Virus record (IMG/VR): IMGVR_UViG_3300025325_000023
Coordinates: 1-60,418 of that record
Origin: a virus
Strand: one strand, 5' to 3'
DNA length: 60,418 nucleotides
The notes beneath the pieces were generated by a model. That model saw only the letters and a list, made by a program, of their open reading frames with translations. It had not been told where the DNA came from and ran no database searches. This document shows, piece after piece, positions 1 through 60,418 of this stretch (the first letter of the stretch is position 1; the number at the start of each line of letters is the position of its first letter). Made by a program: the position numbers and the translations under genes.

Positions 1-94
1 CGCCCCGCAGTTCGGACACAGCGCCATAGGGTTTGGGAACGGTACCGGGCTTCGTGGTTGTTTGTTTTTGATGGAATTGTAAATTGGTTTTCAT
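1..94 (-). CDS. partial hypothetical protein, N-terminus only
   Basis: Reading leftward from an ATG at 94 gives an open frame beginning MKTNLQFHQKQTTTKPG that runs off the window edge, so only about 31 residues are visible. An AAGGGA ribosome site lies 7 nt upstream and directly follows a (CA)10 run on this strand. It is probably the last visible gene of the leftward operon. The visible part is polar and lysine/threonine-rich, and no function can be given. Confidence 0.5.
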   Translation of the reverse strand, partial: MKTNLQFHQKQTTTKPGTVPKPYGAVSELRG

Positions 95-106
95 AATTGG
101 GTCCCT

Positions 107-126
107 TGTGTGTGTGTGTGTGTGTG
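107..126. repeat. (TG)10 dinucleotide repeat
   Basis: Twenty bases of perfect TG (CA on the - strand) sit immediately upstream of the ribosome site of the partial leftward gene at 94. Its place in the leader means slippage would change leader length but not a reading frame. Confidence 0.9.
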
Positions 127-180
127 AGTAGAACAACCAATGTCGCGCCCTACCAGCCGGGCGCGCGGGTGGTGGGTCTA
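126..180 (-). repeat. intergenic hairpin repeat, copy A
   Basis: This 55-base element recurs at 933-987 with the same length. On the - strand it starts exactly at the TAG stop of the DUF932-like gene. The core is a 7-bp CGCGCCC/GGGCGCG stem flanked by ACCA/TGGT, with a loop that differs from copy B. There is no T-run, so it may be an RNA-processing, stability or rho-assisted termination element rather than a classical terminator. Confidence 0.8.
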
Positions 181-906
181 CACAGCGAAATTGGCTTCCA
201 GGTTGCATAGTCCGTGCAATTTGTTAGTGCGGGCCACAACATCGGGCGCAGCCCACTTTTTCCCCACTTCAGTAATGGCGTTGAATAGGCGCCAGATCGT
301 GGGGTCTTTGAACTGTTCGTACGCAGGGCTTTCCCACGCGGCCAATGCGGCTGGCAGTTGGGTACAATTGAGGACACCTAGTTTCATGGATTCCATCAGC
401 AGCGAGCGGGCCCGGTCGTTTGTAAGTCCGATCTGCTTGTAGGCTGTCACTTGCTCGTGTTGCTTTTCAATGGCGGACCCCAACCGGCCCACGGCATTGC
501 TCACAAGCATAGGTAAATCGTCCATGATGCGGCGGGTGTGACGGCGGGAGATCACCACTTCGGCGCTGAAAGCGAGGTTGTCGCACACAAACACCCGCGA
601 CCCAACACACAAGCTCGCGGGAAAGCGTTTATCATGGGAATTACGCAGTCCGATGGTAGTGCAATAGTCTTCTGCGCCCTGAGCCAAGCTTAGAAGGCCG
701 AAATACCGAGATCCATCGGGAGTTATTGCGTGCTGTTCAGACGCAATTTCTTGGCCATGAAACCCCAGGGAGTTCACCACGGCTCGGTACAATGTGCCAT
801 GGGCGATTGGATAGTGGGTGTCGGTGTTGGGGGGCGGCACGTTGGCTAGTAGATCGGCCAGAGAAACGCGGGAGGTTTCTCGGTGGAGACATAGAGCAGA
901 TGCCAT
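178..906 (-). CDS. DUF932-like phage/plasmid protein
   Basis: A 242-residue protein resembling the DUF932 (phage/plasmid-like TIGR03299) family. The recognisable part is the central IGLRNSHDKRF segment followed by GSRVFVCDNLAF, and a C-terminal helical half (VSNAVGRLGSAIEKQHEQV). The family is common in large phages and plasmids; its biochemical role is not established, though it is often found near recombination or defence genes. The ATG at 906 is preceded by AAGGACCACCCC, the same leader type as the 1176 gene. The gene is second from the left end in a leftward operon that is opposed to the rest of the window. Family assignment is from motif memory and fairly secure; function is unknown. Confidence 0.75.
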   Translation of the reverse strand: MASALCLHRETSRVSLADLLANVPPPNTDTHYPIAHGTLYRAVVNSLGFHGQEIASEQHAITPDGSRYFGLLSLAQGAEDYCTTIGLRNSHDKRFPASLCVGSRVFVCDNLAFSAEVVISRRHTRRIMDDLPMLVSNAVGRLGSAIEKQHEQVTAYKQIGLTNDRARSLLMESMKLGVLNCTQLPAALAAWESPAYEQFKDPTIWRLFNAITEVGKKWAAPDVVARTNKLHGLCNLEANFAV

Positions 907-932
907 GGGGTGGTCCTTATGTAATAGGAGTG

Positions 933-987
933 GAGTAGAACAACCAAGGTCGCGCCCTGGTGTTTGGGCGCGCGGTTGGTGGGTCTA
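933..987 (-). repeat. intergenic hairpin repeat, copy B
   Basis: Second copy of the 55-base element at 126-180. It again begins exactly at the stop codon of the upstream leftward gene (985-1176). The stem CGCGCCC/GGGCGCG and flanking ACCAA/TTGGT arms are kept while the loop changes (TGGTGTTT versus TACCAGCC). A conserved stem with a variable loop argues for selection on structure. Confidence 0.8.
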
Positions 988-1176
988 GTTATGGGAGCGT
1001 GGGGCGAGGTGATAGGTATCCCACAGGCGAGCGTATAGGTCTAATCGGTTGCAAACGGTAGCGGCATGGCGTGCGGCTTCTCGTGTTCGATGACGAGAGA
1101 CAGTGCGGTTGAGGGTACTGTCCACCACAACGTAGGGCAGCGGTTCATTTGCACGCAATTGGATTGTGTAATTCAT
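985..1176 (-). CDS. small hypothetical protein, leftward operon
   Basis: A 63-residue protein with the sequence features VVVDSTLNRTVSRHRT and REAARHAATVCNRLD. This resembles short phage proteins of the 'value of X, treat alanine-rich helix, asparagine' type often seen near DUF932 genes, but no family is assigned. The ATG at 1176 has AAGGACCACCA upstream. It lies between the 1240-1617 gene and the DUF932-like gene in one leftward unit. A pentanucleotide repeat sits in its leader. Confidence 0.65.
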   Translation of the reverse strand: MNYTIQLRANEPLPYVVVDSTLNRTVSRHRTREAARHAATVCNRLDLYARLWDTYHLAPRSHN

Positions 1177-1195
1177 TGGTGGTCCTTCAAGATAG

Positions 1196-1220
1196 AGGAT
1201 AGGATAGGATAGGATAGGAT
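1196..1220. repeat. (AGGAT)5 pentanucleotide repeat
   Basis: Five perfect AGGAT copies (TCCTA register on the - strand) lie in the leader of the leftward gene starting at 1176, about 20 nt upstream of its ATG and just upstream of its ribosome site. Such a repeat can slip, changing the distance between upstream gene, leader and ribosome site. Confidence 0.9.
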
Positions 1221-1239
1221 AGACTTCAACAACAGCGAA

Positions 1240-1617
1240 CTAGGTGGTAGTGGTTGCGAGTACCTTGTGAATGGTTGTCAGTTGTTCAATGAGATCGCGT
1301 TTGGCTATGTCGCACATATCATCGTAGTAGCCACCGGGTTGGGTGAAGTCTGTTTCGTCCGCATACGAGCAGCATCCCAACATATCACGCCCGACAATGT
1401 GTGGAATGCCGGGGTATCTTGCCTCAACCGTCACATGGGCCCATGCCCAAACATCGCCAGTATTGAGCCGTTCGATTATTTCGTTTTCAATGCGAGTGTC
1501 AAAGGCGTCATCGCCCGAAAACATTGCATTGCCGCGCACGTCGCAATCGTCTTGCCGAACGGTCAGGGCGTAGGTGATTGCGTTTGGGTCCAAGTTTAGG
1601 GTGCGGGTGGTTGTCAT
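1240..1617 (-). CDS. conserved phage hypothetical protein
   Basis: A 125-residue protein. The ATG at 1617 is chosen over an upstream in-frame ATG at 1674 because GGAGGAG lies 6 nt before it. The sequence has the look of a widespread phage family of unknown function: DVWAWAHVTVEARYPGI, then LGCCSYADETDF and PGGYYDDM near the C-terminus. It is acidic, soluble and lacks membrane segments. It is the promoter-proximal gene of the leftward operon. No function is proposed. Confidence 0.7.
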   Translation of the reverse strand: MTTTRTLNLDPNAITYALTVRQDDCDVRGNAMFSGDDAFDTRIENEIIERLNTGDVWAWAHVTVEARYPGIPHIVGRDMLGCCSYADETDFTQPGGYYDDMCDIAKRDLIEQLTTIHKVLATTTT

Positions 1618-1662
1618 TGTGTGCTCCTCCGGGGAGATGAAGTGGAATGGTCTGACATCACA

Positions 1663-1690
1663 AGTATGGACCACAGTGGACTAGATGCAA
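1663..1690 (-). promoter_or_regulatory. possible leftward sigma-70 promoter
   Basis: On the - strand TTGCAT (1690-1685) and CATACT (1668-1663) are separated by 16 nt and lie about 45 nt upstream of the ATG at 1617. Both boxes deviate from consensus, so this is only a plausible driver of the leftward operon. Confidence 0.35.
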
Positions 1691-1925
1691 GGAAATTTTC
1701 TTCCGATTACCGACTTTTCCGGCTGGGAGGTTGAGAGTGTGGGGGTTGAGTAGATCACGGATGATTTTCGCTTTCGTTTTTTTTGCGACCGCGTTTGTCA
1801 ACTCTTCTTCTATAGTGGTTTTCCAAAACGGCCATTTTCCCGGTCAGTCGATGTCGATCTCGGGTTGCTTTTTCTGTCCCCTCTTGTGTCGTTGGTATAG
1901 GTAGTGATAGTGACCTAGGGGGTGT

Positions 1926-1944
1926 GTGTATCGTTATGATACAC
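1926..1944. promoter_or_regulatory. operator-like palindrome
   Basis: GTGTATC and GATACAC form perfect 7-bp arms around GTTAT, a size and symmetry typical of repressor half-sites. It lies between the divergent promoters. The binding protein is unknown. Confidence 0.45.
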
Positions 1945-1975
1945 ATTGGTGGATGTAGTGAGGGCGTGGTGTTTG

Positions 1976-1993
1976 GTGTCACGCTATTGACAC
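1976..1993. promoter_or_regulatory. operator-like palindrome
   Basis: GTGTCA and TGACAC form perfect 6-bp arms around CGCTAT. The right arm overlaps a TTGACA that could serve as a -35 box, although no matching -10 follows. It is another candidate regulator site in the divergent region. Confidence 0.4.
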
Positions 1994-2188
1994 AAAGCGT
2001 TACACTGCGTGAGGTTAGGAGGGGTGGGGAGTTAGGGTTGTAGGAATAGTAGGAAGTGTCGGAGTGGGGGAGGGGTGGGGGAGGGGTAGTGGGTGGCACG
2101 GAAGGGTGCGATATTTTAACCCTGGGGTTTTTCTGTCCGGCCTCACTACATATCTAGGTGTCTCCGACTCGCGCAAAATTTTTCAAAA

Positions 2189-2217
2189 TTGACCCTGGGT
2201 TGTTAGCGTCCTATAAT
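2189..2217 (+). promoter_or_regulatory. strong sigma-70-type promoter
   Basis: TTGACC (2189-2194) and a perfect TATAAT (2212-2217) are separated by 17 nt. Transcription would start near 2224-2225, two or three bases before the long stem of the structured RNA. The fit of the start point to the base of the stem supports a dedicated RNA promoter. Confidence 0.8.
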
Positions 2218-2224
2218 TAATATG

Positions 2225-2375
2225 GCGTAGGATGTTTGTCGGGGGGAGGACAGTTATGAAATGGACTGTCAGGATCGTGAGTAAGCTGATTAGTCTCAGT
2301 AGCGGAACGATCTAATGACGCCTGACTAGCGAAAGGTGGCGAAAACGTACCACCCTCCCCCGACAAACGTCCTAC
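2225..2375 (+). ncRNA. candidate structured RNA closed by 22-bp stem
   Basis: Bases 2227-2249 and 2354-2375 pair over 22 bp with one G-U and one bulge. Inside are P2 (ACAGT/ACTGT, 2250-2254 with 2265-2269), P3 (GATCGT/ACGATC, 2273-2278 with 2307-2312, possibly extended by CAGG/CCTG) and P4 (GGTGG/CCACC, 2335-2339 with 2350-2354). Together these give a four-way-junction shape of about 150 nt. No long reading frame fits. It does not match tmRNA, SRP RNA, 6S, RNase P or hammerhead features I know, and no reverse transcriptase is nearby to make it a retron. It could be a free RNA, a phage packaging or regulatory RNA, or the structured leader of the gene at 2463. A small hairpin (TTCTGG/CCAGAA, about 2379-2401) follows without a T-run. 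Confidence 0.6.
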
Positions 2376-2462
2376 AGTTTCTGGTACTTGCATTGCCAGA
2401 ATGTACTGGTGGTGTGATGGGTGTGAGTGTTTTTTTGAAGAAGGTTGCCGAGGAGGACCAAC

Positions 2463-2825
2463 ATGTTACGACGTGATTTATTTAAGTTTCTGGCGGGCGG
2501 GGTGGTGGCGGTCGTGGTACGCACCATTCTTCCTGAGAGTTCACCCAAGGAGAGTTCGAACAGGATAAAGGTGGATTGGGAACATGGGCTTGCGGCGGAT
2601 TACAATGTTCCTATGAGTGCCTCGGATGAAGTGGTTAGGATATGGTGGGATGGCGCAGGTTTCGTAGGGCGTCCTGAGTCTGCTGTGCGAGTCCTTTCAG
2701 ACCTAGAGACCGCCAGGGACAAGGCCAGGATGGTAGTTGTCGAGGAGTTGGAAAAGTGTCTATGGGGCGATCTTCCCCAGGACGCCAAGGATGCGTGGAC
2801 AATTAAACGCTGGGGGCCGGTTTGA
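2463..2825 (+). CDS. Tat-signal exported protein, unknown function
   Basis: A 120-residue protein starting MLRRDLFKFLAGGVVA, a textbook twin-arginine signal: RR-D-L-F-K-F followed by a hydrophobic stretch to about residue 20. The ATG at 2463 is used because GAGGAGG precedes it by about 6 nt. The mature part is soluble, with a tryptophan-containing segment (VVRIWWDGAGFVG) and a charged helix; no domain is recognised. It should be exported folded. Other Tat-signal proteins and a phage TatA lie at 54-56 kb, so this may be cargo of the same system. Confidence 0.7.
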   Translation: MLRRDLFKFLAGGVVAVVVRTILPESSPKESSNRIKVDWEHGLAADYNVPMSASDEVVRIWWDGAGFVGRPESAVRVLSDLETARDKARMVVVEELEKCLWGDLPQDAKDAWTIKRWGPV

Positions 2826-2850
2826 CAGGGTGTGTTTTGTGTGGTATAGT
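2822..2850 (+). promoter_or_regulatory. sigma-70-type promoter
   Basis: TTGACA (2822-2827), 17-nt spacer, TATAGT (2845-2850). It overlaps the stop of the preceding gene and lies just before the next start. Its spacer and -10 region (GTTTTGT, TATAGTTA) closely match the promoter at 54088-54115, pointing to a shared phage promoter class. Confidence 0.75.
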
Positions 2851-2874
2851 TATCTTTGTTAGGATATGGGCTAT

Positions 2875-3099
2875 ATGGCACACATTTGTTCAGGCATTGA
2901 TTTTGTTCGTCTTGAATCTCCCTCTTCTTTAGTATGTCATCATGCTGGGTTCACTTGTCCGTCGTGTAAGGTACGTATGTATGCGTGTTGCATATCTTAT
3001 CTTCAAGGGGAGTTCGAGGATAGCCGCGTGTATTCTGTGGCGTTGGCGTGCCATGTGTGTAGTTGTTACTGGGTGGAATGGCAGGAGGGTCCGCAATGA
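2875..3099 (+). CDS. small cysteine-rich zinc-ribbon-like protein
   Basis: A 74-residue protein. An ATG at 2866 is also possible, but 2875 leaves better spacing to AGG. CPSC at about residue 29 and CHVC near the C-terminus suggest a metal-binding ribbon, with further cysteines between them (YACC). The role is unknown. It is the first gene after the 2822 promoter, and its stop overlaps the start of the next gene (ATGA), implying coupled translation. Confidence 0.6.
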   Translation: MAHICSGIDFVRLESPSSLVCHHAGFTCPSCKVRMYACCISYLQGEFEDSRVYSVALACHVCSCYWVEWQEGPQ

Positions 3100-3353
3100 G
3101 TGATCCAAAGTATCGTGTGTGTAGTGGGGAGGCTCGGTGGGCCATTATCGTCCGTGATGATGAGGGGTGGAGTTTCATGGGAAAGTTTTGTTGGGAGACC
3201 GACAACGATGCACCCGGGATTAGGACGTTTAGGACACAGAGGTCGGCTAGGGCGGCCTTGAAGGAAAGTGGGAGAGGCCGAGAGTCGAAGATCGTTAGAG
3301 TTTTGAATACGGTTGTAGCTGTAAAGCAAGATACTGTGGAGGGGTACCAATGA
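3096..3353 (+). CDS. small hypothetical protein
   Basis: An 85-residue protein whose ATG at 3096 overlaps the previous stop and follows AGGAGGG by 6 nt. It is mixed and basic toward the C-terminus, with a pattern RTFRTQRSARAALKE. It has no signal peptide and no recognised domain. It is part of the 2.8-4.6 kb small-gene operon. Confidence 0.6.
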   Translation: MSDPKYRVCSGEARWAIIVRDDEGWSFMGKFCWETDNDAPGIRTFRTQRSARAALKESGRGRESKIVRVLNTVVAVKQDTVEGYQ

Positions 3354-3814
3354 AACCTGCATGTATAATTGTAATGTTAATTGTCTTGGGTGCGGCGGCC
3401 TCTGTTGGGTTTACCAAGCCCAAGTCTGCGCAAGGGGATATTTCCATTCCCTTTGAGGAGATCGGGTTGTTCGACCCATTGCCAGCAGAAGTGGCGGACG
3501 CGCCGCCAGAATTTAGGTTTAAGTGGATTCGTGCCTATAATGAAATGGCCGTACTTCAGGCCCAACGCAGGGCCGATGCGTATCGTGCGAGTAACCCCGT
3601 CCTGGAGGTGTACACCCAAGACCAAGAGTACGTGTCAGGAAGCTCGTTGAACCAACAAGCAAGTGGCGACTACAACAGCGCTCAGCTACAGGCACGGACG
3701 CAAACCACTTACCAAGGACGTAATGTGCAACGGACGTACAGGCCAGATCAGTGGGGTGGGGGTCCCGTAACAATTCTCAACCCGTATACCGAAGTGGAGG
3801 TGGAACATGAGTAA
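3350..3814 (+). CDS. secreted hypothetical protein
   Basis: A 154-residue protein with an N-terminal hydrophobic segment ([20 protein letters not shown]) that looks like a Sec signal peptide or membrane anchor. The remainder is soluble and Gln/Tyr-rich near the C-terminus. GGAGGGG precedes the ATG, which overlaps the previous stop. It directly precedes the collagen-like gene and overlaps it by 8 bp, so the two may act together at the cell surface. No family is recognised. Confidence 0.6.
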
Positions 3815-4433
3815 AAGAATGGTATTTGTACTGATCTTTGTGGGAACAATTGTGTTATACTTTGGGTTACGGTCGGCATTTGGACACGAGAACGGTGCCG
3901 ACCCGCACTCTACCCAAAATGGCAATGGCCATGCAAACCACCATGGATGGGGATTTGGGCACCACGGCGGGCTTACAGGCGGCCCGCCGAATCCTCCAGG
4001 CCCTCCGGGAGATCCTGGCCCCCCAGGCAATCCTGGTCCGCCAGGAACTCCTGGCTCTCCTGGCTCTCCTGGCTCTCCTGGCTCTCCTGGCTCTCCTGGC
4101 TCGCCGGGGGCACCGGGGGCACCGGGGGCACCGGGGGCACCGGGGGCACCGGGGGCACCGGGGGCACCGGGGGCACCGGGGGCACCGGGGGCACAAGGTA
4201 ATTCGAATGGTTCGAATTCTTCGAATAGTTCAAGTAGTTCCAGTAGCACAAGCAGTTATGTTAGTGGAGGTTGGTATGTTCAGTCTAGGTCTATGTACTG
4301 GACGATCCCGTGGTATTCACCAGTGGTTACCCCTTACCCTCTACCAACGATAGTGCCCCCTAGGGGCAAGCCTGGGGTCGATCTTCCCAACTCCTCTTTC
4401 TCTTTCTCTGGTACCGTCTACACTTTTGAATAG
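3807..4433 (+). CDS. membrane-anchored collagen-like protein
   Basis: A 208-residue protein with three parts. Residues 4-23 are a hydrophobic anchor or signal. A His/Asn-rich linker follows. Residues of about 60-132 are an uninterrupted Gly-X-Y domain, first [14 protein letters not shown], then six GSP and nine GAP triplets. A Ser/Asn-rich linker leads into a small aromatic C-terminal domain (about 155-208). Gly-X-Y domains trimerise into collagen-like rods. Phage collagen proteins are usually fibres, but the N-terminal anchor and position outside the virion module suggest a host-surface or secreted protein. The triplet tract is encoded by near-perfect 9-bp repeats, so its length may vary. 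Confidence 0.8.
4053..4187 (+). repeat. 9-bp tandem repeats in collagen gene
   Basis: Five perfect GGCTCTCCT units and one variant (4053-4106) are followed by nine perfect GGGGCACCG units (4107-4187). Because the unit is 9 bp, slippage keeps the frame and changes only rod length. Confidence 0.95.
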
Positions 4434-4442
4434 GAGTCTTGT

Positions 4443-4634
4443 ATGAATTTCATCCAATTGTATACTAGTCTTATGTGTCTTGGCGTTTTTAGCCTATGTT
4501 ACGGGGGGCTTGAACTGTTGTGCGGTATGTGGGCTGAGTGGAGGGCGGCTCGATTGATGTGCCGTCTGGACGGTTTTGGGACCATCTTGGCTAACCAGTT
4601 TGATAGAGATTATGGAAGGCATTTTGAAAAGTAG
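4443..4634 (+). CDS. small membrane protein
   Basis: A 63-residue protein with one hydrophobic segment (about residues 4-28, LYTSLMCLGVFSLCYGGLEL) and a charged cytoplasmic-type tail. TAGGAG precedes the ATG. No family is recognised. It lies directly after the collagen-like gene. Confidence 0.55.
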   Translation: MNFIQLYTSLMCLGVFSLCYGGLELLCGMWAEWRAARLMCRLDGFGTILANQFDRDYGRHFEK

Positions 4635-4706
4635 AGGTGGAGTGGGACATTGGGGAGTATGACGACACTGCATGGGGAGAAGAGTGTCCCGAGACTTGGA
4701 GGTAAC

Positions 4707-5096
4707 ATGGCTATATTAGCGAAAACTCCGTGGCTGCGTTGTAGGAGAATCAAGGACATGGATTCCTGGTATTATTATTCGGGCTCTCGCCTCCATATCG
4801 GAAAGCAGAGAGCCTGGGTATGTGAGATGGAATTGCATAGAGTGTTTTCTATCCCGTTGGGGTGCGATGTTCGGTTGGTGGCGTTCAACAGGCCTAGCGA
4901 GGATAGGGTCGAGTGCAAGATATTGACAAATGGGGAAGAGGGTAATCTTTTGTATCTTTCTTGCGATATAGGGGACTTTTGTGTAACCAATACGTTGATG
5001 AAGGCTTTGCGCAGGTTGTTGGGTGCCGGATATCGTAAGTTCTATGCAGGAATCGAGGTGCGAGGTGGCAGGAAAAGGCGATCGATCAAGGCATAA
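4707..5096 (+). CDS. hypothetical soluble protein
   Basis: A 129-residue protein. The ATG at 4707 is preferred because GGAGG lies 4-5 nt upstream. The frame is open back to a TTG at 4650, giving a 148-residue alternative. It is basic at the C-terminus (RGGRKRRSIKA) and contains several aromatics (SWYYYSG). No domain is recognised. Confidence 0.5.
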   Translation: MAILAKTPWLRCRRIKDMDSWYYYSGSRLHIGKQRAWVCEMELHRVFSIPLGCDVRLVAFNRPSEDRVECKILTNGEEGNLLYLSCDIGDFCVTNTLMKALRRLLGAGYRKFYAGIEVRGGRKRRSIKA

Positions 5097-5186
5097 CCCG
5101 CGCTTGTATGGGCGTGGGTGGGAGAGAATTTTTGGTAAGCAAGCGTCTACCCCAAAGAAGATTAGTTTTAAAAAGGAGAAGGTGGC

Positions 5187-5288
5187 ATGATTGACAACGA
5201 TATTCCACCGTGGGCCATGTTCATCACGATTATTATTGGCCTGGCCATTCTGTGCTATGTTATTTGTCCTGGAGGGTTGATGCGATGA
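5187..5288 (+). CDS. 33-residue single-pass membrane peptide
   Basis: ATG at 5187 with a GGAG/AGGTGG purine stretch upstream encodes MIDNDIPPWAMFITIIIGLA and a further hydrophobic stretch, ending in a TGA that overlaps the next ATG (ATGA). Length and composition fit a small phage membrane protein; the role is unknown. Confidence 0.5.
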   Translation: MIDNDIPPWAMFITIIIGLAILCYVICPGGLMR

Positions 5289-5596
5289 CGCTTGGCAGTT
5301 TTTCTCACATAATTGCTGAGTTAGGTACTCCTGTTCACTTAATAGACAAGGAGGATTACAAGTATGCTTATGTGAATCTCTACGACAAAGGTTGGGCGGA
5401 ATGGACAGTAAAATACCTTGGGTTAGAGATGATGTTGAAAGATTTGATAGCGTGTCTGGAAAAGACATCCCCGCAACCTAAGTGCATTGATTATGTCATT
5501 GTTGATCTAAATGATGTTCTTTATTCATACCTGGCCCGGTATGAGGACGACATTGACCTTGAGGGTCCTGTGACAGAGAACTTGGAGATAGATTGA
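5285..5596 (+). CDS. hypothetical protein
   Basis: A 103-residue acidic protein. The ATG at 5285 is chosen over the frame's earlier ATG because it overlaps the preceding stop and follows GGAGG. Sequence highlights are DKEDYKYAYVNLYDKGWAEW and an acidic C-terminus. It has no signal, membrane segment or known domain. Confidence 0.55.
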   Translation: MTLGSFSHIIAELGTPVHLIDKEDYKYAYVNLYDKGWAEWTVKYLGLEMMLKDLIACLEKTSPQPKCIDYVIVDLNDVLYSYLARYEDDIDLEGPVTENLEID

Positions 5597-5775
5597 CCAT
5601 GTTAAGTTACATCCTTTTCTGCCTTCGTTTTTTTATCAGTCTATGTCTCTTGGTTTCAGCATGGAAGGCGTTTGATTGTTCTGGGGACGCAGATACCGTT
5701 TTGTCTACGTGGGGTTGGTGCTCTATAGCCTTGCTTAGTTCGATTCTAGCAGTCGCGGTATTGTTCGTCTCTTAG
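5593..5775 (+). CDS. small two-pass membrane protein
   Basis: About 60 residues, with hydrophobic segments near residues 4-24 and 42-59. The start may be TTG at 5593, which overlaps the previous stop as TTGA and sits 5 nt after GGAG, or ATG at 5599. No family is recognised. Confidence 0.5.
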   Translation: MTMLSYILFCLRFFISLCLLVSAWKAFDCSGDADTVLSTWGWCSIALLSSILAVAVLFVS

Positions 5776-5786
5776 GAGGTGTTCGT

Positions 5787-6020
5787 ATGGTGGTGGACAA
5801 ATCCGTGGATACAGGGATTAACTATGTCATGTATGATAAATCTCAAATGCCCGAGGGGGCCGCGAAGAGATTGAGATTTATACATGAGCGCTTGGAACTT
5901 GGGTGGGAGTATGTTAGGATTACGAGGCCTTGGTCGGGTAATCCAATGCCGGTGTTTCTGGTAAAGAACGATGAACAAATTCCAACATGTTCAATATCCG
6001 GACCGAATGATCCAAAGTGA
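5787..6020 (+). CDS. hypothetical protein
   Basis: A 77-residue soluble protein with a very good ribosome site (TAGGAGGTG before ATG 5787). The central basic helix AAKRLRFIHERLELGWEYV is the main visible feature. Unknown function; it precedes the HTH protein. Confidence 0.55.
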   Translation: MVVDKSVDTGINYVMYDKSQMPEGAAKRLRFIHERLELGWEYVRITRPWSGNPMPVFLVKNDEQIPTCSISGPNDPK

Positions 6021-6225
6021 TGAAGAGGCACAATGGATACGGAAGTGCGTGGAGTTCGGCACCCTGGAGATTTCACAGTTGGCCAAACATTATGGGGTTC
6101 GCCAGTGGGAGATTCTACGTATTGTGAACCGCGAGGGAGAGTGGTCGCATCTGCCTCCAATAAGCTTGATGGGGGAAGTAGTGGCACTCCATCGCAGTAT
6201 GATTCGTTGGACTCCGCCAGATTGA
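6007..6225 (+). CDS. small helix-turn-helix protein
   Basis: A 72-residue protein (84 if started at the ATG at 5971) with a helix-turn-helix-like core, ISQLAKHYGVRQWEILRIVN, followed by a W-containing tail (GEWSHLPP) typical of phage HTH proteins of this size. It probably binds DNA. Its ribosome site is weak at either start. Its 3' half overlaps, in another frame, the upstream extension of the polymerase frame; the protein-like sequence here argues that the polymerase starts near its end. Confidence 0.5.
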   Translation: MIQSDEEAQWIRKCVEFGTLEISQLAKHYGVRQWEILRIVNREGEWSHLPPISLMGEVVALHRSMIRWTPPD

Positions 6226-8006
6226 ATTCGGATTTTCAGGATCAGTTTGTCCGGTGGCATGAGAATTTCGAGGAGGAAGTGTCTCCGAAATGGCCCTCGT
6301 TGGATAGAATCTGGGTAGGCGACTTCGAATTTTATCAGCCACCCGGCGCCCGTCAATCACCGCATTGTTGTGTCTTTCGTAACTTGGGGCGTGACATTGA
6401 GGTCAATGGGGTCCCCCACGGAATTCTCACCTCGGATGATATCTTTGTCTTTTACTACGCGCCGGCCGACCTCGGATGCTACCTAGCTCTTGAGGTCCCT
6501 CTTCCTCGATATGTGGTTGATCTGTATGCAGAATTCAGGAATCTTACCAACGGGGGGCGCAAAGATCGAGGGGAGGGGTTGTATGATGCCATGGACTATT
6601 ACCACATTCCTCACGCCACAAAAGAAAATAAAGCGGGGATGCACGACCTTGCTACGAAAGCCGCCCACTTATCTGACGAGGAAACGGCCCTCTTACTTAA
6701 GTATTGTGCTGATGACGTAAAGTGTACCAGCGCTCTGTTCGAGACTATGTTGCCATTGATGAATCTGCCGCAGGCCCTCCTCCGTGGGCGTTATACCAAA
6801 GCCGTGGCGAGAATGGAGGCCGTGGGAGTTCCTATAGATGCTCTGGGGTTGGGTGAGATTCGAGCTAGTCGCGTCTATTTGCAGCACAAGTTGATTGATC
6901 GTATTGATGACCAATACCATATCTATAATAAAGGTGTTTTCAAACAAAAAGCATTCACCACATGGGTTAATGATAATCAATTGCCATGGCCGAGGTTGAA
7001 AAGTGGGAAAGTGGCCTTGGACAAGGGAACATTCGATTATATGAGTGAAGCGTATCCGATTGTTGAGCCTATAGCCGAGTTACGTCAAACCTTGGGCACC
7101 ATTAGGAACGAGAGTCTGTCAGTAGGTCAGGATAATCGTAATCGGTGCATGTTATCCCCGTTTCGTTCACAGACGGGAAGAAACCAGCCGTCTAACTCTA
7201 AATTCATTTTCGGGCAAAGCGCCTGGATGCGACACTTGATTCGACCGGAACCGGGGCAGGCCCTGGCGTATTTGGATTGGGAGCAACAGGAGTTTGCTAT
7301 TGCGGCGGCTCTATCTAAAGATAGTCGTATGATGGAGTCTTACCTGTCCGGCGATCCGTATTTGTATTTTGCAAAGATTGCCTACAATCTACCTGAGACC
7401 GCCAAGAAGACAGACCCAGATGTGTCAGAGAAGCGGGATCGCTGTAAGCAGTGCATCTTGGCGGTTCAGTATGGCTTGGGGGTGCGGTCTTTGGCCAACA
7501 GGTTGGCTATTGAAGCTAAGGAGGCGGCCTATTTGATGTACCTTCATCGATCCACCTATCGAGACTACTGGCTGTGGTCTCAATGGGCTATTCGTTTTGG
7601 CCTTATGACCAAGAGTATTCATACTGTCTTTGGGTGGAATCTGACAGTGTCTAGGGGCACTGGGCTGCGGAGTGTTATGAACTTCCCAATGCAAGCCAAT
7701 GGGGCGGAAATGCTTCGTCTTGGGTGTTGTTATCTTACCGAAGAAGGAATTGATGTGTGTGCGCCGGTACACGATGCGGTATTGATCGCAGCCCCCCTCG
7801 ACCATATCTCCAGTACGGTGGTCAGGGCTCAACGCCTTATGGAACGGGCGAGCCTTGACGTACTGGAAAACCTGACCGTGCGCACCGAAGCTAAAATCAT
7901 ACGATATCCTGATACATACATACAGGCTAAAGGGCAAGGTACATGGGAAGAAGTACAGAAAATGCTGAAGGACAAGGAAAATGAAGATAACAAGAAAGCC
8001 AGGTAG
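6222..8006 (+). CDS. polA: family A DNA polymerase with 3'-5' exonuclease
   Basis: About 594 residues. The DEDD exonuclease begins with VGDFEF and ends with YCADDVKCTSALF. The polymerase carries motif A (AYLDWEQQEFAIAAAL), motif B (KQCILAVQYGLG) and motif C (CAPVHDAVLI), so the catalytic aspartates and the motif B lysine are present. The residue equivalent to E. coli Phe762 is Leu, a state reported for temperate or slow phages. The frame is open from an ATG at 6033 with an AGAGG site, but residues before about 60 look non-protein-like and overlap the HTH gene. TTG at 6222, overlapping that gene's stop as TTGA, is preferred. This is the likely phage replicase. Confidence 0.9.
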   Translation: MNSDFQDQFVRWHENFEEEVSPKWPSLDRIWVGDFEFYQPPGARQSPHCCVFRNLGRDIEVNGVPHGILTSDDIFVFYYAPADLGCYLALEVPLPRYVVDLYAEFRNLTNGGRKDRGEGLYDAMDYYHIPHATKENKAGMHDLATKAAHLSDEETALLLKYCADDVKCTSALFETMLPLMNLPQALLRGRYTKAVARMEAVGVPIDALGLGEIRASRVYLQHKLIDRIDDQYHIYNKGVFKQKAFTTWVNDNQLPWPRLKSGKVALDKGTFDYMSEAYPIVEPIAELRQTLGTIRNESLSVGQDNRNRCMLSPFRSQTGRNQPSNSKFIFGQSAWMRHLIRPEPGQALAYLDWEQQEFAIAAALSKDSRMMESYLSGDPYLYFAKIAYNLPETAKKTDPDVSEKRDRCKQCILAVQYGLGVRSLANRLAIEAKEAAYLMYLHRSTYRDYWLWSQWAIRFGLMTKSIHTVFGWNLTVSRGTGLRSVMNFPMQANGAEMLRLGCCYLTEEGIDVCAPVHDAVLIAAPLDHISSTVVRAQRLMERASLDVLENLTVRTEAKIIRYPDTYIQAKGQGTWEEVQKMLKDKENEDNKKAR

Positions 8007-8436
8007 GCCTGTCAACAAACGTGCAAACTGTCATCATCCGCTTTATGCTTCGTGGAGGTCTCATAGAGCTAGAGGTAACCTATTGACAACGACTTTCCGG
8101 GAGTTTTTAGACAGGGTGGCCCTCGCTGGCTGGCGCCCTGATGTTGGGTATCGGGTGTTTGTTGACCCCTTGACCGAAGAGATTACTGTCTATAAAGCCA
8201 TCCACGACTTTGCGGAGTATCGGTTGTGGATTCGTATGATGTCCGAGGGGTCGGTGGGTGGAAAGTCTACAGTGTGCGTTGCTTGGCACGATTTCTTTGA
8301 GTTTCGGGAATGGGTACTATCTTTTTATTTGGATGGAAAAATAGATTTTACCAACAAGTCGGTAAAGGTAGCCCGTCAAGACTCGTTGCGTTTTTTTAAC
8401 CCAGCTAACAGTTTCCTAACTTATGGTGTCCAATGA
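7981..8436 (+). CDS. hypothetical basic protein
   Basis: A 151-residue protein overlapping the polymerase end by 26 bp. The N-terminus (KITRKPGRPVNKR) has an AT-hook-like GRP. HPLYASWRSHRAR and a later CVAWHDFFEFREWV weakly recall phage proteins that accompany HNH or AP2 DNA-binding proteins, but no HNH is present. DNA binding is a guess. Confidence 0.5.
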   Translation: MKITRKPGRPVNKRANCHHPLYASWRSHRARGNLLTTTFREFLDRVALAGWRPDVGYRVFVDPLTEEITVYKAIHDFAEYRLWIRMMSEGSVGGKSTVCVAWHDFFEFREWVLSFYLDGKIDFTNKSVKVARQDSLRFFNPANSFLTYGVQ

Positions 8437-9179
8437 CTTATTTTGAGTGCCCGGAATTTTTTTCTCCAGAGGGGGTGGCATCTATCTTTGGCCCACTTCC
8501 TGGGGAGTTGCGGTGGCCAAAAACTCATAGTACCTTGGTTCGCAATCCCACGCTCAGTAAATATGCGCACCAACCTTTGTTAACTATGGGCCAAGAGTAT
8601 CACCTGTTTAGGAAATACAATTACTGTAAGTTTGCGGACAGGGACGAGGAAGTTATAGGGTTGCGAAATGAGCTTGTGAGGTATAATTATCGTCTGGTTA
8701 TCTCTTTATGGTCCAATTATAACCGGCGGGCGGAATTGTTTGATGATTACATACAGCGCGGGGTATTGACGTTGATACGTTGTGTGGATGGATTTGATTA
8801 CCGGAGAGGTTATAAGTTTGTGACCTATGCATACAAATCGCTGCGGTGTACCTTGACCGACCAAGATCGGGAAAATTGTAAGTATTATAGAAGATTTGAG
8901 GGATTATCGCAACTTACAGCTGGGTGGGTTGAGGATTATCGCGAAAATTGTCATAATACTAATAGGGACCCTGTGGTGATTTCCGCCATTTGTCGGGCTA
9001 TTAAGGCTTTGCCGGAGAGAATGCAGGAAACACTAAGGTTTAGGTTTTGGGAGGGGTTGACGTATTCCGAAATTGGTAGGCGGCGGGGGGTGACCAAGCA
9101 AGCGGCAGCATTGGCTGTAAAGTTCGCCATAAATCGAGTTGGCCGCAGCCCAGAAATGAAGAGAATAAGGGAGTGCTAA
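8433..9179 (+). CDS. sigma-70 family RNA polymerase sigma factor
   Basis: A 248-residue protein. Region 2 is seen in RNELVRYNYRLVISL, DDYIQRGVLTLIRCVDGFDY and YKFVTYAYKSLR. Region 4 is ALPERMQETLRFRFWEGL followed by the HTH SEIGRRRGVTKQAAAL. Such factors redirect host RNA polymerase to phage promoters. It overlaps its upstream neighbour (ATGA) and is followed at once by a second sigma-like gene. Which promoters it serves is unknown; the A/T-rich boxes seen in this window look like host sigma-70 sites. Confidence 0.85.
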   Translation: MTYFECPEFFSPEGVASIFGPLPGELRWPKTHSTLVRNPTLSKYAHQPLLTMGQEYHLFRKYNYCKFADRDEEVIGLRNELVRYNYRLVISLWSNYNRRAELFDDYIQRGVLTLIRCVDGFDYRRGYKFVTYAYKSLRCTLTDQDRENCKYYRRFEGLSQLTAGWVEDYRENCHNTNRDPVVISAICRAIKALPERMQETLRFRFWEGLTYSEIGRRRGVTKQAAALAVKFAINRVGRSPEMKRIREC

Positions 9180-9838
9180 TGACGGGTATGGACCCCCAGA
9201 TGTTTGAGCAATGGCGGCATTTGGTTGAGCATATTGTTGGGCATAATTTTGAGTGGGCATACCGGGCTGGGGCCGCGTCAGTTGACGGACGGCGAGTGTC
9301 TAGGTTGTTGGAGCGAGAGGATTTGCTGCAAGAAGGGCGTTTGGCGCTGCTGGAAGCGTGGCGAGACTATAAGACAGATCATATTAAACAGGCTAAGTTC
9401 ATAACGTATGCGTATACCTGTATTTATTGGACGGTGTTCAAATTTGTGTGTAATAATTTGTCTCCAGTTTCTATGCGAGGATGGCAAAAAGATTTTCATA
9501 GCTCTAATGCGGCCCATAGAGGCAGGTTCGTGGCGGCCTTGGCGTGCCATCTTTTTAGTGAAACTGACGGGGAGGACGCTGTGGTTCTCCAAGGAGAGTC
9601 CATTGTAGACTATCGAGAGAACGAGTTGTCAGATTTTGAAGATCACTGTTTGGAAAAATTGCGGGCCAATCTTCTAGAATGGGAAGTGGAGGCCCTGCTG
9701 TTGCGGTTTAACGGAAACACCTACTCTCATATTGGGCAATACCTTGAATGCTCAAGAGAGACTGCCAGGAAGATAGTGGGAAACATGCTTATTGAGGCGA
9801 AAATGGTATTAAAAGAGGAGAGCCATGACAAGTTCTAG
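9179..9838 (+). CDS. second sigma-factor-like protein
   Basis: A 219-residue protein with the same architecture as its neighbour: region 2 as EDLLQEGRLALLEAWRDY and AKFITYAYTCIYWTVFKF, and a C-terminal region 4-like HTH, TYSHIGQYLECSRETARKI. The ATG at 9179 shares a base with the preceding stop and follows AAGGGAG. The two are divergent paralogues or independent acquisitions. Two tandem sigma genes suggest staged transcription, or that one partners or opposes the other. Confidence 0.75.
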   Translation: MTGMDPQMFEQWRHLVEHIVGHNFEWAYRAGAASVDGRRVSRLLEREDLLQEGRLALLEAWRDYKTDHIKQAKFITYAYTCIYWTVFKFVCNNLSPVSMRGWQKDFHSSNAAHRGRFVAALACHLFSETDGEDAVVLQGESIVDYRENELSDFEDHCLEKLRANLLEWEVEALLLRFNGNTYSHIGQYLECSRETARKIVGNMLIEAKMVLKEESHDKF

Positions 9839-10043
9839 GCACGGCATCGCTAAACAGCGCAAAACGTTAGAGGTCTCTGTCCAAAGTTGGAACGCTTGGA
9901 AAGTAGCCGCTCAAGTATCAAACATCAGTATCTTAATGTTTATTACAACGGTATGTGACCACGCGGCCAAGCAGGTGATTGCAGCTTGGGAAGAGGAGAA
10001 TAACATTGTTGAACGTAACGGCGAGCGACTCATCGACATCTGA
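9825..10043 (+). CDS. small hypothetical protein
   Basis: A 72-residue protein overlapping the end of the second sigma gene. It is basic at the N-terminus, and the central part, VQSWNAWKVAAQVSNIS, reads like short phage helix proteins (ribbon-helix-helix size). Unknown function. Confidence 0.5.
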   Translation: MTSSRHGIAKQRKTLEVSVQSWNAWKVAAQVSNISILMFITTVCDHAAKQVIAAWEEENNIVERNGERLIDI

Positions 10044-10419
10044 TTATGCGTTGTCGAGGTCTGAGGTACAGTTAGACGTAAGTCATGTATATGAAATTAC
10101 GTTATTGCGCTTAATGTGGGAGGTGGTGTTGGTATTGATGCGAGCTACCAAGGCTGAGGAGGCAGCTTTGTTAAGTTTGTTTTTAACGTCCGCACACGAG
10201 GAAATGTTACGCTTTGGTATGGTGTTGGTCAATAGTGGCCGGTTTCCTAGTGCGAAGTCTGATAGTATTTTGGAAGCTGTCAGTGACATGTCTATTGGGG
10301 TCTCTCGGGTGTATAAGACACAACTAAAAACACCACTATTGACCCCTATGATTAAAACTTTTTTAGCGGAATTGGTCGAGAAGGGAAGTCGAGGGTCGGA
10401 TGCGCCACCCCCGTCATAA
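10006..10419 (+). CDS. hypothetical helical protein
   Basis: About 137 residues if started at TTG 10006, which follows GAGGAG by about 7 nt; the frame is also open from an ATG at 9979. It is mostly helical and hydrophobic in the middle (LLRLMWEVVLVLMRATKAEEAALLSLFL) without a clear membrane topology. No family is recognised. Confidence 0.45.
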   Translation: MLNVTASDSSTSDYALSRSEVQLDVSHVYEITLLRLMWEVVLVLMRATKAEEAALLSLFLTSAHEEMLRFGMVLVNSGRFPSAKSDSILEAVSDMSIGVSRVYKTQLKTPLLTPMIKTFLAELVEKGSRGSDAPPPS

Positions 10420-10684
10420 TATTGTATTCCGGGCCGGAAACTGCTTAATTGAGTGTTCGGTCGTTGCCAGCGTTGTCGCTTCGGCAGAAGAGGAGAAGGG
10501 TCCCTGGACGGTAACGGTGGGATTTTGTGGAAGTGACAGGACCATACAACTACGGGTGGGCGATAGGGAGGAGGCGGTGTGTATTTTGGCCAGCCTTGAG
10601 AGAGGCATGGTGGCATCCCAGACTGGTGATTGGCGCCTTCTTGAGGGTTACGGGGAGGACGAGGCAGGATCCCCGGCTGAGTGA
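10400..10684 (+). CDS. hypothetical protein
   Basis: A 94-residue protein overlapping the previous gene by 20 bp. Predicted beta-rich (GPWTVTVGFCGSDRTIQLRV). It ends 8 bp before the convergent integrase gene. Unknown function. Confidence 0.45.
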   Translation: MRHPRHNIVFRAGNCLIECSVVASVVASAEEEKGPWTVTVGFCGSDRTIQLRVGDREEAVCILASLERGMVASQTGDWRLLEGYGEDEAGSPAE

Positions 10685-10691
10685 GAAGAGG

Positions 10692-11264
10692 TTACCAGCG
10701 GACCGTTTGAATCGTCTTTACTAATGCTGGGTCGCCAATATGGTCAATGTATTTGCTCGTCACCGCGATGTTCGTGTGGCCAAGTTGGCGTTGTATGATC
10801 CGTAGGTCTACTCCGCTGTTTGCCAGGTGGAAGGCTGAGCTATGACGAAATTTGTGTGGGTGGACCCGCTTAGAAATGCCAGCCTTACGTGCGGCTGCTT
10901 TGACAGTACGGCGGACGGAAGAAGTGTCCATGCGCCCCCCTGTCCATGTGCAAAACAGCGTGTCTCCTTTTGGCCGCACCTTGTTCCACTCGATGATCTC
11001 CGCGAACACTTTTGGGTCAGCCCCTACTACCCTCCTCTTTCCACCCTTCCCGAGCACTATGGTTATAGTACCCGCAGCTTCGTTTATATCCCCAGGCCTT
11101 AGTGCCGTAAGTTCAGCACACCTTATGGCTGTCCTGTACATGACAAGTATCATGGTTCGGTTTCGAAGGCCCGTGTTATTTGGCGGGAATGTTCGCAAGA
11201 TACGATCCACTTCGTTTGTTGTAAGAACTTCAACATCGAATTTCTTGCCTTTGTTGTTACTCAC
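10692..11264 (-). CDS. tyrosine recombinase, catalytic domain only
   Basis: A 190-residue protein with the full catalytic set: Arg48 (TAIRCAEL), Lys73 or Lys76 (GKGGKRR), His137-x-x-Arg140 (HKFRH), His163 (LGHTN) and Tyr172 (YIDH). It is much shorter than the 300-400 residues of typical phage integrases and lacks the N-terminal core-binding and arm-binding domains. The start is GTG at 11264 with GGAG upstream. It is the only - strand gene between 1.7 kb and the right end. It may integrate the phage, or resolve genome dimers as short XerC-like phage recombinases do. The tRNA-like element 275 bp away could mark the attachment site. Confidence 0.9.
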   Translation of the reverse strand: MSNNKGKKFDVEVLTTNEVDRILRTFPPNNTGLRNRTMILVMYRTAIRCAELTALRPGDINEAAGTITIVLGKGGKRRVVGADPKVFAEIIEWNKVRPKGDTLFCTWTGGRMDTSSVRRTVKAAARKAGISKRVHPHKFRHSSAFHLANSGVDLRIIQRQLGHTNIAVTSKYIDHIGDPALVKTIQTVRW

Positions 11265-11345
11265 ATTGAGTCTCCGAAGTTAAGTGTACCACACTTTTTG
11301 GAGAAGTCCAGTAGGGTTATGATTTTTTATGTAAGGAGCGGAGTG

Positions 11346-11531
11346 ATGTTGATTTTGTATTGTGGCGATGATTAAATTTTGGTGTGCAGCAAGAAATCTG
11401 AGGATAGGTTGTTGAAGGTCTGGTTTAAGAAGGGAGAGCGAGATTTAGAGGATTATGAGCGATCGGAGCACAAAGGTGATATTGTAGAAATTGAAACCCG
11501 GTTTGCAGTCGATGGTTGTGTTGCAACTTAG
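11346..11531 (+). pseudogene. small gene interrupted by in-frame TAA
   Basis: An ATG at 11346 with AAGGAG 7 nt upstream starts MLILYCGDD, then a TAA at 11373. The same frame continues ILVCSKKSEDRLLKVWFKKG to a TAG at 11529-11531 with a plausible charged protein of about 50 more residues. The strong ribosome site with protein-like sequence on both sides suggests a nonsense-broken gene, or readthrough of TAA. A restart at GTG 11382 is also possible. Confidence 0.45.
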
Positions 11532-11538
11532 GGTATTC

Positions 11539-11609
11539 GCCCTGTTCGACTTCTGGGAGGTCATCAGCCCCGCAAGCTGATTAGGAGAGTTCGACTCTCT
11601 CACTGGGTG
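11539..11609 (+). tRNA. tRNA-like element, anticodon position CGC
   Basis: The fold has D-stem GACT/GGTC (11548-11551, 11559-11562), a perfect 5-bp anticodon stem TCAGC/GCTGA (11564-11568, 11576-11580) with a 7-base loop CCCGCAA, and T-stem GAGAG/CTCTC with a canonical TTCGACT loop. The acceptor GCCCTGT/ACTGGGT has one T-T mismatch. Position 33 is C rather than the near-universal T, there is no encoded CCA, and G3-U70 (alanine identity) is missing. It could be a degenerate tRNA-Ala(CGC) gene, or tRNA homology inside a phage attachment site beside the integrase. Confidence 0.5.
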
Positions 11610-11622
11610 TTGAGGTGGTAAT

Positions 11623-12570
11623 ATGTCAAGAGATGGTAAGCGTAGGTTTCTACTTAAGTGGGTTCGCAGCCGGTGCGAGAAGTCCAGTAATTGGGGTCGA
11701 TTCAAGATGAAATGGAAGGAATTAAACCTGGCCATGACGACCCATTATCCTAATGATGAGACCCGTAGGTGGAAAGCGTTTGCCGCCGCCACAGAATCTT
11801 TCCCCGAGACCGAACTTGCCGTCGGCCTGGCTTCTTGGAATGACCGCATCAACAATTATAAGGAGCAAGCACATGGCGACAAATTGGGGTTTGCGGCTGC
11901 TAAAATCGTGGAAAACCTTACGAACATTGATTTGTTACGCGCAACAAAAGAGGCCGAGGAGAATTCTGAAAGCATTGCACGGGAAGACAGGGAGGAGCGT
12001 CGACGACAACGAGAGCTGGATGTAGCGGAGAGACAGGCTGAGGCACGAACGAAAGAAGCGGAGGCTAAAATAGAGATAGCGAAGACGAAGACGGAAAGGA
12101 AAACGGAGATGAAGGAAGAGAAAGATCAAGACGTAGCAATAATCCCAGTTACGGTGTCCGACGATGGGCGCGTCAATATAGTTAGAGACATTGCATGGGT
12201 CTATAATCGTCTAAATGAGTTGGTAGTAACTTCGAATTTAGGTCTACGTGTCCTAAACTTAGCGGTGGTTTCCCAGGCTCCCAGTAACGGAGCGGTCACC
12301 CTGGCCAGTTACGCGCTCGCGGATGTGAAAGGGTTTTTTGAAAAATTCGTTGTAAAATTACTGCCTAGGGATGTTTCTGAATCAGAAGAGCTAGGGGGGA
12401 AGAAAGCTATGGAGGAGTCTTTGGACCCAAGCTTAAACGAACTAACTAAGTTTTTAGAACCGAAAGAAGTACCAAATCATGACGAAGGGGATGAAGGGGA
12501 TGAAGATAGAGCTGAAGACGAAGGTATGCACGAAATGCAAAAAGAGGAAGAAGAGGGGGGAATATTGTAA
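11623..12570 (+). CDS. coiled-coil protein in small-terminase position
   Basis: A 315-residue protein. A helical N-terminal region (to about 115) is followed by a long charged coiled coil (about 115-170; EAEAKIEIAKTKTERK), a globular part (about 175-250) and an acidic tail. GAGGTGG precedes the ATG. It lies two genes before the large terminase, where small terminase subunits often sit, but no DNA-binding motif is clear, so that role is only positional inference. Confidence 0.5.
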   Translation: MSRDGKRRFLLKWVRSRCEKSSNWGRFKMKWKELNLAMTTHYPNDETRRWKAFAAATESFPETELAVGLASWNDRINNYKEQAHGDKLGFAAAKIVENLTNIDLLRATKEAEENSESIAREDREERRRQRELDVAERQAEARTKEAEAKIEIAKTKTERKTEMKEEKDQDVAIIPVTVSDDGRVNIVRDIAWVYNRLNELVVTSNLGLRVLNLAVVSQAPSNGAVTLASYALADVKGFFEKFVVKLLPRDVSESEELGGKKAMEESLDPSLNELTKFLEPKEVPNHDEGDEGDEDRAEDEGMHEMQKEEEEGGIL

Positions 12571-13072
12571 AAATAAGACGTCTAGGGATGCCTTAGATTG
12601 GTGGTGCAAGGGGTGTCAAGCGGAGTATAGGAGGGCGTATTATGATCTAAATGGAGAGCAAGTGAGGTTAAGAAGCAGGGAGTTTTATAAAATCAACCGA
12701 GAGGAAAAGCAGGCCTACCAGCGGCGGTACAGAGAAGAAAACCTGGAAAAAGTGCGGGCCAGCCAACGGCGGTATAGAGAAGATAATCCTGAAAAAGTGC
12801 GGGCAACTTACTTAAAGTGTGTATATGGGTTGGATCTACTGCAATATAATAAATTGCTAGAGAAGCAAAATGGGGGGTGTGCTGTCTGTGGAGGGTCTGA
12901 AAAAATAGAAGTTGACCATTGTCATCAAACAGGAGTCGTCAGAGGGCTCCTTTGTACTAACTGCAATAAATCTCTGGGTGGATTCAAAGATTCCATACAA
13001 TCTCTACGTGCAGCTATACGATATTTACAAAACCCTCCCGCTCAGAAAGTGTTGAACAATGGACACGGGTAA
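12500..13072 (+). CDS. HNH endonuclease, endonuclease VII family
   Basis: About 190 residues. The N-terminus has a CTKC...CKGC zinc site. The middle carries two copies of YRREENLEKVRA-like basic repeats. The C-terminus is CAVCGG, VDHCHQTG, RGLLCTNC and NKSLGGF, matching recombination endonuclease VII (T4 gp49-like), which cleaves branched DNA such as Holliday junctions. HNH nucleases beside the terminase commonly assist packaging. An ATG at 12479 would give seven more residues and a 92-bp overlap; 12500 is preferred but not certain. Confidence 0.8.
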   Translation: MKIELKTKVCTKCKKRKKRGEYCKNKTSRDALDWWCKGCQAEYRRAYYDLNGEQVRLRSREFYKINREEKQAYQRRYREENLEKVRASQRRYREDNPEKVRATYLKCVYGLDLLQYNKLLEKQNGGCAVCGGSEKIEVDHCHQTGVVRGLLCTNCNKSLGGFKDSIQSLRAAIRYLQNPPAQKVLNNGHG

Positions 13073-15038
13073 TAAGTTAATAATACCCCATCAAAAGGTG
13101 GCCAATTTGCTAATGAGGCGCGACCTGCGATCTTGGTGTCTTAAAAGCGAATCTAATAGGCGTTGGATGTTAGAACAGTGTCAGGATTTCAAAACTTGGG
13201 TATCTTTGTTCGGTTGGTGTCTCGAACCGCGTGTAAAGGGCGAAGAGTCAGTCGTGCTTCCGTTCATTCCATGGAGATCTCAGCTTGGGTTCATCGAGGC
13301 GCTCGAACTCCATGCCGGTCACTCCGATGTTATAGTGGAAAAGACTCGTGGGGCAGGGGCGAGTTGGATTGCGGTTCTCTTTACGGTACATCAATGGCTT
13401 CTGAATCCAAGCCCTCAATTTATTGGATTTGTTAGTCGAACGGAATTGGCTGCCGACAGCCCGCAAGACCCCGACAGTCTCGGCTACAAAATCGATTGGA
13501 CGTTGAAACAGTTACCAACATGGATGTTAGCTCCTGAGGGTAAAGGATACCTTAGAAACGTGGCCCGTCATACGTGGGTGAATTTGACTCCAAAGATTGG
13601 ACTGGCAGGCAAAGATACGTTTTCGACAATTGCTAGTTACTCTTTAACCGGCGACCTGGCGGCTGGGGGCCGGAAAAGGTTTTTCGTATGTGACGAGCTG
13701 GCGCGATGGGCTCCCGCTCATGCCGAGGATGCGTTAGAAGCCACAGAGCCCGTAACCGAATCTAGGATTATGATTTCAACCCACACTGGTCCAAATACTA
13801 CATTTGCTCGTGCCGTGGAGGAGGACTCCTCGGCGGTTAAAATTCGTATGCCCTGGACAGAGATGCCGATGCGCAGCGACAATATGTTTAGGATTGACTC
13901 TAAACGACATGTGTTGTTACACCCCACGTCTTCTGATACTATTTTGGGGGGCGAATATACTAAAAAATTCTTTGACAAAGACTATCCTATTCTGTTACGA
14001 AGGGGTTATGATGTTACTTCTAACATTAAGCTGTTTAGCCCCTGGTATGTAGATAGGTGTTTGCGTCCTCGGATGGGGCCACGTCGGGTAGCGCAGGAGT
14101 ATGATATCGACGTAGGTGGTTCTGGGTCTCAATTCTTCCAGTCGGCTCTCATCGAGTCTTTAGCTAAGCGTACCCTCGCCCCTCGGGGTGTGTATGATCT
14201 CGACATTCACCCCGATAAATTTATTGTCACGCGGGCTTTCAAGTCCCTTAGTGGTCCCCTTCGTATGTGGGTTTCGTTTAATCCGTCCTCAGGCCCCCCT
14301 AAGGCAGACTATGTAATAGGAGCCGATGTGGCAGCGGGCACTGGTGGCTCGTTATCCTCAAACAGTGTGTTAAGCATCGTGGATCGTATGACTGGCAGCA
14401 AGGTGGCTGAGTATGTCTCGAACAGGATTTCTCCGGAGTCGTTTGGTGAGTTATCCGTCGCCCTGTGTCGTTGGTTCCGAAGTGTCTCGGGTTCACCCGC
14501 CCACCTATGCTGGGAAAGTAACGGCTATGGCAGCAGTTATGGAAATAGAGTTGTCGACCTAGGTTTCGGGAATTTTTACTACAGGCAAACATCCACTAAG
14601 AACAAAAAGCGAACGAAAGCTCCAGGCTTCGCCACGACAACCAAGAGTAAGCCAATGCTGCTGTCTCGATATAGATGGGCACTCACGGAAAGTTTTTTCG
14701 AAAATCCTAGCTTAGCTGCCGTACATGAGCTTGCTTGTTACGCATACGGCCCATCCGATCGAATCGTCTTTTCCTCGTCTTCTACGGACGACAGTGACCT
14801 CTCCGCTTCTGGACAGGCACATGCGGACAGAGTAATAGCTGACGCTTTGGCCAATTTGGCCATGGAAGAATTAAGCGGAGGGGCCGGGCGTAATATGAGA
14901 AAGAGGGGTGGGGAGGTCAAAACTCCCAAGAAGGCTATTCCGGGTAGTTTTCTTTGGAGGCAGCAGAGACACAAGGATAGGGTTAGGGAGGAGAGGGAGC
15001 AAGTTACCACTTGGAGTAGCATTGCCGATAATAGGTAA
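13059..15038 (+). CDS. terL: terminase large subunit
   Basis: A 659-residue packaging motor. The ATPase carries a Walker A variant, EKTRGAGASW (about residues 94-103), and Walker B FFVCDE (208-213). The RNase H-like nuclease begins at VIGADVAAGTG (Asp about 423), with CWESNGYGS (Glu about 486) and the C-terminal ASGQAHADRVIADALA motif. It translocates DNA into the prohead and cuts it. It overlaps the HNH gene by 14 bp and is followed by two small acidic genes and the portal. Confidence 0.92.
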   Translation: MDTGNKLIIPHQKVANLLMRRDLRSWCLKSESNRRWMLEQCQDFKTWVSLFGWCLEPRVKGEESVVLPFIPWRSQLGFIEALELHAGHSDVIVEKTRGAGASWIAVLFTVHQWLLNPSPQFIGFVSRTELAADSPQDPDSLGYKIDWTLKQLPTWMLAPEGKGYLRNVARHTWVNLTPKIGLAGKDTFSTIASYSLTGDLAAGGRKRFFVCDELARWAPAHAEDALEATEPVTESRIMISTHTGPNTTFARAVEEDSSAVKIRMPWTEMPMRSDNMFRIDSKRHVLLHPTSSDTILGGEYTKKFFDKDYPILLRRGYDVTSNIKLFSPWYVDRCLRPRMGPRRVAQEYDIDVGGSGSQFFQSALIESLAKRTLAPRGVYDLDIHPDKFIVTRAFKSLSGPLRMWVSFNPSSGPPKADYVIGADVAAGTGGSLSSNSVLSIVDRMTGSKVAEYVSNRISPESFGELSVALCRWFRSVSGSPAHLCWESNGYGSSYGNRVVDLGFGNFYYRQTSTKNKKRTKAPGFATTTKSKPMLLSRYRWALTESFFENPSLAAVHELACYAYGPSDRIVFSSSSTDDSDLSASGQAHADRVIADALANLAMEELSGGAGRNMRKRGGEVKTPKKAIPGSFLWRQQRHKDRVREEREQVTTWSSIADNR

Positions 15039-15092
15039 TTATTGCATAATTCTATTAGGGGTAACTCCGTTCCTTTAACCTGAGGTATCAAC

Positions 15093-15260
15093 ATGTTGGA
15101 AGCCGACAAATCCCAATCTATGGTCGATTCAGAGGTCGCTTCTGTGAAAAGTTCTACGACCCTGAGCCCGGATAATCAGAAGGATGACTATAGTGGTCAT
15201 GACTCTGCGCCATACAACTCGCCGGCGAAACGCGGGGACTATGGGCACGATGAAGCCTAG
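15093..15260 (+). CDS. small acidic hypothetical protein
   Basis: A 55-residue protein with a GAGG site before ATG 15093; Ser/Asp-rich (SQSMVDSEVASVKSS) and probably disordered. It lies between terminase and portal and ends just before a terminator-like hairpin. Possibly a minor head-assembly factor, by position only. Confidence 0.45.
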   Translation: MLEADKSQSMVDSEVASVKSSTTLSPDNQKDDYSGHDSAPYNSPAKRGDYGHDEA

Positions 15261-15274
15261 TTCTAAGCCTTCTC

Positions 15275-15326
15275 GCCCGAATTCTTGGTGATCCTCTACC
15301 TCTTTCCCACCACGATTCGGGCTTTT
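15275..15326 (+). terminator. terminator-like hairpin
   Basis: GCCCGAAT (15275-15282) pairs with ATTCGGGC (15315-15322) and an inner TGGTG/CACCA stem, followed by TTTT. The loop is long and the T-run short, so termination may be partial, tuning terminase against portal expression. Confidence 0.55.
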
Positions 15327-15342
15327 CTGTAGTGGGGGTGTT

Positions 15343-15582
15343 ATGGCAAGCGAAAACTATCAAGACATGGGTGACCAGACAGGTGGCGAGACGGAAGTCT
15401 TTGAGGCCGAGGATGCGGTTAACCGTACATTATCTGGTCTCAGAGGCGATGGCTGTACTGTCCAACCATCCCAGTGGGAACCTGACGACGACACCTCTAA
15501 CGATGGTGTCAGTGGCTCAGAGGGCATGGGCGACGATGAGGATGATGGCCGCGCGTCTCATATGGGCTCTCGCTGGGAGTAA
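15343..15582 (+). CDS. acidic hypothetical protein
   Basis: A 79-residue, strongly acidic, Gly/Asp/Glu-rich protein (EGMGDDEDDGRASHMG). The frame at 15332, one base out of register, would encode a similar-length protein, but this one has the more protein-like acidic composition and the better spacing to GGGGGTG. Position next to the portal suggests a minor assembly role. Confidence 0.45.
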   Translation: MASENYQDMGDQTGGETEVFEAEDAVNRTLSGLRGDGCTVQPSQWEPDDDTSNDGVSGSEGMGDDEDDGRASHMGSRWE

Positions 15583-15601
15583 TTGGCATGGGGGGTGCTA
15601 G

Positions 15602-17467
15602 GTGTCAAGACATCCGGACGAAGTTTTTGGGGCGCCCCATGAACAGCTTGACGAGCAAGCCAGGCCGCCGAAGCGCAAAATCGGCGCGCTAAGCAAGGTT
15701 GTCAACGTACAGCGCTTGCGCGATGCCATGGATGAGTCGAAACGTGCTATTAAGCCTTTTATCGACAAGCACGTCTCCGCCGTTAAGCTGACGGCAGGTA
15801 ATAGGTACGGGGCATCTGAGCATCAAAAAAGTCCGATTAATATGATGCGCCTCGCTGTCTCAATATGGTTGAGGCAGCTTATCTCTCAGACTCCACGGTC
15901 CCTTGTTATTCCTCGTACCCCTGATCTCAAGGTTGCTGCCTATGAATTGCAGTTAGCCTTGGATTATCTCCTTCGTGAAATCCGGTTCGGTCCCTCTATC
16001 TCTGCCTGCGTCCGTTCTGCGATCTTTTCCATGGGTATTATGAAGGTTGGTATTACCTCGAAATATCTACACGAAGCTTCGGGATTTCTAGCTGACGCGG
16101 GGCAGCCTTTTGCGGAGCCCGTGCTTATGGAGGACTGGTTGCATGACATGTCGGCTCGACGGCGGGAGGAGTGGGATTGGTGCGGGAACAAATACAAGTT
16201 GCCATACGAAGCGGTAATGGAGAATCCAGATTTTTCTGCCAAAGTCAAAAATAAATTGGTGGTCGATGGGAAATCTCAAGAGTACAGCATAGGTGAGTCC
16301 GACGCCCGCACGTCGGATATGTCCATGGGCTCGTCTCTGAACGATACAGAGTATAGGGATCATGTGGAGTTATGGGATATTTGGATTCCTGGGGACCATA
16401 GATTTGTGACGCTCCCAGTTCAATCGGGCCTCGGGGTGTTGCAAGAGCGAGATTGGGCTGGGCCGGAAAATGGCCCGTTTCACTTACTTGGGTTTTTTCA
16501 ACTTCCGGGCAATGTCATGCCTATTGGGCCCGCCCAGTCCATATTTGATTTGCAGGAGTTGATTACAGTCTTGTTTGCCAAGCTCGGGGAGCAGGGCACT
16601 GCCCAAAAGACCATAGTCATGGTGGACGGACAGGCAGAGAGTGATGGGTCGGCCGATGCCATTTTGAAGTCCCGAAGCTTTGATATGGTTCGGGTTGGGC
16701 ATAGCGACGGCATAAAAGAGGTCCGCATGGGAGGCGTGGATGCCGATACCCTGTCCTTAGTCCAATGGCTAAAAGAGATGGCCAGTTACGTGGGCGGAAA
16801 TGTAGACACTGTGGGCGGTCTAACCACGCAATCGGAAACCGTGGGACAGGAGCGCCTCTTGGCCGCCACCAGTTCTGAATTTATTAGAGACATGCAAACC
16901 CAGGTGACGGATTTTACCACGGATATTCTCAGCGATCTAGGAGAATACTTGTACGGTGACCCAGCTTCTGAATTGAAACTTACCAAACAGATCAATGGCT
17001 ACGGAGACATACCCTTCGTGTGGGGCCCCGAAAATCGGCAAGATGGGGTGTTCAACTTTAATTTTAGTGTCCAACCCTACTCGCTAAAGAGCAAAGGACC
17101 GCAGGAGCGCATGTCTACTTTGACGGACTTGATGATGAAAATCCTTATGCCCCTTGCGCCACAGATGGCTGAGTGGGGTGTGTCCCTTCGGTTAGACAAA
17201 TTTCTTGAGTATTTCTCCCGGTATGCAGACTTGCCCGAGTTGGAGGATATTATTCAGATGGCTGAAGCGACCCCCACCCAGCAGGCCGGCAGCGGTGGGG
17301 TAATCGAAAAGCGCCGACCACTCCAAGCTCCAGTAACCTCCAGAGAAAACGTACGAACAAATAGAACGGAAGAGTCTGCCGGGCAAAAAGCTAACGATTT
17401 AGTTACAACGCTGGCGGCTGGCGGTAAGAACCGACCAATACCAAAACCTACTGGGACACAACCATGA
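15602..17467 (+). CDS. portal protein
   Basis: A 621-residue protein between terminase and the neck/capsid genes, with portal-like N-terminal helices (MMRLAVSIWLRQLISQTPRS), a central alpha/beta region, WIPGDHRFVTLP and a polar C-terminus. Portals form the dodecameric ring at one capsid vertex through which DNA passes. The start is GTG at 15602 after GGGGGTG. Assigned by length, position and general pattern. Confidence 0.75.
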   Translation: MSRHPDEVFGAPHEQLDEQARPPKRKIGALSKVVNVQRLRDAMDESKRAIKPFIDKHVSAVKLTAGNRYGASEHQKSPINMMRLAVSIWLRQLISQTPRSLVIPRTPDLKVAAYELQLALDYLLREIRFGPSISACVRSAIFSMGIMKVGITSKYLHEASGFLADAGQPFAEPVLMEDWLHDMSARRREEWDWCGNKYKLPYEAVMENPDFSAKVKNKLVVDGKSQEYSIGESDARTSDMSMGSSLNDTEYRDHVELWDIWIPGDHRFVTLPVQSGLGVLQERDWAGPENGPFHLLGFFQLPGNVMPIGPAQSIFDLQELITVLFAKLGEQGTAQKTIVMVDGQAESDGSADAILKSRSFDMVRVGHSDGIKEVRMGGVDADTLSLVQWLKEMASYVGGNVDTVGGLTTQSETVGQERLLAATSSEFIRDMQTQVTDFTTDILSDLGEYLYGDPASELKLTKQINGYGDIPFVWGPENRQDGVFNFNFSVQPYSLKSKGPQERMSTLTDLMMKILMPLAPQMAEWGVSLRLDKFLEYFSRYADLPELEDIIQMAEATPTQQAGSGGVIEKRRPLQAPVTSRENVRTNRTEESAGQKANDLVTTLAAGGKNRPIPKPTGTQP

Positions 17468-17874
17468 AGATGACTGATGAGATTAGAGCACACACGAAAG
17501 CACTGTTGGTGCCCGAATGTTGCAAGAAAGCTAAGGCTGGGCCGGGGCGTCGAAAGCCGCGAGCTGGAGAGTCTTACGGACTATGGTGCCGGCCCTACGC
17601 CAGCGACGCACTTGGTGTCAATCCCGAGCAGATAGGAGAGGCTCGTGCGGCCCTAAAGGCACACGGGGTCAATGCCGACTTCGATAAAGAGGGTCGGCCA
17701 ATTATAAATTCTAACAAGCACTTTAAGGACATAGCCCGAGCCACCGGCATGTACGACGGAGGGCACGGATATGAAGTAACGGGAAATGACGGATACAAAC
17801 GAACTACTGGCCGGGCCCCGGTGATGGAACGAGAACGCCTGAAGAAGCTAATTTCAGAATGGGACGGGGTGTAA
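17464..17874 (+). CDS. conserved phage hypothetical protein
   Basis: A 136-residue protein overlapping the portal stop by 4 bp (ATGA). CCKK near the N-terminus, PEQIGEARAALKAHGV, IINSNKHFKDIARATGMYD and the glycine-rich HGYEVTGNDGY resemble short proteins commonly found next to phage portal genes. Their function is not known. Confidence 0.65.
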   Translation: MKMTDEIRAHTKALLVPECCKKAKAGPGRRKPRAGESYGLWCRPYASDALGVNPEQIGEARAALKAHGVNADFDKEGRPIINSNKHFKDIARATGMYDGGHGYEVTGNDGYKRTTGRAPVMERERLKKLISEWDGV

Positions 17875-17875
17875 C

Positions 17876-18037
17876 ATGATATCTCCATACCAACATGCCT
17901 TGATGCTACCAAAGCCTCTATATGCTATGGATGCAGGAACACGAGCGAAGAAACCAAAGAAGCCACCGTATCGTACGGAGGCAAAACTGTACCTGATGGA
18001 TAAAAAGACAAAGAAGCCCTGCAAAGGGCCTTGCTAA
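17876..18037 (+). CDS. small basic protein
   Basis: A 53-residue lysine- and proline-rich protein (AKKPKKPPYRTEAKLYLMDK) starting at ATG 17876 after GGGACGGGG. It may bind nucleic acid or act as a virion accessory peptide; no family is recognised. Confidence 0.5.
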   Translation: MISPYQHALMLPKPLYAMDAGTRAKKPKKPPYRTEAKLYLMDKKTKKPCKGPC

Positions 18038-18076
18038 GAGAGGTGACGTATTAAAGGTTTACCAGATACCGTTGCT

Positions 18077-18397
18077 ATGCAATCTTTGGCGGTTAACACA
18101 GCGGCTTCGGGGGCGGCTAGTACAATAACGTTGCCCACCCCGGCAGCGGGTGAGCAAAATGTAATTGATTGGGTGGCTTGCAGTTACGCGGCAGCACCGT
18201 CAGCGGGGATTCTAACCATAACTAACTGTGCAAATTCTACGGGGTCGGCAGTAACCTTTTCTGTTGACATTACGGCTGCTGGTGCCGCAATCATACATTT
18301 TGGTGATCGGGGTCTTCGTGGCATCTTGGCTACTGCGATGGTAATTAACTTAACAGATGGTGGACAGGCAAAAGATTTGAACGTGCAGTACAGGTAA
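18077..18397 (+). CDS. small beta-rich virion protein, putative decoration
   Basis: A 106-residue Ala/Thr-rich beta protein (MQSLAVNTAASGAASTITL). It looks like a small capsid-decoration or tail jelly-roll protein. The ATG at 18077 has no ribosome site at normal distance. An in-frame ATT at 18050 is preceded by AGAGAGG at a spacing of 6 and would add nine natural-looking residues (KGLPDTVA), so the real start may be 18050. Confidence 0.55.
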   Translation: MQSLAVNTAASGAASTITLPTPAAGEQNVIDWVACSYAAAPSAGILTITNCANSTGSAVTFSVDITAAGAAIIHFGDRGLRGILATAMVINLTDGGQAKDLNVQYR

Positions 18398-18398
18398 T

Positions 18399-19169
18399 AT
18401 GAGTGTTCCACATTTCTACCTTCCGGCGGTCTCTGGGGTTAGTGGTCTATATCGTGGAGGATACTCTAACGATCGTGCGATTGAGTTCAATGGAACTACA
18501 CAATGGCTATCAGCAACAAACGTCTCAATTGGCGTGGGGGCACCGGCGTCTGGTACGCTTGCTTTTTGGGTGGACTTAACGGACATAGTAGCTGACCCAA
18601 ATCAAGTTATGTTTTCTCTAAATGAGGGGGCCACTGGAACATTTACTGTTTATTTTTCCTCGGTCAATAACCGCACATATATTTCTGGAGAAATCGGAGT
18701 AACTTCTTTTTTGTTGTACAACGCCGCAGTTGATTTATCGGCTAGTGGCTTTCACCATGTTGCAATTACGTCTAGTGGGTCTGCTTGGACGTTATATGTT
18801 GACGGCACTGCTCGTACGTTAACGGTAGAGGATGGGTTGAACTCTGGGGTGTGGTTTGATGATGTGAATCCAAATGGTGATAGTGAATTGACTATCGGAG
18901 CAAGCGCGGGCGGGGCAGATTTATTTGTTGATGGAATAATTGATGAAATGGGAATTTGGAATTCCGCTTTAACTCAAGCCAACATTAACTCACTGTACAA
19001 CGCTGGGGCCGGGGTTGTATATGGGGTAGCTCGCGATATTGGTACACTTTTGCACTATTGGAGTTTTTCGACCAATCATGGAAGTATGCTTACAGACAAA
19101 GTCGGTGGTGTCACATTAACGAATAATGCGACGGCTACAGATGCTGCCGGAGTTACTACAGGCCCATAG
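18399..19169 (+). CDS. LamG-domain tail or decoration protein
   Basis: A 256-residue protein that is mostly one concanavalin A/laminin G-like domain: AIEFNGTTQWL at the start, SASGFHHVAITSSGSAWTLY and DGTARTLTV in the middle, ELTIGASAGG and FVDGIIDEMGIWNSALT near the end, followed by HYWSFS. LamG domains bind carbohydrate or protein and are common in phage tail fibres and capsid decorations. Confidence 0.75.
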   Translation: MSVPHFYLPAVSGVSGLYRGGYSNDRAIEFNGTTQWLSATNVSIGVGAPASGTLAFWVDLTDIVADPNQVMFSLNEGATGTFTVYFSSVNNRTYISGEIGVTSFLLYNAAVDLSASGFHHVAITSSGSAWTLYVDGTARTLTVEDGLNSGVWFDDVNPNGDSELTIGASAGGADLFVDGIIDEMGIWNSALTQANINSLYNAGAGVVYGVARDIGTLLHYWSFSTNHGSMLTDKVGGVTLTNNATATDAAGVTTGP

Positions 19170-19176
19170 GTAATGT

Positions 19177-20019
19177 ATGACATATCCAATCTCCAATCGT
19201 CGCACTAGTTTCGTTATCGACTATCATGCCATACGTCGCCAAGTTGGTGCGTATTTGGAGATAGGTTACTCGCATGAAGAGTGGGATGATGAACAGAATG
19301 AAACGGTTGACGACATTATACGTGATGGACTTCACCTCTACTACAATCCGCCCGTTTTGGAAGAACCCTATGCAATAGGCATGACCGAATCACATCAATG
19401 GTCCTTTTTACGACCAACATGGACTTTTAAAACTCAGGCCAACCAACGACGATACCCGTTACCGGGGGATTTTGAAAGTCCCATTGGTGACATTACCTAT
19501 CCGGATTCGTCCAGCTCTGCCTATGCTCCAATACCCTTCACCTCGGCCGCGAGATTGAGGGCATTAGAATATCAGAATGAGGCCACGACAAATCCTGAAT
19601 TAGCTGCTATAGACCCGCGAGAGTCTCAAGGAACTGGGCAACAGGAACTTGATTTGATATTGCACCCAACGCCAGATGCAGTGTACACCTTGTCTCTTCA
19701 GTATCAATCAGCCGGCCGGGCCATAGATTCGACGTCGGTATTTCCATTAGGAGGCGTGCTGCACGGGCCCGCGATCATGCAAGCCTGCCTAGCGATAGCA
19801 GAGTTTAGGAAGACGGGGGACGAAGGCCCGATGTTCAAACAATTTATGAGAATGCTCGCTGCAAATGTGATTAGAGATAGACAGAGGGGGGCCAGACTGA
19901 TTGGGTATAATGGGGATAATATGCTAGGCAATCCTATCTCTAGGGGGCAGATGCGCCGACTAGGGGGGTTGTTCTACGATACTGTCCTTTATGGAAACAC
20001 GGCTTATACGTCGGAGTAG
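19177..20019 (+). CDS. P22 gp4-like head-tail adaptor, copy 1
   Basis: A 280-residue protein with the pattern of gp4-like neck adaptors: DDIIRDGLHLYYNPPVLEE, HQWSFLRP, YPLPGDFESPIGD, LDLILHPTPDAVYTLSLQYQ and a C-terminal ALANVIRDRQRG-type helix. Such adaptors attach under the portal ring. A paralogue of 238 residues lies at 33265-33981. The following gene resembles gp10, the next piece of a P22-like neck. Confidence 0.65.
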   Translation: MTYPISNRRTSFVIDYHAIRRQVGAYLEIGYSHEEWDDEQNETVDDIIRDGLHLYYNPPVLEEPYAIGMTESHQWSFLRPTWTFKTQANQRRYPLPGDFESPIGDITYPDSSSSAYAPIPFTSAARLRALEYQNEATTNPELAAIDPRESQGTGQQELDLILHPTPDAVYTLSLQYQSAGRAIDSTSVFPLGGVLHGPAIMQACLAIAEFRKTGDEGPMFKQFMRMLAANVIRDRQRGARLIGYNGDNMLGNPISRGQMRRLGGLFYDTVLYGNTAYTSE

Positions 20020-20024
20020 TAGGT

Positions 20025-21620
20025 ATGGCTCGTGCAACCAAGTCCACATTGCTCTCATTCCCAATTCGTGGAGTCGATTTGGTTGCCCCACGGAGCGAGC
20101 AACAGGAGGGTACATGCGTTAACGCGAGAAATGTGCGAGTATTTGACTCTTTGGAGGGACGGGCGCGTGGGGGGATTCGGCCTGGATTGGTAAAATACAA
20201 TTCGGCATTGATAAATGGAGCTAATAGAATCCAGGCCCTGGCCGTAGCCACAACCGTAGTGAATAGTGCCCCAAGCACCACTGGTGTCGGACAACGACGT
20301 ATTCGTACTGCCGCCATAGCGGCTGGCTCTATCCGGATGTTCGATTCTGGTAGCACTGTAAATGCAGCCACCGCTAGTGGGTCTCGTACTTTGAGTTCCA
20401 CGGCTCCAGTCATATTCGGTGCCGAACTATTTGGCCGTTTATATTTCACGGACGGAATTTCTTACAAGGTGTGGGTCTCCAGTAACAACACGGCGACAGA
20501 TTGGACTCCTGCGGCGGGAAGTTTGCCTGGTACCGATGGGACAATTGTAGCGCGTTTAATTACGATGTGGAGGTCACGAATTGTGTTAGCCGGCCTCCCA
20601 TCCGACCCCCACAATTATTTTATGTCAAAAATCGGAGACCCCCTCGATTTTGACTATTCCCCCACGACCGTGACAGCTGACCAGGCGGTCGCTGGAGATG
20701 TCGGCGTGCTCGGCAAGATGGGGGATGTTATAACTTCGCTAATTTCGTACAACGATGATATTTTGCTCTTTGGTTGCGATCACTCCATCTATGCTATGTC
20801 CGGCGATCCTCAGTCCGGTGGCGGTTACGATTTGCTCTCCGACACCATAGGATTTCCATTTGGCGCCCCCTGGTGTATGGACTCTACAGGTCGTGTGTAT
20901 TTCTTTTCCTCCAAAGGTCAAGTTTATCGTTTGGACGGCCCGCAGTCAGCGCCTGTCCCAATCTCTAACGAATCAATCGCCCCAGACTTGGATGCGATTA
21001 ATCTAAATACGAATTTAATCCGCATGACATGGGATGAGAAACAACAGGGTGTAAATCTATTCGTAACTCCATACACGGCCGGCGCTACAACGCATTGGTT
21101 TTATGACGCACGTACCCAAGGGTGGTTTCGAGATATCTTTGGGAATACCAGCCATAATCCTATGACTGTGCTTACCCTAGACGCTGACGATCCCGCCGAT
21201 CGTGTGATTTTGATAGGCTCTGAAGATGGGTACGTTCGACAAATAGACGATACTGTCTCAACGGACGATGGAGGTGCTATTAGCAGTTTTGTTGTCATGG
21301 GCCCAATTCACAATAATGGCAGTCCCATTGTTATTACGGAGTTGCAGGGATTTTTGGACCCGGATTCGTCGTCCATGCTTTACGAGATTTCCATAGGGAA
21401 TACCCCCCAAGGAGCTATCGACAACATAGCCGGAACATTCACGGGCGATGGAACGATGGGCGCAGGCTTGGGGGTAACTCACAACCCCCGCCAACGTGCG
21501 AATTGGGCATTTGTCAAAGTCGGCCATACCTCTTCCTCTACCGCTTGGGCATTCGAAAAAGTGCGAGTCGCATACACCACAGTTGACTCCAGTCGTGGGA
21601 GAAAGCATTCTGAAGTTTAA
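20025..21620 (+). CDS. gp10-like tail hub/stabilisation protein
   Basis: A 531-residue protein with repeated beta blade-like segments (DDILLFGCDHSIYAMSGDPQ, SSKGQVYRLDG, VILIGSEDGYVRQID) that recall the P22 gp10 packaged-DNA stabilisation/hub proteins, which plug the neck and anchor tailspikes. The N-terminus, FPIRGVDLVAPRSEQQEGTC, fits that family. It lies directly after the gp4-like adaptor and before the fibre. Assignment rests on pattern and context. Confidence 0.6.
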   Translation: MARATKSTLLSFPIRGVDLVAPRSEQQEGTCVNARNVRVFDSLEGRARGGIRPGLVKYNSALINGANRIQALAVATTVVNSAPSTTGVGQRRIRTAAIAAGSIRMFDSGSTVNAATASGSRTLSSTAPVIFGAELFGRLYFTDGISYKVWVSSNNTATDWTPAAGSLPGTDGTIVARLITMWRSRIVLAGLPSDPHNYFMSKIGDPLDFDYSPTTVTADQAVAGDVGVLGKMGDVITSLISYNDDILLFGCDHSIYAMSGDPQSGGGYDLLSDTIGFPFGAPWCMDSTGRVYFFSSKGQVYRLDGPQSAPVPISNESIAPDLDAINLNTNLIRMTWDEKQQGVNLFVTPYTAGATTHWFYDARTQGWFRDIFGNTSHNPMTVLTLDADDPADRVILIGSEDGYVRQIDDTVSTDDGGAISSFVVMGPIHNNGSPIVITELQGFLDPDSSSMLYEISIGNTPQGAIDNIAGTFTGDGTMGAGLGVTHNPRQRANWAFVKVGHTSSSTAWAFEKVRVAYTTVDSSRGRKHSEV

Positions 21621-24400
21621 TGGCCTTCCGCGAAGAATCCATCCCACGAACGACATATCGCTATGGACAAACCCGGTCTGTTCGAGGCAAGAGAGCAAAC
21701 CAGGCATTTCACCCCACGGCCAGCGGTGACCAAAGTTGGAATATAACTCTCGGTGTCACGGATTCTGCTATCCGGATTCTTGTAGCCCCGGACCCTACTA
21801 CTAATGTAGATCGAGATGTCTTCGCATTTCGTCTATTGTCTACTGAGATGGTCCCTGGTGCCGAAGATCGTGCGGTTTATGGTACTGGTAGTAGCACAGA
21901 CTATTTGAGCGCTACCGTTGGTGCTGGGTTTCGTCCGTCTGATGCAAGTGGCTCAATCTCTGCATGGATCAATCCCTCTGATACAGGTGTGAATGTCATT
22001 TTAGCCACATTTACTGTATCTACAAATCGCATGACACTCTACTTAAATAATGTGTCCGGCAATCTTAACGTACATATAGAAAGCAGGCTCGCAGCAGGAA
22101 CAACCAACTTAATTCGAGGTAACACAGACATAACTCGCAATGCCTGGCATCATGTGGTTGTAACCTCTAGTGGAACTGCGTGGGTTATGTATGTGGATGG
22201 AGTAATACAGTCTTTAACTACTACTTCGGGTTCTAATACAGGGGATTGGTTAGGGGATGTTGATGGCACGACCCTATACTTGGGTCAGAATGCAGCTGGG
22301 ACCGCCTTCTTAGACGCGGCTTTGGACGAAGTTTGCGTTTTTACCACTACTCTTACGCAAGCACAAGTAACTACGTTGTACGCCCTGGGTAAGGGATTGT
22401 TATTCAATGACGTATTTCAATCCCTTCCTGGACTCGTTCATTACTGGAGTCTCTCCTTAAATCACACCGCAGTTGGGTTCGACCGGGTTGGGGGGATTAC
22501 CTTAACAGATGCCGGATTGGATGACAACATTGGAGGGATTCCTAGGGCAACTATCGGCTATGACAGAGCCGTAGAATTTTTTGGAGGCACTACGTCATCG
22601 TTGAGAGCCACCTCGACTAATTTACGGCCAGCGGATACCTCGGGATCGATTTCGGTTTGGTTAAACAAAGCCGGTGGCACCGAGCCAATTTTTTCTAAAA
22701 GTACCGGCACGGCCGCCAATCGTTTTGAGGTGGGAACAGACAGCAGTAATAGGGCAACAGTCAGGCATACTATAGCCTCCGGAACGACAAATGAGATTAG
22801 AGGAAACACATCAATAGGCACGGACACCTGGGGGCATATTGTAGTAGTTAGTAATGGCACTGCGTGGGCAATATATGTTAATGGGGTCGCCCAGACACTT
22901 ACTACTGTGACCGGCAGTAATACCGGCGATTGGTTCGGGGATTTTGTTGGAACGCAGTTTGAGATTGGTCGCGCGGTAGGGGTAGCGACAGAACTGGATG
23001 GCATTGTGGATGAGTTGGGAGTTTGGTCTACGCAATTGACCGCCGGTAACGTGACCAGCCTATACAGCTCCGGTAGTGGAGTTCTCTACGACACAGCTCG
23101 AACTATACCCGGTCTGGTTCATTATTGGAGTTTCTCAATTCAACATGGGGGCTTAGGCGCCGACCGCCTTGGAGGTGTCGCTCTAACGATAGACAATAAA
23201 CTTTATGACGAGGTCGGCATTACTGTCGGTGCCACCCTAGAGCCATATATAAACCAACTCACTCTAGGAATACGAAATAATGAAGGGTTCGTCGAACTCA
23301 AGGATGATGATGGGAACATCACCTGGCGCATGGACGACACCGGGATGTTGTTTGAAGAGGGTGGAACCATAGTTGAGGCCACGGATGGGGAAATTGTAAT
23401 TACTACTGCCGGCTCCGATCCAGATTTCCGACTTCAATCACTAGCCGTGGCTAATGCCATGTTGTTTGATTCATCGGTACCAGAGTTTTTGTTTTTCGGC
23501 GAACTAAGTATAGATAACACCAGTGGCGGACGAATCATGTTCGCTAGCAATAGTTACGTTGTAGAGGAGTCTGACGGTGCCTTGTCCGTTCGTGCCGTCG
23601 GCACAGACCCAGACATAATCTTGGAGTCAAATACGGTCACGGGCGCCCTGCTATTCGATCAAAGCGTGCCCGAATGGTTATTCTTCGGGGAACTGGGCAT
23701 CGACAATACTTCCGGAGGTAGAATTACTTTTGCCTCCAATAGCTCAATAACTGAGCAATCTGACGGAGAATTGACGATAGGCGCCGTGGGAACAGACCCA
23801 GATATTTTACTAACGGCGAATGCCGGTTCTGTAGTAAATACAATTTTTGTAGACCAATCTGCCGCAACTTGCATGTTCTTTAACACTAAAGTTCGCGTGG
23901 ATACTACGGGTGCGGCGGACGGAGGGGGTTTTACATTTGAACCAGGAAGTGTATTCCGTGTGACCGCCACAACAGGGCTTACATCGTTCCGAGCCGTCGG
24001 CACAAACCCCGACTTGCAACTAGGAAGCACCACATACGTCAACGCCATTTACTGGGATTTTTCCTTAACTAATTTGGCCCTCCTTGCTGGAACCGACACT
24101 GCACAAACTATGACCATCGGGGCGGCTGCGGTAACCACAGCCAATCGGGCTAGAGTGGACATTTATCAGAGAGGCGCTACGGACTCCTTGCCCGTGTTGT
24201 GGTTAAACCAACAAGATACCTCGGAGCCATTCATCGCCTTCGAAGGGTCATCTACCCTTTCTAATACAACTGAATCTATTGTGGTGGTCAACGCTGTCAC
24301 TACGGCTACGATAGTGGGATACGTTAAAGTTTATGTAGAAGACGATGGAAATAATTTAACAGACGCTGCCTACTACCAAGCTCTCTATTCTCTTGCATAA
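21620..24400 (+). CDS. large tail fibre with two LamG domains
   Basis: A 926-residue protein. After a short N-terminal attachment region (about 1-85) come two LamG-like domains (about 90-260 and 310-500), each with a WHHVVVTSSGTAW or WGHIVVVSNGTAW motif and a DGVIQ/NGVAQ hairpin. A stalk follows, containing repeats of about 55 residues around IDNTSGGRI and SDGELTIGAVGTDPDI, then a small C-terminal domain. This is likely the receptor-binding fibre. Its LamG domains resemble those in the 18399-19169 gene. Confidence 0.75.
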   Translation: MAFREESIPRTTYRYGQTRSVRGKRANQAFHPTASGDQSWNITLGVTDSAIRILVAPDPTTNVDRDVFAFRLLSTEMVPGAEDRAVYGTGSSTDYLSATVGAGFRPSDASGSISAWINPSDTGVNVILATFTVSTNRMTLYLNNVSGNLNVHIESRLAAGTTNLIRGNTDITRNAWHHVVVTSSGTAWVMYVDGVIQSLTTTSGSNTGDWLGDVDGTTLYLGQNAAGTAFLDAALDEVCVFTTTLTQAQVTTLYALGKGLLFNDVFQSLPGLVHYWSLSLNHTAVGFDRVGGITLTDAGLDDNIGGIPRATIGYDRAVEFFGGTTSSLRATSTNLRPADTSGSISVWLNKAGGTEPIFSKSTGTAANRFEVGTDSSNRATVRHTIASGTTNEIRGNTSIGTDTWGHIVVVSNGTAWAIYVNGVAQTLTTVTGSNTGDWFGDFVGTQFEIGRAVGVATELDGIVDELGVWSTQLTAGNVTSLYSSGSGVLYDTARTIPGLVHYWSFSIQHGGLGADRLGGVALTIDNKLYDEVGITVGATLEPYINQLTLGIRNNEGFVELKDDDGNITWRMDDTGMLFEEGGTIVEATDGEIVITTAGSDPDFRLQSLAVANAMLFDSSVPEFLFFGELSIDNTSGGRIMFASNSYVVEESDGALSVRAVGTDPDIILESNTVTGALLFDQSVPEWLFFGELGIDNTSGGRITFASNSSITEQSDGELTIGAVGTDPDILLTANAGSVVNTIFVDQSAATCMFFNTKVRVDTTGAADGGGFTFEPGSVFRVTATTGLTSFRAVGTNPDLQLGSTTYVNAIYWDFSLTNLALLAGTDTAQTMTIGAAAVTTANRARVDIYQRGATDSLPVLWLNQQDTSEPFIAFEGSSTLSNTTESIVVVNAVTTATIVGYVKVYVEDDGNNLTDAAYYQALYSLA

Positions 24401-24409
24401 TGGTGATAT

Positions 24410-24715
24410 ATGACTGTCGAAGCTACTTGGGCCACCCTAAAGGGCGCCATGAGGGGCAATAATCCTACATTAGTATTGCGAGTGGCCGCTCAACTTGCCG
24501 ATGAGATGCGAGCCAGCGGCCAAAAGCCTGCTGAGATGAGAGATCGTACTTTGGCTGAATGGACAACAGATAACCCTACAGCCATTCTACCGGTCGCCGC
24601 GAAAATTGTTCGATCTCTTGATCCAGAGCTTCGCCACCTGTCTGACTATCTTCTAATGTCTGTGGACGAAGGAGAGGGCCTTAGCCTCCTTGTACCTAAG
24701 TCAATTGGGTCCTAA
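24410..24715 (+). CDS. hypothetical helical protein
   Basis: A 101-residue helical, acidic protein (ATLKGAMRGNNPTLVLRVAA, RTLAEWTTDNPTAILPVAAK). Located just after the fibre and before the scaffold candidate, it may be a fibre-assembly or virion accessory factor; no family is recognised. Confidence 0.55.
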   Translation: MTVEATWATLKGAMRGNNPTLVLRVAAQLADEMRASGQKPAEMRDRTLAEWTTDNPTAILPVAAKIVRSLDPELRHLSDYLLMSVDEGEGLSLLVPKSIGS

Positions 24716-24770
24716 TTTGCAAGTTACCCTCGTTTTAACCATAATTCTTTAGGGGGAAGGTATATCATTT

Positions 24771-25859
24771 ATGGCAAAAAAGTCTAGCGGTTTTGTTATT
24801 CCCGATCGTGTGCCTTTGGAGGACGTCATGGCTACAGGCCCAGAAGGTGCAGTATCTTTGGACCAAGCCGTGGGATTGTCACAACCGGGGGCGTTAGACA
24901 GTGAGTGGGCCGAGGACCCCCAATCGGAGGCCGTGGATGCTATGCAGTTAGCCCCTAGTCCCGAACCGGTCATAAACCCCGCCGCAGAATCCCCGGCCTA
25001 TGAGGCGCCAGAGGAGCCGACAGAGGCGATCGCCACCGAAGAGATCACAGCTCTACCTGCCACGGACGAGGAAATCTTTGACCCGGTGCTCTTGGAAGCC
25101 GCTGGCCTAACTGCCGAGGAGGCCCAAGCTCAGTTCAAGTCTCCGGCAGCCCTAGCGAACGCCGTTAGACTGTTGGATACACGATATATCCAAGCTGGGG
25201 AAGATTTTGCCCGGCAACCTCAACCTAGCGTGAGCGACGCAAGTGGGTCGGGCCAGGTTGACAACGAGTATCAGCTGCCAAAGCCAGTAGAGTCCGAGGA
25301 CTGGACAGAAGACGTTAAGGCCCTCATCCAGTCACTGCAAGACCATCAGAAACAACAACTTGGTCGCCGAGACACAGAGCTACAGAAGCAGCGAGAACAA
25401 TTAGAGGCGTTGCTTGCCCAGCAATCAGAACGGGAACGGCTCTCCTACGTTGAGAGGCTTGATTCTTTTGTGAACAGCCTTGGCGACGAGTGGGCGCCAA
25501 TCCTCGGTAAGGGCAGTGGGTTTCAACTTCCCGCTAATAGCTTGGCCCTGCAAAACAGAATACACCTAGATGTGATTGCTGGAAAACTAGCCAGCGGTCG
25601 CAATAAGTACGGACAACCGGATCTTCGGCCGCATGATCTGTACGTACGGGCACTTCACGCGGCTTTCCCGGACCAAGTAGTCCGAACCGTTCGACAAGAT
25701 GTCACGCGACAATTAGAGTCGCGCCAACGGCAATTCACTGCCAAGCCAACGCAAAAGCAGGGCCGACAACTTTCTGGAGTCGACCAAGCTATCTCACACG
25801 CGGAGGACTGGTATCGTAGCAAAGGTCCCATTTTGGATGACGGAAACGATGAGATTTAG
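24771..25859 (+). CDS. putative capsid scaffolding protein
   Basis: A 362-residue acidic protein with a low-complexity N-terminal third, a predicted coiled coil (about 180-220; DHQKQQLGRRDTELQKQREQ) and a basic C-terminus. This architecture and its place immediately before the major capsid gene fit a scaffold. No protease is visible beside it. Confidence 0.6.
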   Translation: MAKKSSGFVIPDRVPLEDVMATGPEGAVSLDQAVGLSQPGALDSEWAEDPQSEAVDAMQLAPSPEPVINPAAESPAYEAPEEPTEAIATEEITALPATDEEIFDPVLLEAAGLTAEEAQAQFKSPAALANAVRLLDTRYIQAGEDFARQPQPSVSDASGSGQVDNEYQLPKPVESEDWTEDVKALIQSLQDHQKQQLGRRDTELQKQREQLEALLAQQSERERLSYVERLDSFVNSLGDEWAPILGKGSGFQLPANSLALQNRIHLDVIAGKLASGRNKYGQPDLRPHDLYVRALHAAFPDQVVRTVRQDVTRQLESRQRQFTAKPTQKQGRQLSGVDQAISHAEDWYRSKGPILDDGNDEI

Positions 25860-25884
25860 TTTCCACACACTGGAGTAATCAGAA

Positions 25885-26928
25885 ATGCCTATTCTTTCAG
25901 TCTCCGATTTGGGTGACTTGACGGCCGTAACCCTACGTGATTTGGGTCCCCTCAAGTTTAATCAAATCGCCCAAAGCCTTCAATATTACGAGGTGTTCTC
26001 GAAGTGGTTCAAGAAGGACAAAGTTCAATTTGAGAGCGGCCAAGGCATTCAACGGAACCTTATGCTCTCCTTTGATATCACGGCGGCCAGGCACGTTGGC
26101 TTAGGAGAGACGGATCAGGTCAATATTCCTGACGTGATCTCGTTGCTCCAAGTGCCGTGGCGTCACGCACAGACCAGTTGGGGCTTGTTCTATCAAACGG
26201 ACATTTTGATGAATCGCGGCAAGGCTCTGATTCTCAATGTCTTGAAGCCTCGCCGGGCGTCGGCTTTGCTGGCTTTAGTTGAAGAGCTAGAGAACAAGGC
26301 ATGGGCGACCGCTCCAAGCACTACAAATGAAGTCGACCCGTACAGCATTCAATACTACATTGTAGAGAACGCCACGACGGGATTCAACGGAGGTGCGCCT
26401 GGAAGCCATACTTTGGTGGCCAACATCAATCCGACTACCAACGCCAACTTTAAAAACTACACGGCTGTGTATACGAATAAGACAAAGGCCGACCTCGTGT
26501 CCAAGTTGCGCACGGCCCACCGTAGCTGCCGATTCAAGAGCCCGGTGACTGTGCAAGACTACCGAGCTGGGCTTGGAGACAAGTACCGGTTGTACTGCAA
26601 CGAAACGACCATTACCGCTTTCGAAGACCTTGGCGAAGCCCAGAACGAAAATCTCGGCCGCGACATCGCTTCTCTCGATGGCATGGTTATGTTCCGCCGT
26701 CATCCAATTATCTGGGTTCCCAAATTAGACGCGCGCACGGACGATCCGGTCTACATGATCGACCATAGCACGTTCTATCCGGCGTGTCTCAAGGGTGACT
26801 ATCTTCGTGAAAGCACGGCGGACAAGGCTCCGAACCAACATAACATGTTCGAAGTCTTCGTCGACCTCACGTATAACTATGTGTGCGACGATCGTCGTCG
26901 AAATGCTGTGTTGAGCACGAGTGTGTAA
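25885..26928 (+). CDS. major capsid protein
   Basis: A 347-residue protein downstream of the scaffold candidate, with HK97-like features: an N-terminal helix region, a central Trp/Leu-rich section (GLFYQTDILMNRGKALILN), HRSCRFKSPVTVQDYRAGLG and DGMVMFRRHPIIWVPKLDA, and a C-terminal strand (VFVDLTYNYVCDDRRRNAV). TGGAG precedes the ATG. Assigned by length, pattern and position. Confidence 0.75.
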   Translation: MPILSVSDLGDLTAVTLRDLGPLKFNQIAQSLQYYEVFSKWFKKDKVQFESGQGIQRNLMLSFDITAARHVGLGETDQVNIPDVISLLQVPWRHAQTSWGLFYQTDILMNRGKALILNVLKPRRASALLALVEELENKAWATAPSTTNEVDPYSIQYYIVENATTGFNGGAPGSHTLVANINPTTNANFKNYTAVYTNKTKADLVSKLRTAHRSCRFKSPVTVQDYRAGLGDKYRLYCNETTITAFEDLGEAQNENLGRDIASLDGMVMFRRHPIIWVPKLDARTDDPVYMIDHSTFYPACLKGDYLRESTADKAPNQHNMFEVFVDLTYNYVCDDRRRNAVLSTSV

Positions 26929-26936
26929 AGTAGCCC

Positions 26937-27113
26937 ATGCCAGCTGACGTGAAGTCTAAAGCGCAGGCCGGTTTTTATGGAGCCATAATCTCCGGCCGGG
27001 CTCGCAAGGGCGGGCCCTCCAAAGAACAAGCCAGGAAGGCCCTCCGTGGTAGCAATGTAAAAAGCTTACCACGAAAAGCACATGATGTTAAGGAAGAAGT
27101 ACGCAAAAAGTGA
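26937..27113 (+). CDS. small basic virion-associated protein
   Basis: A 58-residue lysine/arginine-rich protein (SGRARKGGPSKEQARKALRG). Similar KGGPSKEQ-type peptides are seen near phage capsid genes. It starts 9 bp after the capsid stop; no function is known. Confidence 0.55.
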   Translation: MPADVKSKAQAGFYGAIISGRARKGGPSKEQARKALRGSNVKSLPRKAHDVKEEVRKK

Positions 27114-27151
27114 AAAGGTCATTAACGGGCGGTCGCCCAGGGGCATGAGAT

Positions 27152-27424
27152 ATGGCTTGGTCTAAAGAGGGTAAAAAGAAACTCCGGGATGAAGGAGTAA
27201 CAGATACGTGGGCGCCAGATTTCCTTGATCGCCTTAGAGACAAGGGATTTGGGTCTAGCCCAACACCACCACCCCGGCCGCCAACTAGGAGGCCGCCCAG
27301 CAGTGTGCAATATGACTCCCAAGGGAGAATGGTACGCCCTCCCGTTTCAAACCAATCATCGAGCCGGGCCAAGGCTTTTGACAAGGCCACGGCGGCTAAA
27401 CGAAAAGCCAATAAGCCTTACTAA
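27152..27424 (+). CDS. proline-rich basic protein
   Basis: A 90-residue protein with a helical N-terminus (WSKEGKKKLRDEGVTDTW), a PTPPPRPPTRRPP linker and a basic C-terminus. Probably disordered; a virion accessory role is inferred from position only. Confidence 0.5.
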   Translation: MAWSKEGKKKLRDEGVTDTWAPDFLDRLRDKGFGSSPTPPPRPPTRRPPSSVQYDSQGRMVRPPVSNQSSSRAKAFDKATAAKRKANKPY

Positions 27425-27455
27425 TGCAAGTAAACTTCCCCAACGTAGGGGAGGA

Positions 27456-27545
27456 ATGAGAGTGACCCAACGACCTAATGAAGTCGTGAACAAGTAAGCT
27501 AAGGGGGCTTAGCGCTATTCCCGCTAAACGGGGGAGAAAAGAACA
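27456..27545 (+). promoter_or_regulatory. structured leader of the 27546 gene
   Basis: A perfect GCTAAG/CTTAGC hairpin with a GGGG loop (27498-27513) and a CCCG/CGGG hairpin (about 27530) lie upstream of ATG 27546. A minimal frame of 11-13 codons (from 27456 or the GTG at 27462) ends just before the hairpin. Translational control is possible. Confidence 0.4.
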
Positions 27546-28385
27546 ATGAGTAATTACGTTCGTTACCGAGGCGAAACCGGCCGTGCTCCTAGTCCGAAGA
27601 TTTTCGGTGACATGGCCAAACTTCAACATGATTCCTATCTGGGGAAGTGTATCTTCCTCTGGGATGATTTTGCAGTTAATGCGGTCCACGCTACTTTGCA
27701 GGCCAGCGGTGGATATTACACCATTCAAGACACAGGGGTGACTGTAGAAGGGCAGTCGGCTGTTTCAGACCTGGCCAAAGAGTTGGGTGTTTTGGAAATT
27801 ATCCACGATGGAACGGATAATGATGAAGCCTACATCCAATTTGGCTCGGGCAACATGTGGCGCATGGCCAACTCGGCCGGCAACACAGGACGATGCGGAT
27901 TCGAAATGCGATTGAAGACGAACACCATTGCCGATGACGGCTTGGCATTTTTCGCCGGATTGGGTTCGGATCGGGTCGCTGCCAACTATTTGGTGGACAA
28001 TGACGGTACGATCATAACCACCGAAAGTTTCGTAGGGTTTCGACGACTCCAAGATGACGGCGACCAACTCGACATCATCTTCCAAGAGGCCTCGCAAACC
28101 CTGCAAACAGTTTTGGCCAACGCCAATCCATCGGCCTTGGTTGCCAACACGTATTACAATCTTGGGTTCTTGTATAACCCCAACGCCCCTGACGCGAAGC
28201 AAGTCAGCTTCTATATAGACGGGGTTGAGTCGAATTCGTACATTACTCGAACCCAGATGGACGCGGTCACGTTCCCAGAAGACATCGGCCTTCAGCCCAT
28301 GTTCTTGTGCAAGATCGGTACGGCTACGGCTTTCACGGCTCAGATTGACTGGGTTGGGGCTTTCCAGTATCTGTCTGATGAGTAA
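27546..28385 (+). CDS. virion protein, concanavalin-like beta domain
   Basis: A 279-residue protein. It has a soluble N-terminus, then beta-rich sequence with CGFEMRLKTNTIADDGLAFF, DDGDQLDIIFQEASQTLQTV and QVSFYIDGVESN, a LamG-like hairpin. It is most likely a head or tail decoration protein made in quantity after the capsid. Its leader contains hairpins. Confidence 0.55.
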   Translation: MSNYVRYRGETGRAPSPKIFGDMAKLQHDSYLGKCIFLWDDFAVNAVHATLQASGGYYTIQDTGVTVEGQSAVSDLAKELGVLEIIHDGTDNDEAYIQFGSGNMWRMANSAGNTGRCGFEMRLKTNTIADDGLAFFAGLGSDRVAANYLVDNDGTIITTESFVGFRRLQDDGDQLDIIFQEASQTLQTVLANANPSALVANTYYNLGFLYNPNAPDAKQVSFYIDGVESNSYITRTQMDAVTFPEDIGLQPMFLCKIGTATAFTAQIDWVGAFQYLSDE

Positions 28386-28404
28386 GAAGTTTGAATAATC
28401 TCCT

Positions 28405-28452
28405 TTCCGATGGAGTCAACCTAAGCGTGGTTGGGCACTTTGCCTATCGGAA
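28405..28452 (+). promoter_or_regulatory. three-way-junction leader RNA
   Basis: TTCCGAT (28405-28411) pairs with ATCGGAA (28446-28452). Within it lie CAACC/GGTTG and GGCA/TGCC hairpins. The 48-nt structure ends about 30 nt before ATG 28484. It may regulate or stabilise the downstream virion mRNA. Confidence 0.45.
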
Positions 28453-28483
28453 CCATCACCAATTTTGAGAAAGATGTAAAAAT

Positions 28484-29662
28484 ATGGGTTCCTCAAATAT
28501 CTGGCGTCTCTTGCAAGCGGCTTGGTTGAATGGCGCGGAGCCGTTCCGTCTCTCAAGTTCGCAAAACCTAACTATTCGTCCTGTTGCTGACGACACCGGC
28601 AGTGTTAATTTCGGTGACGGGGCTACGGATATGGATGTCAAAATCTTTGTGGGCACCGCGACAGACTTTGCCCTCTTTGACGTGGGAAATGGCCAGCTCA
28701 CACTAGACAGCATGGAGCTAAACCTCGGCGATGACGATGAACTAGAGTTCGGAGATGCCACTGATGGTGATGTCAGGATTCGGTGGGATAACACGGACCT
28801 AGACATGTTAGCAGCCGCAGACGACACTGTGTTTAAGCTCGGTACGGGCACTAACAGTTTCGATGTATGGGTTTATGGAAACATTCCAACTAGTTATATA
28901 GTTTTTGACGCATCGGCGGATGAGATTCAATTACGCGGCCCCATTCGCCCGCGCGGATTCAAGAACCTTGGTCGCAGGTTCGAGCTAGGTACACAATTTG
29001 CAACAGGCGGACTCCCCCAACTAAACAGCGGGATTGACACCTCTGCCGCCACCCACGCAGTTTCTAGTAGTGAGTTTGAAATTCTTGGCGTAAACGCCGT
29101 AAATACAAGTGTTACTAGAGCCATTGGTGGGGGCATACTTCTTACGACGGCCGGGGCCGATGGTGATGAAGTAATTCTCCTTCCACACCTGGACGCGGGC
29201 GTATCTCCATGGACGACCACTACCTGGCCCACAAGCCAGGAAGTAGACTGGGAATGTCATATTGCCACAAACGCAAACGTGTCAAACCAAATAATCTGGG
29301 CCGGCCTAAAGCTTACCAATGTCGAACCCATATCTACTGACAATGACGCTGTGTGGTTCAGGTACGAAAACGACGTGGCTAGTGGATCATGGCAAGCAGC
29401 CGCGTCTATTGCCACCGTGGACACAGTTACAAACTCCTCGGCGGCGGTTGCTGTCAATACAATCTATCATTTGAAAATTGTCATAGCATCTGACCGGACT
29501 GCCCAAATGTATATTGACGGAGCCCTGATTAGAACGACGAACGCCCTAACGTCCACAAACCTAATTCCTTACATTGGAGTAGCTACGGACGGCGCAACGG
29601 CTGCAAAGTCTCTTCAAATTTTGGGTCAGTCCATCAGTCGAAATGTGGCGGTTGTTGCATAA
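28484..29662 (+). CDS. modular virion protein, family founder-like
   Basis: A 392-residue protein made of modules: an N-terminal helix (SSNIWRLLQAAWLNGAEPFR), a beta module (DMDVKIFVGTATDFALFDVG, LTLDSMELNLGDDDELEFGD, LAAADDTVFKLGTGTNSFDV), and a C-terminal concanavalin-like domain (about 210-390) with HLKIVIASDRTAQMYIDGAL. The first two modules are shared with the 29831 protein, so they likely assemble on the same virion structure. Confidence 0.6.
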   Translation: MGSSNIWRLLQAAWLNGAEPFRLSSSQNLTIRPVADDTGSVNFGDGATDMDVKIFVGTATDFALFDVGNGQLTLDSMELNLGDDDELEFGDATDGDVRIRWDNTDLDMLAAADDTVFKLGTGTNSFDVWVYGNIPTSYIVFDASADEIQLRGPIRPRGFKNLGRRFELGTQFATGGLPQLNSGIDTSAATHAVSSSEFEILGVNAVNTSVTRAIGGGILLTTAGADGDEVILLPHLDAGVSPWTTTTWPTSQEVDWECHIATNANVSNQIIWAGLKLTNVEPISTDNDAVWFRYENDVASGSWQAAASIATVDTVTNSSAAVAVNTIYHLKIVIASDRTAQMYIDGALIRTTNALTSTNLIPYIGVATDGATAAKSLQILGQSISRNVAVVA

Positions 29663-29675
29663 TTAAGGTATAGGC

Positions 29676-29771
29676 ATGAGTTCACAGAACGTACTCCGAC
29701 AACTACAGCAAGCCATAGAAACTGGGAGCTTTGGGCAACCACTAAGTCGAGTCGTGCCTGTAGTTACATAA
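29676..29771 (+). CDS. 31-residue peptide, copy of N-terminal module
   Basis: ATG 29676 gives MSSQNVLRQLQQAIETGSFG, clearly akin to the N-termini of the neighbours (SDRNVLRRLQNALTRGEAF and SSNIWRLLQAAWLNGAEPF). It stops after 31 residues. Either a remnant of a duplicated virion gene or a small functional copy of the attachment helix. Confidence 0.45.
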   Translation: MSSQNVLRQLQQAIETGSFGQPLSRVVPVVT

Positions 29772-29830
29772 TGAGAGAGCCAAAGTTATTGATACTATGG
29801 CGATCGCAACTTAGCCCAATGCTAAAATAT

Positions 29831-30631
29831 ATGAGTGACAGAAATGTGTTGCGGCGGTTACAGAATGCTTTAACACGAGGGGAGGCATTTTCTATCACCT
29901 CCGCACAGGCCCTAGTCATTAAACCTACATCGGACGATACCGGAGCGGTTCATTTTGGGACAGGTACGGAGGACCTGGATGTCAAAATCTTTGTTGGGGC
30001 AAATACAGACTTCGCCCTCTTTGACGTAGGCAATGGTCAACTGACCTTGGACTCGATGGAGCTCCAGATGGGAGACGCCGATAAGATAGAGTTCGGCGAT
30101 GGAGTTGACCTAACCATGGCCTGGGACGGCACAGACTTTGATGTATTAGCGGCCGCTGATGATTCGGTCATAAAATTTGGAAACGGCACAAACAGTTTTG
30201 ATATTTGGCTATTTGGGCAAGCTTCTGGGGAATATTTATTGTGGGATGCCTCCGACAATAAGTTAATTTCCACTGGAAACGCTTTTGTAGCCAAAAAGGT
30301 AACAGCATTAACGTCCAATACCGTATTAAGCACGGCGCAAATGGGAGGCATTATTACCAACCGAGGAACTAGTGGAGCACTTAACCACACCCTCCCGGCA
30401 ATCACTTCTCCATATTTAGGAGCATGGTTCCAATATTTTGGAGTAGCCGATCAAACTCAAACCTTCACGGCCGACCCAGCAGACACTTTGATAGCATTCA
30501 ATGATGCGACAGCTGACTCGATCGCATTCTCTACGGCAGGGGAAAAGATTGGGGCGCACGCCACCTTTGTATGTGATGGGACGAGTTGGATTGTAGCTGA
30601 CGTAAAGGGTGCGGCCACCGTGGCCACGTAA
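29831..30631 (+). CDS. modular virion protein, paralogue
   Basis: A 266-residue protein sharing the N-terminal helix and beta module (DLDVKIFVGANTDFALFDVG, LTLDSMELQMGDADKIEFGD) with the 28484 gene. It has a C-terminal module (VLSTAQMGGIITNRGTSGAL, FVCDGTSW, AATVAT) shared with the 32122 and 32703 genes. It is thus a hybrid of both types. The frame is open from an ATG at 29771, but homology to neighbours puts the start at 29831. Confidence 0.6.
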   Translation: MSDRNVLRRLQNALTRGEAFSITSAQALVIKPTSDDTGAVHFGTGTEDLDVKIFVGANTDFALFDVGNGQLTLDSMELQMGDADKIEFGDGVDLTMAWDGTDFDVLAAADDSVIKFGNGTNSFDIWLFGQASGEYLLWDASDNKLISTGNAFVAKKVTALTSNTVLSTAQMGGIITNRGTSGALNHTLPAITSPYLGAWFQYFGVADQTQTFTADPADTLIAFNDATADSIAFSTAGEKIGAHATFVCDGTSWIVADVKGAATVAT

Positions 30632-30641
30632 TAGGAATCAT

Positions 30642-31058
30642 ATGGACATACGACCACTAGAGGGCAACCACGAAGCTCAGCTCAAGACAGCCCTGAGACT
30701 TCAAGATCACGAGCCGCTTCCTCCAGAGATCGTCGAACGGTACTGGGAATTGTCCAGGACATTCCGGCGGCTAGGAGAGGTAATTCGTGGTCCAGACTTG
30801 GCGTGGCTAGTCGTACTGGCGGGCCGCCCGATCCCAAAACCCCCAACCACCATCCTAAACTCAATCAAAAACGGACAACTCGCAAAGGGTGACCGGGTAC
30901 TAGGACTGTGGAGAGACGAATGGAAGTTCGGAAGATATATCAAGCAGCGCGGGAAGAAAGTGGTTGTAATACTCGACGAGGGTCCACCTGAAGAGCGAGA
31001 ATTATCAGCACTAGAGGTGAGAATACCAGACATAAATGAGCTTGCCGTTGTAAGCTAA
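30642..31058 (+). CDS. hypothetical protein, end of virion operon
   Basis: A 138-residue basic protein. The N-terminal half is helical (HEPLPPEIVERYWELSRTFR); the C-terminal half has a beta-barrel-like pattern (GDRVLGLWRDEWKFGRYIKQ, VVVILDEGPPEERELS), resembling a small SH3-like or Tudor-like fold. TAGGA precedes the ATG. A strong terminator follows 22 bp after the stop. Role unknown. Confidence 0.55.
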   Translation: MDIRPLEGNHEAQLKTALRLQDHEPLPPEIVERYWELSRTFRRLGEVIRGPDLAWLVVLAGRPIPKPPTTILNSIKNGQLAKGDRVLGLWRDEWKFGRYIKQRGKKVVVILDEGPPEERELSALEVRIPDINELAVVS

Positions 31059-31079
31059 TAGTTTACAACGTGGTTATAT

Positions 31080-31112
31080 AAGGCTTCGGGCGCATGTGGC
31101 CGAAGCCTTTTT
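31080..31112 (+). terminator. rho-independent terminator
   Basis: AAGGCTTCGG and CCGAAGCCTT form a perfect 10-bp stem with a 10-nt loop, followed by TTT after the stem's own TT. It separates the 30642 gene from the HNH insertion. Confidence 0.9.
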
Positions 31113-31124
31113 CATAGGCGTAAA

Positions 31125-31718
31125 ATGAATACATCAGTATACATAGATGAAGTAGGGAAAAAATACGGACAATTGCTGGTTACCGCACGACATAAAAATA
31201 AAGATAGTGGAAGTGCTACTTGTCTATGTTTATGTGATTGTGGTATCATTGTACCCGTAGCTGGTTACGCCTTACGATATGGCCATATTAAAAGTTGTGG
31301 CTGCTTAAGAAAAAATGGAAATTTGGGGGCACCTAGAAAAGGATTAGGAGAAGCGTCAAAAAACACTACCTACAGGAATATGCAACGTAAGGCCAAACAT
31401 AAAAAAAGAACCTGGGCTATAGATTTTGACCAATTTTGCACTTTTACACAACTACCGTGTTATTACTGTGGATCGTCTCCAGAAAATATAACACGTAATT
31501 TTAGAGGAACGGGAGATTACATATATAATGGATTAGATAGAGTTAATAACGCAGAGGGTTATACTCTAGAAAACATAGTTCCTTGTTGTAAAAAATGCAA
31601 CTTTGCCAAACGTACCATGGATGTCCTCGAATTCAAAACCTGGATAAAAACAGCTCACGACCACCTATTTAAACTCCAGGTTAGTCATACAAGATTTGCA
31701 GGTGTACCATTGCAGTAA
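31125..31718 (+). CDS. HNH homing-type endonuclease
   Basis: A 197-residue protein with an N-terminal zinc module (CLCLCDCG, GHIKSCGCLRK) typical of free-standing phage HNH genes, and a C-terminal HNH core (CYYCGSS, NGLDRVNNAEGYTLENIVPC, CKKCNFAKRTM). It is markedly AT-rich with A/T-ending codons, unlike neighbours, and sits between a terminator and a virion gene: signs of lateral insertion. It probably nicks or cuts DNA and spreads by homing. Confidence 0.8.
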   Translation: MNTSVYIDEVGKKYGQLLVTARHKNKDSGSATCLCLCDCGIIVPVAGYALRYGHIKSCGCLRKNGNLGAPRKGLGEASKNTTYRNMQRKAKHKKRTWAIDFDQFCTFTQLPCYYCGSSPENITRNFRGTGDYIYNGLDRVNNAEGYTLENIVPCCKKCNFAKRTMDVLEFKTWIKTAHDHLFKLQVSHTRFAGVPLQ

Positions 31719-31741
31719 CCATTCAACATTATTCTAGAGCC

Positions 31742-32119
31742 GTGGTCAGAGTCGACGGCGTGACCTATCAGGTGGGGAGTCTGGAGACTCCGATATCCGT
31801 GACGGCGACTAACGAGATAGTCTATCAGCGCGTGTTCTCCATCTCCAATAGTGCCAACGCAACCGTTTACGATGATACTTTAGGGAATTTCGACTACCTT
31901 TGGGTAGCTTCCGATTTCAATACCCGATTGCTTTGCACGAATGTTAATAGCGTCGCATTAAATTTTCAGTTACTTGGTACTGGCACATCAGGTAGTTACG
32001 GGGTTCCCTTCGTTTTGGGGCTCGATCTCAGCACCAATTCGTCGGTCACAATTAACACGTTGCAGGTCTTCAACGACAGCGGTAGCACGGCGAACATCTT
32101 GGTCTTAGCATTGGATTAG
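31742..32119 (+). CDS. small beta-rich virion protein
   Basis: A 125-residue Thr/Ser/Asn-rich beta protein (ISVTATNEIVYQRVFSISNS). The GTG at 31742 is the first standard start. The frame is open back to an ATT at 31709 with AGGTG just upstream; the extra residues AVTIQHYSRA look natural and would overlap the HNH end. The true start may have been altered by the HNH insertion. Confidence 0.5.
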   Translation: MVRVDGVTYQVGSLETPISVTATNEIVYQRVFSISNSANATVYDDTLGNFDYLWVASDFNTRLLCTNVNSVALNFQLLGTGTSGSYGVPFVLGLDLSTNSSVTINTLQVFNDSGSTANILVLALD

Positions 32120-32121
32120 TT

Positions 32122-32679
32122 ATGGTCTTTGCTACAATTCCATCAGGCGCTACGACTCGAATTCAATACAATACGGCAGATATAAACGTATTGCCCGATG
32201 TAGACGATACTGGTACAGTCAGCATAGGTAACGGAATTGCCGATATAGACTTCAAAATTTACTTAGGGACTACCGCCGATTTCGTGTTGTTTGATGTAGG
32301 TAACACAAAAGTGACTCCTTCGGGGGCGTCTTTCTTAGCGGCAAAGGTTTCCGCTTTGACTACAAATACTACCCTGAGTGCTACACATTTTGGTGGAATA
32401 ATCACAAATCGAGGAGCCGCAGGGGCCTTGAATCACACTCTTCCTACGGCTACCGCGGCGCTAAGCGGTGCGTGGTTTGAATACTGGGGGTTTGCTAATC
32501 AAAACCAAACCTTCACAGCAGGGCCAGCAGACTCGTTAGTGATACTGAACGACTCCGCTTCCGATTCAGTTTCGTTCTCCTCGAATAACCAGAAAATTGG
32601 TGCGAGTGCCAAGTTTGTCTGTGATGGTACTAATTGGTATGTAGCTATCCTTCAAGGAAATGGTACGACAACTACTTAA
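32122..32679 (+). CDS. modular virion protein, C-terminal type
   Basis: A 185-residue protein. After a short N-terminal part with DDTGTVSIGNGIADIDFKIY (a version of the beta module), it has the C-terminal module ATHFGGIITNRGAAGAL, SDSVSFSSNNQKIGA and FVCDGTNWY. It is about 60% similar by eye to the following gene and related to the 29831 C-terminus. Confidence 0.6.
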   Translation: MVFATIPSGATTRIQYNTADINVLPDVDDTGTVSIGNGIADIDFKIYLGTTADFVLFDVGNTKVTPSGASFLAAKVSALTTNTTLSATHFGGIITNRGAAGALNHTLPTATAALSGAWFEYWGFANQNQTFTAGPADSLVILNDSASDSVSFSSNNQKIGASAKFVCDGTNWYVAILQGNGTTTT

Positions 32680-32702
32680 TACAATTTTCACGGATTTCAT
32701 AT

Positions 32703-33260
32703 ATGCCATACCTTACCGGCGCTAGTGTTGGAAATGTGGGCTTTTTTTTCGATGGAGATAATGTAAACATACTGCCCACAACAGATGATGCGGGGACAAT
32801 AAGCATTGGGGACGGCGCTCTAGATATAGACTTAAAAGTCTTCATGGGAACCACAGCAGATTACACACTAGTTGATATCAGCGCAGCTACCATAACCCTG
32901 GTGGGCGCGGTAACCGCGCCCCATAAGGTAAATGCTCTAACCACCAATACAGTATTGTCCAACACACACTTTAACGGGGTAATCACCAACCGTGGAGCTG
33001 CTGGAGCCCTTAACCACACAATTCCAAACGCCAATGCCGCCTTAGCAGGTATGTGGTTTGAATACAGGGGTGTGGCGGATCAGAATCAAACTTTTACTGC
33101 CGCCACTGCCGACACCCTCATAACCCTAAACGATGCAACTTCAGATTCAATTGCCTGGTCTACTGCGTTAAGCCGGATAGGGTCCCACGGGGTCTTCTTT
33201 TGTGATGGAACAAATTGGTTCGCAACCTCTCTGTCTGGCGTAGCCACCATAGCGACATAG
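32703..33260 (+). CDS. modular virion protein, tandem paralogue
   Basis: A 185-residue protein, the same length as its upstream neighbour and closely similar: DDAGTISIGDGALDIDLKVF, NTHFNGVITNRGAAGALNHT, SDSIAWSTALSRIGS and FFCDGTNWF. Tandem duplication with divergence is the simplest explanation. The ribosome site at ATG 32703 is poor; the frame is open from an ATG at 32634, but that would overlap the previous gene. Confidence 0.6.
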   Translation: MPYLTGASVGNVGFFFDGDNVNILPTTDDAGTISIGDGALDIDLKVFMGTTADYTLVDISAATITLVGAVTAPHKVNALTTNTVLSNTHFNGVITNRGAAGALNHTIPNANAALAGMWFEYRGVADQNQTFTAATADTLITLNDATSDSIAWSTALSRIGSHGVFFCDGTNWFATSLSGVATIAT

Positions 33261-33264
33261 CACC

Positions 33265-33981
33265 ATGGCCGAATCCTCAATCTCCGTAGCATTCGCAGAC
33301 ATTCAAAGCGAGATCGCACATTACTTAGGGTGGGATAGAACGGCTTCCAGCTGGACCACCAATAACAATACCGACTTTGCCTTGCTCATAGAACGCGGAT
33401 TACGAATGTTCTACTTTCCGGTAATCTCCGAGGAGCAACCCGTATACGAGTGGTCGTTCCTTCAGATTGAAGGCACCATTACGTTGGCCACATCTGACGT
33501 AGATTACGACTTGCCTGACGATTGTAGCGGTACGGTCCTTGACAATAGTGTTACCCATGCGGTCGGGTCCACCCGCCGGCCGCTTTTGAAAATCTCCGAG
33601 GCAGCGTGGCGGAAGGTGCGATCTATGGATGATCTAACGGGGACGACCAAGTATTACGCGGTGCGCAATAAGGCGCAAGCAGCAAATACGGGACAGCGCT
33701 TTGAGCTCCTGATCTACCCAACGCCAACATCCACCCAAAATACCCAAGTGATAACTTACCGGTACGTCACAATTCCAAATGTCATTTCCGCAACTAATAT
33801 CTATCCGGCCGGCGGTGGACGGCACTCAGAGACTATCCTGGCGGCAATGCTCGCGGCGGCAGAAGAAAAACAGGATGATGATCCGAACGGACCATACAAG
33901 CAGAAATTCAAAGAGTTACTGATGAGCTCAATCCGATCGGATATGCAACTTAAGGATAACAACAGGGGAGGCGAAACTTAA
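33265..33981 (+). CDS. P22 gp4-like head-tail adaptor, copy 2
   Basis: A 238-residue paralogue of the 19177-20019 protein: FALLIERGLRMFYFPVISEE, YEWSFLQIEG, DYDLPDDCSG, ELLIYPTPTSTQNTQVITYR and a C-terminal helix SSIRSDMQLKDNNRG align throughout. One may be the true adaptor and the other a neck or tail-tube component. Its stop overlaps the next start by one base. Confidence 0.6.
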   Translation: MAESSISVAFADIQSEIAHYLGWDRTASSWTTNNNTDFALLIERGLRMFYFPVISEEQPVYEWSFLQIEGTITLATSDVDYDLPDDCSGTVLDNSVTHAVGSTRRPLLKISEAAWRKVRSMDDLTGTTKYYAVRNKAQAANTGQRFELLIYPTPTSTQNTQVITYRYVTIPNVISATNIYPAGGGRHSETILAAMLAAAEEKQDDDPNGPYKQKFKELLMSSIRSDMQLKDNNRGGET

Positions 33982-34640
33982 TGGCACAAGCTAATCCATA
34001 TTTGTCTAGAATACTTAAACTCCAAGAAAACCTTCGACAACAAACCTTGGCACCAGGGGAGGCTAGATATACAGACATACTAGGCCAGTACAAAACCTTA
34101 GCCGGCACCACCTCCAGTGCCCTCGGGCAAGTGCCTGGCATGTACCAGAACCTAGCAGACGCCTACGGGCGCCGCGCTGAGGACTTTCGTGGAGATATAG
34201 AGGGCGGGGGCGCCATACAGCGAGAGGAGCTGGCTAGACGAGAACAACAACAACTTGGGGAGCTAAATGCAAGACAAGGTGGTCTGGCCGGATCTTATGT
34301 GGCGGGCCTATCCAGAGGTATACGCAGCGATGCGGCCTTTAATCAAATGCGTCTAGAAGAATCTCTACGCCAACAGCGCCTTGGATATCTCTCCAAACTC
34401 ACTGGAGAACAACTCGCAGCCCAGGGAATGGTCCCACAAGCGACGGCACAAACCGCTTTGCAACAAATGCAAGTGGGAGAAAGACCGTTACAATTCGAAG
34501 CGAGCAAACAGGACCAAGGGTTTGGATCGCAATATACACAAACTTACGGCAAGTTGGCGGACCTCCTAGGCCAACAGGCCAATATTGGAACCGGAGGTCT
34601 TTATAAACCATACGGAACCGTATCCAGTCTTAGGCAATAA
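33981..34640 (+). CDS. Gln-rich helical virion/ejection protein
   Basis: A 219-residue Gln/Ala-rich helical protein (ELARREQQQLGELNARQGGL, RLEESLRQQRLGYLSKLTGE), like internal virion proteins carried for DNA ejection in short-tailed phages. No domain beyond this pattern. Confidence 0.5.
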   Translation: MAQANPYLSRILKLQENLRQQTLAPGEARYTDILGQYKTLAGTTSSALGQVPGMYQNLADAYGRRAEDFRGDIEGGGAIQREELARREQQQLGELNARQGGLAGSYVAGLSRGIRSDAAFNQMRLEESLRQQRLGYLSKLTGEQLAAQGMVPQATAQTALQQMQVGERPLQFEASKQDQGFGSQYTQTYGKLADLLGQQANIGTGGLYKPYGTVSSLRQ

Positions 34641-34642
34641 TC

Positions 34643-35581
34643 ATGGCCTTTCCATTAACCAAAGGTTACAAATCAACCGTTGGTCAAGTACCAGGAATGT
34701 CCTTACTAGCAAGGGCCTTTATGGGACCGCCTGGCCCAAGGCCTATCAATTGGGACCGGGCTGGCCAGGGTTCCCAACAACAGGCGCAACCCAGTCCCCA
34801 GTTAACTGGCTTAGGGGGCGCTCCGTCTCTAGATTCTTACCAACAGTCACAAGGCCGGCCGCAATTGCGATCCCAACCACAAGGTGCAGCCCCAACTACA
34901 ACCCTGACTGGCATTGCTCCGGTCGAAGGGGGTACCCCCCCACCTACCATGGGGTCTTTGGGTTCTTTATCCGGCCCTGGTGTTACGATGCCCCAGGTCA
35001 GTATTGGTGGAGTAGGCACGGGGGGTGACGGCTCTACTGATGGAAGTAGTGGCGGTGTAGTGGGCAGTGGCGGTGGAGTGGGCAGTGGGGGAGGAGGGGG
35101 CATATCCTATGACCCAGCTGTCGTTGCACGCATTAAAGCCGAATCTGCGGAGAGAATGCTGCGGAGTCAATTAGACTTGCAGTCAGCCAGGGATGCACAA
35201 GCACAGAGGAATTTAGAACACCAATTTCGATGGGGAGCCGGTGGAGGAAGTGGAGGAGGTGGAGGGGGAGGTGGTGGCGGAGGCAGAAACGGAGGAGGAG
35301 GCGGAGGCGGAAGCGGAGGCGGAGGAGGCCCTGGAGGGGGAGTTGTCGGCCAAATGATTGAAAACCCGTACGCAGGCAAAGGCGGAGCGTTAACCGGACT
35401 GGATGAAGGCATTAAGTCTGGAGACATCTACGGAGGACTTGGGCCACCAAAGAAGAAGGACCCTTGTGCCATATACCAACAATATGTAAACGCCGGCACT
35501 GGTGGCCCGGCCGCACAGCGAGCCAATCAACGAAATCTAACGGCGTGCAGACAATCGAACGCTCCTCTAAAGAAAAAGTAG
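34643..35581 (+). CDS. glycine-rich virion protein
   Basis: A 312-residue protein with a Pro/Gln N-terminal region, two Gly-Gly tracts (about 130-155 and 197-235) and a basic cysteine-containing tail (KKDPCAIYQQYVNAGTGG). The glycine tracts suggest a flexible linker. Location among ejection proteins suggests a minor virion role. Confidence 0.55.
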   Translation: MAFPLTKGYKSTVGQVPGMSLLARAFMGPPGPRPINWDRAGQGSQQQAQPSPQLTGLGGAPSLDSYQQSQGRPQLRSQPQGAAPTTTLTGIAPVEGGTPPPTMGSLGSLSGPGVTMPQVSIGGVGTGGDGSTDGSSGGVVGSGGGVGSGGGGGISYDPAVVARIKAESAERMLRSQLDLQSARDAQAQRNLEHQFRWGAGGGSGGGGGGGGGGGRNGGGGGGGSGGGGGPGGGVVGQMIENPYAGKGGALTGLDEGIKSGDIYGGLGPPKKKDPCAIYQQYVNAGTGGPAAQRANQRNLTACRQSNAPLKKK

Positions 35582-35591
35582 GGGTATATGT

Positions 35592-35783
35592 ATGGCTATG
35601 ACTAAACCAAAAATTAAGCCCAAAGCTAAACCTATATCATACTACGCGGCCGCGCTTAAGGAAGCCGCACTAAAGAGAGAATCAGCAGCGATGGCCAAGC
35701 AGCACAAAGACTTCGATGCTAAGGCGCTTAGCCTACTACGAGCACGGGACAAGCCAACTTACGGACAGACCTACTATGGCTAA
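35592..35783 (+). CDS. small lysine-rich protein
   Basis: A 63-residue basic protein (MAMTKPKIKPKAKPISYYAA) with an alanine-rich helix. Its last codons overlap the start of the 35776 gene. Possibly a DNA-bound internal virion peptide. Confidence 0.5.
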   Translation: MAMTKPKIKPKAKPISYYAAALKEAALKRESAAMAKQHKDFDAKALSLLRARDKPTYGQTYYG

Positions 35784-37329
35784 AAGCATAGGGCCTTACG
35801 AGTGGATACCAAATCCCTATGCAGGGACCAGATCGCCCTACCGAAATGCCTTACCCGGCTTGCAGGATGCCCAACCCAAGGCCCAATCGTACATAAGTGA
35901 AGACGATGCTTACTTAGCGCACCTAGCTGGCCTGCCCCCGCAAGAATATGTATCTAGACGAGACGAACGGGCTGCCGATGAAATATTTGAAAACAAGCGG
36001 ATGGAGGCAGCCGGAACACTTACACCAATCGCCCGAGGGATGCCATCCGCGTATACCCCACCACAAGGGATTAATTTAGGAGGCGCAAGTCCTGCCGAAT
36101 TGCAGAGGATGGCAGATGAGGTTAAGAGGGGAACAAGGTCTGCCGCAGATTACGCCACATTCATAAAAACCCAACCTGGGTATACGGACCCAACCCTAGA
36201 ATTTCGCAAGGCCGAATCAGCCAGAGGTATACGAGAGAAAGTGGCCGCTAAGGTCGCTGCTATAGACGTAAAAAGTCAACGGTTTAATCAGTATGGGAAG
36301 CAACTCTGGACCGAGCGTCGCAATAAATACAGCAGTTTATTAAAGGGCGAGGGAGAACGGCTATCTCCACAAAGCCTAACGATAGAACTTGAGACGTTCG
36401 ATAGAATACTAGACTCTGAAAATTGGGATTCATATAGCCAGGCACAACCGGGCGATGCTACCCCTGTCACCGATGGGGCGGGAGAGCCAGTAATGTCGCA
36501 CAACGGAATCCCATTACTACAAATTGTAACACCCGATGGCAAGGTCAAACATTTCTGGCAACGACCCGTAATCACCGAATATCCGGATGGTCGCAGTATC
36601 TCTACTACCCTAGGTGAACAAACGTGGATACCCCGAGCCCAAACAGAGGAAGCCAAACAACAGACAAAAGACAGAGCAGCTGACGAGAGATCGGCCGGCC
36701 GCCTTGTAGAAAAATACTTCGAAACGTCGGTTTTCCCAGACACCCCCCCGGAAGAAATTAAACAAAACGTAGCTGCCATAATCGACAATGCGATGGATAT
36801 ACGGACTCAGATAAAGAAGGCGTCGCAAAAGATAAAACAAGGAGACGAGACCGGCCAATATACCACCATCGAGGATGAAACAGACCTTCGATTAAATGAG
36901 GCGGCACAGCAACAGCAAGAGGCCCTTGACCAACTAAATAAACATGTGCAAGAGCAACAAGCACGAGAAGTAGAGAGAAAGAAACGATTGGATGCTGACA
37001 GGGCAGCCTTCATGGAAGCCAGGCAACGTCAAATACAACAAAAGGCCGATAATGCTAGGCTAGAGCAACGCCTAAAAGATGCCAAAAACTCTTTCGAACA
37101 ATGGTCCATAAGAGTAGGAGAGTGGGAAAATAACCCACGCATGGTAAACCTCGCACGAAATCCTGTAATCGCAAAAACTGACGGAGACATACGAAATGCC
37201 CCAATGAATACCATCATTAGCCACAAGGGAACTCTCATCTACAAGGCAGACGTTGACGGGCAGCCAGTTCTTTTCAAACTCCCTGCGGCCAGACCAATAA
37301 CACAAGCTGGACTCGTGCCTCCTGCATAA
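35776..37329 (+). CDS. coiled-coil internal virion protein
   Basis: A 517-residue protein starting MAKSIGPYEWIPNPYAGT, with a long coiled coil (about 380-440; LDQLNKHVQEQQAREVERKK). The ATG at 35776 overlaps the stop of the small basic gene. It lies directly before the giant ejection protein and is probably ejected or structural. Confidence 0.55.
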   Translation: MAKSIGPYEWIPNPYAGTRSPYRNALPGLQDAQPKAQSYISEDDAYLAHLAGLPPQEYVSRRDERAADEIFENKRMEAAGTLTPIARGMPSAYTPPQGINLGGASPAELQRMADEVKRGTRSAADYATFIKTQPGYTDPTLEFRKAESARGIREKVAAKVAAIDVKSQRFNQYGKQLWTERRNKYSSLLKGEGERLSPQSLTIELETFDRILDSENWDSYSQAQPGDATPVTDGAGEPVMSHNGIPLLQIVTPDGKVKHFWQRPVITEYPDGRSISTTLGEQTWIPRAQTEEAKQQTKDRAADERSAGRLVEKYFETSVFPDTPPEEIKQNVAAIIDNAMDIRTQIKKASQKIKQGDETGQYTTIEDETDLRLNEAAQQQQEALDQLNKHVQEQQAREVERKKRLDADRAAFMEARQRQIQQKADNARLEQRLKDAKNSFEQWSIRVGEWENNPRMVNLARNPVIAKTDGDIRNAPMNTIISHKGTLIYKADVDGQPVLFKLPAARPITQAGLVPPA

Positions 37330-37338
37330 CGAGATTAT

Positions 37339-40300
37339 ATGGCTGCTCTTTGGGACACGTTGCGAAGTTTCTTCCCACCGTCTAGGAATACGCAATCCGA
37401 TACCCAGCCACAACCCTCCAGGTCTACCGGAATATCCATGGAGGACTATCTAAGTGGCACCTCTTTCGAAGACCAAGAAGAATCAGAGAGGCCCGAGCTT
37501 CCCCTTACAACCACCAAACGCCAACCCGCCCCCGAGCCACCCGTCCCTAAACCTCCCAAACCAACACACGGGATGACGATAGATGACTACTTAAAAGATG
37601 TGGAGCAACAAGAACGGGAACAAGAAAAGGAGAATCAATATGTATTAAAAAACTTGAAACAAGGCTTCACTGTACTTGGGGAGAAGGCACAAGGTAAGAC
37701 ACAAGCTTTCGGACGAGGCCTTACTACGATCTCTAACACCTTCACGAAAAATTTTAACCAAGTGGCCACAAACGCGAAGTATAGGATTCGACATCCCATA
37801 GTCCGCCAACTGGGACTTGTTACTGAAGGCGCCGGGCGAATGGGAGAGTTAGCGGCAGAACTCCGGCAATATGCTGTACCACAAGGTTTATCGGAAGCCT
37901 TAGCAAAGGGCATTAACGAAATCGGTATACTCCCTGCTGGACGAAAAGCCATTGTTAAAGCAGACCCCATATCTAAAACTGAGCGCGACATATACACCTC
38001 TATTCAAGACCTCGGCCAATACTTACAAGACAAAGCCCCCACGTCCAAACACGTCGCCAATCTTGAAAGACACACCGCCGATACTTGGGACTTGGTGCAA
38101 GATTGGGACTGGGTGGCAGAGCGCGGATCAGAAAATTTAGCCCAACTTGCCGCAACCATAGGACTCTATGCTATTGGCGGACCTATACCAGCTATGGGGC
38201 ACCAAGCCGCACTGAGCTTAACAGATAAGAAGGAACGATATCAACATAACTTAGAACAATATGGCGATGCGAAAACAGCAAAAGCTGTATCAGAAGGGCA
38301 AGAAATTCTCACGGCATCCGTGAATTCTCTCCTAGGAATCCTTCCACTAAAATTCATGCTCCACACCCCCGGCGTAGGTAAGACTATCTGGGAGAGCCTC
38401 GCCAAACGATTTGCAAACTTCAGCCTAGGAGCAGCATCGGAGGGAATTGAAGAGTTCGTCCAAAATATCGCTACAGATGTTATCGCTAAAGTAGGATCGA
38501 ACGATCCATTAGTGTGGAAAGATGTGTTAAACTCCGCTACCACCGCAGGAATAATGGGTACCCTCGTCGGTGGGGTAGCTGCGGGGCCAGTTTCCCTAGC
38601 TGGCTTGTCTACCCTAGCGGACATTCCACAAAACCAATTCCAAGACGGAGCTAGAGGCCTTCTCTATGCGTTAAAACGTGGCGAAGTGGACGCCGTTCGC
38701 CTTTTTGGAGACATGCCAAACCCGTCCAAAGCAGACTTAAAGGCAGTAGGTATAACTTCACCTGCCAATCAAGTAGTACGGAAACACCTTTCTACGCTAG
38801 CCCGGTCTCTTACTGATGGAACTTTTGTTAAAGGTTACAACGCCCAAGGGTACTACGCAGCCGTAGGCCAATTAGCTTCTCTATACCAGAAAATAGGGGC
38901 CAACCCCAAGGCGACCACCCAAGCCGACCCGAAACTTATTAGTACGATTACGGAACTCACAGAGGCTGCTGCGAAGCTACGAGGAGTACGCCAAGGCGAT
39001 GACCAACTAGTTGAACAGTTAAGGTCATCTGCAAAACTTGATGCCGACGCAGGAAATTGGGATGACTCTTACGTTAAACAGGCACAAGCAGATGTCATAA
39101 CGAAAGCCAACGAGACTATTCAACCTAAACCAGAAGTCCCGCCAGCTGAAGTACAACCCTTGATTGAAGAGGTAGCGCAGACACAGGAACCACCTGGTCC
39201 AGCGCCCCCGGCCATAACGCCCCAGATTGCGGGCGGCCCCCATGTCGGACCCCTAACTCCATACTTCCCTAGAGCAAAAGGCACAACAACTCCCACATTA
39301 GCCGAGATAGCATCCACCCAGACCGCTCCCGCCGCCCCATCGCCCCGCTTCTACGCCCCCCGCTACGAAGAAGACATCAGCCAGCCCGTCAAAGGGACCA
39401 CCGCGTCAGTGCCAGGAGAGACTAATCGATATTCCGAACGACAAATAGTCGAATTTTTAGCCACCTTAGACCCGGCGATCGCCGCCAGCATAGCGAGCCG
39501 TTTAGGTTCTGGTGACGAGTCAAACAAGGCTGAGGCTGAAAAAGAATTCTACAGACTGATGCAAAAGGCCGGGATCGTACCAGCGGCCTCCGCACAAGCC
39601 CCCACAACCAAGCCAACACCAACAAAACCAATTCCACCCGGCCTAATCTCTGGTGAAGCTGGCACCTTTCCACTTATAATCTGGAATCCCCCAGAATCAG
39701 TTGTCAAAGAGGCCAAGGCAGGAGTAATAAAGTCAAAAGAATGGTTATTGCCACAAGGACTAATGCCAGAACCAATATTCGATGAATTGATTCAAGGACG
39801 AGGTCGACTAGGAGAACGACGGCTAGAAGTTGATTACGCCATCCGTGATTTTAGGGCTGCGGTATACGACGCATACGGTACAAAAAAAGTATCCATAGAC
39901 GATTCGTCCCTTATCAACACCGCCTTACATAACCCCCAGGAGCATTTATCTAAACTGCCTCCGCAGTTACAACCAACTGTAGCTAAACTGCGCGACGACA
40001 TAGATGCCTTATCTATAGAACTTCTAAATTCAGGGGCTATTGAGGGAGACATCCTCACCATTATTGATAAAAATTTAGGCGTGTATCTTCATAGATCATA
40101 CAGAGTATTCGACGATCCCGAATGGTCGAATAGGGTAGACGATCGGATTAAAAATGCGGCCAAGAATTTTATTCGTAAAGAATATCAAAACTACACGGAC
40201 GACCAAATTGAACATACCATAAATGCCTTGCTATACGTTGGCAAAGATTCCGACTCACCAATGGCTGCCCTAGCCAAGGCAAAACTAGGGCGTAAAGACT

Positions 40301-42570
40301 TATCAATCTTACTGCGACGTAAAGATATTCCAGAAGAGATACGCACTTTATGGGGAGAGTATACCGACCCTCTTGTGAACTATGTAAAGAGCGTAGAAAA
40401 ATTAGGACGGCTGATAGAAAACCACAAGACACTCACCGAAATACGTCAAGTAGGGCTAGACAACGGGTTATTCTTTACCGACAACACAAATCCAGAAGCA
40501 TACGTCCAAATCGCCAAGGGCGACTATTCTATGGAGCCGGTGGCAGGACTGTGGACAACCCCAGAGACCAAACAAGCTATAAATGAAACCTTTGGGAAAG
40601 CTGCCCAAATTAGTGAGGCGCAAAAGTGGTTGGCTCGGGCAATGGCTGGGACCAAAATTAGCAAAACTGCCTTGTCCTGGGTAACACATACCTCGAATTT
40701 GGCTGCCAATCATTCACTTATGATAGCGAATGGCCACTTCGATTTTACTCATGCCGCAAAAGCCTTTGCCGCAGCCGGACTGCATATAACAGGCACTGAC
40801 AAAGGCAAATGGCGAGACTACATTCTAGACGCCGTAAGAGAGGGGATTATAGGAGAGGAGGTGGGGGCAGAAGATATACGATCAGTTGTCTCCCAATTAT
40901 TTATAACTCCAGTTGAGGCAACTCTAGGAACCGAGGCAGCGGAAAAGCCCGTAGGTAGAGCAATCACAGCAACCCTGGGGGCCGTCAAAAAAACATACGA
41001 AACCGCCCTGGAATTGTACAAATGGGGAGACGCCATACCTAAGCTTATTGGATGGGAAGTTGAAAAGGCAGAATATAGAAAGGCGAGGCCGGACTTGTCT
41101 GAAGCAGAGATAAAAACCCTCACTGCTAAGATAATCAGAAACCAATACCCATCAAATGCAATGTTATCAAAGTTAGCCAAAACGGTAAGGCACTGGCCCC
41201 TCTTCGGGCCATTCGTTAGTTTCTCGGCCGAAATGATACGAGTTCCACTATACACATATCGCCAAGCTGGATTAGAAATTGTCGACCCCAGAACTCGAAT
41301 CATAGGCATGAAACGAGCCTACGGATCGATACTCGCACATGGAATATTGACCTCATCTCTAGCGCAACTTTTCCGATATTTTGCAGGAGTCGATAAAGAC
41401 GAAGAAGAAAAACTGCGCCACCACATAGCCCCATGGTCTAAAAATAGCCAATTAGTACATCTGGGGAAAGATGAAGATAGTCTAACTTATGACGTAATCG
41501 ACCTCAGTCGCTGGACAGCCCACTCGAATATCCAAAAAACCGCCATAGCCTTTTTGCGCGGAGCTAACTGGAAAGACGCTATGTGGGAGGCATCGAAAGA
41601 AGCATTTCGGCCCTTCATATCGGAAGAAATACTAGCTGGTAAATATACCGACATTATGAGAAACAAAAAAGCAACCGGAGGTACAGTATATAATGAAGAG
41701 GATGATGCGGAACAAATCGCTATCGACGTACTTAAACATATGTGGGATGCGTTTGAACCGGGCACACTAACCTCCCTCAAACGGGTCAAGCAGGGGTGGG
41801 AAGGATATGTGTCTCCAAGTGGGAAGAAGTATGATTTCACAAATGAAGCCATCGCCGCCTCTACTGGGGTACGCTTGACCACCATAGACATACCCCAAAG
41901 TTACGGCTATAAAGCCAGTCGTTACCAATCAAGCCTCGTACAGGCTAACAAAATTCTTTTAGGACCACTACACAGACGAGGAACCGTCACGCCAGAAGAG
42001 ATAGCCGACAGCTACCAACGAATGGAAAGGAACCGGAAACGACTGTTCGACGAATACGCGCAGGTGACTCGGGACACACGAGCCCTGGGGCTGTCAGATA
42101 AAAAAACACGAGCAATCCTAAAAGAGAATCAGTTGACAGAGGATTCTATCGACTCGATTATGACCGGAGTCTACCGCCCATACATTCCCTCCACCTTACC
42201 CGACCTGCTAAAAATTCTCCCGCTGGCCGCCCCAGAGCACAAACTCGAATTACAACAAGCCATTGAAGACAAGGCAACTACAGTTATAAACTCGGCCTAT
42301 GCAACCCCAACCTCAGCTAACAAGAAAGACATAGCCAAAGCAAAGGCGCTACTCGCTGAACTAAAGATACCAACAGACCAATTAGAAACTATGGCCAAGA
42401 CATCCTGGGCACGAGAGGATAATGAGAAACTGAACAAGAAAAGAGCCGCCGCACGCCTAGACCCACTGCCGGCACGAGACACCCCGATGCTTTCCACCGC
42501 CCGGAGACGGGTCCTGTATCAACTACGCAAATCTAGCACCACCCCCGCCACTATAGGAACCACCCCATGA
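37339..42570 (+). CDS. giant internal/ejection protein
   Basis: A 1743-residue protein, the largest in the window. It has a Pro/Gln-rich N-terminal region, helical segments (about 90-200), a hydrophobic stretch (about 270-430) with small-residue helices, a long disordered Pro/Ala section (about 590-770), and a helical C-terminal half. Its size and place at the end of the virion genes match the largest ejection proteins of T7-like and N4-like phages. No lytic transglycosylase or polymerase motif is recognised. Confidence 0.6.
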   Translation: MAALWDTLRSFFPPSRNTQSDTQPQPSRSTGISMEDYLSGTSFEDQEESERPELPLTTTKRQPAPEPPVPKPPKPTHGMTIDDYLKDVEQQEREQEKENQYVLKNLKQGFTVLGEKAQGKTQAFGRGLTTISNTFTKNFNQVATNAKYRIRHPIVRQLGLVTEGAGRMGELAAELRQYAVPQGLSEALAKGINEIGILPAGRKAIVKADPISKTERDIYTSIQDLGQYLQDKAPTSKHVANLERHTADTWDLVQDWDWVAERGSENLAQLAATIGLYAIGGPIPAMGHQAALSLTDKKERYQHNLEQYGDAKTAKAVSEGQEILTASVNSLLGILPLKFMLHTPGVGKTIWESLAKRFANFSLGAASEGIEEFVQNIATDVIAKVGSNDPLVWKDVLNSATTAGIMGTLVGGVAAGPVSLAGLSTLADIPQNQFQDGARGLLYALKRGEVDAVRLFGDMPNPSKADLKAVGITSPANQVVRKHLSTLARSLTDGTFVKGYNAQGYYAAVGQLASLYQKIGANPKATTQADPKLISTITELTEAAAKLRGVRQGDDQLVEQLRSSAKLDADAGNWDDSYVKQAQADVITKANETIQPKPEVPPAEVQPLIEEVAQTQEPPGPAPPAITPQIAGGPHVGPLTPYFPRAKGTTTPTLAEIASTQTAPAAPSPRFYAPRYEEDISQPVKGTTASVPGETNRYSERQIVEFLATLDPAIAASIASRLGSGDESNKAEAEKEFYRLMQKAGIVPAASAQAPTTKPTPTKPIPPGLISGEAGTFPLIIWNPPESVVKEAKAGVIKSKEWLLPQGLMPEPIFDELIQGRGRLGERRLEVDYAIRDFRAAVYDAYGTKKVSIDDSSLINTALHNPQEHLSKLPPQLQPTVAKLRDDIDALSIELLNSGAIEGDILTIIDKNLGVYLHRSYRVFDDPEWSNRVDDRIKNAAKNFIRKEYQNYTDDQIEHTINALLYVGKDSDSPMAALAKAKLGRKDLSILLRRKDIPEEIRTLWGEYTDPLVNYVKSVEKLGRLIENHKTLTEIRQVGLDNGLFFTDNTNPEAYVQIAKGDYSMEPVAGLWTTPETKQAINETFGKAAQISEAQKWLARAMAGTKISKTALSWVTHTSNLAANHSLMIANGHFDFTHAAKAFAAAGLHITGTDKGKWRDYILDAVREGIIGEEVGAEDIRSVVSQLFITPVEATLGTEAAEKPVGRAITATLGAVKKTYETALELYKWGDAIPKLIGWEVEKAEYRKARPDLSEAEIKTLTAKIIRNQYPSNAMLSKLAKTVRHWPLFGPFVSFSAEMIRVPLYTYRQAGLEIVDPRTRIIGMKRAYGSILAHGILTSSLAQLFRYFAGVDKDEEEKLRHHIAPWSKNSQLVHLGKDEDSLTYDVIDLSRWTAHSNIQKTAIAFLRGANWKDAMWEASKEAFRPFISEEILAGKYTDIMRNKKATGGTVYNEEDDAEQIAIDVLKHMWDAFEPGTLTSLKRVKQGWEGYVSPSGKKYDFTNEAIAASTGVRLTTIDIPQSYGYKASRYQSSLVQANKILLGPLHRRGTVTPEEIADSYQRMERNRKRLFDEYAQVTRDTRALGLSDKKTRAILKENQLTEDSIDSIMTGVYRPYIPSTLPDLLKILPLAAPEHKLELQQAIEDKATTVINSAYATPTSANKKDIAKAKALLAELKIPTDQLETMAKTSWAREDNEKLNKKRAAARLDPLPARDTPMLSTARRRVLYQLRKSSTTPATIGTTP

Positions 42571-43205
42571 CCCACCACGCATCCGATGCTGGACGATTCC
42601 TGATCGTACTGACCCTACTGGCCTTAGGCATCGCCGCATATAAAGGTATTGGCCTTGACGCCATTGTTACACAACCCCCAGAAATGTGGCTAAACACCGA
42701 CCACCGATACCTGCCACCGCTAGAGGATTTGGCGGACATACCGGAAGAGATGAGAAAGAGAAACTGGAGAGGACAAACCGGTGGCAGTTGTGTCCACGCG
42801 AGTTTAATCTCACTGCTTCGTTATCAGGGCCTAGACGACATGGCCACCTGGTGGAGGCAAAATTTCGATGGCGGGGAATATTTCGATCGCCTCGAAACCC
42901 GGCTCGATGCGGCCAACTTACGCTACGCCGCTGCCTCGGGACCAGAAGGCGAGAAAATGCTTGAGTGGGCAATGAAGAATCGTTTGGGCGCCATAATCGG
43001 TTATACCGATGATGAGGCCTTCCAAGCACATGCACTACTTATAGTAGATTTAACACCTACGCAGGCGGTCCTGTTGGATAATAACCACATTGAGCAATAC
43101 AAGTTCGTGAACAAAGAGGAATTCTTCCGAATTTGGCGAAAATCGGGATCGTATATGCTTACGCTGGTGTATTCACCATCGCCACCCTTGCCCTCGTACC
43201 CTTAA
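42567..43205 (+). CDS. C39-like cysteine peptidase, putative lysis enzyme
   Basis: A 212-residue protein. Residues 11-27 are a single hydrophobic segment. A papain/C39-like fold follows, with GGSCVHASL (Cys75) and AHALLIVDL (His155), and Asp171 after it. C39-like peptidases cleave peptides, including peptidoglycan cross-bridges, and this one sits at the head of a membrane-protein cassette after the virion genes, so an endolysin or SAR-type enzyme is plausible. Its ATG overlaps the stop of the giant protein (ATGA). Confidence 0.6.
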   Translation: MTHHASDAGRFLIVLTLLALGIAAYKGIGLDAIVTQPPEMWLNTDHRYLPPLEDLADIPEEMRKRNWRGQTGGSCVHASLISLLRYQGLDDMATWWRQNFDGGEYFDRLETRLDAANLRYAAASGPEGEKMLEWAMKNRLGAIIGYTDDEAFQAHALLIVDLTPTQAVLLDNNHIEQYKFVNKEEFFRIWRKSGSYMLTLVYSPSPPLPSYP

Positions 43206-43216
43206 TCCTGTATAAT
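43188..43216 (+). promoter_or_regulatory. sigma-70-type promoter
   Basis: TTGCCC (43188-43193), 17-nt spacer, TATAAT (43211-43216), 20 bp before ATG 43237. It would start transcription of the membrane cassette. Confidence 0.65.
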
Positions 43217-43236
43217 TAGAATAGGAGATATTGTGC

Positions 43237-43884
43237 ATGTTAGTTCGTAAACTACTTTTAAGCCTGTTGATACTTCTCCTCTTACTCTCCACTGCCCAGG
43301 CCGAGAGGGTACTCAATCCATACGACTATGAATTTAAGAACAAATGGTATTTGACAGTCGTCTATGGGGAGCCCAGCACACAGGCGGATACAAATCTGCG
43401 ACAACTGATGGGGACAGATTTAAGATGGAGGGCCCTTCAATCTAGAGTCATCTTCACTGAATGGGAGGCCGGAGCTCTTTGGATGCGACAATCGGCATGG
43501 GGCTACTTCCTTTCGACTGGTAAAAAGCCGGCGATTATACTGCAATCGCCCCATCGCGCTGATGGAAAAGCCCCCGTCGTATTCTATGGAACCGCCGATA
43601 CGGTTAAATTTGATGCAACACTATTTGATCGTATGTCCGTAGTAGCTTCTAGGTACATAGAGACATATCCCGACAGGGCCGCCGAGCAATGTCCATTCAC
43701 CCCACGACCAAAGACTCCAGCACCAACGATCCCAGCACAGCCGCCAGCAACTCCGGCCCCACTAGTACCAACGCCGGCCCCTGCAACCCCAGTTGAAGAG
43801 AACTACATCCCGTTACTGTTTTTCCTCCTGCCATTCGCGGGGGCGGCACTTGGCGTACGTGCATACCTTAAAGAAGGACGATGA
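43237..43884 (+). CDS. signal-peptide protein with C-terminal membrane anchor
   Basis: A 215-residue protein with a strong N-terminal signal (KLLLSLLILLLLLSTAQA), a soluble domain (about 20-140), a Pro/Ala linker (PTPAPATPVEE) and a C-terminal transmembrane helix (about 190-208). Bitopic or anchored topology fits a spanin-like or surface protein. Start at ATG 43237; TTG 43231 is an alternative. Confidence 0.55.
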   Translation: MLVRKLLLSLLILLLLLSTAQAERVLNPYDYEFKNKWYLTVVYGEPSTQADTNLRQLMGTDLRWRALQSRVIFTEWEAGALWMRQSAWGYFLSTGKKPAIILQSPHRADGKAPVVFYGTADTVKFDATLFDRMSVVASRYIETYPDRAAEQCPFTPRPKTPAPTIPAQPPATPAPLVPTPAPATPVEENYIPLLFFLLPFAGAALGVRAYLKEGR

Positions 43885-44297
43885 ACATGAACATGTTAGG
43901 AATTTTGTTACTCGCTGGCGGTGGGGTACTTGCGTACGTTGTCGCCAAATTTCTACTACGCCAAGATGATTCCGTTGAGGATCGGCGGAAAATAGCGATT
44001 CGTCTGTCGGCCAAATGTACAGCTAATGGCTTGCCCATTTTAAGTTCTTTTCTTGAGAATTACGCCGTAGGCGGGTATCAAGAATTGTACCGTGGCGGCA
44101 AGGAAATTTTAGCTATCGTGGCCGACGACGAAAAGTTGAACGAGGTTGTGAACCGATTTCTCACTCTGCAACTTAACAAGAAATTGGACTCGGCCGAGGG
44201 GCGAGAAATTGTCCTCTCAATCATCGAAGCTAAGTTAAACATTACAATCCCTCGCAACGCACTTGCGAAGCCGGCCACAGAATTGAAGGTATCCTAA
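43881..44297 (+). CDS. N-terminally anchored hypothetical protein
   Basis: A 138-residue protein with one transmembrane segment (about 5-24, GILLLAGGGVLAYVVAKFLL) and a helical cytoplasmic or periplasmic part. It overlaps the preceding gene by 4 bp. Part of the putative lysis cassette. Confidence 0.55.
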   Translation: MNMNMLGILLLAGGGVLAYVVAKFLLRQDDSVEDRRKIAIRLSAKCTANGLPILSSFLENYAVGGYQELYRGGKEILAIVADDEKLNEVVNRFLTLQLNKKLDSAEGREIVLSIIEAKLNITIPRNALAKPATELKVS

Positions 44298-44707
44298 TGA
44301 TTCCAGCAGCCCTGCTCTCTCGATTGGCCATAATCGGCGTATCAACGTTGATTACGGTAATCGTACCTTATATGGTGCAAAATCGTCCCGTAGCAACTTT
44401 CGTCTTCGATCGTCTCGGTCCACGGATTGTTGATCGTGCTACAGATGTGATCGTTGATAAAGTAGGTCCCCCGATTCCAGAGGTGCGGCCCGACTGCCCC
44501 CCGTGCCCCCAAGTAACCCCGGCACTGCCGGATGTAGATATTAAGATTCCTAAACCAGAACCTTCAAAACCCCTGCCGGTACGGATCGTAGATGAAACTC
44601 TCGATGTAGTAGATAACTCTGTTGATGCAGCTTCAACGGCGGTAACGACCACAGTAACTTGGGTTGACCAATTGGCAAGACTAATCCTCAAATTAGTCCT
44701 AGAATAA
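44297..44707 (+). CDS. membrane-anchored proline-rich protein
   Basis: A 136-residue protein with a hydrophobic N-terminus (about 1-25), a DCPPCPQVTP motif and a Pro/Val-rich stretch, and an amphipathic C-terminal helix. Possible spanin-like role by context only. Confidence 0.5.
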   Translation: MIPAALLSRLAIIGVSTLITVIVPYMVQNRPVATFVFDRLGPRIVDRATDVIVDKVGPPIPEVRPDCPPCPQVTPALPDVDIKIPKPEPSKPLPVRIVDETLDVVDNSVDAASTAVTTTVTWVDQLARLILKLVLE

Positions 44708-44715
44708 CGGGAACA

Positions 44716-45132
44716 ATGATTAGCGGACGATGGTTCGAATACTTGTACGCATTTCTAACGGTGTCTCCTACCGGCGCGGGAGCGGTAATAACCTACACTG
44801 CCCTGTATGGCCAGACCTCCGTCTCCCCTGATCGTGGGTGGTCGACGCTAGTCTATACGTTATTGGCCTTGGGTCCGGTTATCATCGGGGCCCTAATTTC
44901 CTTGCTGTCCTGGCAAACTTACGAAATCATAGCATCAAAAACCGAACGGTGTACCACAACGAAGTTTCTGAATATACTTCAAGCGCAAAGCCTTTCAATC
45001 ATAGCTACGCAGCAAAGTCAGAGCAACCTGATTATCACGGCACAAAACGAGATTCTGAAAATCTTGATAAGACTACAGGTGTCAGACACACGCGATGCTC
45101 AAGAAGGCAAGAATCAGGCAAATTTGATATAG
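44716..45132 (+). CDS. two-pass membrane protein, putative holin
   Basis: A 138-residue protein with two hydrophobic segments (about 15-32 and 44-67) and a charged helical C-terminus, the class and size range of phage holins. It closes the membrane cassette that begins with the C39-like peptidase. Confidence 0.5.
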   Translation: MISGRWFEYLYAFLTVSPTGAGAVITYTALYGQTSVSPDRGWSTLVYTLLALGPVIIGALISLLSWQTYEIIASKTERCTTTKFLNILQAQSLSIIATQQSQSNLIITAQNEILKILIRLQVSDTRDAQEGKNQANLI

Positions 45133-45137
45133 GTGTC

Positions 45138-45167
45138 TTGACAACCTCATGCTAGGGCCGATAATTA
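45138..45167 (+). promoter_or_regulatory. possible promoter of nuclease/replication operon
   Basis: TTGACA (45138-45143) and TAATTA (45162-45167) with an 18-nt spacer lie before the SNase gene's AGGAGGG site. The weak -10 leaves it uncertain. Confidence 0.4.
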
Positions 45168-45185
45168 CACCAGGAGGGTGTAACC

Positions 45186-45557
45186 ATGCCGGTCCCCGAC
45201 TCTAACTTCTCCCCCTATCTGTATTACGCTTCCGTTAATCGCGTTATCGATGGCGATACCGTTGTCATGGATGTTGATCTTGGGGGGCGTATCTCGGCCC
45301 AATGGGCCATGCGGCTGTATGGCATAGACGCCCCGGAAAGTCGCGGCCCAACGGCAAAGGCGGGGGCCGACGCGGCCGATCATCTAAAGTGGCTTCTGAC
45401 CACCTATCCGCCACATCACATCGAAACACTTAAAGACAAGACAGACAAATACGGCCGGTACCTAGTTCGAATATGGAGCACAGGAGACGCAGGTATGCTC
45501 TTCGAAATTAATCAAACCATGGTCGACGACGGGCATGCTAAGGAGAAGACATACTGA
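45186..45557 (+). CDS. staphylococcal-nuclease-like (SNase) protein
   Basis: A 123-residue thermonuclease-fold protein: RVIDGDTVVMDVDLG (Asp22), AMRLYGIDAPES (Arg43, Glu51) and DKYGRYLVRIW (Arg91) match the active-site pattern of SNase. It would cleave DNA or RNA with calcium. It has no signal peptide, so it likely acts inside the cell. An AGGAGGG site precedes the ATG. It heads the 45-48 kb nucleic-acid operon. Confidence 0.85.
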   Translation: MPVPDSNFSPYLYYASVNRVIDGDTVVMDVDLGGRISAQWAMRLYGIDAPESRGPTAKAGADAADHLKWLLTTYPPHHIETLKDKTDKYGRYLVRIWSTGDAGMLFEINQTMVDDGHAKEKTY

Positions 45558-46270
45558 TGGAAATCGTCACCATGGAAACTCTGGAGGAGCTGTGTACCAA
45601 AACCAAACGGTACGCCCTGGTCTTCGATATAGAGACAGGCCCCTTGGCACGGGAAGTAGTGGACGGGTACTTCAATCCACACAAAGTAAAATTAGGAGCA
45701 CTGAAAGACCCAAAGAAGATAGAGAAAAAGATAGAGGAGGAGAGGGAGACATTCTACGAACGAGCCCCGTTGTTCGCACACACGGGACGGGTCATGGCGC
45801 TTGGATACGGGTACCATACAGAAGAGGAAGGCCTTAAAGTAGCTACACAGGATGAAACGGAAACCGACGAGCGCGGGCTAGTAACGAAATTTTGGTACTT
45901 ATTCCATCTAGTAAAAACGTCACACGGTAACATCTTAGGTTATAACAGTCATCGCTTTGACCTGGTCTTCCTTAAACGCCGCGCTTGGTTTCTAGGAATA
46001 AAAACCCTCCCCTTAATGTCCCAATACGGAAAGCCCCCGGCTAATTGCATAGATTTATTTCAGGAGTATCGCCTGGGGGAGTACCAATTCGACAGCGCAA
46101 TTTCGTTAAACAATCTGTGTAAGGCACTGGGAGTAGAGGGCAAGATGGAAGGAATCAGTGGTGCTAATTTTCATAAAATTTTCCCCGAAGATCGAGAGCG
46201 AGCCCTAGAGTACCTACGCGGGGACATTAAATGCACTTACGAATGTGCCAGCAAAATGAACTACCTATGA
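45557..46270 (+). CDS. DEDD-type 3'-5' exonuclease
   Basis: A 237-residue protein with FDIETGPL (Asp24, Glu26), GYNSHRFDLVFL and a terminal YLRGDIKCTYE, the Exo I, II and III motifs of DnaQ-like proofreading nucleases. It is distinct from the exonuclease domain of the polymerase, so it may act in recombination or repair. Its stop overlaps the next ATG. Confidence 0.8.
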   Translation: MEIVTMETLEELCTKTKRYALVFDIETGPLAREVVDGYFNPHKVKLGALKDPKKIEKKIEEERETFYERAPLFAHTGRVMALGYGYHTEEEGLKVATQDETETDERGLVTKFWYLFHLVKTSHGNILGYNSHRFDLVFLKRRAWFLGIKTLPLMSQYGKPPANCIDLFQEYRLGEYQFDSAISLNNLCKALGVEGKMEGISGANFHKIFPEDRERALEYLRGDIKCTYECASKMNYL

Positions 46271-47202
46271 CAAAAAACAAAACCATACCAGCTCTGTGGG
46301 GCGGCTGCCCTTTGCACTTACTGGTCTTATGTGGCGCCCCCAATTCTGGTAAAAGTTGGTTAGCAACCCACATAGCCCCAGAAAGAACACTATACCTCGA
46401 CAGCGAGAAATCGGGCACAGCCTACCAGACATTGGTTAAAAAATACATCGACATACGTGCGGCTACCCGAGCCCGAATTGCACGGGCCCCAACACCTCGT
46501 GATTTATTTGATACTGTACGCCTGGAAACTGACCAAATCGCCTTAGGAGAGTTTGAGGTTGTGGCCATAGATGTGTTCAGCGGTACTCTAGAACAAGGAA
46601 TCGTCGAACTCGTAGCGGGCGATTACGCCAAATACGGATTTACCACCGAAGCCAAGTTTACAGCCAGCGGGGGCCTATTTTGGAGCCGCGTTAGAGGCTT
46701 TGTCGAAGAGTTCATCCTAGAGTTGTCAGATCGTTGTACCACCCTTGTGCTGACCACCCAACTAAAAACAATTTGGCGAGATGGGCGCGCTACAAAAGAC
46801 CAAGAACCTAAGGGTAAGACCTCGGTGTATGATTTGGCAGCGATGTATCTCTTATTGGAACGCAAATCCATCACAAGGCATGCCCCACCATCCCCAATCC
46901 CCACCGCACAAGTCCTCAAGTCGCATACCCTACACCCATTCCCGCCCAGATTACCAGAAGCCACCTATAATTCTATCCTCCATTACTTGACTGCGGGTGT
47001 GAATTATGGTACCCTGACAGAAGAAGAATCGATCAAAGACGCCCAGTTGACGGCCGACGAGAAACTACAACTCCAGGCTACTATCGAAGAAACCAAGCTA
47101 GAAGCCGCCACGGCCGAATTAGAGCGAGCCAAGATAGACGAAAGAGTCGGAGTGGCCCGCGCAGAGGCCCTGAAGAAATTACAAAATAGGAGTTTAGGAT
47201 GA
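46267..47202 (+). CDS. AAA/RecA-like ATPase
   Basis: A 311-residue protein with Walker A GAPNSGKS, Walker B-like FEVVAIDVF, and a C-terminal coiled coil (QATIEETKLEAATAELERAK). It resembles the phage AAA_24/Sak4-type ATPases used in single-strand annealing recombination and replication. It is flanked by an exonuclease and an OB-like gene. Confidence 0.75.
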   Translation: MTKNKTIPALWGGCPLHLLVLCGAPNSGKSWLATHIAPERTLYLDSEKSGTAYQTLVKKYIDIRAATRARIARAPTPRDLFDTVRLETDQIALGEFEVVAIDVFSGTLEQGIVELVAGDYAKYGFTTEAKFTASGGLFWSRVRGFVEEFILELSDRCTTLVLTTQLKTIWRDGRATKDQEPKGKTSVYDLAAMYLLLERKSITRHAPPSPIPTAQVLKSHTLHPFPPRLPEATYNSILHYLTAGVNYGTLTEEESIKDAQLTADEKLQLQATIEETKLEAATAELERAKIDERVGVARAEALKKLQNRSLG

Positions 47203-47411
47203 GATTTACAAAGTCCTGTACCGACGACTTGGCCAGTGTAATCAATAAACACAACATCGGTGTATCTACGGACACCCCAACCGTCGTCTTAGTAAATTAC
47301 ATCACTAGGTGCCTTAAAACCTTTGATGAAAGTATACGAGAACGAAGTTTTTGGAGAGGAAGCGATATAGAAGAGTTTACAGACGATAATACAGAAGAGA
47401 CAGTCGGATGA
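47199..47411 (+). CDS. small hypothetical protein
   Basis: A 70-residue acidic-tailed protein overlapping its neighbours by 4 bp at both ends (ATGA type), so it is co-translated with the recombination genes. No domain is recognised. Confidence 0.55.
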   Translation: MRFTKSCTDDLASVINKHNIGVSTDTPTVVLVNYITRCLKTFDESIRERSFWRGSDIEEFTDDNTEETVG

Positions 47412-47815
47412 AACGCCCACCCATAATGTTTCAGCGGGACCCGTACGTAGTAAACTCCACTGATGCTGTAAGTTCATTCGCAACGGCAGTGCGCGATACG
47501 CCATTGTGGTCACATATTCTAAATGTCGTAGGGCGACACCTACGCGAAGTGGGTTACGCTTGGACCGCAACTTTCGGCACATACACTACCGACCCACGAG
47601 ACAATACTATTTTCACACCTTCGGAGGCGCCGTTACTATACCTTAACCTGGTGGAACTCGAATGGATGACCTCTGATGTAGAAGCCATCCTCTACAAAAA
47701 ATCCCTGGACGACTATACGCCCTGGCTATTCACTTCAATCGAATATCAACGTACAATTATGAATACCGACGTTAGCAATTACATAAACAACCTACACGCA
47801 CAAAAAGAAAGGTAA
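47408..47815 (+). CDS. hypothetical protein
   Basis: A 135-residue soluble protein, mixed alpha/beta, with a Trp-rich centre (WTATFGTYTTDPRDNTIF). Lies between the ATPase and the OB-like gene. Unknown function. Confidence 0.55.
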   Translation: MKRPPIMFQRDPYVVNSTDAVSSFATAVRDTPLWSHILNVVGRHLREVGYAWTATFGTYTTDPRDNTIFTPSEAPLLYLNLVELEWMTSDVEAILYKKSLDDYTPWLFTSIEYQRTIMNTDVSNYINNLHAQKER

Positions 47816-47820
47816 GAAAC

Positions 47821-48312
47821 ATGGTATATCTCGATCTCACAGAATCTAGTCTAATTCCAGAAGGAAAATGTCATCTACTCGTTACAGACGTCGAAATCGG
47901 TGAGAATCATATTATCGTTAATCTCGACATCCTCGCTCACGAAAATGAGTTAGCTTGCGGCCGTCAAGTAAGAGACATGTTTAACCTAACAGGAAAATAC
48001 GCAATTCGTGGTCAGCACTTTGGCCTCGCGTGCGGAATTATCACAGAAGACGACGTGAAGGCGTCACAAGCAGCCGGCAAGGGCGGTATAGACATTGACT
48101 TCGAGAAAGCCAGGCTCTCTACATTTTTTGGAACTACCAAGTGGTCAAAAGACGGGAAATACTGTAATGTCGCATGGGATTACAAACACGTAGACAGTCC
48201 CGAGGCTAGGGACTATCCCAAGAATGAACTTTTCTTGAAGAAAGCGCCCAAGACGGGTAAAAAAACGAAGATCACGGCTAAGGAAACAGAGGAAGTTGGA
48301 GAGGTGTTTTAG
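47821..48312 (+). CDS. OB-like single-strand DNA binding protein
   Basis: A 163-residue protein with PEGKCHLLVTDVEIGENHII and VNLDILAHENELACGRQVRD, the pattern of DUF669-like phage proteins that take the place of SSB, followed by a basic/Lys-rich tail (KKAPKTGKKTKITAK). It follows the AAA ATPase and precedes a strong terminator, ending the operon. Assignment is a weak family-pattern match. Confidence 0.5.
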   Translation: MVYLDLTESSLIPEGKCHLLVTDVEIGENHIIVNLDILAHENELACGRQVRDMFNLTGKYAIRGQHFGLACGIITEDDVKASQAAGKGGIDIDFEKARLSTFFGTTKWSKDGKYCNVAWDYKHVDSPEARDYPKNELFLKKAPKTGKKTKITAKETEEVGEVF

Positions 48313-48330
48313 GTGTGGGGACCTAGGGTG

Positions 48331-48363
48331 AACCTAGTCGGCGCAGGCCGGCTAGGTTTTTTT
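48331..48363 (+). terminator. rho-independent terminator
   Basis: CCTAGTCGGC and GCCGGCTAGG pair over 10 bp (one G-U) around GCAG, extended by AA/TT, followed by seven T. It closes the 45.2-48.3 kb operon. Confidence 0.95.
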
Positions 48364-48376
48364 ACTGGAATGTAGT

Positions 48377-48865
48377 GTGGTACGGACATACAAGTCCCCG
48401 TTCGTCATTATAACAGACAATCGTGAGCGACAACCCTGGGACTTTAACATCACTATACAACGAGACAGCCACCCTATGTTGATTGAACAGGCGTGTGTTC
48501 GCCGTAAGCTTCCAACTGGGGACTACGCCATCGAGGGTTACGAGACCCAAATCGTAATCGAACGCAAAAGTCCTGGAGATTGTATACAGTCACTAACGCA
48601 ATCCAGAAAGCGGTTCGTGCGAGAATTCGAGCGCCTCCAGGAGTTTCCGTGGTCGGCAATTGTTGTCGAATGCGAGTGGTCCGAGTTGCTTAAAATTTGC
48701 AAGGAGAAAACATCGGTTCACCCAGCCAGTATAGACGGAACCATCATAGCCTTTATGCAACGCTATCCACGAACTCACTGGATATTCCGAACCAACCGAT
48801 ACGTGGCCATGAAGACAACTTGGAAAGCACTTTACCGCTTCTGGCAAGAACATAAGGTACCTTAA
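48377..48865 (+). CDS. ERCC4-type nuclease
   Basis: A 162-residue XPF/ERCC4 nuclease: TDNRERQPW (Asp14), RRKLPTGDYAIEG, and VIERKSPGD (the ERK-x3-D motif, about 62-68). Such nucleases cut branched or flap DNA; phage versions carry only this domain, without the helix-hairpin-helix. The start is GTG at 48377, with a weak ribosome site. Confidence 0.8.
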   Translation: MVRTYKSPFVIITDNRERQPWDFNITIQRDSHPMLIEQACVRRKLPTGDYAIEGYETQIVIERKSPGDCIQSLTQSRKRFVREFERLQEFPWSAIVVECEWSELLKICKEKTSVHPASIDGTIIAFMQRYPRTHWIFRTNRYVAMKTTWKALYRFWQEHKVP

Positions 48866-49035
48866 TGATTGACAAACATGAAAAACCGACGCTCACAAAT
48901 GACGAGCTAGTAAAGAAAATGCGCTAAGCAAACAAAAAGCTTAAATTCGCCCCCATGAGTCCTGAGGTACGGGAAATCGCCGATCAATTGTACAAACAAT
49001 ACAAAGACCAAGTAGGAGAATACAATGAGAGCTAA
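48865..49035 (+). pseudogene. small helical gene interrupted by in-frame TAA
   Basis: ATG 48865 (overlapping the previous stop) gives MIDKHEKPTLTNDELVKKMR, then TAA at 48925-48927. The same frame continues ANKKLKFAPMSPEVREIADQ to a stop at 49033-49035. The helical, charged sequence reads on across the stop. An ATG at 48955 could restart. Nonsense mutation or TAA readthrough. Confidence 0.45.
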
Positions 49036-49645
49036 ACTTCTAAAAGATGTACAACGGGACGGCATACGTCGCACACGGAAATTGTACCTATTGGACACAC
49101 CCTATGAGTACAGGGACACCAGTGACCCACTGAGCCCCAAATACGCCGAGACCTACTACTTATTGGCTTCGGCATCTATTAAAGGCACTGAAGCGGAAGT
49201 TACCCTCTTGCCCGCCGACGAGCGCGGAACGCCACTAAGCACCACACCACTTTCGGGAAGCCTAAAGGGAACCTACGAACACGTCGAAGCTGTACGGAAA
49301 CTAGGATATGACGTCGTCCCGAATACCATCTTATTCCCAGTAGAAGGTGGGGCCACACCTCTTACTCTCGTACCACCGGATTTCACCGCCTGTGTGCCTT
49401 ATGGGGATAATTACACCTTAATACAATTCAAAGATGTATTCAACAATCGATACACCATACCAGGCGTAGCCCATCGGGATGGATACGTGACCATTTTTTC
49501 CAGAGAATATCGCAACACTGGAAGCCTATCAATCTCTTGGAAAGGACAAATGCCCGACTCTATCGTTCAACCTACGATACCACCAAAACAATTACCTATC
49601 CAAGTTCCACAAACCCCGCCGGAGATCACCTGCAATGACCCATGA
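49025..49645 (+). CDS. hypothetical protein
   Basis: A 206-residue protein with GGAG before ATG 49025, beta-rich, with a proline-rich C-terminus (QPTIPPKQLPIQVPQTPPE). Overlaps the interrupted gene. Unknown function. Confidence 0.55.
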   Translation: MRAKLLKDVQRDGIRRTRKLYLLDTPYEYRDTSDPLSPKYAETYYLLASASIKGTEAEVTLLPADERGTPLSTTPLSGSLKGTYEHVEAVRKLGYDVVPNTILFPVEGGATPLTLVPPDFTACVPYGDNYTLIQFKDVFNNRYTIPGVAHRDGYVTIFSREYRNTGSLSISWKGQMPDSIVQPTIPPKQLPIQVPQTPPEITCNDP

Positions 49646-49814
49646 AAACTGCCTTGGATTTTGCCCCCGGTGCGGCCGGGACTACATAAAAGACTTCTAC
49701 GCACCACAAGTCTGCCCACGATGTACAAAAGATATCTGGCAAGAAAGGAAAGACGATGACTCAAGAAATCGACAACTTACTAAAACTGAAGACACGACTA
49801 TCGGGAGACCTTGA
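49635..49814 (+). CDS. small zinc-ribbon protein
   Basis: A 59-residue protein with CPRCG and CPRC spaced 16 residues apart, the pattern of a zinc ribbon. It overlaps both neighbours. Likely a nucleic-acid or protein-contact factor. Confidence 0.5.
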   Translation: MTHENCLGFCPRCGRDYIKDFYAPQVCPRCTKDIWQERKDDDSRNRQLTKTEDTTIGRP

Positions 49815-50343
49815 ATTTCTGAGGGACATCAAACGCGAGTTACAAAAAAAGTTTCTTGCATCTTTAGCCATTTATATTGACCAACAAAAGACAAACTCCT
49901 CAACCTTAATACCATCGACAACGGTATTAGATACCCTGGACAATCTAAAAACCCACCTGACAATAGAAGAAGTGGCTGTAAAACTCCATCAAAGCCTAGA
50001 GCGCACACTGCAAGACCAACAATACGCAAGAATTGACGCAATAGAATTCTGGAATAACTGCCATGGGCCTGAGCAACAACTACCACCGCCAGAGACTTAC
50101 ACAGTCGACCTTTCCGCAGACGGATGTAAATGGGTGATCTCCAGACAGGGGGAAGTGATAGAAACGCCCAACACACTCTTCGGTATTGAAAAACACCAAA
50201 AACTCAGAGCAAAACTTTTGGCTGACCAACCTGAATATGTTGACTGGGCCGAAACGTGCAAAAAAATTTTGGACCCTCATGCCACGCAAAGGTCTATTAC
50301 AACCTATATACAACGTATGTTTAGGTGGAACTCGAATGACTGA
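49756..50343 (+). CDS. hypothetical protein, paralogue of the 50336 gene
   Basis: A 195-residue protein with a helical N-terminal half and a C-terminal segment YTVDLSADGCKWVISRQGEV that matches YTVELAFDRQSWLIYTDGTL in the next gene, so the shared beta segment is duplicated. Function unknown. Confidence 0.5.
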   Translation: MTQEIDNLLKLKTRLSGDLEFLRDIKRELQKKFLASLAIYIDQQKTNSSTLIPSTTVLDTLDNLKTHLTIEEVAVKLHQSLERTLQDQQYARIDAIEFWNNCHGPEQQLPPPETYTVDLSADGCKWVISRQGEVIETPNTLFGIEKHQKLRAKLLADQPEYVDWAETCKKILDPHATQRSITTYIQRMFRWNSND

Positions 50344-50602
50344 CACCACGATAGACCCCGTCTACACTGTAGAACTAGCATTTGATAGACAGAGCTGGTT
50401 GATCTACACGGATGGCACTTTAGTAGACCGAGCCATTACCATTTTGGGTTGCAACCACGACGACGACCTGGAGTTCGCAAAAGTTGAAACAGAGGCTGAT
50501 TACGAAACCTTGGTCGCCATCGCGGAGGCGCGTCAACGACGGTACAACGGATTTACCGCCAGACTACTGCGAACCATCCTCCGACGCTGGGGAGTCATCT
50601 AG
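50336..50602 (+). CDS. hypothetical protein, short paralogue
   Basis: An 88-residue protein; its first half copies the beta segment of the 49756 protein and its second half is helical and basic (IAEARQRRYNGFTARLLRTI). It overlaps the previous gene by 8 bp. Confidence 0.5.
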   Translation: MTDTTIDPVYTVELAFDRQSWLIYTDGTLVDRAITILGCNHDDDLEFAKVETEADYETLVAIAEARQRRYNGFTARLLRTILRRWGVI

Positions 50603-50608
50603 CTCTAT

Positions 50609-50829
50609 ATGGTAGATTCAGATGGCAACGACATCGTAGGATAGTTGTAGTTAATGAAGATCAACAATTCGCTTGTGTCCTATGCCCACACTGTAATCTT
50701 ATGTGTGGTGTAAGCGTGGCCGTCCACAGTCCGTACTGGCCCCTAATGTGTCCGAGTTGCTCCCGATGCACCCAAAAAGCACTCCACGAACTGGCATGTC
50801 GCCTGATAGAAGAACAACGAGATAAGTAG
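50609..50829 (+). pseudogene. frameshifted zinc-ribbon gene
   Basis: An ATG at 50609 encodes only 11 residues (MVDSDGNDIVG). One frame over, RIVVVNEDQQFACVLCPHCN continues as a zinc-ribbon protein with CPHC and CPSC motifs to TAG 50829, but has no standard start. A single-base change near 50632-50640 would join the two into one 70-residue protein. An internal ATG at 50701 would lose the first zinc pair. Confidence 0.4.
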
Positions 50830-50830
50830 T

Positions 50831-51133
50831 GTGTATGGACACTTCCACTCCCCGGACGCCCAACAACTTTATTGGAAATGCCAATTCTGTTCAATAACCA
50901 GCTCCACCTTAATGACAGTGCCGATGCTCAGTTTTTACCCCGTATGCGCTCCATGTCTGCAAAGCAAATGGCCACGACTAATTCCTGAAGTGTGGAAAGA
51001 CTACTCCCAATGCGAGGAGCAAAACCAGGATCTACTAAATAGACAACTAGACATACTGCAACTGGAAAGGGAACGGAAAGAGTTCTGGACTCTCGCGGGC
51101 ATATGGAACTATGTACGAGGCAACCCGGGATGA
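50831..51133 (+). CDS. small metal-binding protein
   Basis: About 100 residues, with CQFC and CAPC giving a possible zinc site, and a charged helix at the C-terminus (LDILQLERERKEFWTLAGIW). The start is GTG 50831 or a later codon. Its stop overlaps the primase-helicase start. Confidence 0.5.
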   Translation: MYGHFHSPDAQQLYWKCQFCSITSSTLMTVPMLSFYPVCAPCLQSKWPRLIPEVWKDYSQCEEQNQDLLNRQLDILQLERERKEFWTLAGIWNYVRGNPG

Positions 51134-53865
51134 GCTTAAAAGAGACCCGCGCCACCCTGTTAAAGACTATAAACTTATTTGAATTCTACGACAGCGTAGG
51201 TTGCACAAGTGATAATTCGGCCACCGGAGAATGGGTGCCATGTCTCTCCCACAAAATCTTTGGTGGAGAAGACACTCACCCCTCAGCGTCATTCAACCGC
51301 CTAACGGGTCATTATAAGGACCACCGTACTGGGTTCACCGGCACCCTATTTGACTTCTGCGCCAAAGTAGGGTTATACAAAGACTGGAAAGAGGCGGTAA
51401 AAGGATTAGCGAAAAAATATGCCCTCCCCCCACCCACCGATGACGACCTCAAGCCGAAGCTCATAGAGTGGAATGACTGCCTGGCCGACGATTTCTTGAA
51501 GGCCAAAACCCCATGTACGTTAGAGGGCCTTAAACTCTCCGGGGCCGCCATCTACTCTTTTCGTAACTCGACCTGCCTAGGCTGGAGTGTCTACGGCAAC
51601 ATAGACAACGTAATAGGAATACACCTAATGCCACGGAATGGACGCCCATTCCCGAAAAACCAAAAAACACACACGGTGAAAAAAAAGAGGCAGGAAAATG
51701 GCTTAATAGGATATCGTGGCATGGCCTTACTATTCCACGAGAACATCGCGCCCAGGAACATATTCTGGACAGAAGGAGTGTCCGATCTTGTAGCCCTTCA
51801 AAGCTATTTTGGCCCCGGTAGCGTTTGTCTTACCAACCCAAATGGTTGTAGCGAAGCCGTCACCCAAACGCAAATCTCTTGCTTGCCCCCAGAACGTATT
51901 AAAATCGTATATGTCATTGCCGATGCCGATCTCCCAGGCCTCAAGGGGGCGGTCGCCAAGGCCTCCGTATTAAACCTCCACGGAATCCTCGCCCTCCCCG
52001 TAGTAGTCCCCTTCCCCATAACCCCTAATCACGGCAATGACCTTAGAGACCTCTTGGCCGCCGGTATGCCCTATAAAGGGTACGAAACGTATGAGGAGCT
52101 ACTGCTAAAACACCTAAAACCAATAACACCGGATATGTATGAAGAAGCAGAGAAAGAGGAAAAGAAAGAAGAGAAGAAAGAAGCGTTACAGTTAATGCAA
52201 CGGTTAGGACTTAGTATTGTTGAAACTAATCTGGCCGGAACAGCCGTCCGCCTATACTGTTCACACACAAGCCGTCAACTAGACTTCTCAATGCGCGTCG
52301 GCTGTTATGATGAACTAGCAATGCTCATCGGAGAACCCTTCACTCAGTCCGTCACCAAGGATCGCCAACCCCCAGCCGGGGTGTACTCCATGGAATTGTT
52401 CAAAACCGCCTTGGCGTTATTCGTATCCTGCGAAAACCTAAAACGTAACCGAGTCGTTGGTGCCGGGGTGTGGAATGCGGGAAGCGGCGACCTCTTGTTG
52501 GTATCCAACCAACAATGCTTTACTGTTACCAAAGGGGTCCTTCATAGCTCGCCCCCAGTACAACACAACCTCTTGGCTAACCTGAACTGTGATGCTGACT
52601 GGCTCCTTCCAGAACGACTGACGACGGAACTGGCCCTGGCCCAGGACCCTGTTTACCGAATCAAGCAGTTTCACGACGTAGTGAACATCGTCCACACTTG
52701 GCCATGGGCCGAACCACATATGGGAGAAATGGCCGTCGGCCTACTCTGTGCTACCCTAATTCAAGACCTTTGGGCTTGGCGACCTACCGTTATAGTAACA
52801 GGAGAGAGTGCAACCGGTAAAACCTCTCTCTTTAGACTATTCCGCAAACTCTGCTTAGGGCTCGCCATCGAAACAGCCAACACTACCGTGGCAGGCATCA
52901 TACAATCAACCCAAGGAAGCTCAAGTCCACTATTCATCGACGAAATTGACCAGAGAAGGACCAAAGAACAGCAAGAGCTACTCCAAATGTTACGATTGTC
53001 ATCACAAGGACAACCGATAAGAAGAGGAACGGGAGGACAAATAGCTAAAGTCTATCATGTCAAACACTTAGCATGGCTGGCAGGCATTTCCTCCGCCTCA
53101 CTAGCGCAGGCAGACCTAAACCGACAAATCGACTTGTCCTTAGTACGCCGAGACAAGGGCCGATTCGCCACCCCCACGAACCGAGAGATTGAGAGTTTGG
53201 GTTGGGCCTTGATGGGCTCCGTGTTGGTTGTGGCCAAGGAGGCTATAGCCCTCGCTAGGGCTCTCCAGATGCCCCCAGATGGCGTCGGAGGAGAACTGGC
53301 CCGTCTATGGGAGTCCCGCGTCGTCCCGTGCGCCATGAGGGCCGCCCTGCACGATATGGACATAGATGAAGCTCGCGAGTACACAGAATCGGTAGTAATA
53401 CCGATGATAACCCCCGAAGCCAAAAATGAGATAGCTGGGTCTTCGGACCATAACCTCTTATTCGACCATTTAATGCACACACCCCACAAATACCGCATAG
53501 CCGGACAGGAGTACACGGACACCCTCTACTCTCTAATTGCTACAGACCAACCCATCCCTCCAGATGTACAAACTGTCTTTGGCTACGCCGGTGTGGCTTT
53601 TTTGAAATCTCACCGTGACGGTCCATGTGTTGCTTTTAATTGTACTAAACTTGTCGGCCCTGACGGCCTACTTGCCAAACACACTGAATGGCACGGACAT
53701 GGTGGGATTAAAACGATTTTGAGGAGAATGATTGATCTCGCCCCCGTGGAGAGATACTGCATTATCGGGGGCAAAGGGGCCCGTGCTATGGTATTCCCAA
53801 TCGCTAACATACGGCAACGTTACGAGTTAGAGAAAAATTTGGCGGAAAGGGAAATTATACATTAG
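51130..53865 (+). CDS. primase-helicase fusion
   Basis: A 911-residue replication protein. The N-terminus has a CHC2-like region with HPSASFNRLTGHYKDHRTGF. A TOPRIM primase follows, FWTEGVSDLVAL (Glu215) and VIADADLPGL. A coiled linker (about 335-355) leads to an SF3/D5-like AAA helicase, with Walker A GESATGKT (558-565) and Walker B FIDEIDQRR. It would prime and unwind the phage fork. The ATG overlaps the previous stop (ATGA). An AT-rich origin candidate follows directly. Confidence 0.85.
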   Translation: MSLKETRATLLKTINLFEFYDSVGCTSDNSATGEWVPCLSHKIFGGEDTHPSASFNRLTGHYKDHRTGFTGTLFDFCAKVGLYKDWKEAVKGLAKKYALPPPTDDDLKPKLIEWNDCLADDFLKAKTPCTLEGLKLSGAAIYSFRNSTCLGWSVYGNIDNVIGIHLMPRNGRPFPKNQKTHTVKKKRQENGLIGYRGMALLFHENIAPRNIFWTEGVSDLVALQSYFGPGSVCLTNPNGCSEAVTQTQISCLPPERIKIVYVIADADLPGLKGAVAKASVLNLHGILALPVVVPFPITPNHGNDLRDLLAAGMPYKGYETYEELLLKHLKPITPDMYEEAEKEEKKEEKKEALQLMQRLGLSIVETNLAGTAVRLYCSHTSRQLDFSMRVGCYDELAMLIGEPFTQSVTKDRQPPAGVYSMELFKTALALFVSCENLKRNRVVGAGVWNAGSGDLLLVSNQQCFTVTKGVLHSSPPVQHNLLANLNCDADWLLPERLTTELALAQDPVYRIKQFHDVVNIVHTWPWAEPHMGEMAVGLLCATLIQDLWAWRPTVIVTGESATGKTSLFRLFRKLCLGLAIETANTTVAGIIQSTQGSSSPLFIDEIDQRRTKEQQELLQMLRLSSQGQPIRRGTGGQIAKVYHVKHLAWLAGISSASLAQADLNRQIDLSLVRRDKGRFATPTNREIESLGWALMGSVLVVAKEAIALARALQMPPDGVGGELARLWESRVVPCAMRAALHDMDIDEAREYTESVVIPMITPEAKNEIAGSSDHNLLFDHLMHTPHKYRIAGQEYTDTLYSLIATDQPIPPDVQTVFGYAGVAFLKSHRDGPCVAFNCTKLVGPDGLLAKHTEWHGHGGIKTILRRMIDLAPVERYCIIGGKGARAMVFPIANIRQRYELEKNLAEREIIH

Positions 53866-53979
53866 ACATTATACAGGGTCGATTTACATACATACCCCCT
53901 TAAGAACACACACTCTATAATAATAAAATAAATTCTCTAAGATAGATAGGTATATATGTACCACACCCCTGTATAATGT
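53866..53979. other. AT-rich 13-bp inverted repeat, candidate origin
   Basis: ACATTATACAGGG (53866-53878) and CCCTGTATAATGT (53967-53979) are perfect complements around an 88-bp, very AT-rich segment. Base skew of the + strand switches here from C/A-rich (left) to G/T-rich (right) although all flanking genes run rightward. The position just after the primase-helicase fits a replication origin. Confidence 0.6.
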
Positions 53980-54011
53980 ATAATTGTATAAAAAGAAAAG
54001 GGAAGAAGTAC

Positions 54012-54077
54012 ATGAAACGTCGTAGATTTCTTACATCATGTTTCCTAAGTACAACATTGGGGGGGGGTGGCCCGTAA
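54012..54077 (+). CDS. 21-residue Tat-signal-like peptide, broken at G9
   Basis: ATG 54012, after GGGAAGAAG, reads MKRRRFLTSCFLSTTLGGGG and stops. RRRFLTS is a good twin-arginine motif, but the coding frame ends at a nine-G run (54059-54067). It may be the remnant of a Tat-substrate gene or a slip-switched one. Confidence 0.4.
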   Translation: MKRRRFLTSCFLSTTLGGGGP

Positions 54078-54087
54078 AATGGCCTGA

Positions 54088-54115
54088 TTGACAAATAGGG
54101 GTTTTGTAGTATAGT
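54088..54115 (+). promoter_or_regulatory. sigma-70-type promoter
   Basis: TTGACA (54088-54093), 16-nt spacer, TATAGT (54110-54115), with a GTTTTGT spacer element and TATAGTTA as in the 2822 promoter. It precedes the 54134 gene's GGAGG site and would drive the accessory arm. Confidence 0.75.
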
Positions 54116-54133
54116 TACTTGGAGGATTTTCTC

Positions 54134-54310
54134 ATGTTTTATTTCTTCTCTGTCTTTTTTTCTCTATTTTTGGTCATGGGGTTCACCTACGTGTTGTCGT
54201 ATTTTGTGACTTATTCGGCGACTTTGCGGGCGATTAAGGCTGATAGGGCGGAGCAAGAGCGCTTGAATGGCGGGGCTCGGATTTTTACCAGAAGGGCAAA
54301 GGGTGATTAG
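54134..54310 (+). CDS. small membrane protein, paralogue 1
   Basis: A 58-residue protein with a Phe-rich membrane segment (FYFFSVFFSLFLVMGFTYVL) and a basic C-terminus. Start at ATG 54134, 8 nt after GGAGG. Similar in layout to the next gene (YF-x2-T then LRAIKADRAEQ). Confidence 0.55.
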   Translation: MFYFFSVFFSLFLVMGFTYVLSYFVTYSATLRAIKADRAEQERLNGGARIFTRRAKGD

Positions 54311-54312
54311 TT

Positions 54313-54543
54313 ATGGAGTTTTCCATTTTTAATTTCTTTGTTATATTCGTACTTATCTCATTTATCCTTGTTTGTTTCTCCGTTTCTATGTACTTTATCA
54401 CACGTGTAGCTGTGTTAAAGTCTATTGAGGAGGATAGGGAGGGGCAAAAGAGGGAGGAAGCGGCTAAATCAAGGGAGCTATGGGCTTACGATAAACAGAT
54501 GAGGGCCCAAAAGAAGGCCGGGCTTCTGGTTAAACTAGACTAA
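54313..54543 (+). CDS. small membrane protein, paralogue 2
   Basis: A 76-residue protein with an N-terminal membrane segment (NFFVIFVLISFILVCFSVSM) then MYFITRVAVLKSIEEDREGQ, alignable with its neighbour. Charged cytoplasmic-type tail. Possibly interacts with the membrane TatA downstream; that is inference from place only. Confidence 0.5.
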   Translation: MEFSIFNFFVIFVLISFILVCFSVSMYFITRVAVLKSIEEDREGQKREEAAKSRELWAYDKQMRAQKKAGLLVKLD

Positions 54544-54544
54544 T

Positions 54545-54573
54545 GTGTACTGATTATGAGTATTTTAGTACAC
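54545..54573. promoter_or_regulatory. inverted repeat, possible operator
   Basis: GTGTACT (54545-54551) and AGTACAC (54567-54573) are perfect complements across 15 bp. There is no T-run, so this is more like an operator than a terminator. Confidence 0.4.
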
Positions 54574-54608
54574 AATTAGTATGACCTGTACTTGCGTCCT
54601 GGTGTAAT

Positions 54609-54845
54609 ATGGTAACATGTCAGCGCCCTTTGCTGAAGATCTCGGACCCAACCCGGGGGACGCTCCTTGATGATAAGTATATAGGGTGGGGGCAATCCGG
54701 TGGCGTTGACATTGTAGAGCTAGGGCCCGGCGACCCGGTTCCGGCGTTCCTTTTTGAACCACAGGGGGTGCTGTACCCGGCTGTTCTTATCCCCCATGAA
54801 GATGGGTTTCCCATACCTGAGGTTTACAATACTCACGTGTTTTGA
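54609..54845 (+). CDS. hypothetical protein
   Basis: A 78-residue protein, Gly/Pro-rich (VDIVELGPGDPVPAFLFEPQ), with a poor ribosome site. Coding is plausible from its position and length only. Confidence 0.4.
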   Translation: MVTCQRPLLKISDPTRGTLLDDKYIGWGQSGGVDIVELGPGDPVPAFLFEPQGVLYPAVLIPHEDGFPIPEVYNTHVF

Positions 54846-54858
54846 AAGGCAGGTTCCC

Positions 54859-55098
54859 ATGGTTTTAATTCCTGATTTTGTGTTGGCCTCAATGATTCTA
54901 GTTGGATTTTGCATAGGGATAGGGTCGGGTTTAACTTGGCTTGAGAAGAAGTTTCCCCCATTTCCGTTGCACAGTCCCTTTTGGTTGAACAAAATCCATG
55001 ATGTTTGTTGGTTCCTGTTCTCTAGGTTCGTATTCGGGCTCGGGCTAGTATCTCTAGTTAGTGTGGTCATCCTTACTCTTTATGGTCAAGGAATCTAG
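54859..55098 (+). CDS. two-pass membrane protein
   Basis: A 79-residue protein with hydrophobic segments (about 5-24 and 52-76). The ATG at 54859 follows AGG. It is the gene immediately before tatA, so a membrane partner of the export system is possible, though it does not resemble TatC (six helices) or TatB. Confidence 0.5.
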   Translation: MVLIPDFVLASMILVGFCIGIGSGLTWLEKKFPPFPLHSPFWLNKIHDVCWFLFSRFVFGLGLVSLVSVVILTLYGQGI

Positions 55099-55107
55099 GG
55101 GTGTATT

Positions 55108-55293
55108 ATGTTCGGCATAGGTCCTATGGAGATTTGTATTGTTGGAGTTGTGGCCGTGCTCCTGTTTGGGAGCAAGTTGCCCGGCCTGGCTCGGTCCCTT
55201 GGGGCGGCTATACCAGCATTCAAGGCTGGTTTGAGCGAGCTTGATAGGGAAACCAAAGAAGTAGAACGTGAAATACGAAAGGTGGTGCAGTGA
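55108..55293 (+). CDS. tatA: TatA/E-family twin-arginine translocase subunit
   Basis: A 61-residue protein with the TatA hallmark: short N-terminal membrane helix (about 4-20), hinge FGSKLPGLARSLG, and an amphipathic helix (AIPAFKAGLSELDRETKEVE). Chromosomal TatA and TatE multimerise to form the pore that exports folded proteins with twin-arginine signals; TatC supplies recognition and is not seen here, so the host TatC must be used. Two Tat-signal genes follow with 0-1 bp spacing, so they form one transcription unit with it. The phage encodes little else of the machinery. Confidence 0.88.
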   Translation: MFGIGPMEICIVGVVAVLLFGSKLPGLARSLGAAIPAFKAGLSELDRETKEVEREIRKVVQ

Positions 55294-55724
55294 TGCCTGA
55301 TCGCAGAGGGTTTATAGGAGCCTGTTTCGCAGGTCTTGCTGGGGTATCCGTTGCTGCTACGGTGGGGCCAGTGTTGGAGGTAACCAGGAAATTGGTTTTT
55401 CCAAAGAGTCTTGAGGAGCTAGACAGGGATGGGCCGATTTGTGTGACCTCCATGGCGGGCGCACAACGGTTCCCCGAGTTTATAAGTATTTTGGACTCGT
55501 CATCCCGCCCGGATGTGTGGTTTGGGGTAACCCATAGGCAGATTACTGCGATGGGAAAAGAGAAGTACGCGGCCTTTGTTAAGGCGCATTTGCAGATAAA
55601 TCACGATTTTGGGTATAAACGGATGCATGGCGTAGCAAATACTTTTGACTTGTCCCATGGTGGTCCGTTTGGGGTTCGTCACGTTGATGGCTTTAGTGAT
55701 TTACAGGAGGGTGGGTATGTCTAG
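55293..55724 (+). CDS. Tat-signal exported protein A
   Basis: A 143-residue protein starting MPDRRGFIGACFAGLAGVSV, with twin arginines followed by F-I-G and a hydrophobic segment: a clear Tat signal. The mature part has VWFGVTHRQITAMG and HGVANTFDLSHGGPFG. It may bind a cofactor, which would explain Tat use, but no cofactor motif is certain. Its start overlaps the TatA stop, which strongly couples the two. Confidence 0.75.
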   Translation: MPDRRGFIGACFAGLAGVSVAATVGPVLEVTRKLVFPKSLEELDRDGPICVTSMAGAQRFPEFISILDSSSRPDVWFGVTHRQITAMGKEKYAAFVKAHLQINHDFGYKRMHGVANTFDLSHGGPFGVRHVDGFSDLQEGGYV

Positions 55725-56094
55725 TCGTCGTGGTTTTATCGGTCGGTGCCTAGCCGGCCTGGTTGGTGTTGGTGCGTTGACTACCGGGGCCGTTGTCAAG
55801 GCGGTATCGCCAGAAGAGATGGATTCTACCAATGTTGCGAAGGATTACGACCTAGACGAAGTGATAGCGTGGGTGAGACGTGCGCAGCAGCATATAAAAT
55901 TTATTCCTCCAATCGCTCCTCCTCCTCCACCTCCGTCGTCACCGACGACTATCTGGCCTGGGGACGAGCAGCCTGGTTGTTTTTTAGTTTACGATGCAGA
56001 TAATAGGTATGAGTACACGTTTGCACCACAGATGGAGCTTGGTACTAAGAAAGATGGGCGCATTGTGTTTAATGCTGGGGGGTGGGTAGCATGA
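55717..56094 (+). CDS. Tat-signal exported protein B
   Basis: A 125-residue protein starting MSSRRGFIGRCLAGLVGVGA, sharing RRGFIG with protein A. A Pro-rich linker (PPIAPPPPPPSSPTT) joins it to a C-terminal Tyr/Phe domain. It overlaps protein A by 8 bp and is preceded by GGAGGG. It is probably a folded or cofactor-bearing periplasmic or outer protein. Confidence 0.75.
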   Translation: MSSRRGFIGRCLAGLVGVGALTTGAVVKAVSPEEMDSTNVAKDYDLDEVIAWVRRAQQHIKFIPPIAPPPPPPSSPTTIWPGDEQPGCFLVYDADNRYEYTFAPQMELGTKKDGRIVFNAGGWVA

Positions 56095-56462
56095 AGATGC
56101 GGTCGTTTCTACGACGGTTAGATGCCTTGCGAATGCCGGTGGAGTGTTTAGCTGTGCGATGTAAGTTGGATGTGAAGAGGGTGGAGGAGTTGCTGGCTGG
56201 CAAGAGTGAGGATAAGGACGAGTGGTTTTCTATGTGTGATGCTATTGGGGTGGGCCCTTTGCGGCCTCCAACGACCCCGGCTGAGTATCGTAGGCTACAA
56301 GCTACCGCCAAGGCTTTGAAGATATGCAGTCTAACCCAAGTGAGTTCGGCCTTGGAGGGTCAGGCGTTAATTCAGACTCAATTTGATAAGATGGTTGCTA
56401 ATACAGCAGCTACGTTGTTGGTAGATGAGGATCAGGCGAAATTGTGGTGGCCTTTTGAATAG
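56091..56462 (+). CDS. HTH-like regulator candidate
   Basis: A 123-residue protein. RLDALRMPVECLAVRCKLDV and KRVEELLAGK resemble an XRE-like helix-turn-helix. The remainder is helical. It could be a phage transcription factor, possibly the repressor or antirepressor, but the match is weak. It overlaps the preceding stop (ATGA). Confidence 0.45.
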   Translation: MKMRSFLRRLDALRMPVECLAVRCKLDVKRVEELLAGKSEDKDEWFSMCDAIGVGPLRPPTTPAEYRRLQATAKALKICSLTQVSSALEGQALIQTQFDKMVANTAATLLVDEDQAKLWWPFE

Positions 56463-56473
56463 GGGAAGATAAT

Positions 56474-56725
56474 ATGGTGAGTCCACAGGGGTTGGAGTTG
56501 CAAGATTTAGGTGGGTATGAAGCGGATTTGAAATTGGCATATGAAAATGCCTTGGCGGTGTTGGTATTGAGCGTTTTGAATGAACCTCGTCGACGGTTTA
56601 AACATCGGCGCTTGCATAGGCGTTTGGATCAAATTGAAAGTTTGCGGTGGGCGGTGCATAGTCTGCGCCAAGATTGCGAGAGGGATAAGGTCACGTATAT
56701 AAAGAATAAACGTTCCAGAAGGTAA
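56474..56725 (+). CDS. basic helical hypothetical protein
   Basis: An 83-residue protein with an acidic N-terminus and a strongly basic C-terminus (RRRFKHRRLHRRLDQIESLR). Possibly nucleic-acid binding. Unknown. Confidence 0.5.
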   Translation: MVSPQGLELQDLGGYEADLKLAYENALAVLVLSVLNEPRRRFKHRRLHRRLDQIESLRWAVHSLRQDCERDKVTYIKNKRSRR

Positions 56726-56745
56726 TAATTTCTAAAGGGGGTGTT

Positions 56746-57045
56746 ATGTCTGAGCAAACAGTGATCCCTGTCGCTGGACTCGATCTTAGGCAACGGGACA
56801 AAGAAATCCAATTTAGGCAGCGTGCAATTCAGGAAAAGTTGGAAAACTTGAGTTGCGCCATCTTTGTTAAAGTGATATCGTCGCTCATTGCTGAGAGTAA
56901 AACTAGTCTGCCAGTGGATACGGTTGCGGTGATTGGGGCGGCTTCTATTGAAGCGTCGTTGGTTATGGGGAAAACTTTATATGGCGTCACTGCGGTGCGA
57001 GCCGAGGCGGTGCCACCTGTGAAAGAGGCAAGTGAGCCTTTTTGA
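56746..57045 (+). CDS. hypothetical protein
   Basis: A 99-residue protein with a charged helix (LRQRDKEIQFRQRAIQEKLE) and an Ala/Val-rich segment. GGGGG precedes the ATG. No family is recognised. Confidence 0.5.
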   Translation: MSEQTVIPVAGLDLRQRDKEIQFRQRAIQEKLENLSCAIFVKVISSLIAESKTSLPVDTVAVIGAASIEASLVMGKTLYGVTAVRAEAVPPVKEASEPF

Positions 57046-57071
57046 CGGAAAGTTTTATGGGGTAAGGACAT

Positions 57072-57431
57072 ATGCCAAGTAAACTAGGAAAACAGTTTGA
57101 TATCCTAGCGGCCTGGGTTCGTAAAAATGTGGACTTTCAATTTAGCGTACGCTCTGTGGTGAATTTGAAAATGGATGGTGAGAAATGTCACGCCACGCTG
57201 TTGCACAGGGACGGTGGTGAGAGGTATATAATTTGTTTGGAGAGAACAGACCCCTATGCGGTGTTGGAAGACTCTTTGCTCCACGAAATAGCGCATGCGC
57301 AAACTATGGAAGAGGGAGAGTACACGGAGGATTATGCCAAGCAACATTCAGCGCGTTGGGGCGTGTTCTATGCCAGGCTATATAAAAAATGGAGGCAGGT
57401 TTGTGATGAAAAAGACCGGGGGGCCACATGA
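57072..57431 (+). CDS. HEXXH zinc metalloprotease-like protein
   Basis: A 119-residue protein with SLLHEIAHAQ (His71, Glu72, His75) and HSARWGVFYARLYK, the pattern of SprT/M78-like phage metalloproteases. It would be a zinc peptidase or a dead remnant; a third ligand could be the later His in QHSARW. The target is unknown. Confidence 0.6.
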   Translation: MPSKLGKQFDILAAWVRKNVDFQFSVRSVVNLKMDGEKCHATLLHRDGGERYIICLERTDPYAVLEDSLLHEIAHAQTMEEGEYTEDYAKQHSARWGVFYARLYKKWRQVCDEKDRGAT

Positions 57432-57790
57432 TTTATCTAGCTAGTCCCTACAGTCATCCTGCCCCTTCTGTTGTGCGCCAACGCTATCGCGATGCTTGTA
57501 AGGCTACGGTGTGGTTGTTAAAAACCCATAGGAATGTGTTCTCGCCTATTGTCCATAGTCATCCACTGATTCGTTATGGTGTGCCCAATAACTGGGAGGC
57601 TTGGGCGTGGGTTGACGAGGATTTTATAAAGCGGTGCGATGAGGTTAAGGTTCTCATGCTACTGGGTTGGGACCAAAGTGTGGGGGTGCGGGCCGAGGTT
57701 GAGTTGGCACATAAATTTGGAAAGTTGGTGTCGTATGTGAGTATGGAAGACTTAGAGGCATTGTTGGACAGTGGGGTGAGTAATGGCTAA
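57428..57790 (+). CDS. DUF1937-like protein
   Basis: A 120-residue protein with YLASPYSHPAPSVVRQRYRD, FSPIVHSHPLIRYG and VLMLLGWDQSVGVRAEVELA, the pattern of DUF1937, related in fold to nucleoside 2-deoxyribosyltransferases. That would place it in nucleotide metabolism. It overlaps its neighbours (ATGA, 8 bp). Confidence 0.65.
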   Translation: MIYLASPYSHPAPSVVRQRYRDACKATVWLLKTHRNVFSPIVHSHPLIRYGVPNNWEAWAWVDEDFIKRCDEVKVLMLLGWDQSVGVRAEVELAHKFGKLVSYVSMEDLEALLDSGVSNG

Positions 57791-58604
57791 TGTCTACATT
57801 GTCGTTCCAACTATGGGTTTTGATATCGGATCATTGTGCGTTAATGCACTTATGACGGCGGCCTCGCCTAAGCATTCGATTCGGTATCAGATTCAGGGGC
57901 TATCACTGTTAGCGCGAAACTTTAACACACTTTGGTGTGCAGCATGGGAGGCGCAGTCAGATTATTTTGTGATGTTGCATTCTGACATTGGGATTCGCGC
58001 GCCAGCGGGGTTTGTGGGATCGTGGCTGGACGCTTTTATTGAGCGAATCGAAGAGGCCAAGGCTGCGGTGCTATCTGCGGTCGTCCCTATAAAAAATAAT
58101 ATCGGTCATACTAGTACAGCCCTACAGTTGACGCGGGACAATTCTTTCACTCTACGACGGGTCGTAATTAAAGACCTTCCTAAGCTTCCGGTAAAGTGGA
58201 TCACTAGGGACGATCTTTGCGCACTTTACCAGGTTAATCCGGAAGTGGCAGGGCCCATGTTGGTAAACACGGGGGCGATGATTATGGATTTGAAGCGGTT
58301 TCCGTGGGCGAAGGAACGGTGGTGTGGGTTCGAAATTAGGGACCATTTAGCTTGGTCTTTAGATGGAGTGCCACGGCCGTTTTCTGCCCCAGAAGATTGG
58401 AGGTTGAGCCAATTTCTATTTAAGCAGGGCTGGATGTACGCGGCTACGAAAGAATTTCCTATCGCACATTTGGGCTCATCTCCATATTCAAACTATGGGG
58501 CGTGGGGAATGGATGAAGATACAGAGGGGCCTACGTGGCCCTCGATTCGAGGATATGAAAATTCGCGGGTGTTGTCATCCAAAGGTGTTATACTCAATGA
58601 CTGA
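57783..58604 (+). CDS. GT-A glycosyltransferase-like protein
   Basis: A 273-residue protein starting ANVYIVVPTMG, with ARNFNTLWCAAWEAQSDYFV and MLHSDIG (a DXD-like nucleotide-sugar site), then VVPIKNNIGHTSTALQL and a later segment (GPMLVNTGAMIMDLKRFPW). It resembles family 2-like phage glycosyltransferases, which decorate DNA, capsid or host surfaces. A sulfotransferase-like gene lies nearby. Confidence 0.7.
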   Translation: MANVYIVVPTMGFDIGSLCVNALMTAASPKHSIRYQIQGLSLLARNFNTLWCAAWEAQSDYFVMLHSDIGIRAPAGFVGSWLDAFIERIEEAKAAVLSAVVPIKNNIGHTSTALQLTRDNSFTLRRVVIKDLPKLPVKWITRDDLCALYQVNPEVAGPMLVNTGAMIMDLKRFPWAKERWCGFEIRDHLAWSLDGVPRPFSAPEDWRLSQFLFKQGWMYAATKEFPIAHLGSSPYSNYGAWGMDEDTEGPTWPSIRGYENSRVLSSKGVILND

Positions 58605-59082
58605 CGGTGGCGTGTCCAAGATGCTTCCTGTTCCGAAGTTCCATGGTCGGTTGAATGGTCTGGAATTCACAGTCTCGCATCTTTGGGTTGAGCCGCAGGA
58701 TTCATACCATGGCAGTCGTCGTATCTATACGTTAGTGAAACCATTTCACGTGACTATGAAGTCTGCCGGCTGTTACTTGGACGTATTGGTCCCGGTTGGT
58801 TTCTCTAGCGATTTTGCCACGTTCCCTATTGTGGTCCAGTTTGTGTTAGGTGGTAATGACGCGGTGGGTACGTGCGAGGCCGCCATTATTCACGATTACG
58901 CTTGTGTCAATAAGTTGCCGGCTTCGGTTGCCAATGCGCTTATGCTCGCCGTGCTTACTGTATTCTCCGTGCCGCGCTGGAAACGGGGTTTGATCTTCAT
59001 AGGCCTATCGCTCTTTGGATATCGTACACCAGTGTTGCGGTGGGCTCAGACTATTCGGAGGTGGCTGTTGTGGAAGAAATAA
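58597..59082 (+). CDS. DUF1353-like protein
   Basis: A 161-residue protein with VPVGFSSDFATFP and EAAIIHDYACV, the DUF1353 pattern found in phage lysis or tail regions. Its function is not known. It overlaps the glycosyltransferase stop and has a hydrophobic C-terminal segment (LIFIGLSLFGY). Confidence 0.65.
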   Translation: MTDGGVSKMLPVPKFHGRLNGLEFTVSHLWVEPQDSYHGSRRIYTLVKPFHVTMKSAGCYLDVLVPVGFSSDFATFPIVVQFVLGGNDAVGTCEAAIIHDYACVNKLPASVANALMLAVLTVFSVPRWKRGLIFIGLSLFGYRTPVLRWAQTIRRWLLWKK

Positions 59083-59408
59083 TTAGTGAATCGGTGACGG
59101 GCGGGAAGAAGGGCGTAAAGCTGGCGCGGTTTGATCTTATTCCGACCAGGGCCTTGTATGCGTTGGCAGAACACTATGGCAAGGGCTGTCGCAAGTACGG
59201 GGACAGGAATTGGGAGAATGGGGTTGAGTGGGGCAAGGGCTACGCAGCGTTACAGCGTCACGCCACGCTGTTTTGGGATGGGACGGCCTCCGACGACGAG
59301 GGTAACTCACATTTGATTGCCGTTGCATTTTGGGCCATGGCACTCTACACCTACTCTACGGACCCCAAATATAGTGGGTTGGATGATCGATCTAGTTCTA
59401 ATCAGTAA
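59070..59408 (+). CDS. dATP/dGTP diphosphohydrolase-like (DUF5664)
   Basis: A 112-residue protein with GGKKGVKLARFDLIP, RALYALAEHYGKGCRKYGDR, NWENGVEWGKGYAALQRHAT and HLIAVAFWAMALY. These match the dATP/dGTP diphosphohydrolase family known from phages, including MazZ-type enzymes that lower dGTP and dATP in Z-genome phages. Start at GTG 59070, 8 nt after GGAGG. No PurZ is visible here, so it may simply shape dNTP pools. Confidence 0.65.
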   Translation: MEEIISESVTGGKKGVKLARFDLIPTRALYALAEHYGKGCRKYGDRNWENGVEWGKGYAALQRHATLFWDGTASDDEGNSHLIAVAFWAMALYTYSTDPKYSGLDDRSSSNQ

Positions 59409-59432
59409 GTAACTTTTACGAGGAGGTGTTTT

Positions 59433-59684
59433 ATGTTGTTCAAGAGAACTGTAGCGGATACACGAAGGGCTTTGATTATGAAGCGTCAAGAGATTTGGGA
59501 TAGGATAATTGCCACAATTTCGAATTACCAGGAGGATTTGTCTATAGGTTATGGGGAGACATTCAGCGCCGTAGATGCGTTGCAAATGCAACATCGCGAC
59601 TTGGGAAAATACCTTGCGTTAATAGACGAAGAAATTTCTGGCCACCGGGAGGCCGTGGAGAAAGGCACTTCAATTCTTCCATAA
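59433..59684 (+). CDS. hypothetical coiled-coil protein
   Basis: An 83-residue helical protein (RALIMKRQEIWDRIIATISN) with GGAGG before ATG 59433. Unknown. Confidence 0.5.
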   Translation: MLFKRTVADTRRALIMKRQEIWDRIIATISNYQEDLSIGYGETFSAVDALQMQHRDLGKYLALIDEEISGHREAVEKGTSILP

Positions 59685-59685
59685 T

Positions 59686-60243
59686 ATGATTTTCGTTTAC
59701 AACCTTCCTCGCTCATTCGGCCAGTCCATACAGGAGATGCTCTCTATTCTGTATCATACCGTCGAGAGTGGGGTTGATGTTTGGCATAGCCTCTTTCGTT
59801 ATGAATGGTTGAATCTCAAGCCTACGGATATCGGGGTAGTTGAATGCACGGCTCCTGTTTCGTGGTGTGAGGCCAATTACCCAGAGGCCCAGTATATTAT
59901 GGCTATCCGCGCTGACGAGGGTGCGTGGTTGACATCGTGTGCGGATATGTACGACTTAGCCCAAGAGGAAAGGTGGACTAACCCTATCTGGCAGCTTGAT
60001 TTAGATCACTTCTCGTATTATGCCCGTGAGTGGTGTAGCAACGTGTATCGTTGGTTGCCGGAGGGGCGTACGATGGTCTGGAATATCCAAGAGTGCGGGC
60101 CGGAGTGGGAGTCTCTGTGCAGTTTCTTGAATATGCCCACGCCGTCGGTACCCGTACCATGGGTGGATTGGATTGGCAGACAGACTGGGCCGCACGGCTA
60201 TGATCGAGGGTTGGGGGATTTGACTGTAGGAGGGTTGCTGTGA
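59686..60243 (+). CDS. sulfotransferase-like protein
   Basis: A 185-residue protein with VYNLPRSFGQSIQEML (5'-PSB-like P-loop position), APVSWCEANYPEAQYIMAIR, ADEGAWLTSCADMY and a C-terminal WESLCSFLNMPTPSVPVPW, a pattern like small PAPS sulfotransferases. It would transfer sulfate to a host or phage glycan or protein; catalytic residues cannot be confirmed here. It is rare in phages. Confidence 0.5.
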   Translation: MIFVYNLPRSFGQSIQEMLSILYHTVESGVDVWHSLFRYEWLNLKPTDIGVVECTAPVSWCEANYPEAQYIMAIRADEGAWLTSCADMYDLAQEERWTNPIWQLDLDHFSYYAREWCSNVYRWLPEGRTMVWNIQECGPEWESLCSFLNMPTPSVPVPWVDWIGRQTGPHGYDRGLGDLTVGGLL

Positions 60244-60418
60244 GTCTGCTAGGCTGGGCTGCTAGTATTCTGCTGATTCTAGGTTGGTATGGGTACCCAA
60301 GACTTTGGGGCCTACTATTGAACACCACTGGCACCTGGCTGTGGTCGTGGGTGGCGTTTCAGTTGGGTATGTGGGATCTGTTTGCACTAGATGTCATCCT
60401 TGCTGTAATCCAAAGTCG
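60240..60418 (+). CDS. partial membrane protein
   Basis: GTG 60240 overlaps the previous stop and starts MSLLGWAASILLILGWYGYP; the frame runs off the window. One or two hydrophobic segments are visible. Unknown. Confidence 0.5.
   Translation, partial: MSLLGWAASILLILGWYGYPRLWGLLLNTTGTWLWSWVAFQLGMWDLFALDVILAVIQS

What the first reader, a model, noticed from the sequence alone, without database searches (positions are those of the whole stretch)
54134..56094. Phage-encoded TatA in one unit with Tat-signal cargo
The 61-residue protein at 55108 has the TatA hinge FGSKLPGLARSLG and an amphipathic helix. It is followed with no gap by two proteins that both begin with a RRGFIG twin-arginine signal (55293, 55717). 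A third protein at 2463 has RRDLFKF, and a truncated RRRFLTS peptide lies at 54012. Family knowledge: TatA/E forms the pore and TatC recognises signals; no TatC is seen here. Inference: the phage increases or retunes export of folded proteins through the host TatC, possibly to deliver its own envelope proteins. Tat-linked phage cargo is unusual and could be a new takeover or superinfection-exclusion system.
Basis: partly seen in the sequence, partly recalled or inferred. Interest (0 to 1): 0.92.

Follow-up and report, generated by a model that had tools for sequence, protein, structure and literature searches.

The report
Phage-carried TatA with Tat-tagged capsid fragments
This phage, and about 20 other uncultured phages, carry their own copy of TatA, a subunit of the bacterial Tat export machine, beside small proteins bearing Tat export tags; in several of the phages those tagged proteins are built from pieces of the phage's own capsid proteins, which as far as I could find has not been described.

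Summary
Observation confirmed. 55108-55293 encodes a TatA (Pfam 49.5 bits, cut-off 21). It is translationally coupled to two proteins with RRGFIG Tat signals (55293, 55717); a third (RRDLFKF) lies at 2463. No TatC is present. It is not an isolated case. A hinge-pattern scan of IMG/VR gave 18 contigs, all encoding a TatA, and a profile scan gave one more; none checked has TatC. Tat signals pass NCBIfam's cut-off in 10 of 19 TatA records, 0 of 50 random viral contigs and 1 of 14 TatA-less contigs sharing the window's capsid family. In nine of the other genomes a Tat-signal gene sits directly upstream of tatA. Unexpectedly, Tat-tagged proteins in three phages carry 21-52 aa stretches (50-70% identical) of their own virion proteins, mostly the major capsid protein; a fourth carries a Pfam Phage_capsid segment. 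In the window only 2463 resembles its own capsid protein, weakly (E 0.02). A colinear prophage in a Planctomycetota chromosome suggests the host phylum. Best reading: phage TatA boosts the host Tat translocase to move phage-made folded proteins out of the cytoplasm. That capsid-derived cargo are decoys removing host capsid sensors is my preferred but unproven purpose. Takeover and superinfection exclusion remain untested.

The parts
55108..55293 (+). tatA: 61-aa TatA (N-terminal TM helix, FGSKLP hinge, amphipathic helix FKAGLSEL, charged tail)
   Evidence: PF02416 49.5 bits vs cut-off 21; TIGR01411 51.0 vs 53.9; conserved L19 F20 G21 L24 P25 G32 F38 K39 across viral TatAs
55293..55724 (+). Tat-signal protein 1 (MPDRRGFIGACFAGLAGVSVAA..., 143 aa), start overlaps the tatA stop by one base
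   Evidence: TIGR01409 16.9 bits vs cut-off 16.7; overlap read from sequence; no Pfam or PHROG hit to the mature part
55717..56094 (+). Tat-signal protein 2 (MSSRRGFIGRCLAGLVGVGAL..., 125 aa), overlaps protein 1 by 8 bases
   Evidence: TIGR01409 14.8 bits and 17.5 at DNA level, over cut-off; signal region about 45% identical to that of protein 1
2463..2825 (+). Tat-signal-like protein 3 (MLRRDLFKFLAGGVVAVVV..., 120 aa); residues 77-117 (nt 2691-2813) resemble the window's own capsid protein
   Evidence: motif by sequence; best own-proteome match is 25885-26928, z = 5.2, E = 0.019; best non-capsid hit of the capsid profile among 9145 ORFs, but E = 0.54; E = 0.037 within the window
25885..26928 (+). 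putative major capsid protein, possible parent of the segment in 2463 (residues 116-158, nt 26230-26358)
   Evidence: follows a scaffold-like gene (24771) and the portal/terminase region; 49-72% identical relatives in 14 viral contigs; relative in a Planctomycetota prophage next to terminase and portal homologues; no PHROG hit
54134..55098 (+). four small genes upstream of tatA (54134, 54313, 54609, 54859); three look like single-pass membrane proteins; membership in the unit not shown
   Evidence: sequence only; no significant family hits
54012..54077 (+). remnant Tat-signal-like peptide MKRRRFLTSCFLSTTLGGGGP*
   Evidence: sequence only

Best explanation
The phage carries a TatA that joins the host's own TatC-containing receptor complex during infection. 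It raises or specialises the capacity of the host Tat translocase for a set of phage-made Tat-signal proteins, which leave the cytoplasm folded. Shown: TatA family membership, translational coupling with Tat-signal genes, recurrence in about 20 phages, absence of TatC in the records checked, strong co-occurrence with Tat signals, and, in three to four other phages, cargo built from pieces of their own virion proteins. Inferred: that export really happens, and what it is for. The purpose I think most likely is counter-defence. Capsid-like fragments bind host sensors that recognise capsid, portal, cement or tail proteins, and the Tat system, which moves folded complexes (hitchhiker export), removes the pair from the cytoplasm or parks it at the membrane. 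I put about 0.6 on the export reading as a whole and about 0.2 on the decoy purpose.
For: TatA. Coupling. Recurrence: 18 of 18 hinge-pattern contigs encode TatA-like ORFs, plus L199. No TatC in 19 records. Tat signals over cut-off in 10 of 19 TatA records, 0 of 50 random and 1 of 14 lineage-matched TatA-less contigs (tests). A Tat-signal gene lies directly upstream of tatA (gap -34 to +84 nt) in G003, G005, G007, G009, G012, G014, G015, G016, G017. Virion-derived cargo; 7 of 40 cargo match own virion proteins at E < 1e-3, with 0 of 40 matches to reversed proteins. Literature: substrate binding recruits further TatA (PMC13323110); an organism can use two TatA paralogues (PMC4148689); host defences sense capsid and tail proteins (PMC9712102, PMC11312562, PMC11087589).
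Against: No experiment; no SignalP or TatP run available. Window Tat signals are borderline for TIGR01409. The window's two coupled cargo show no virion-like segment, and 2463 only weakly. Most cargo of the GC-rich group show none either. Fragments of mostly 21-52 residues may not fold or bind a sensor. An exported decoy ends up where no known capsid sensor acts, so hitchhiking is needed. Some phages with the same capsid family lack tatA and Tat signals and do without them.
Confidence: 0.6

Rival explanations
1. Cargo tethers or regulates the phage's own particle assembly: capsid-derived segments bind the capsid protein, and the Tat signal holds them at the inner membrane, organising or limiting procapsid assembly there.
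For: Segments come from each phage's own capsid, cement and probable tail proteins, and match the own capsid better than a relative's.
Against: A Tat signal puts the mature part on the far side of the membrane from assembling capsids; different cargo carry different, non-overlapping capsid segments.
Confidence: 0.12
2. Superinfection exclusion or interference: cargo acts in the envelope or against the particles of related phages, and TatA simply helps to deliver it.
For: Small, fast-changing, membrane or periplasm-directed proteins are typical of exclusion functions (general knowledge); virion-assembly interference by a prophage protein is known (PMC10884400).
Against: The contigs were not shown to be lysogenic; capsid pieces in the periplasm have no obvious incoming target.
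Confidence: 0.12
3. TatA is used as a membrane-weakening (holin-like) protein or proton-leak factor rather than for transport.
For: TatA is a small one-helix protein that oligomerises and thins membranes (general knowledge); three small membrane proteins lie just upstream.
Against: Does not explain the strong co-occurrence and adjacency with Tat-signal genes or conservation of the transport residues.
Confidence: 0.07
4. Ordinary acquired host genes: Planctomycetota use Tat heavily, and the phages picked up tatA and secreted-protein genes with no dedicated linkage; virion-like segments are by-products of gene duplication.
For: Closest cellular TatAs are planctomycetal; the host phylum is supported by a related prophage.
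Against: Viral TatAs cluster on the tree (single origin neither shown nor excluded); a conserved cargo-tatA pair; capsid protein supplies 6 of 9 own-protein segments though it is about 1% of coding capacity; three unrelated capsid types show it.
Confidence: 0.09

Closest known systems
TatA/TatE subunit of the twin-arginine translocase (PF02416, TIGR01411)
   Same: Length, TM helix, FGxKLP hinge, amphipathic helix, invariant E8, F20, G21, L24, P25, G32, K39 and nearly invariant F38
   Different: Carried by phages without TatB or TatC; hinge one residue shorter than in FGxxKLP types; very short tail; coupled to phage Tat-signal genes
Second TatA paralogues in bacteria, e.g. Campylobacter jejuni TatA1/TatA2 (PMC4148689)
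   Same: An extra TatA alongside a resident translocase
   Different: Here supplied by a virus during infection
TatC annotated in circular marine phages (PMC10564846, figure legend only)
   Same: A Tat component in a viral genome
   Different: TatC rather than TatA; only an automatic annotation; no cargo described
PHROG 29532 (unknown function)
   Same: Weak match to the window TatA, 25.5 bits, so similar phage proteins may sit unnamed in reference sets
   Different: Not annotated as TatA; context not examined
Capsid-sensing bacterial defences and phage counter-defence (CapRel PMC9712102; TIR system PMC11312562; DSR2/DSAD1 PMC11087589)
   Same: Virion proteins are common triggers that a phage would gain by masking
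   Different: I know of no counter-defence that uses Tat-tagged capsid fragments; the link is inference

Membership tests
TatA/TatE (TatA_B_E) | Score above the Pfam gathering cut-off | tested here: met
   49.5 vs 21 bits
TatA/TatE (TatA_B_E) | Score above the NCBIfam TIGR01411 tatAE cut-off | tested here: not met
   51.0 vs 53.9 bits, E 8e-14 over the whole model; a near miss, so I call it a divergent TatA
TatA/TatE (TatA_B_E) | TM helix, hinge FG..LP and amphipathic helix with conserved residues | tested here: met
   alignment of 16 viral TatAs
TatA/TatE (TatA_B_E) | Supports export with TatC | not testable with these tools
   needs complementation
TatB | TIGR01410 cut-off | tested here: not met
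   25.5 vs 56.5 bits
Tat substrates | Twin-arginine motif followed by a hydrophobic stretch (TIGR01409) | tested here: inconclusive
   55293: 16.9, over the cut-off of 16.7; 55717: 14.8 or 17.5 depending on the search; 2463: motif only, no hit
Tat substrates | Export depends on TatC and on the RR pair | not testable with these tools
   experiment needed
Complete phage-borne Tat system | TatC in the same genome | tested here: not met
   0 of 19 records; contigs may be incomplete
Major capsid protein (window 25885) | PHROG head-protein match | tested here: not met
   no PHROG hit, single-sequence fold uninformative; assignment rests on gene order and the related prophage

The most novel reading that the evidence does not exclude
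A new class of phage counter-defence: the phage supplies its own TatA and a set of Tat-tagged mimics of its capsid, cement, portal or tail proteins. These bind cytoplasmic immune sensors and are exported or parked at the membrane together with them through the host Tat machine.
Probability: 0.18. Interest if true: 0.95.

Novelty: new variant of a known kind. Interest (0 to 1): 0.8.

Why it matters
Phages were not known (in the papers I could search) to supply subunits of the Tat export machine together with their own Tat-tagged cargo. If export is real, it is a new route by which a virus reshapes its host's envelope. The capsid-fragment cargo make a concrete, testable link between protein export and capsid-sensing immunity, probably in Planctomycetota, whose phages are little studied.

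Tried and rejected
Close viral relatives of the 55293 cargo: none. DNA-level relatives in the phage collection: none. Direct blast of TatA in 50,697 phage records: one weak hit in an unannotated 6.9-kb record, none for the other viral TatA type. AlphaFold of the capsid protein and of the 55293 cargo from single sequences: pLDDT 33 and 38, unusable. A mixed bacterial/viral TatA alignment could not be used for scanning. Several RR matches were discarded as Sec or lipoprotein signals by eye (G001_41815, G006_136261, G017_49242). Similarity of the G010 jumbo-phage cargo to each other is a shared repeat, not virion mimicry, and was excluded. The impression that 55293 resembles the capsid C-terminus did not survive shuffling. 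Papers on phage TatA: none found, only TatC in one legend.

Full report
OBSERVATION. The window is a whole 60,418-base IMG/VR virus record. The 61-residue protein at 55108-55293 is a TatA: Pfam TatA_B_E 49.5 bits against a cut-off of 21. It narrowly misses the NCBIfam tatAE cut-off (51.0 vs 53.9) and is clearly not TatB (25.5 vs 56.5). Its stop codon overlaps the start of the next gene by one base (TGATG at 55291-55295), and that gene overlaps the third by eight bases, so the three are almost certainly translated as a unit. Both downstream proteins start with a twin-arginine motif and a hydrophobic stretch. They score 16.9 and 14.8 bits with TIGR01409 (cut-off 16.7), and the second scores 17.5 in the DNA-level search. 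The 2463 protein has a textbook RRDLFKF motif but no profile hit. The 54012 peptide is only a remnant.

PHAGE CONTEXT AND HOST. The record carries phage replication and virion genes: DNA polymerase, terminase, sigma factor, primase and a virion structural protein by PHROG match, and a LamG-like protein. A Planctomycetota chromosome (1 of 392 genomes searched) holds a homologue of the window's putative capsid protein. The surrounding 60 kb shares terminase, portal, capsid and further homologues with the window. I take this as a related prophage and as support for a planctomycetal host. No TatA or twin-arginine gene was seen in those 60 kb. The closest cellular TatAs found by direct scan are also planctomycetal, 48-51% identical.

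IT IS A RECURRENT MODULE. A protein scan found one phage TatA 66% identical over 44 residues. A degenerate hinge pattern scanned against all IMG/VR contigs then returned 18 contigs, every one encoding a TatA-like ORF. A profile scan added one more. No TatC was found in the 19 records tested. TIGR01409 Tat signals exceed the curated cut-off in 10 of 19 records. As controls I drew viral contigs by a random 15-mer: 0 of the 50 longest have a Tat signal over cut-off and 0 have TatA; Fisher p = 3e-7, or 2e-6 after merging near-duplicates. Fourteen TatA-less contigs sharing the window's capsid family have one marginal Tat signal (16.9 bits); with L199's record added to the TatA side, 11 of 20 vs 1 of 14, p = 0.009. 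These contigs are often fragments, so absences are soft. In nine of the other genomes a Tat-signal gene ends within -34 to +84 nt of the tatA start. Combined nearest-distance tests within genomes give p = 0.001, with relatedness among genomes not corrected. On a tree of 58 columns the viral TatAs cluster, the window's with those of G006 and G008; a single origin is neither shown nor excluded.

THE CARGO. The Tat-signal proteins have mostly unrecognised mature parts. Comparing them with the other proteins of the same phage gave the surprise. In G001 an 81-aa cargo ends in a 27-aa stretch 59% identical to the N-terminus of its own major head protein (phrog_283). In G006 three cargo carry segments of its own head protein (phrog_2522), the clearest 70% identical over 37 aa, and one of them also carries a 52-aa segment of another large, probably virion, protein. 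In G008 a 65-aa protein is a Tat signal followed by a capsid segment 68% identical over 37 aa; a second has a 21-aa capsid segment; a third is a Tat-tagged relative of the protein encoded next to the capsid gene, with a weak sub-threshold Phage_cement match. In G017 a cargo scores 30 bits with Pfam Phage_capsid (cut-off 24.2) and weakly with portal. Among 40 cargo, 10 match an own protein at E < 1e-3, three of these being repeat paralogues in the jumbo phage G010; none match reversed proteins. The capsid protein is 0.6-1.1% of coding capacity yet supplies 6 of 9 segments. This last figure is post hoc and favours conserved, recognisable parents. Three unrelated capsid types are involved, and cargo match their own phage's capsid better than a relative's, which argues for selection rather than one accidental fusion. 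Two further records (G019 and L199's) carry Tat-tagged papain-like proteins; other TatA phages have untagged members of that family.

THE WINDOW'S OWN CARGO. The 2463 protein resembles the putative capsid protein 25885 over about 43 residues: z = 5.2, top of its own proteome; E = 0.019. It is the best non-capsid hit of a capsid profile among 9145 ORFs, but only at E = 0.54 there and 0.037 within the window. I regard this as suggestive only. The two cargo coupled to tatA show no such match.

MECHANISM. Shown: family, coupling, recurrence, co-occurrence, absence of TatC in the records checked, virion-derived segments in other phages. Inferred: host TatC accepts the phage TatA and the cargo is exported folded. 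Substrate binding recruits extra TatA in known systems (PMC13323110, abstract), and extra TatA paralogues exist (PMC4148689, abstract), so a phage-supplied TatA could raise capacity. For the purpose I favour decoys for host sensors: capsid proteins and tail tubes are documented triggers of host defences (PMC9712102, PMC11312562, PMC11087589; abstracts), and Tat can move complexes of folded proteins. This step is speculative (about 0.2). Assembly tethering, superinfection exclusion, holin-like use and neutral gene capture are rivals.

KNOWN AND NEW. TatA itself is a known family and this is a divergent member by Pfam and by residues, with one curated cut-off narrowly missed. I found no paper on phage TatA; TatC has been annotated in marine phages (PMC10564846), and an unnamed PHROG matches weakly. 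Subscription literature was not searchable, so novelty is provisional.

Noticed in passing
L251 (record IMGVR_UViG_3300005096_000097, match near 12027-12098): 519-aa Tat-signal papain-like protein whose presumed active-site Cys region (IGDC...VSHGWG) looks interrupted by an intein-like (Hint) insertion; relatives without Tat signals occur in other TatA phages.
   Followed up: partly
window 3807-4433: Collagen-like Gly-X-Y (PGPPG/APG) repeat protein with an N-terminal membrane segment.
   Followed up: no
L099-L100 (511-kb record IMGVR_UViG_3300046517_002304): Very large viral record with TatA and three Tat-signal proteins made of MORN-like repeats (WYQHGxxHRxGGPA).
   Followed up: partly
G006 87421-87936 (within L059): 171-aa diverged partial copy of the phage's own major head protein without a Tat signal.
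   Followed up: no
window 19177-20019 and 33265-33981; 28484-33260: Duplicated virion-region genes: two related copies of one gene, and a family of at least four related proteins (28484, 29771, 32122, 32634).
   Followed up: no
L021 (IMGVR_UViG_3300025313_000073): Second assembly of the same or a near-identical phage, with identical terminase and capsid proteins and gene 2463; its 35.7 kb do not include tatA.
   Followed up: partly
window 54055-54070: Run of seven G inside a truncated Tat-signal ORF; possible frameshift or assembly slip.
   Followed up: no
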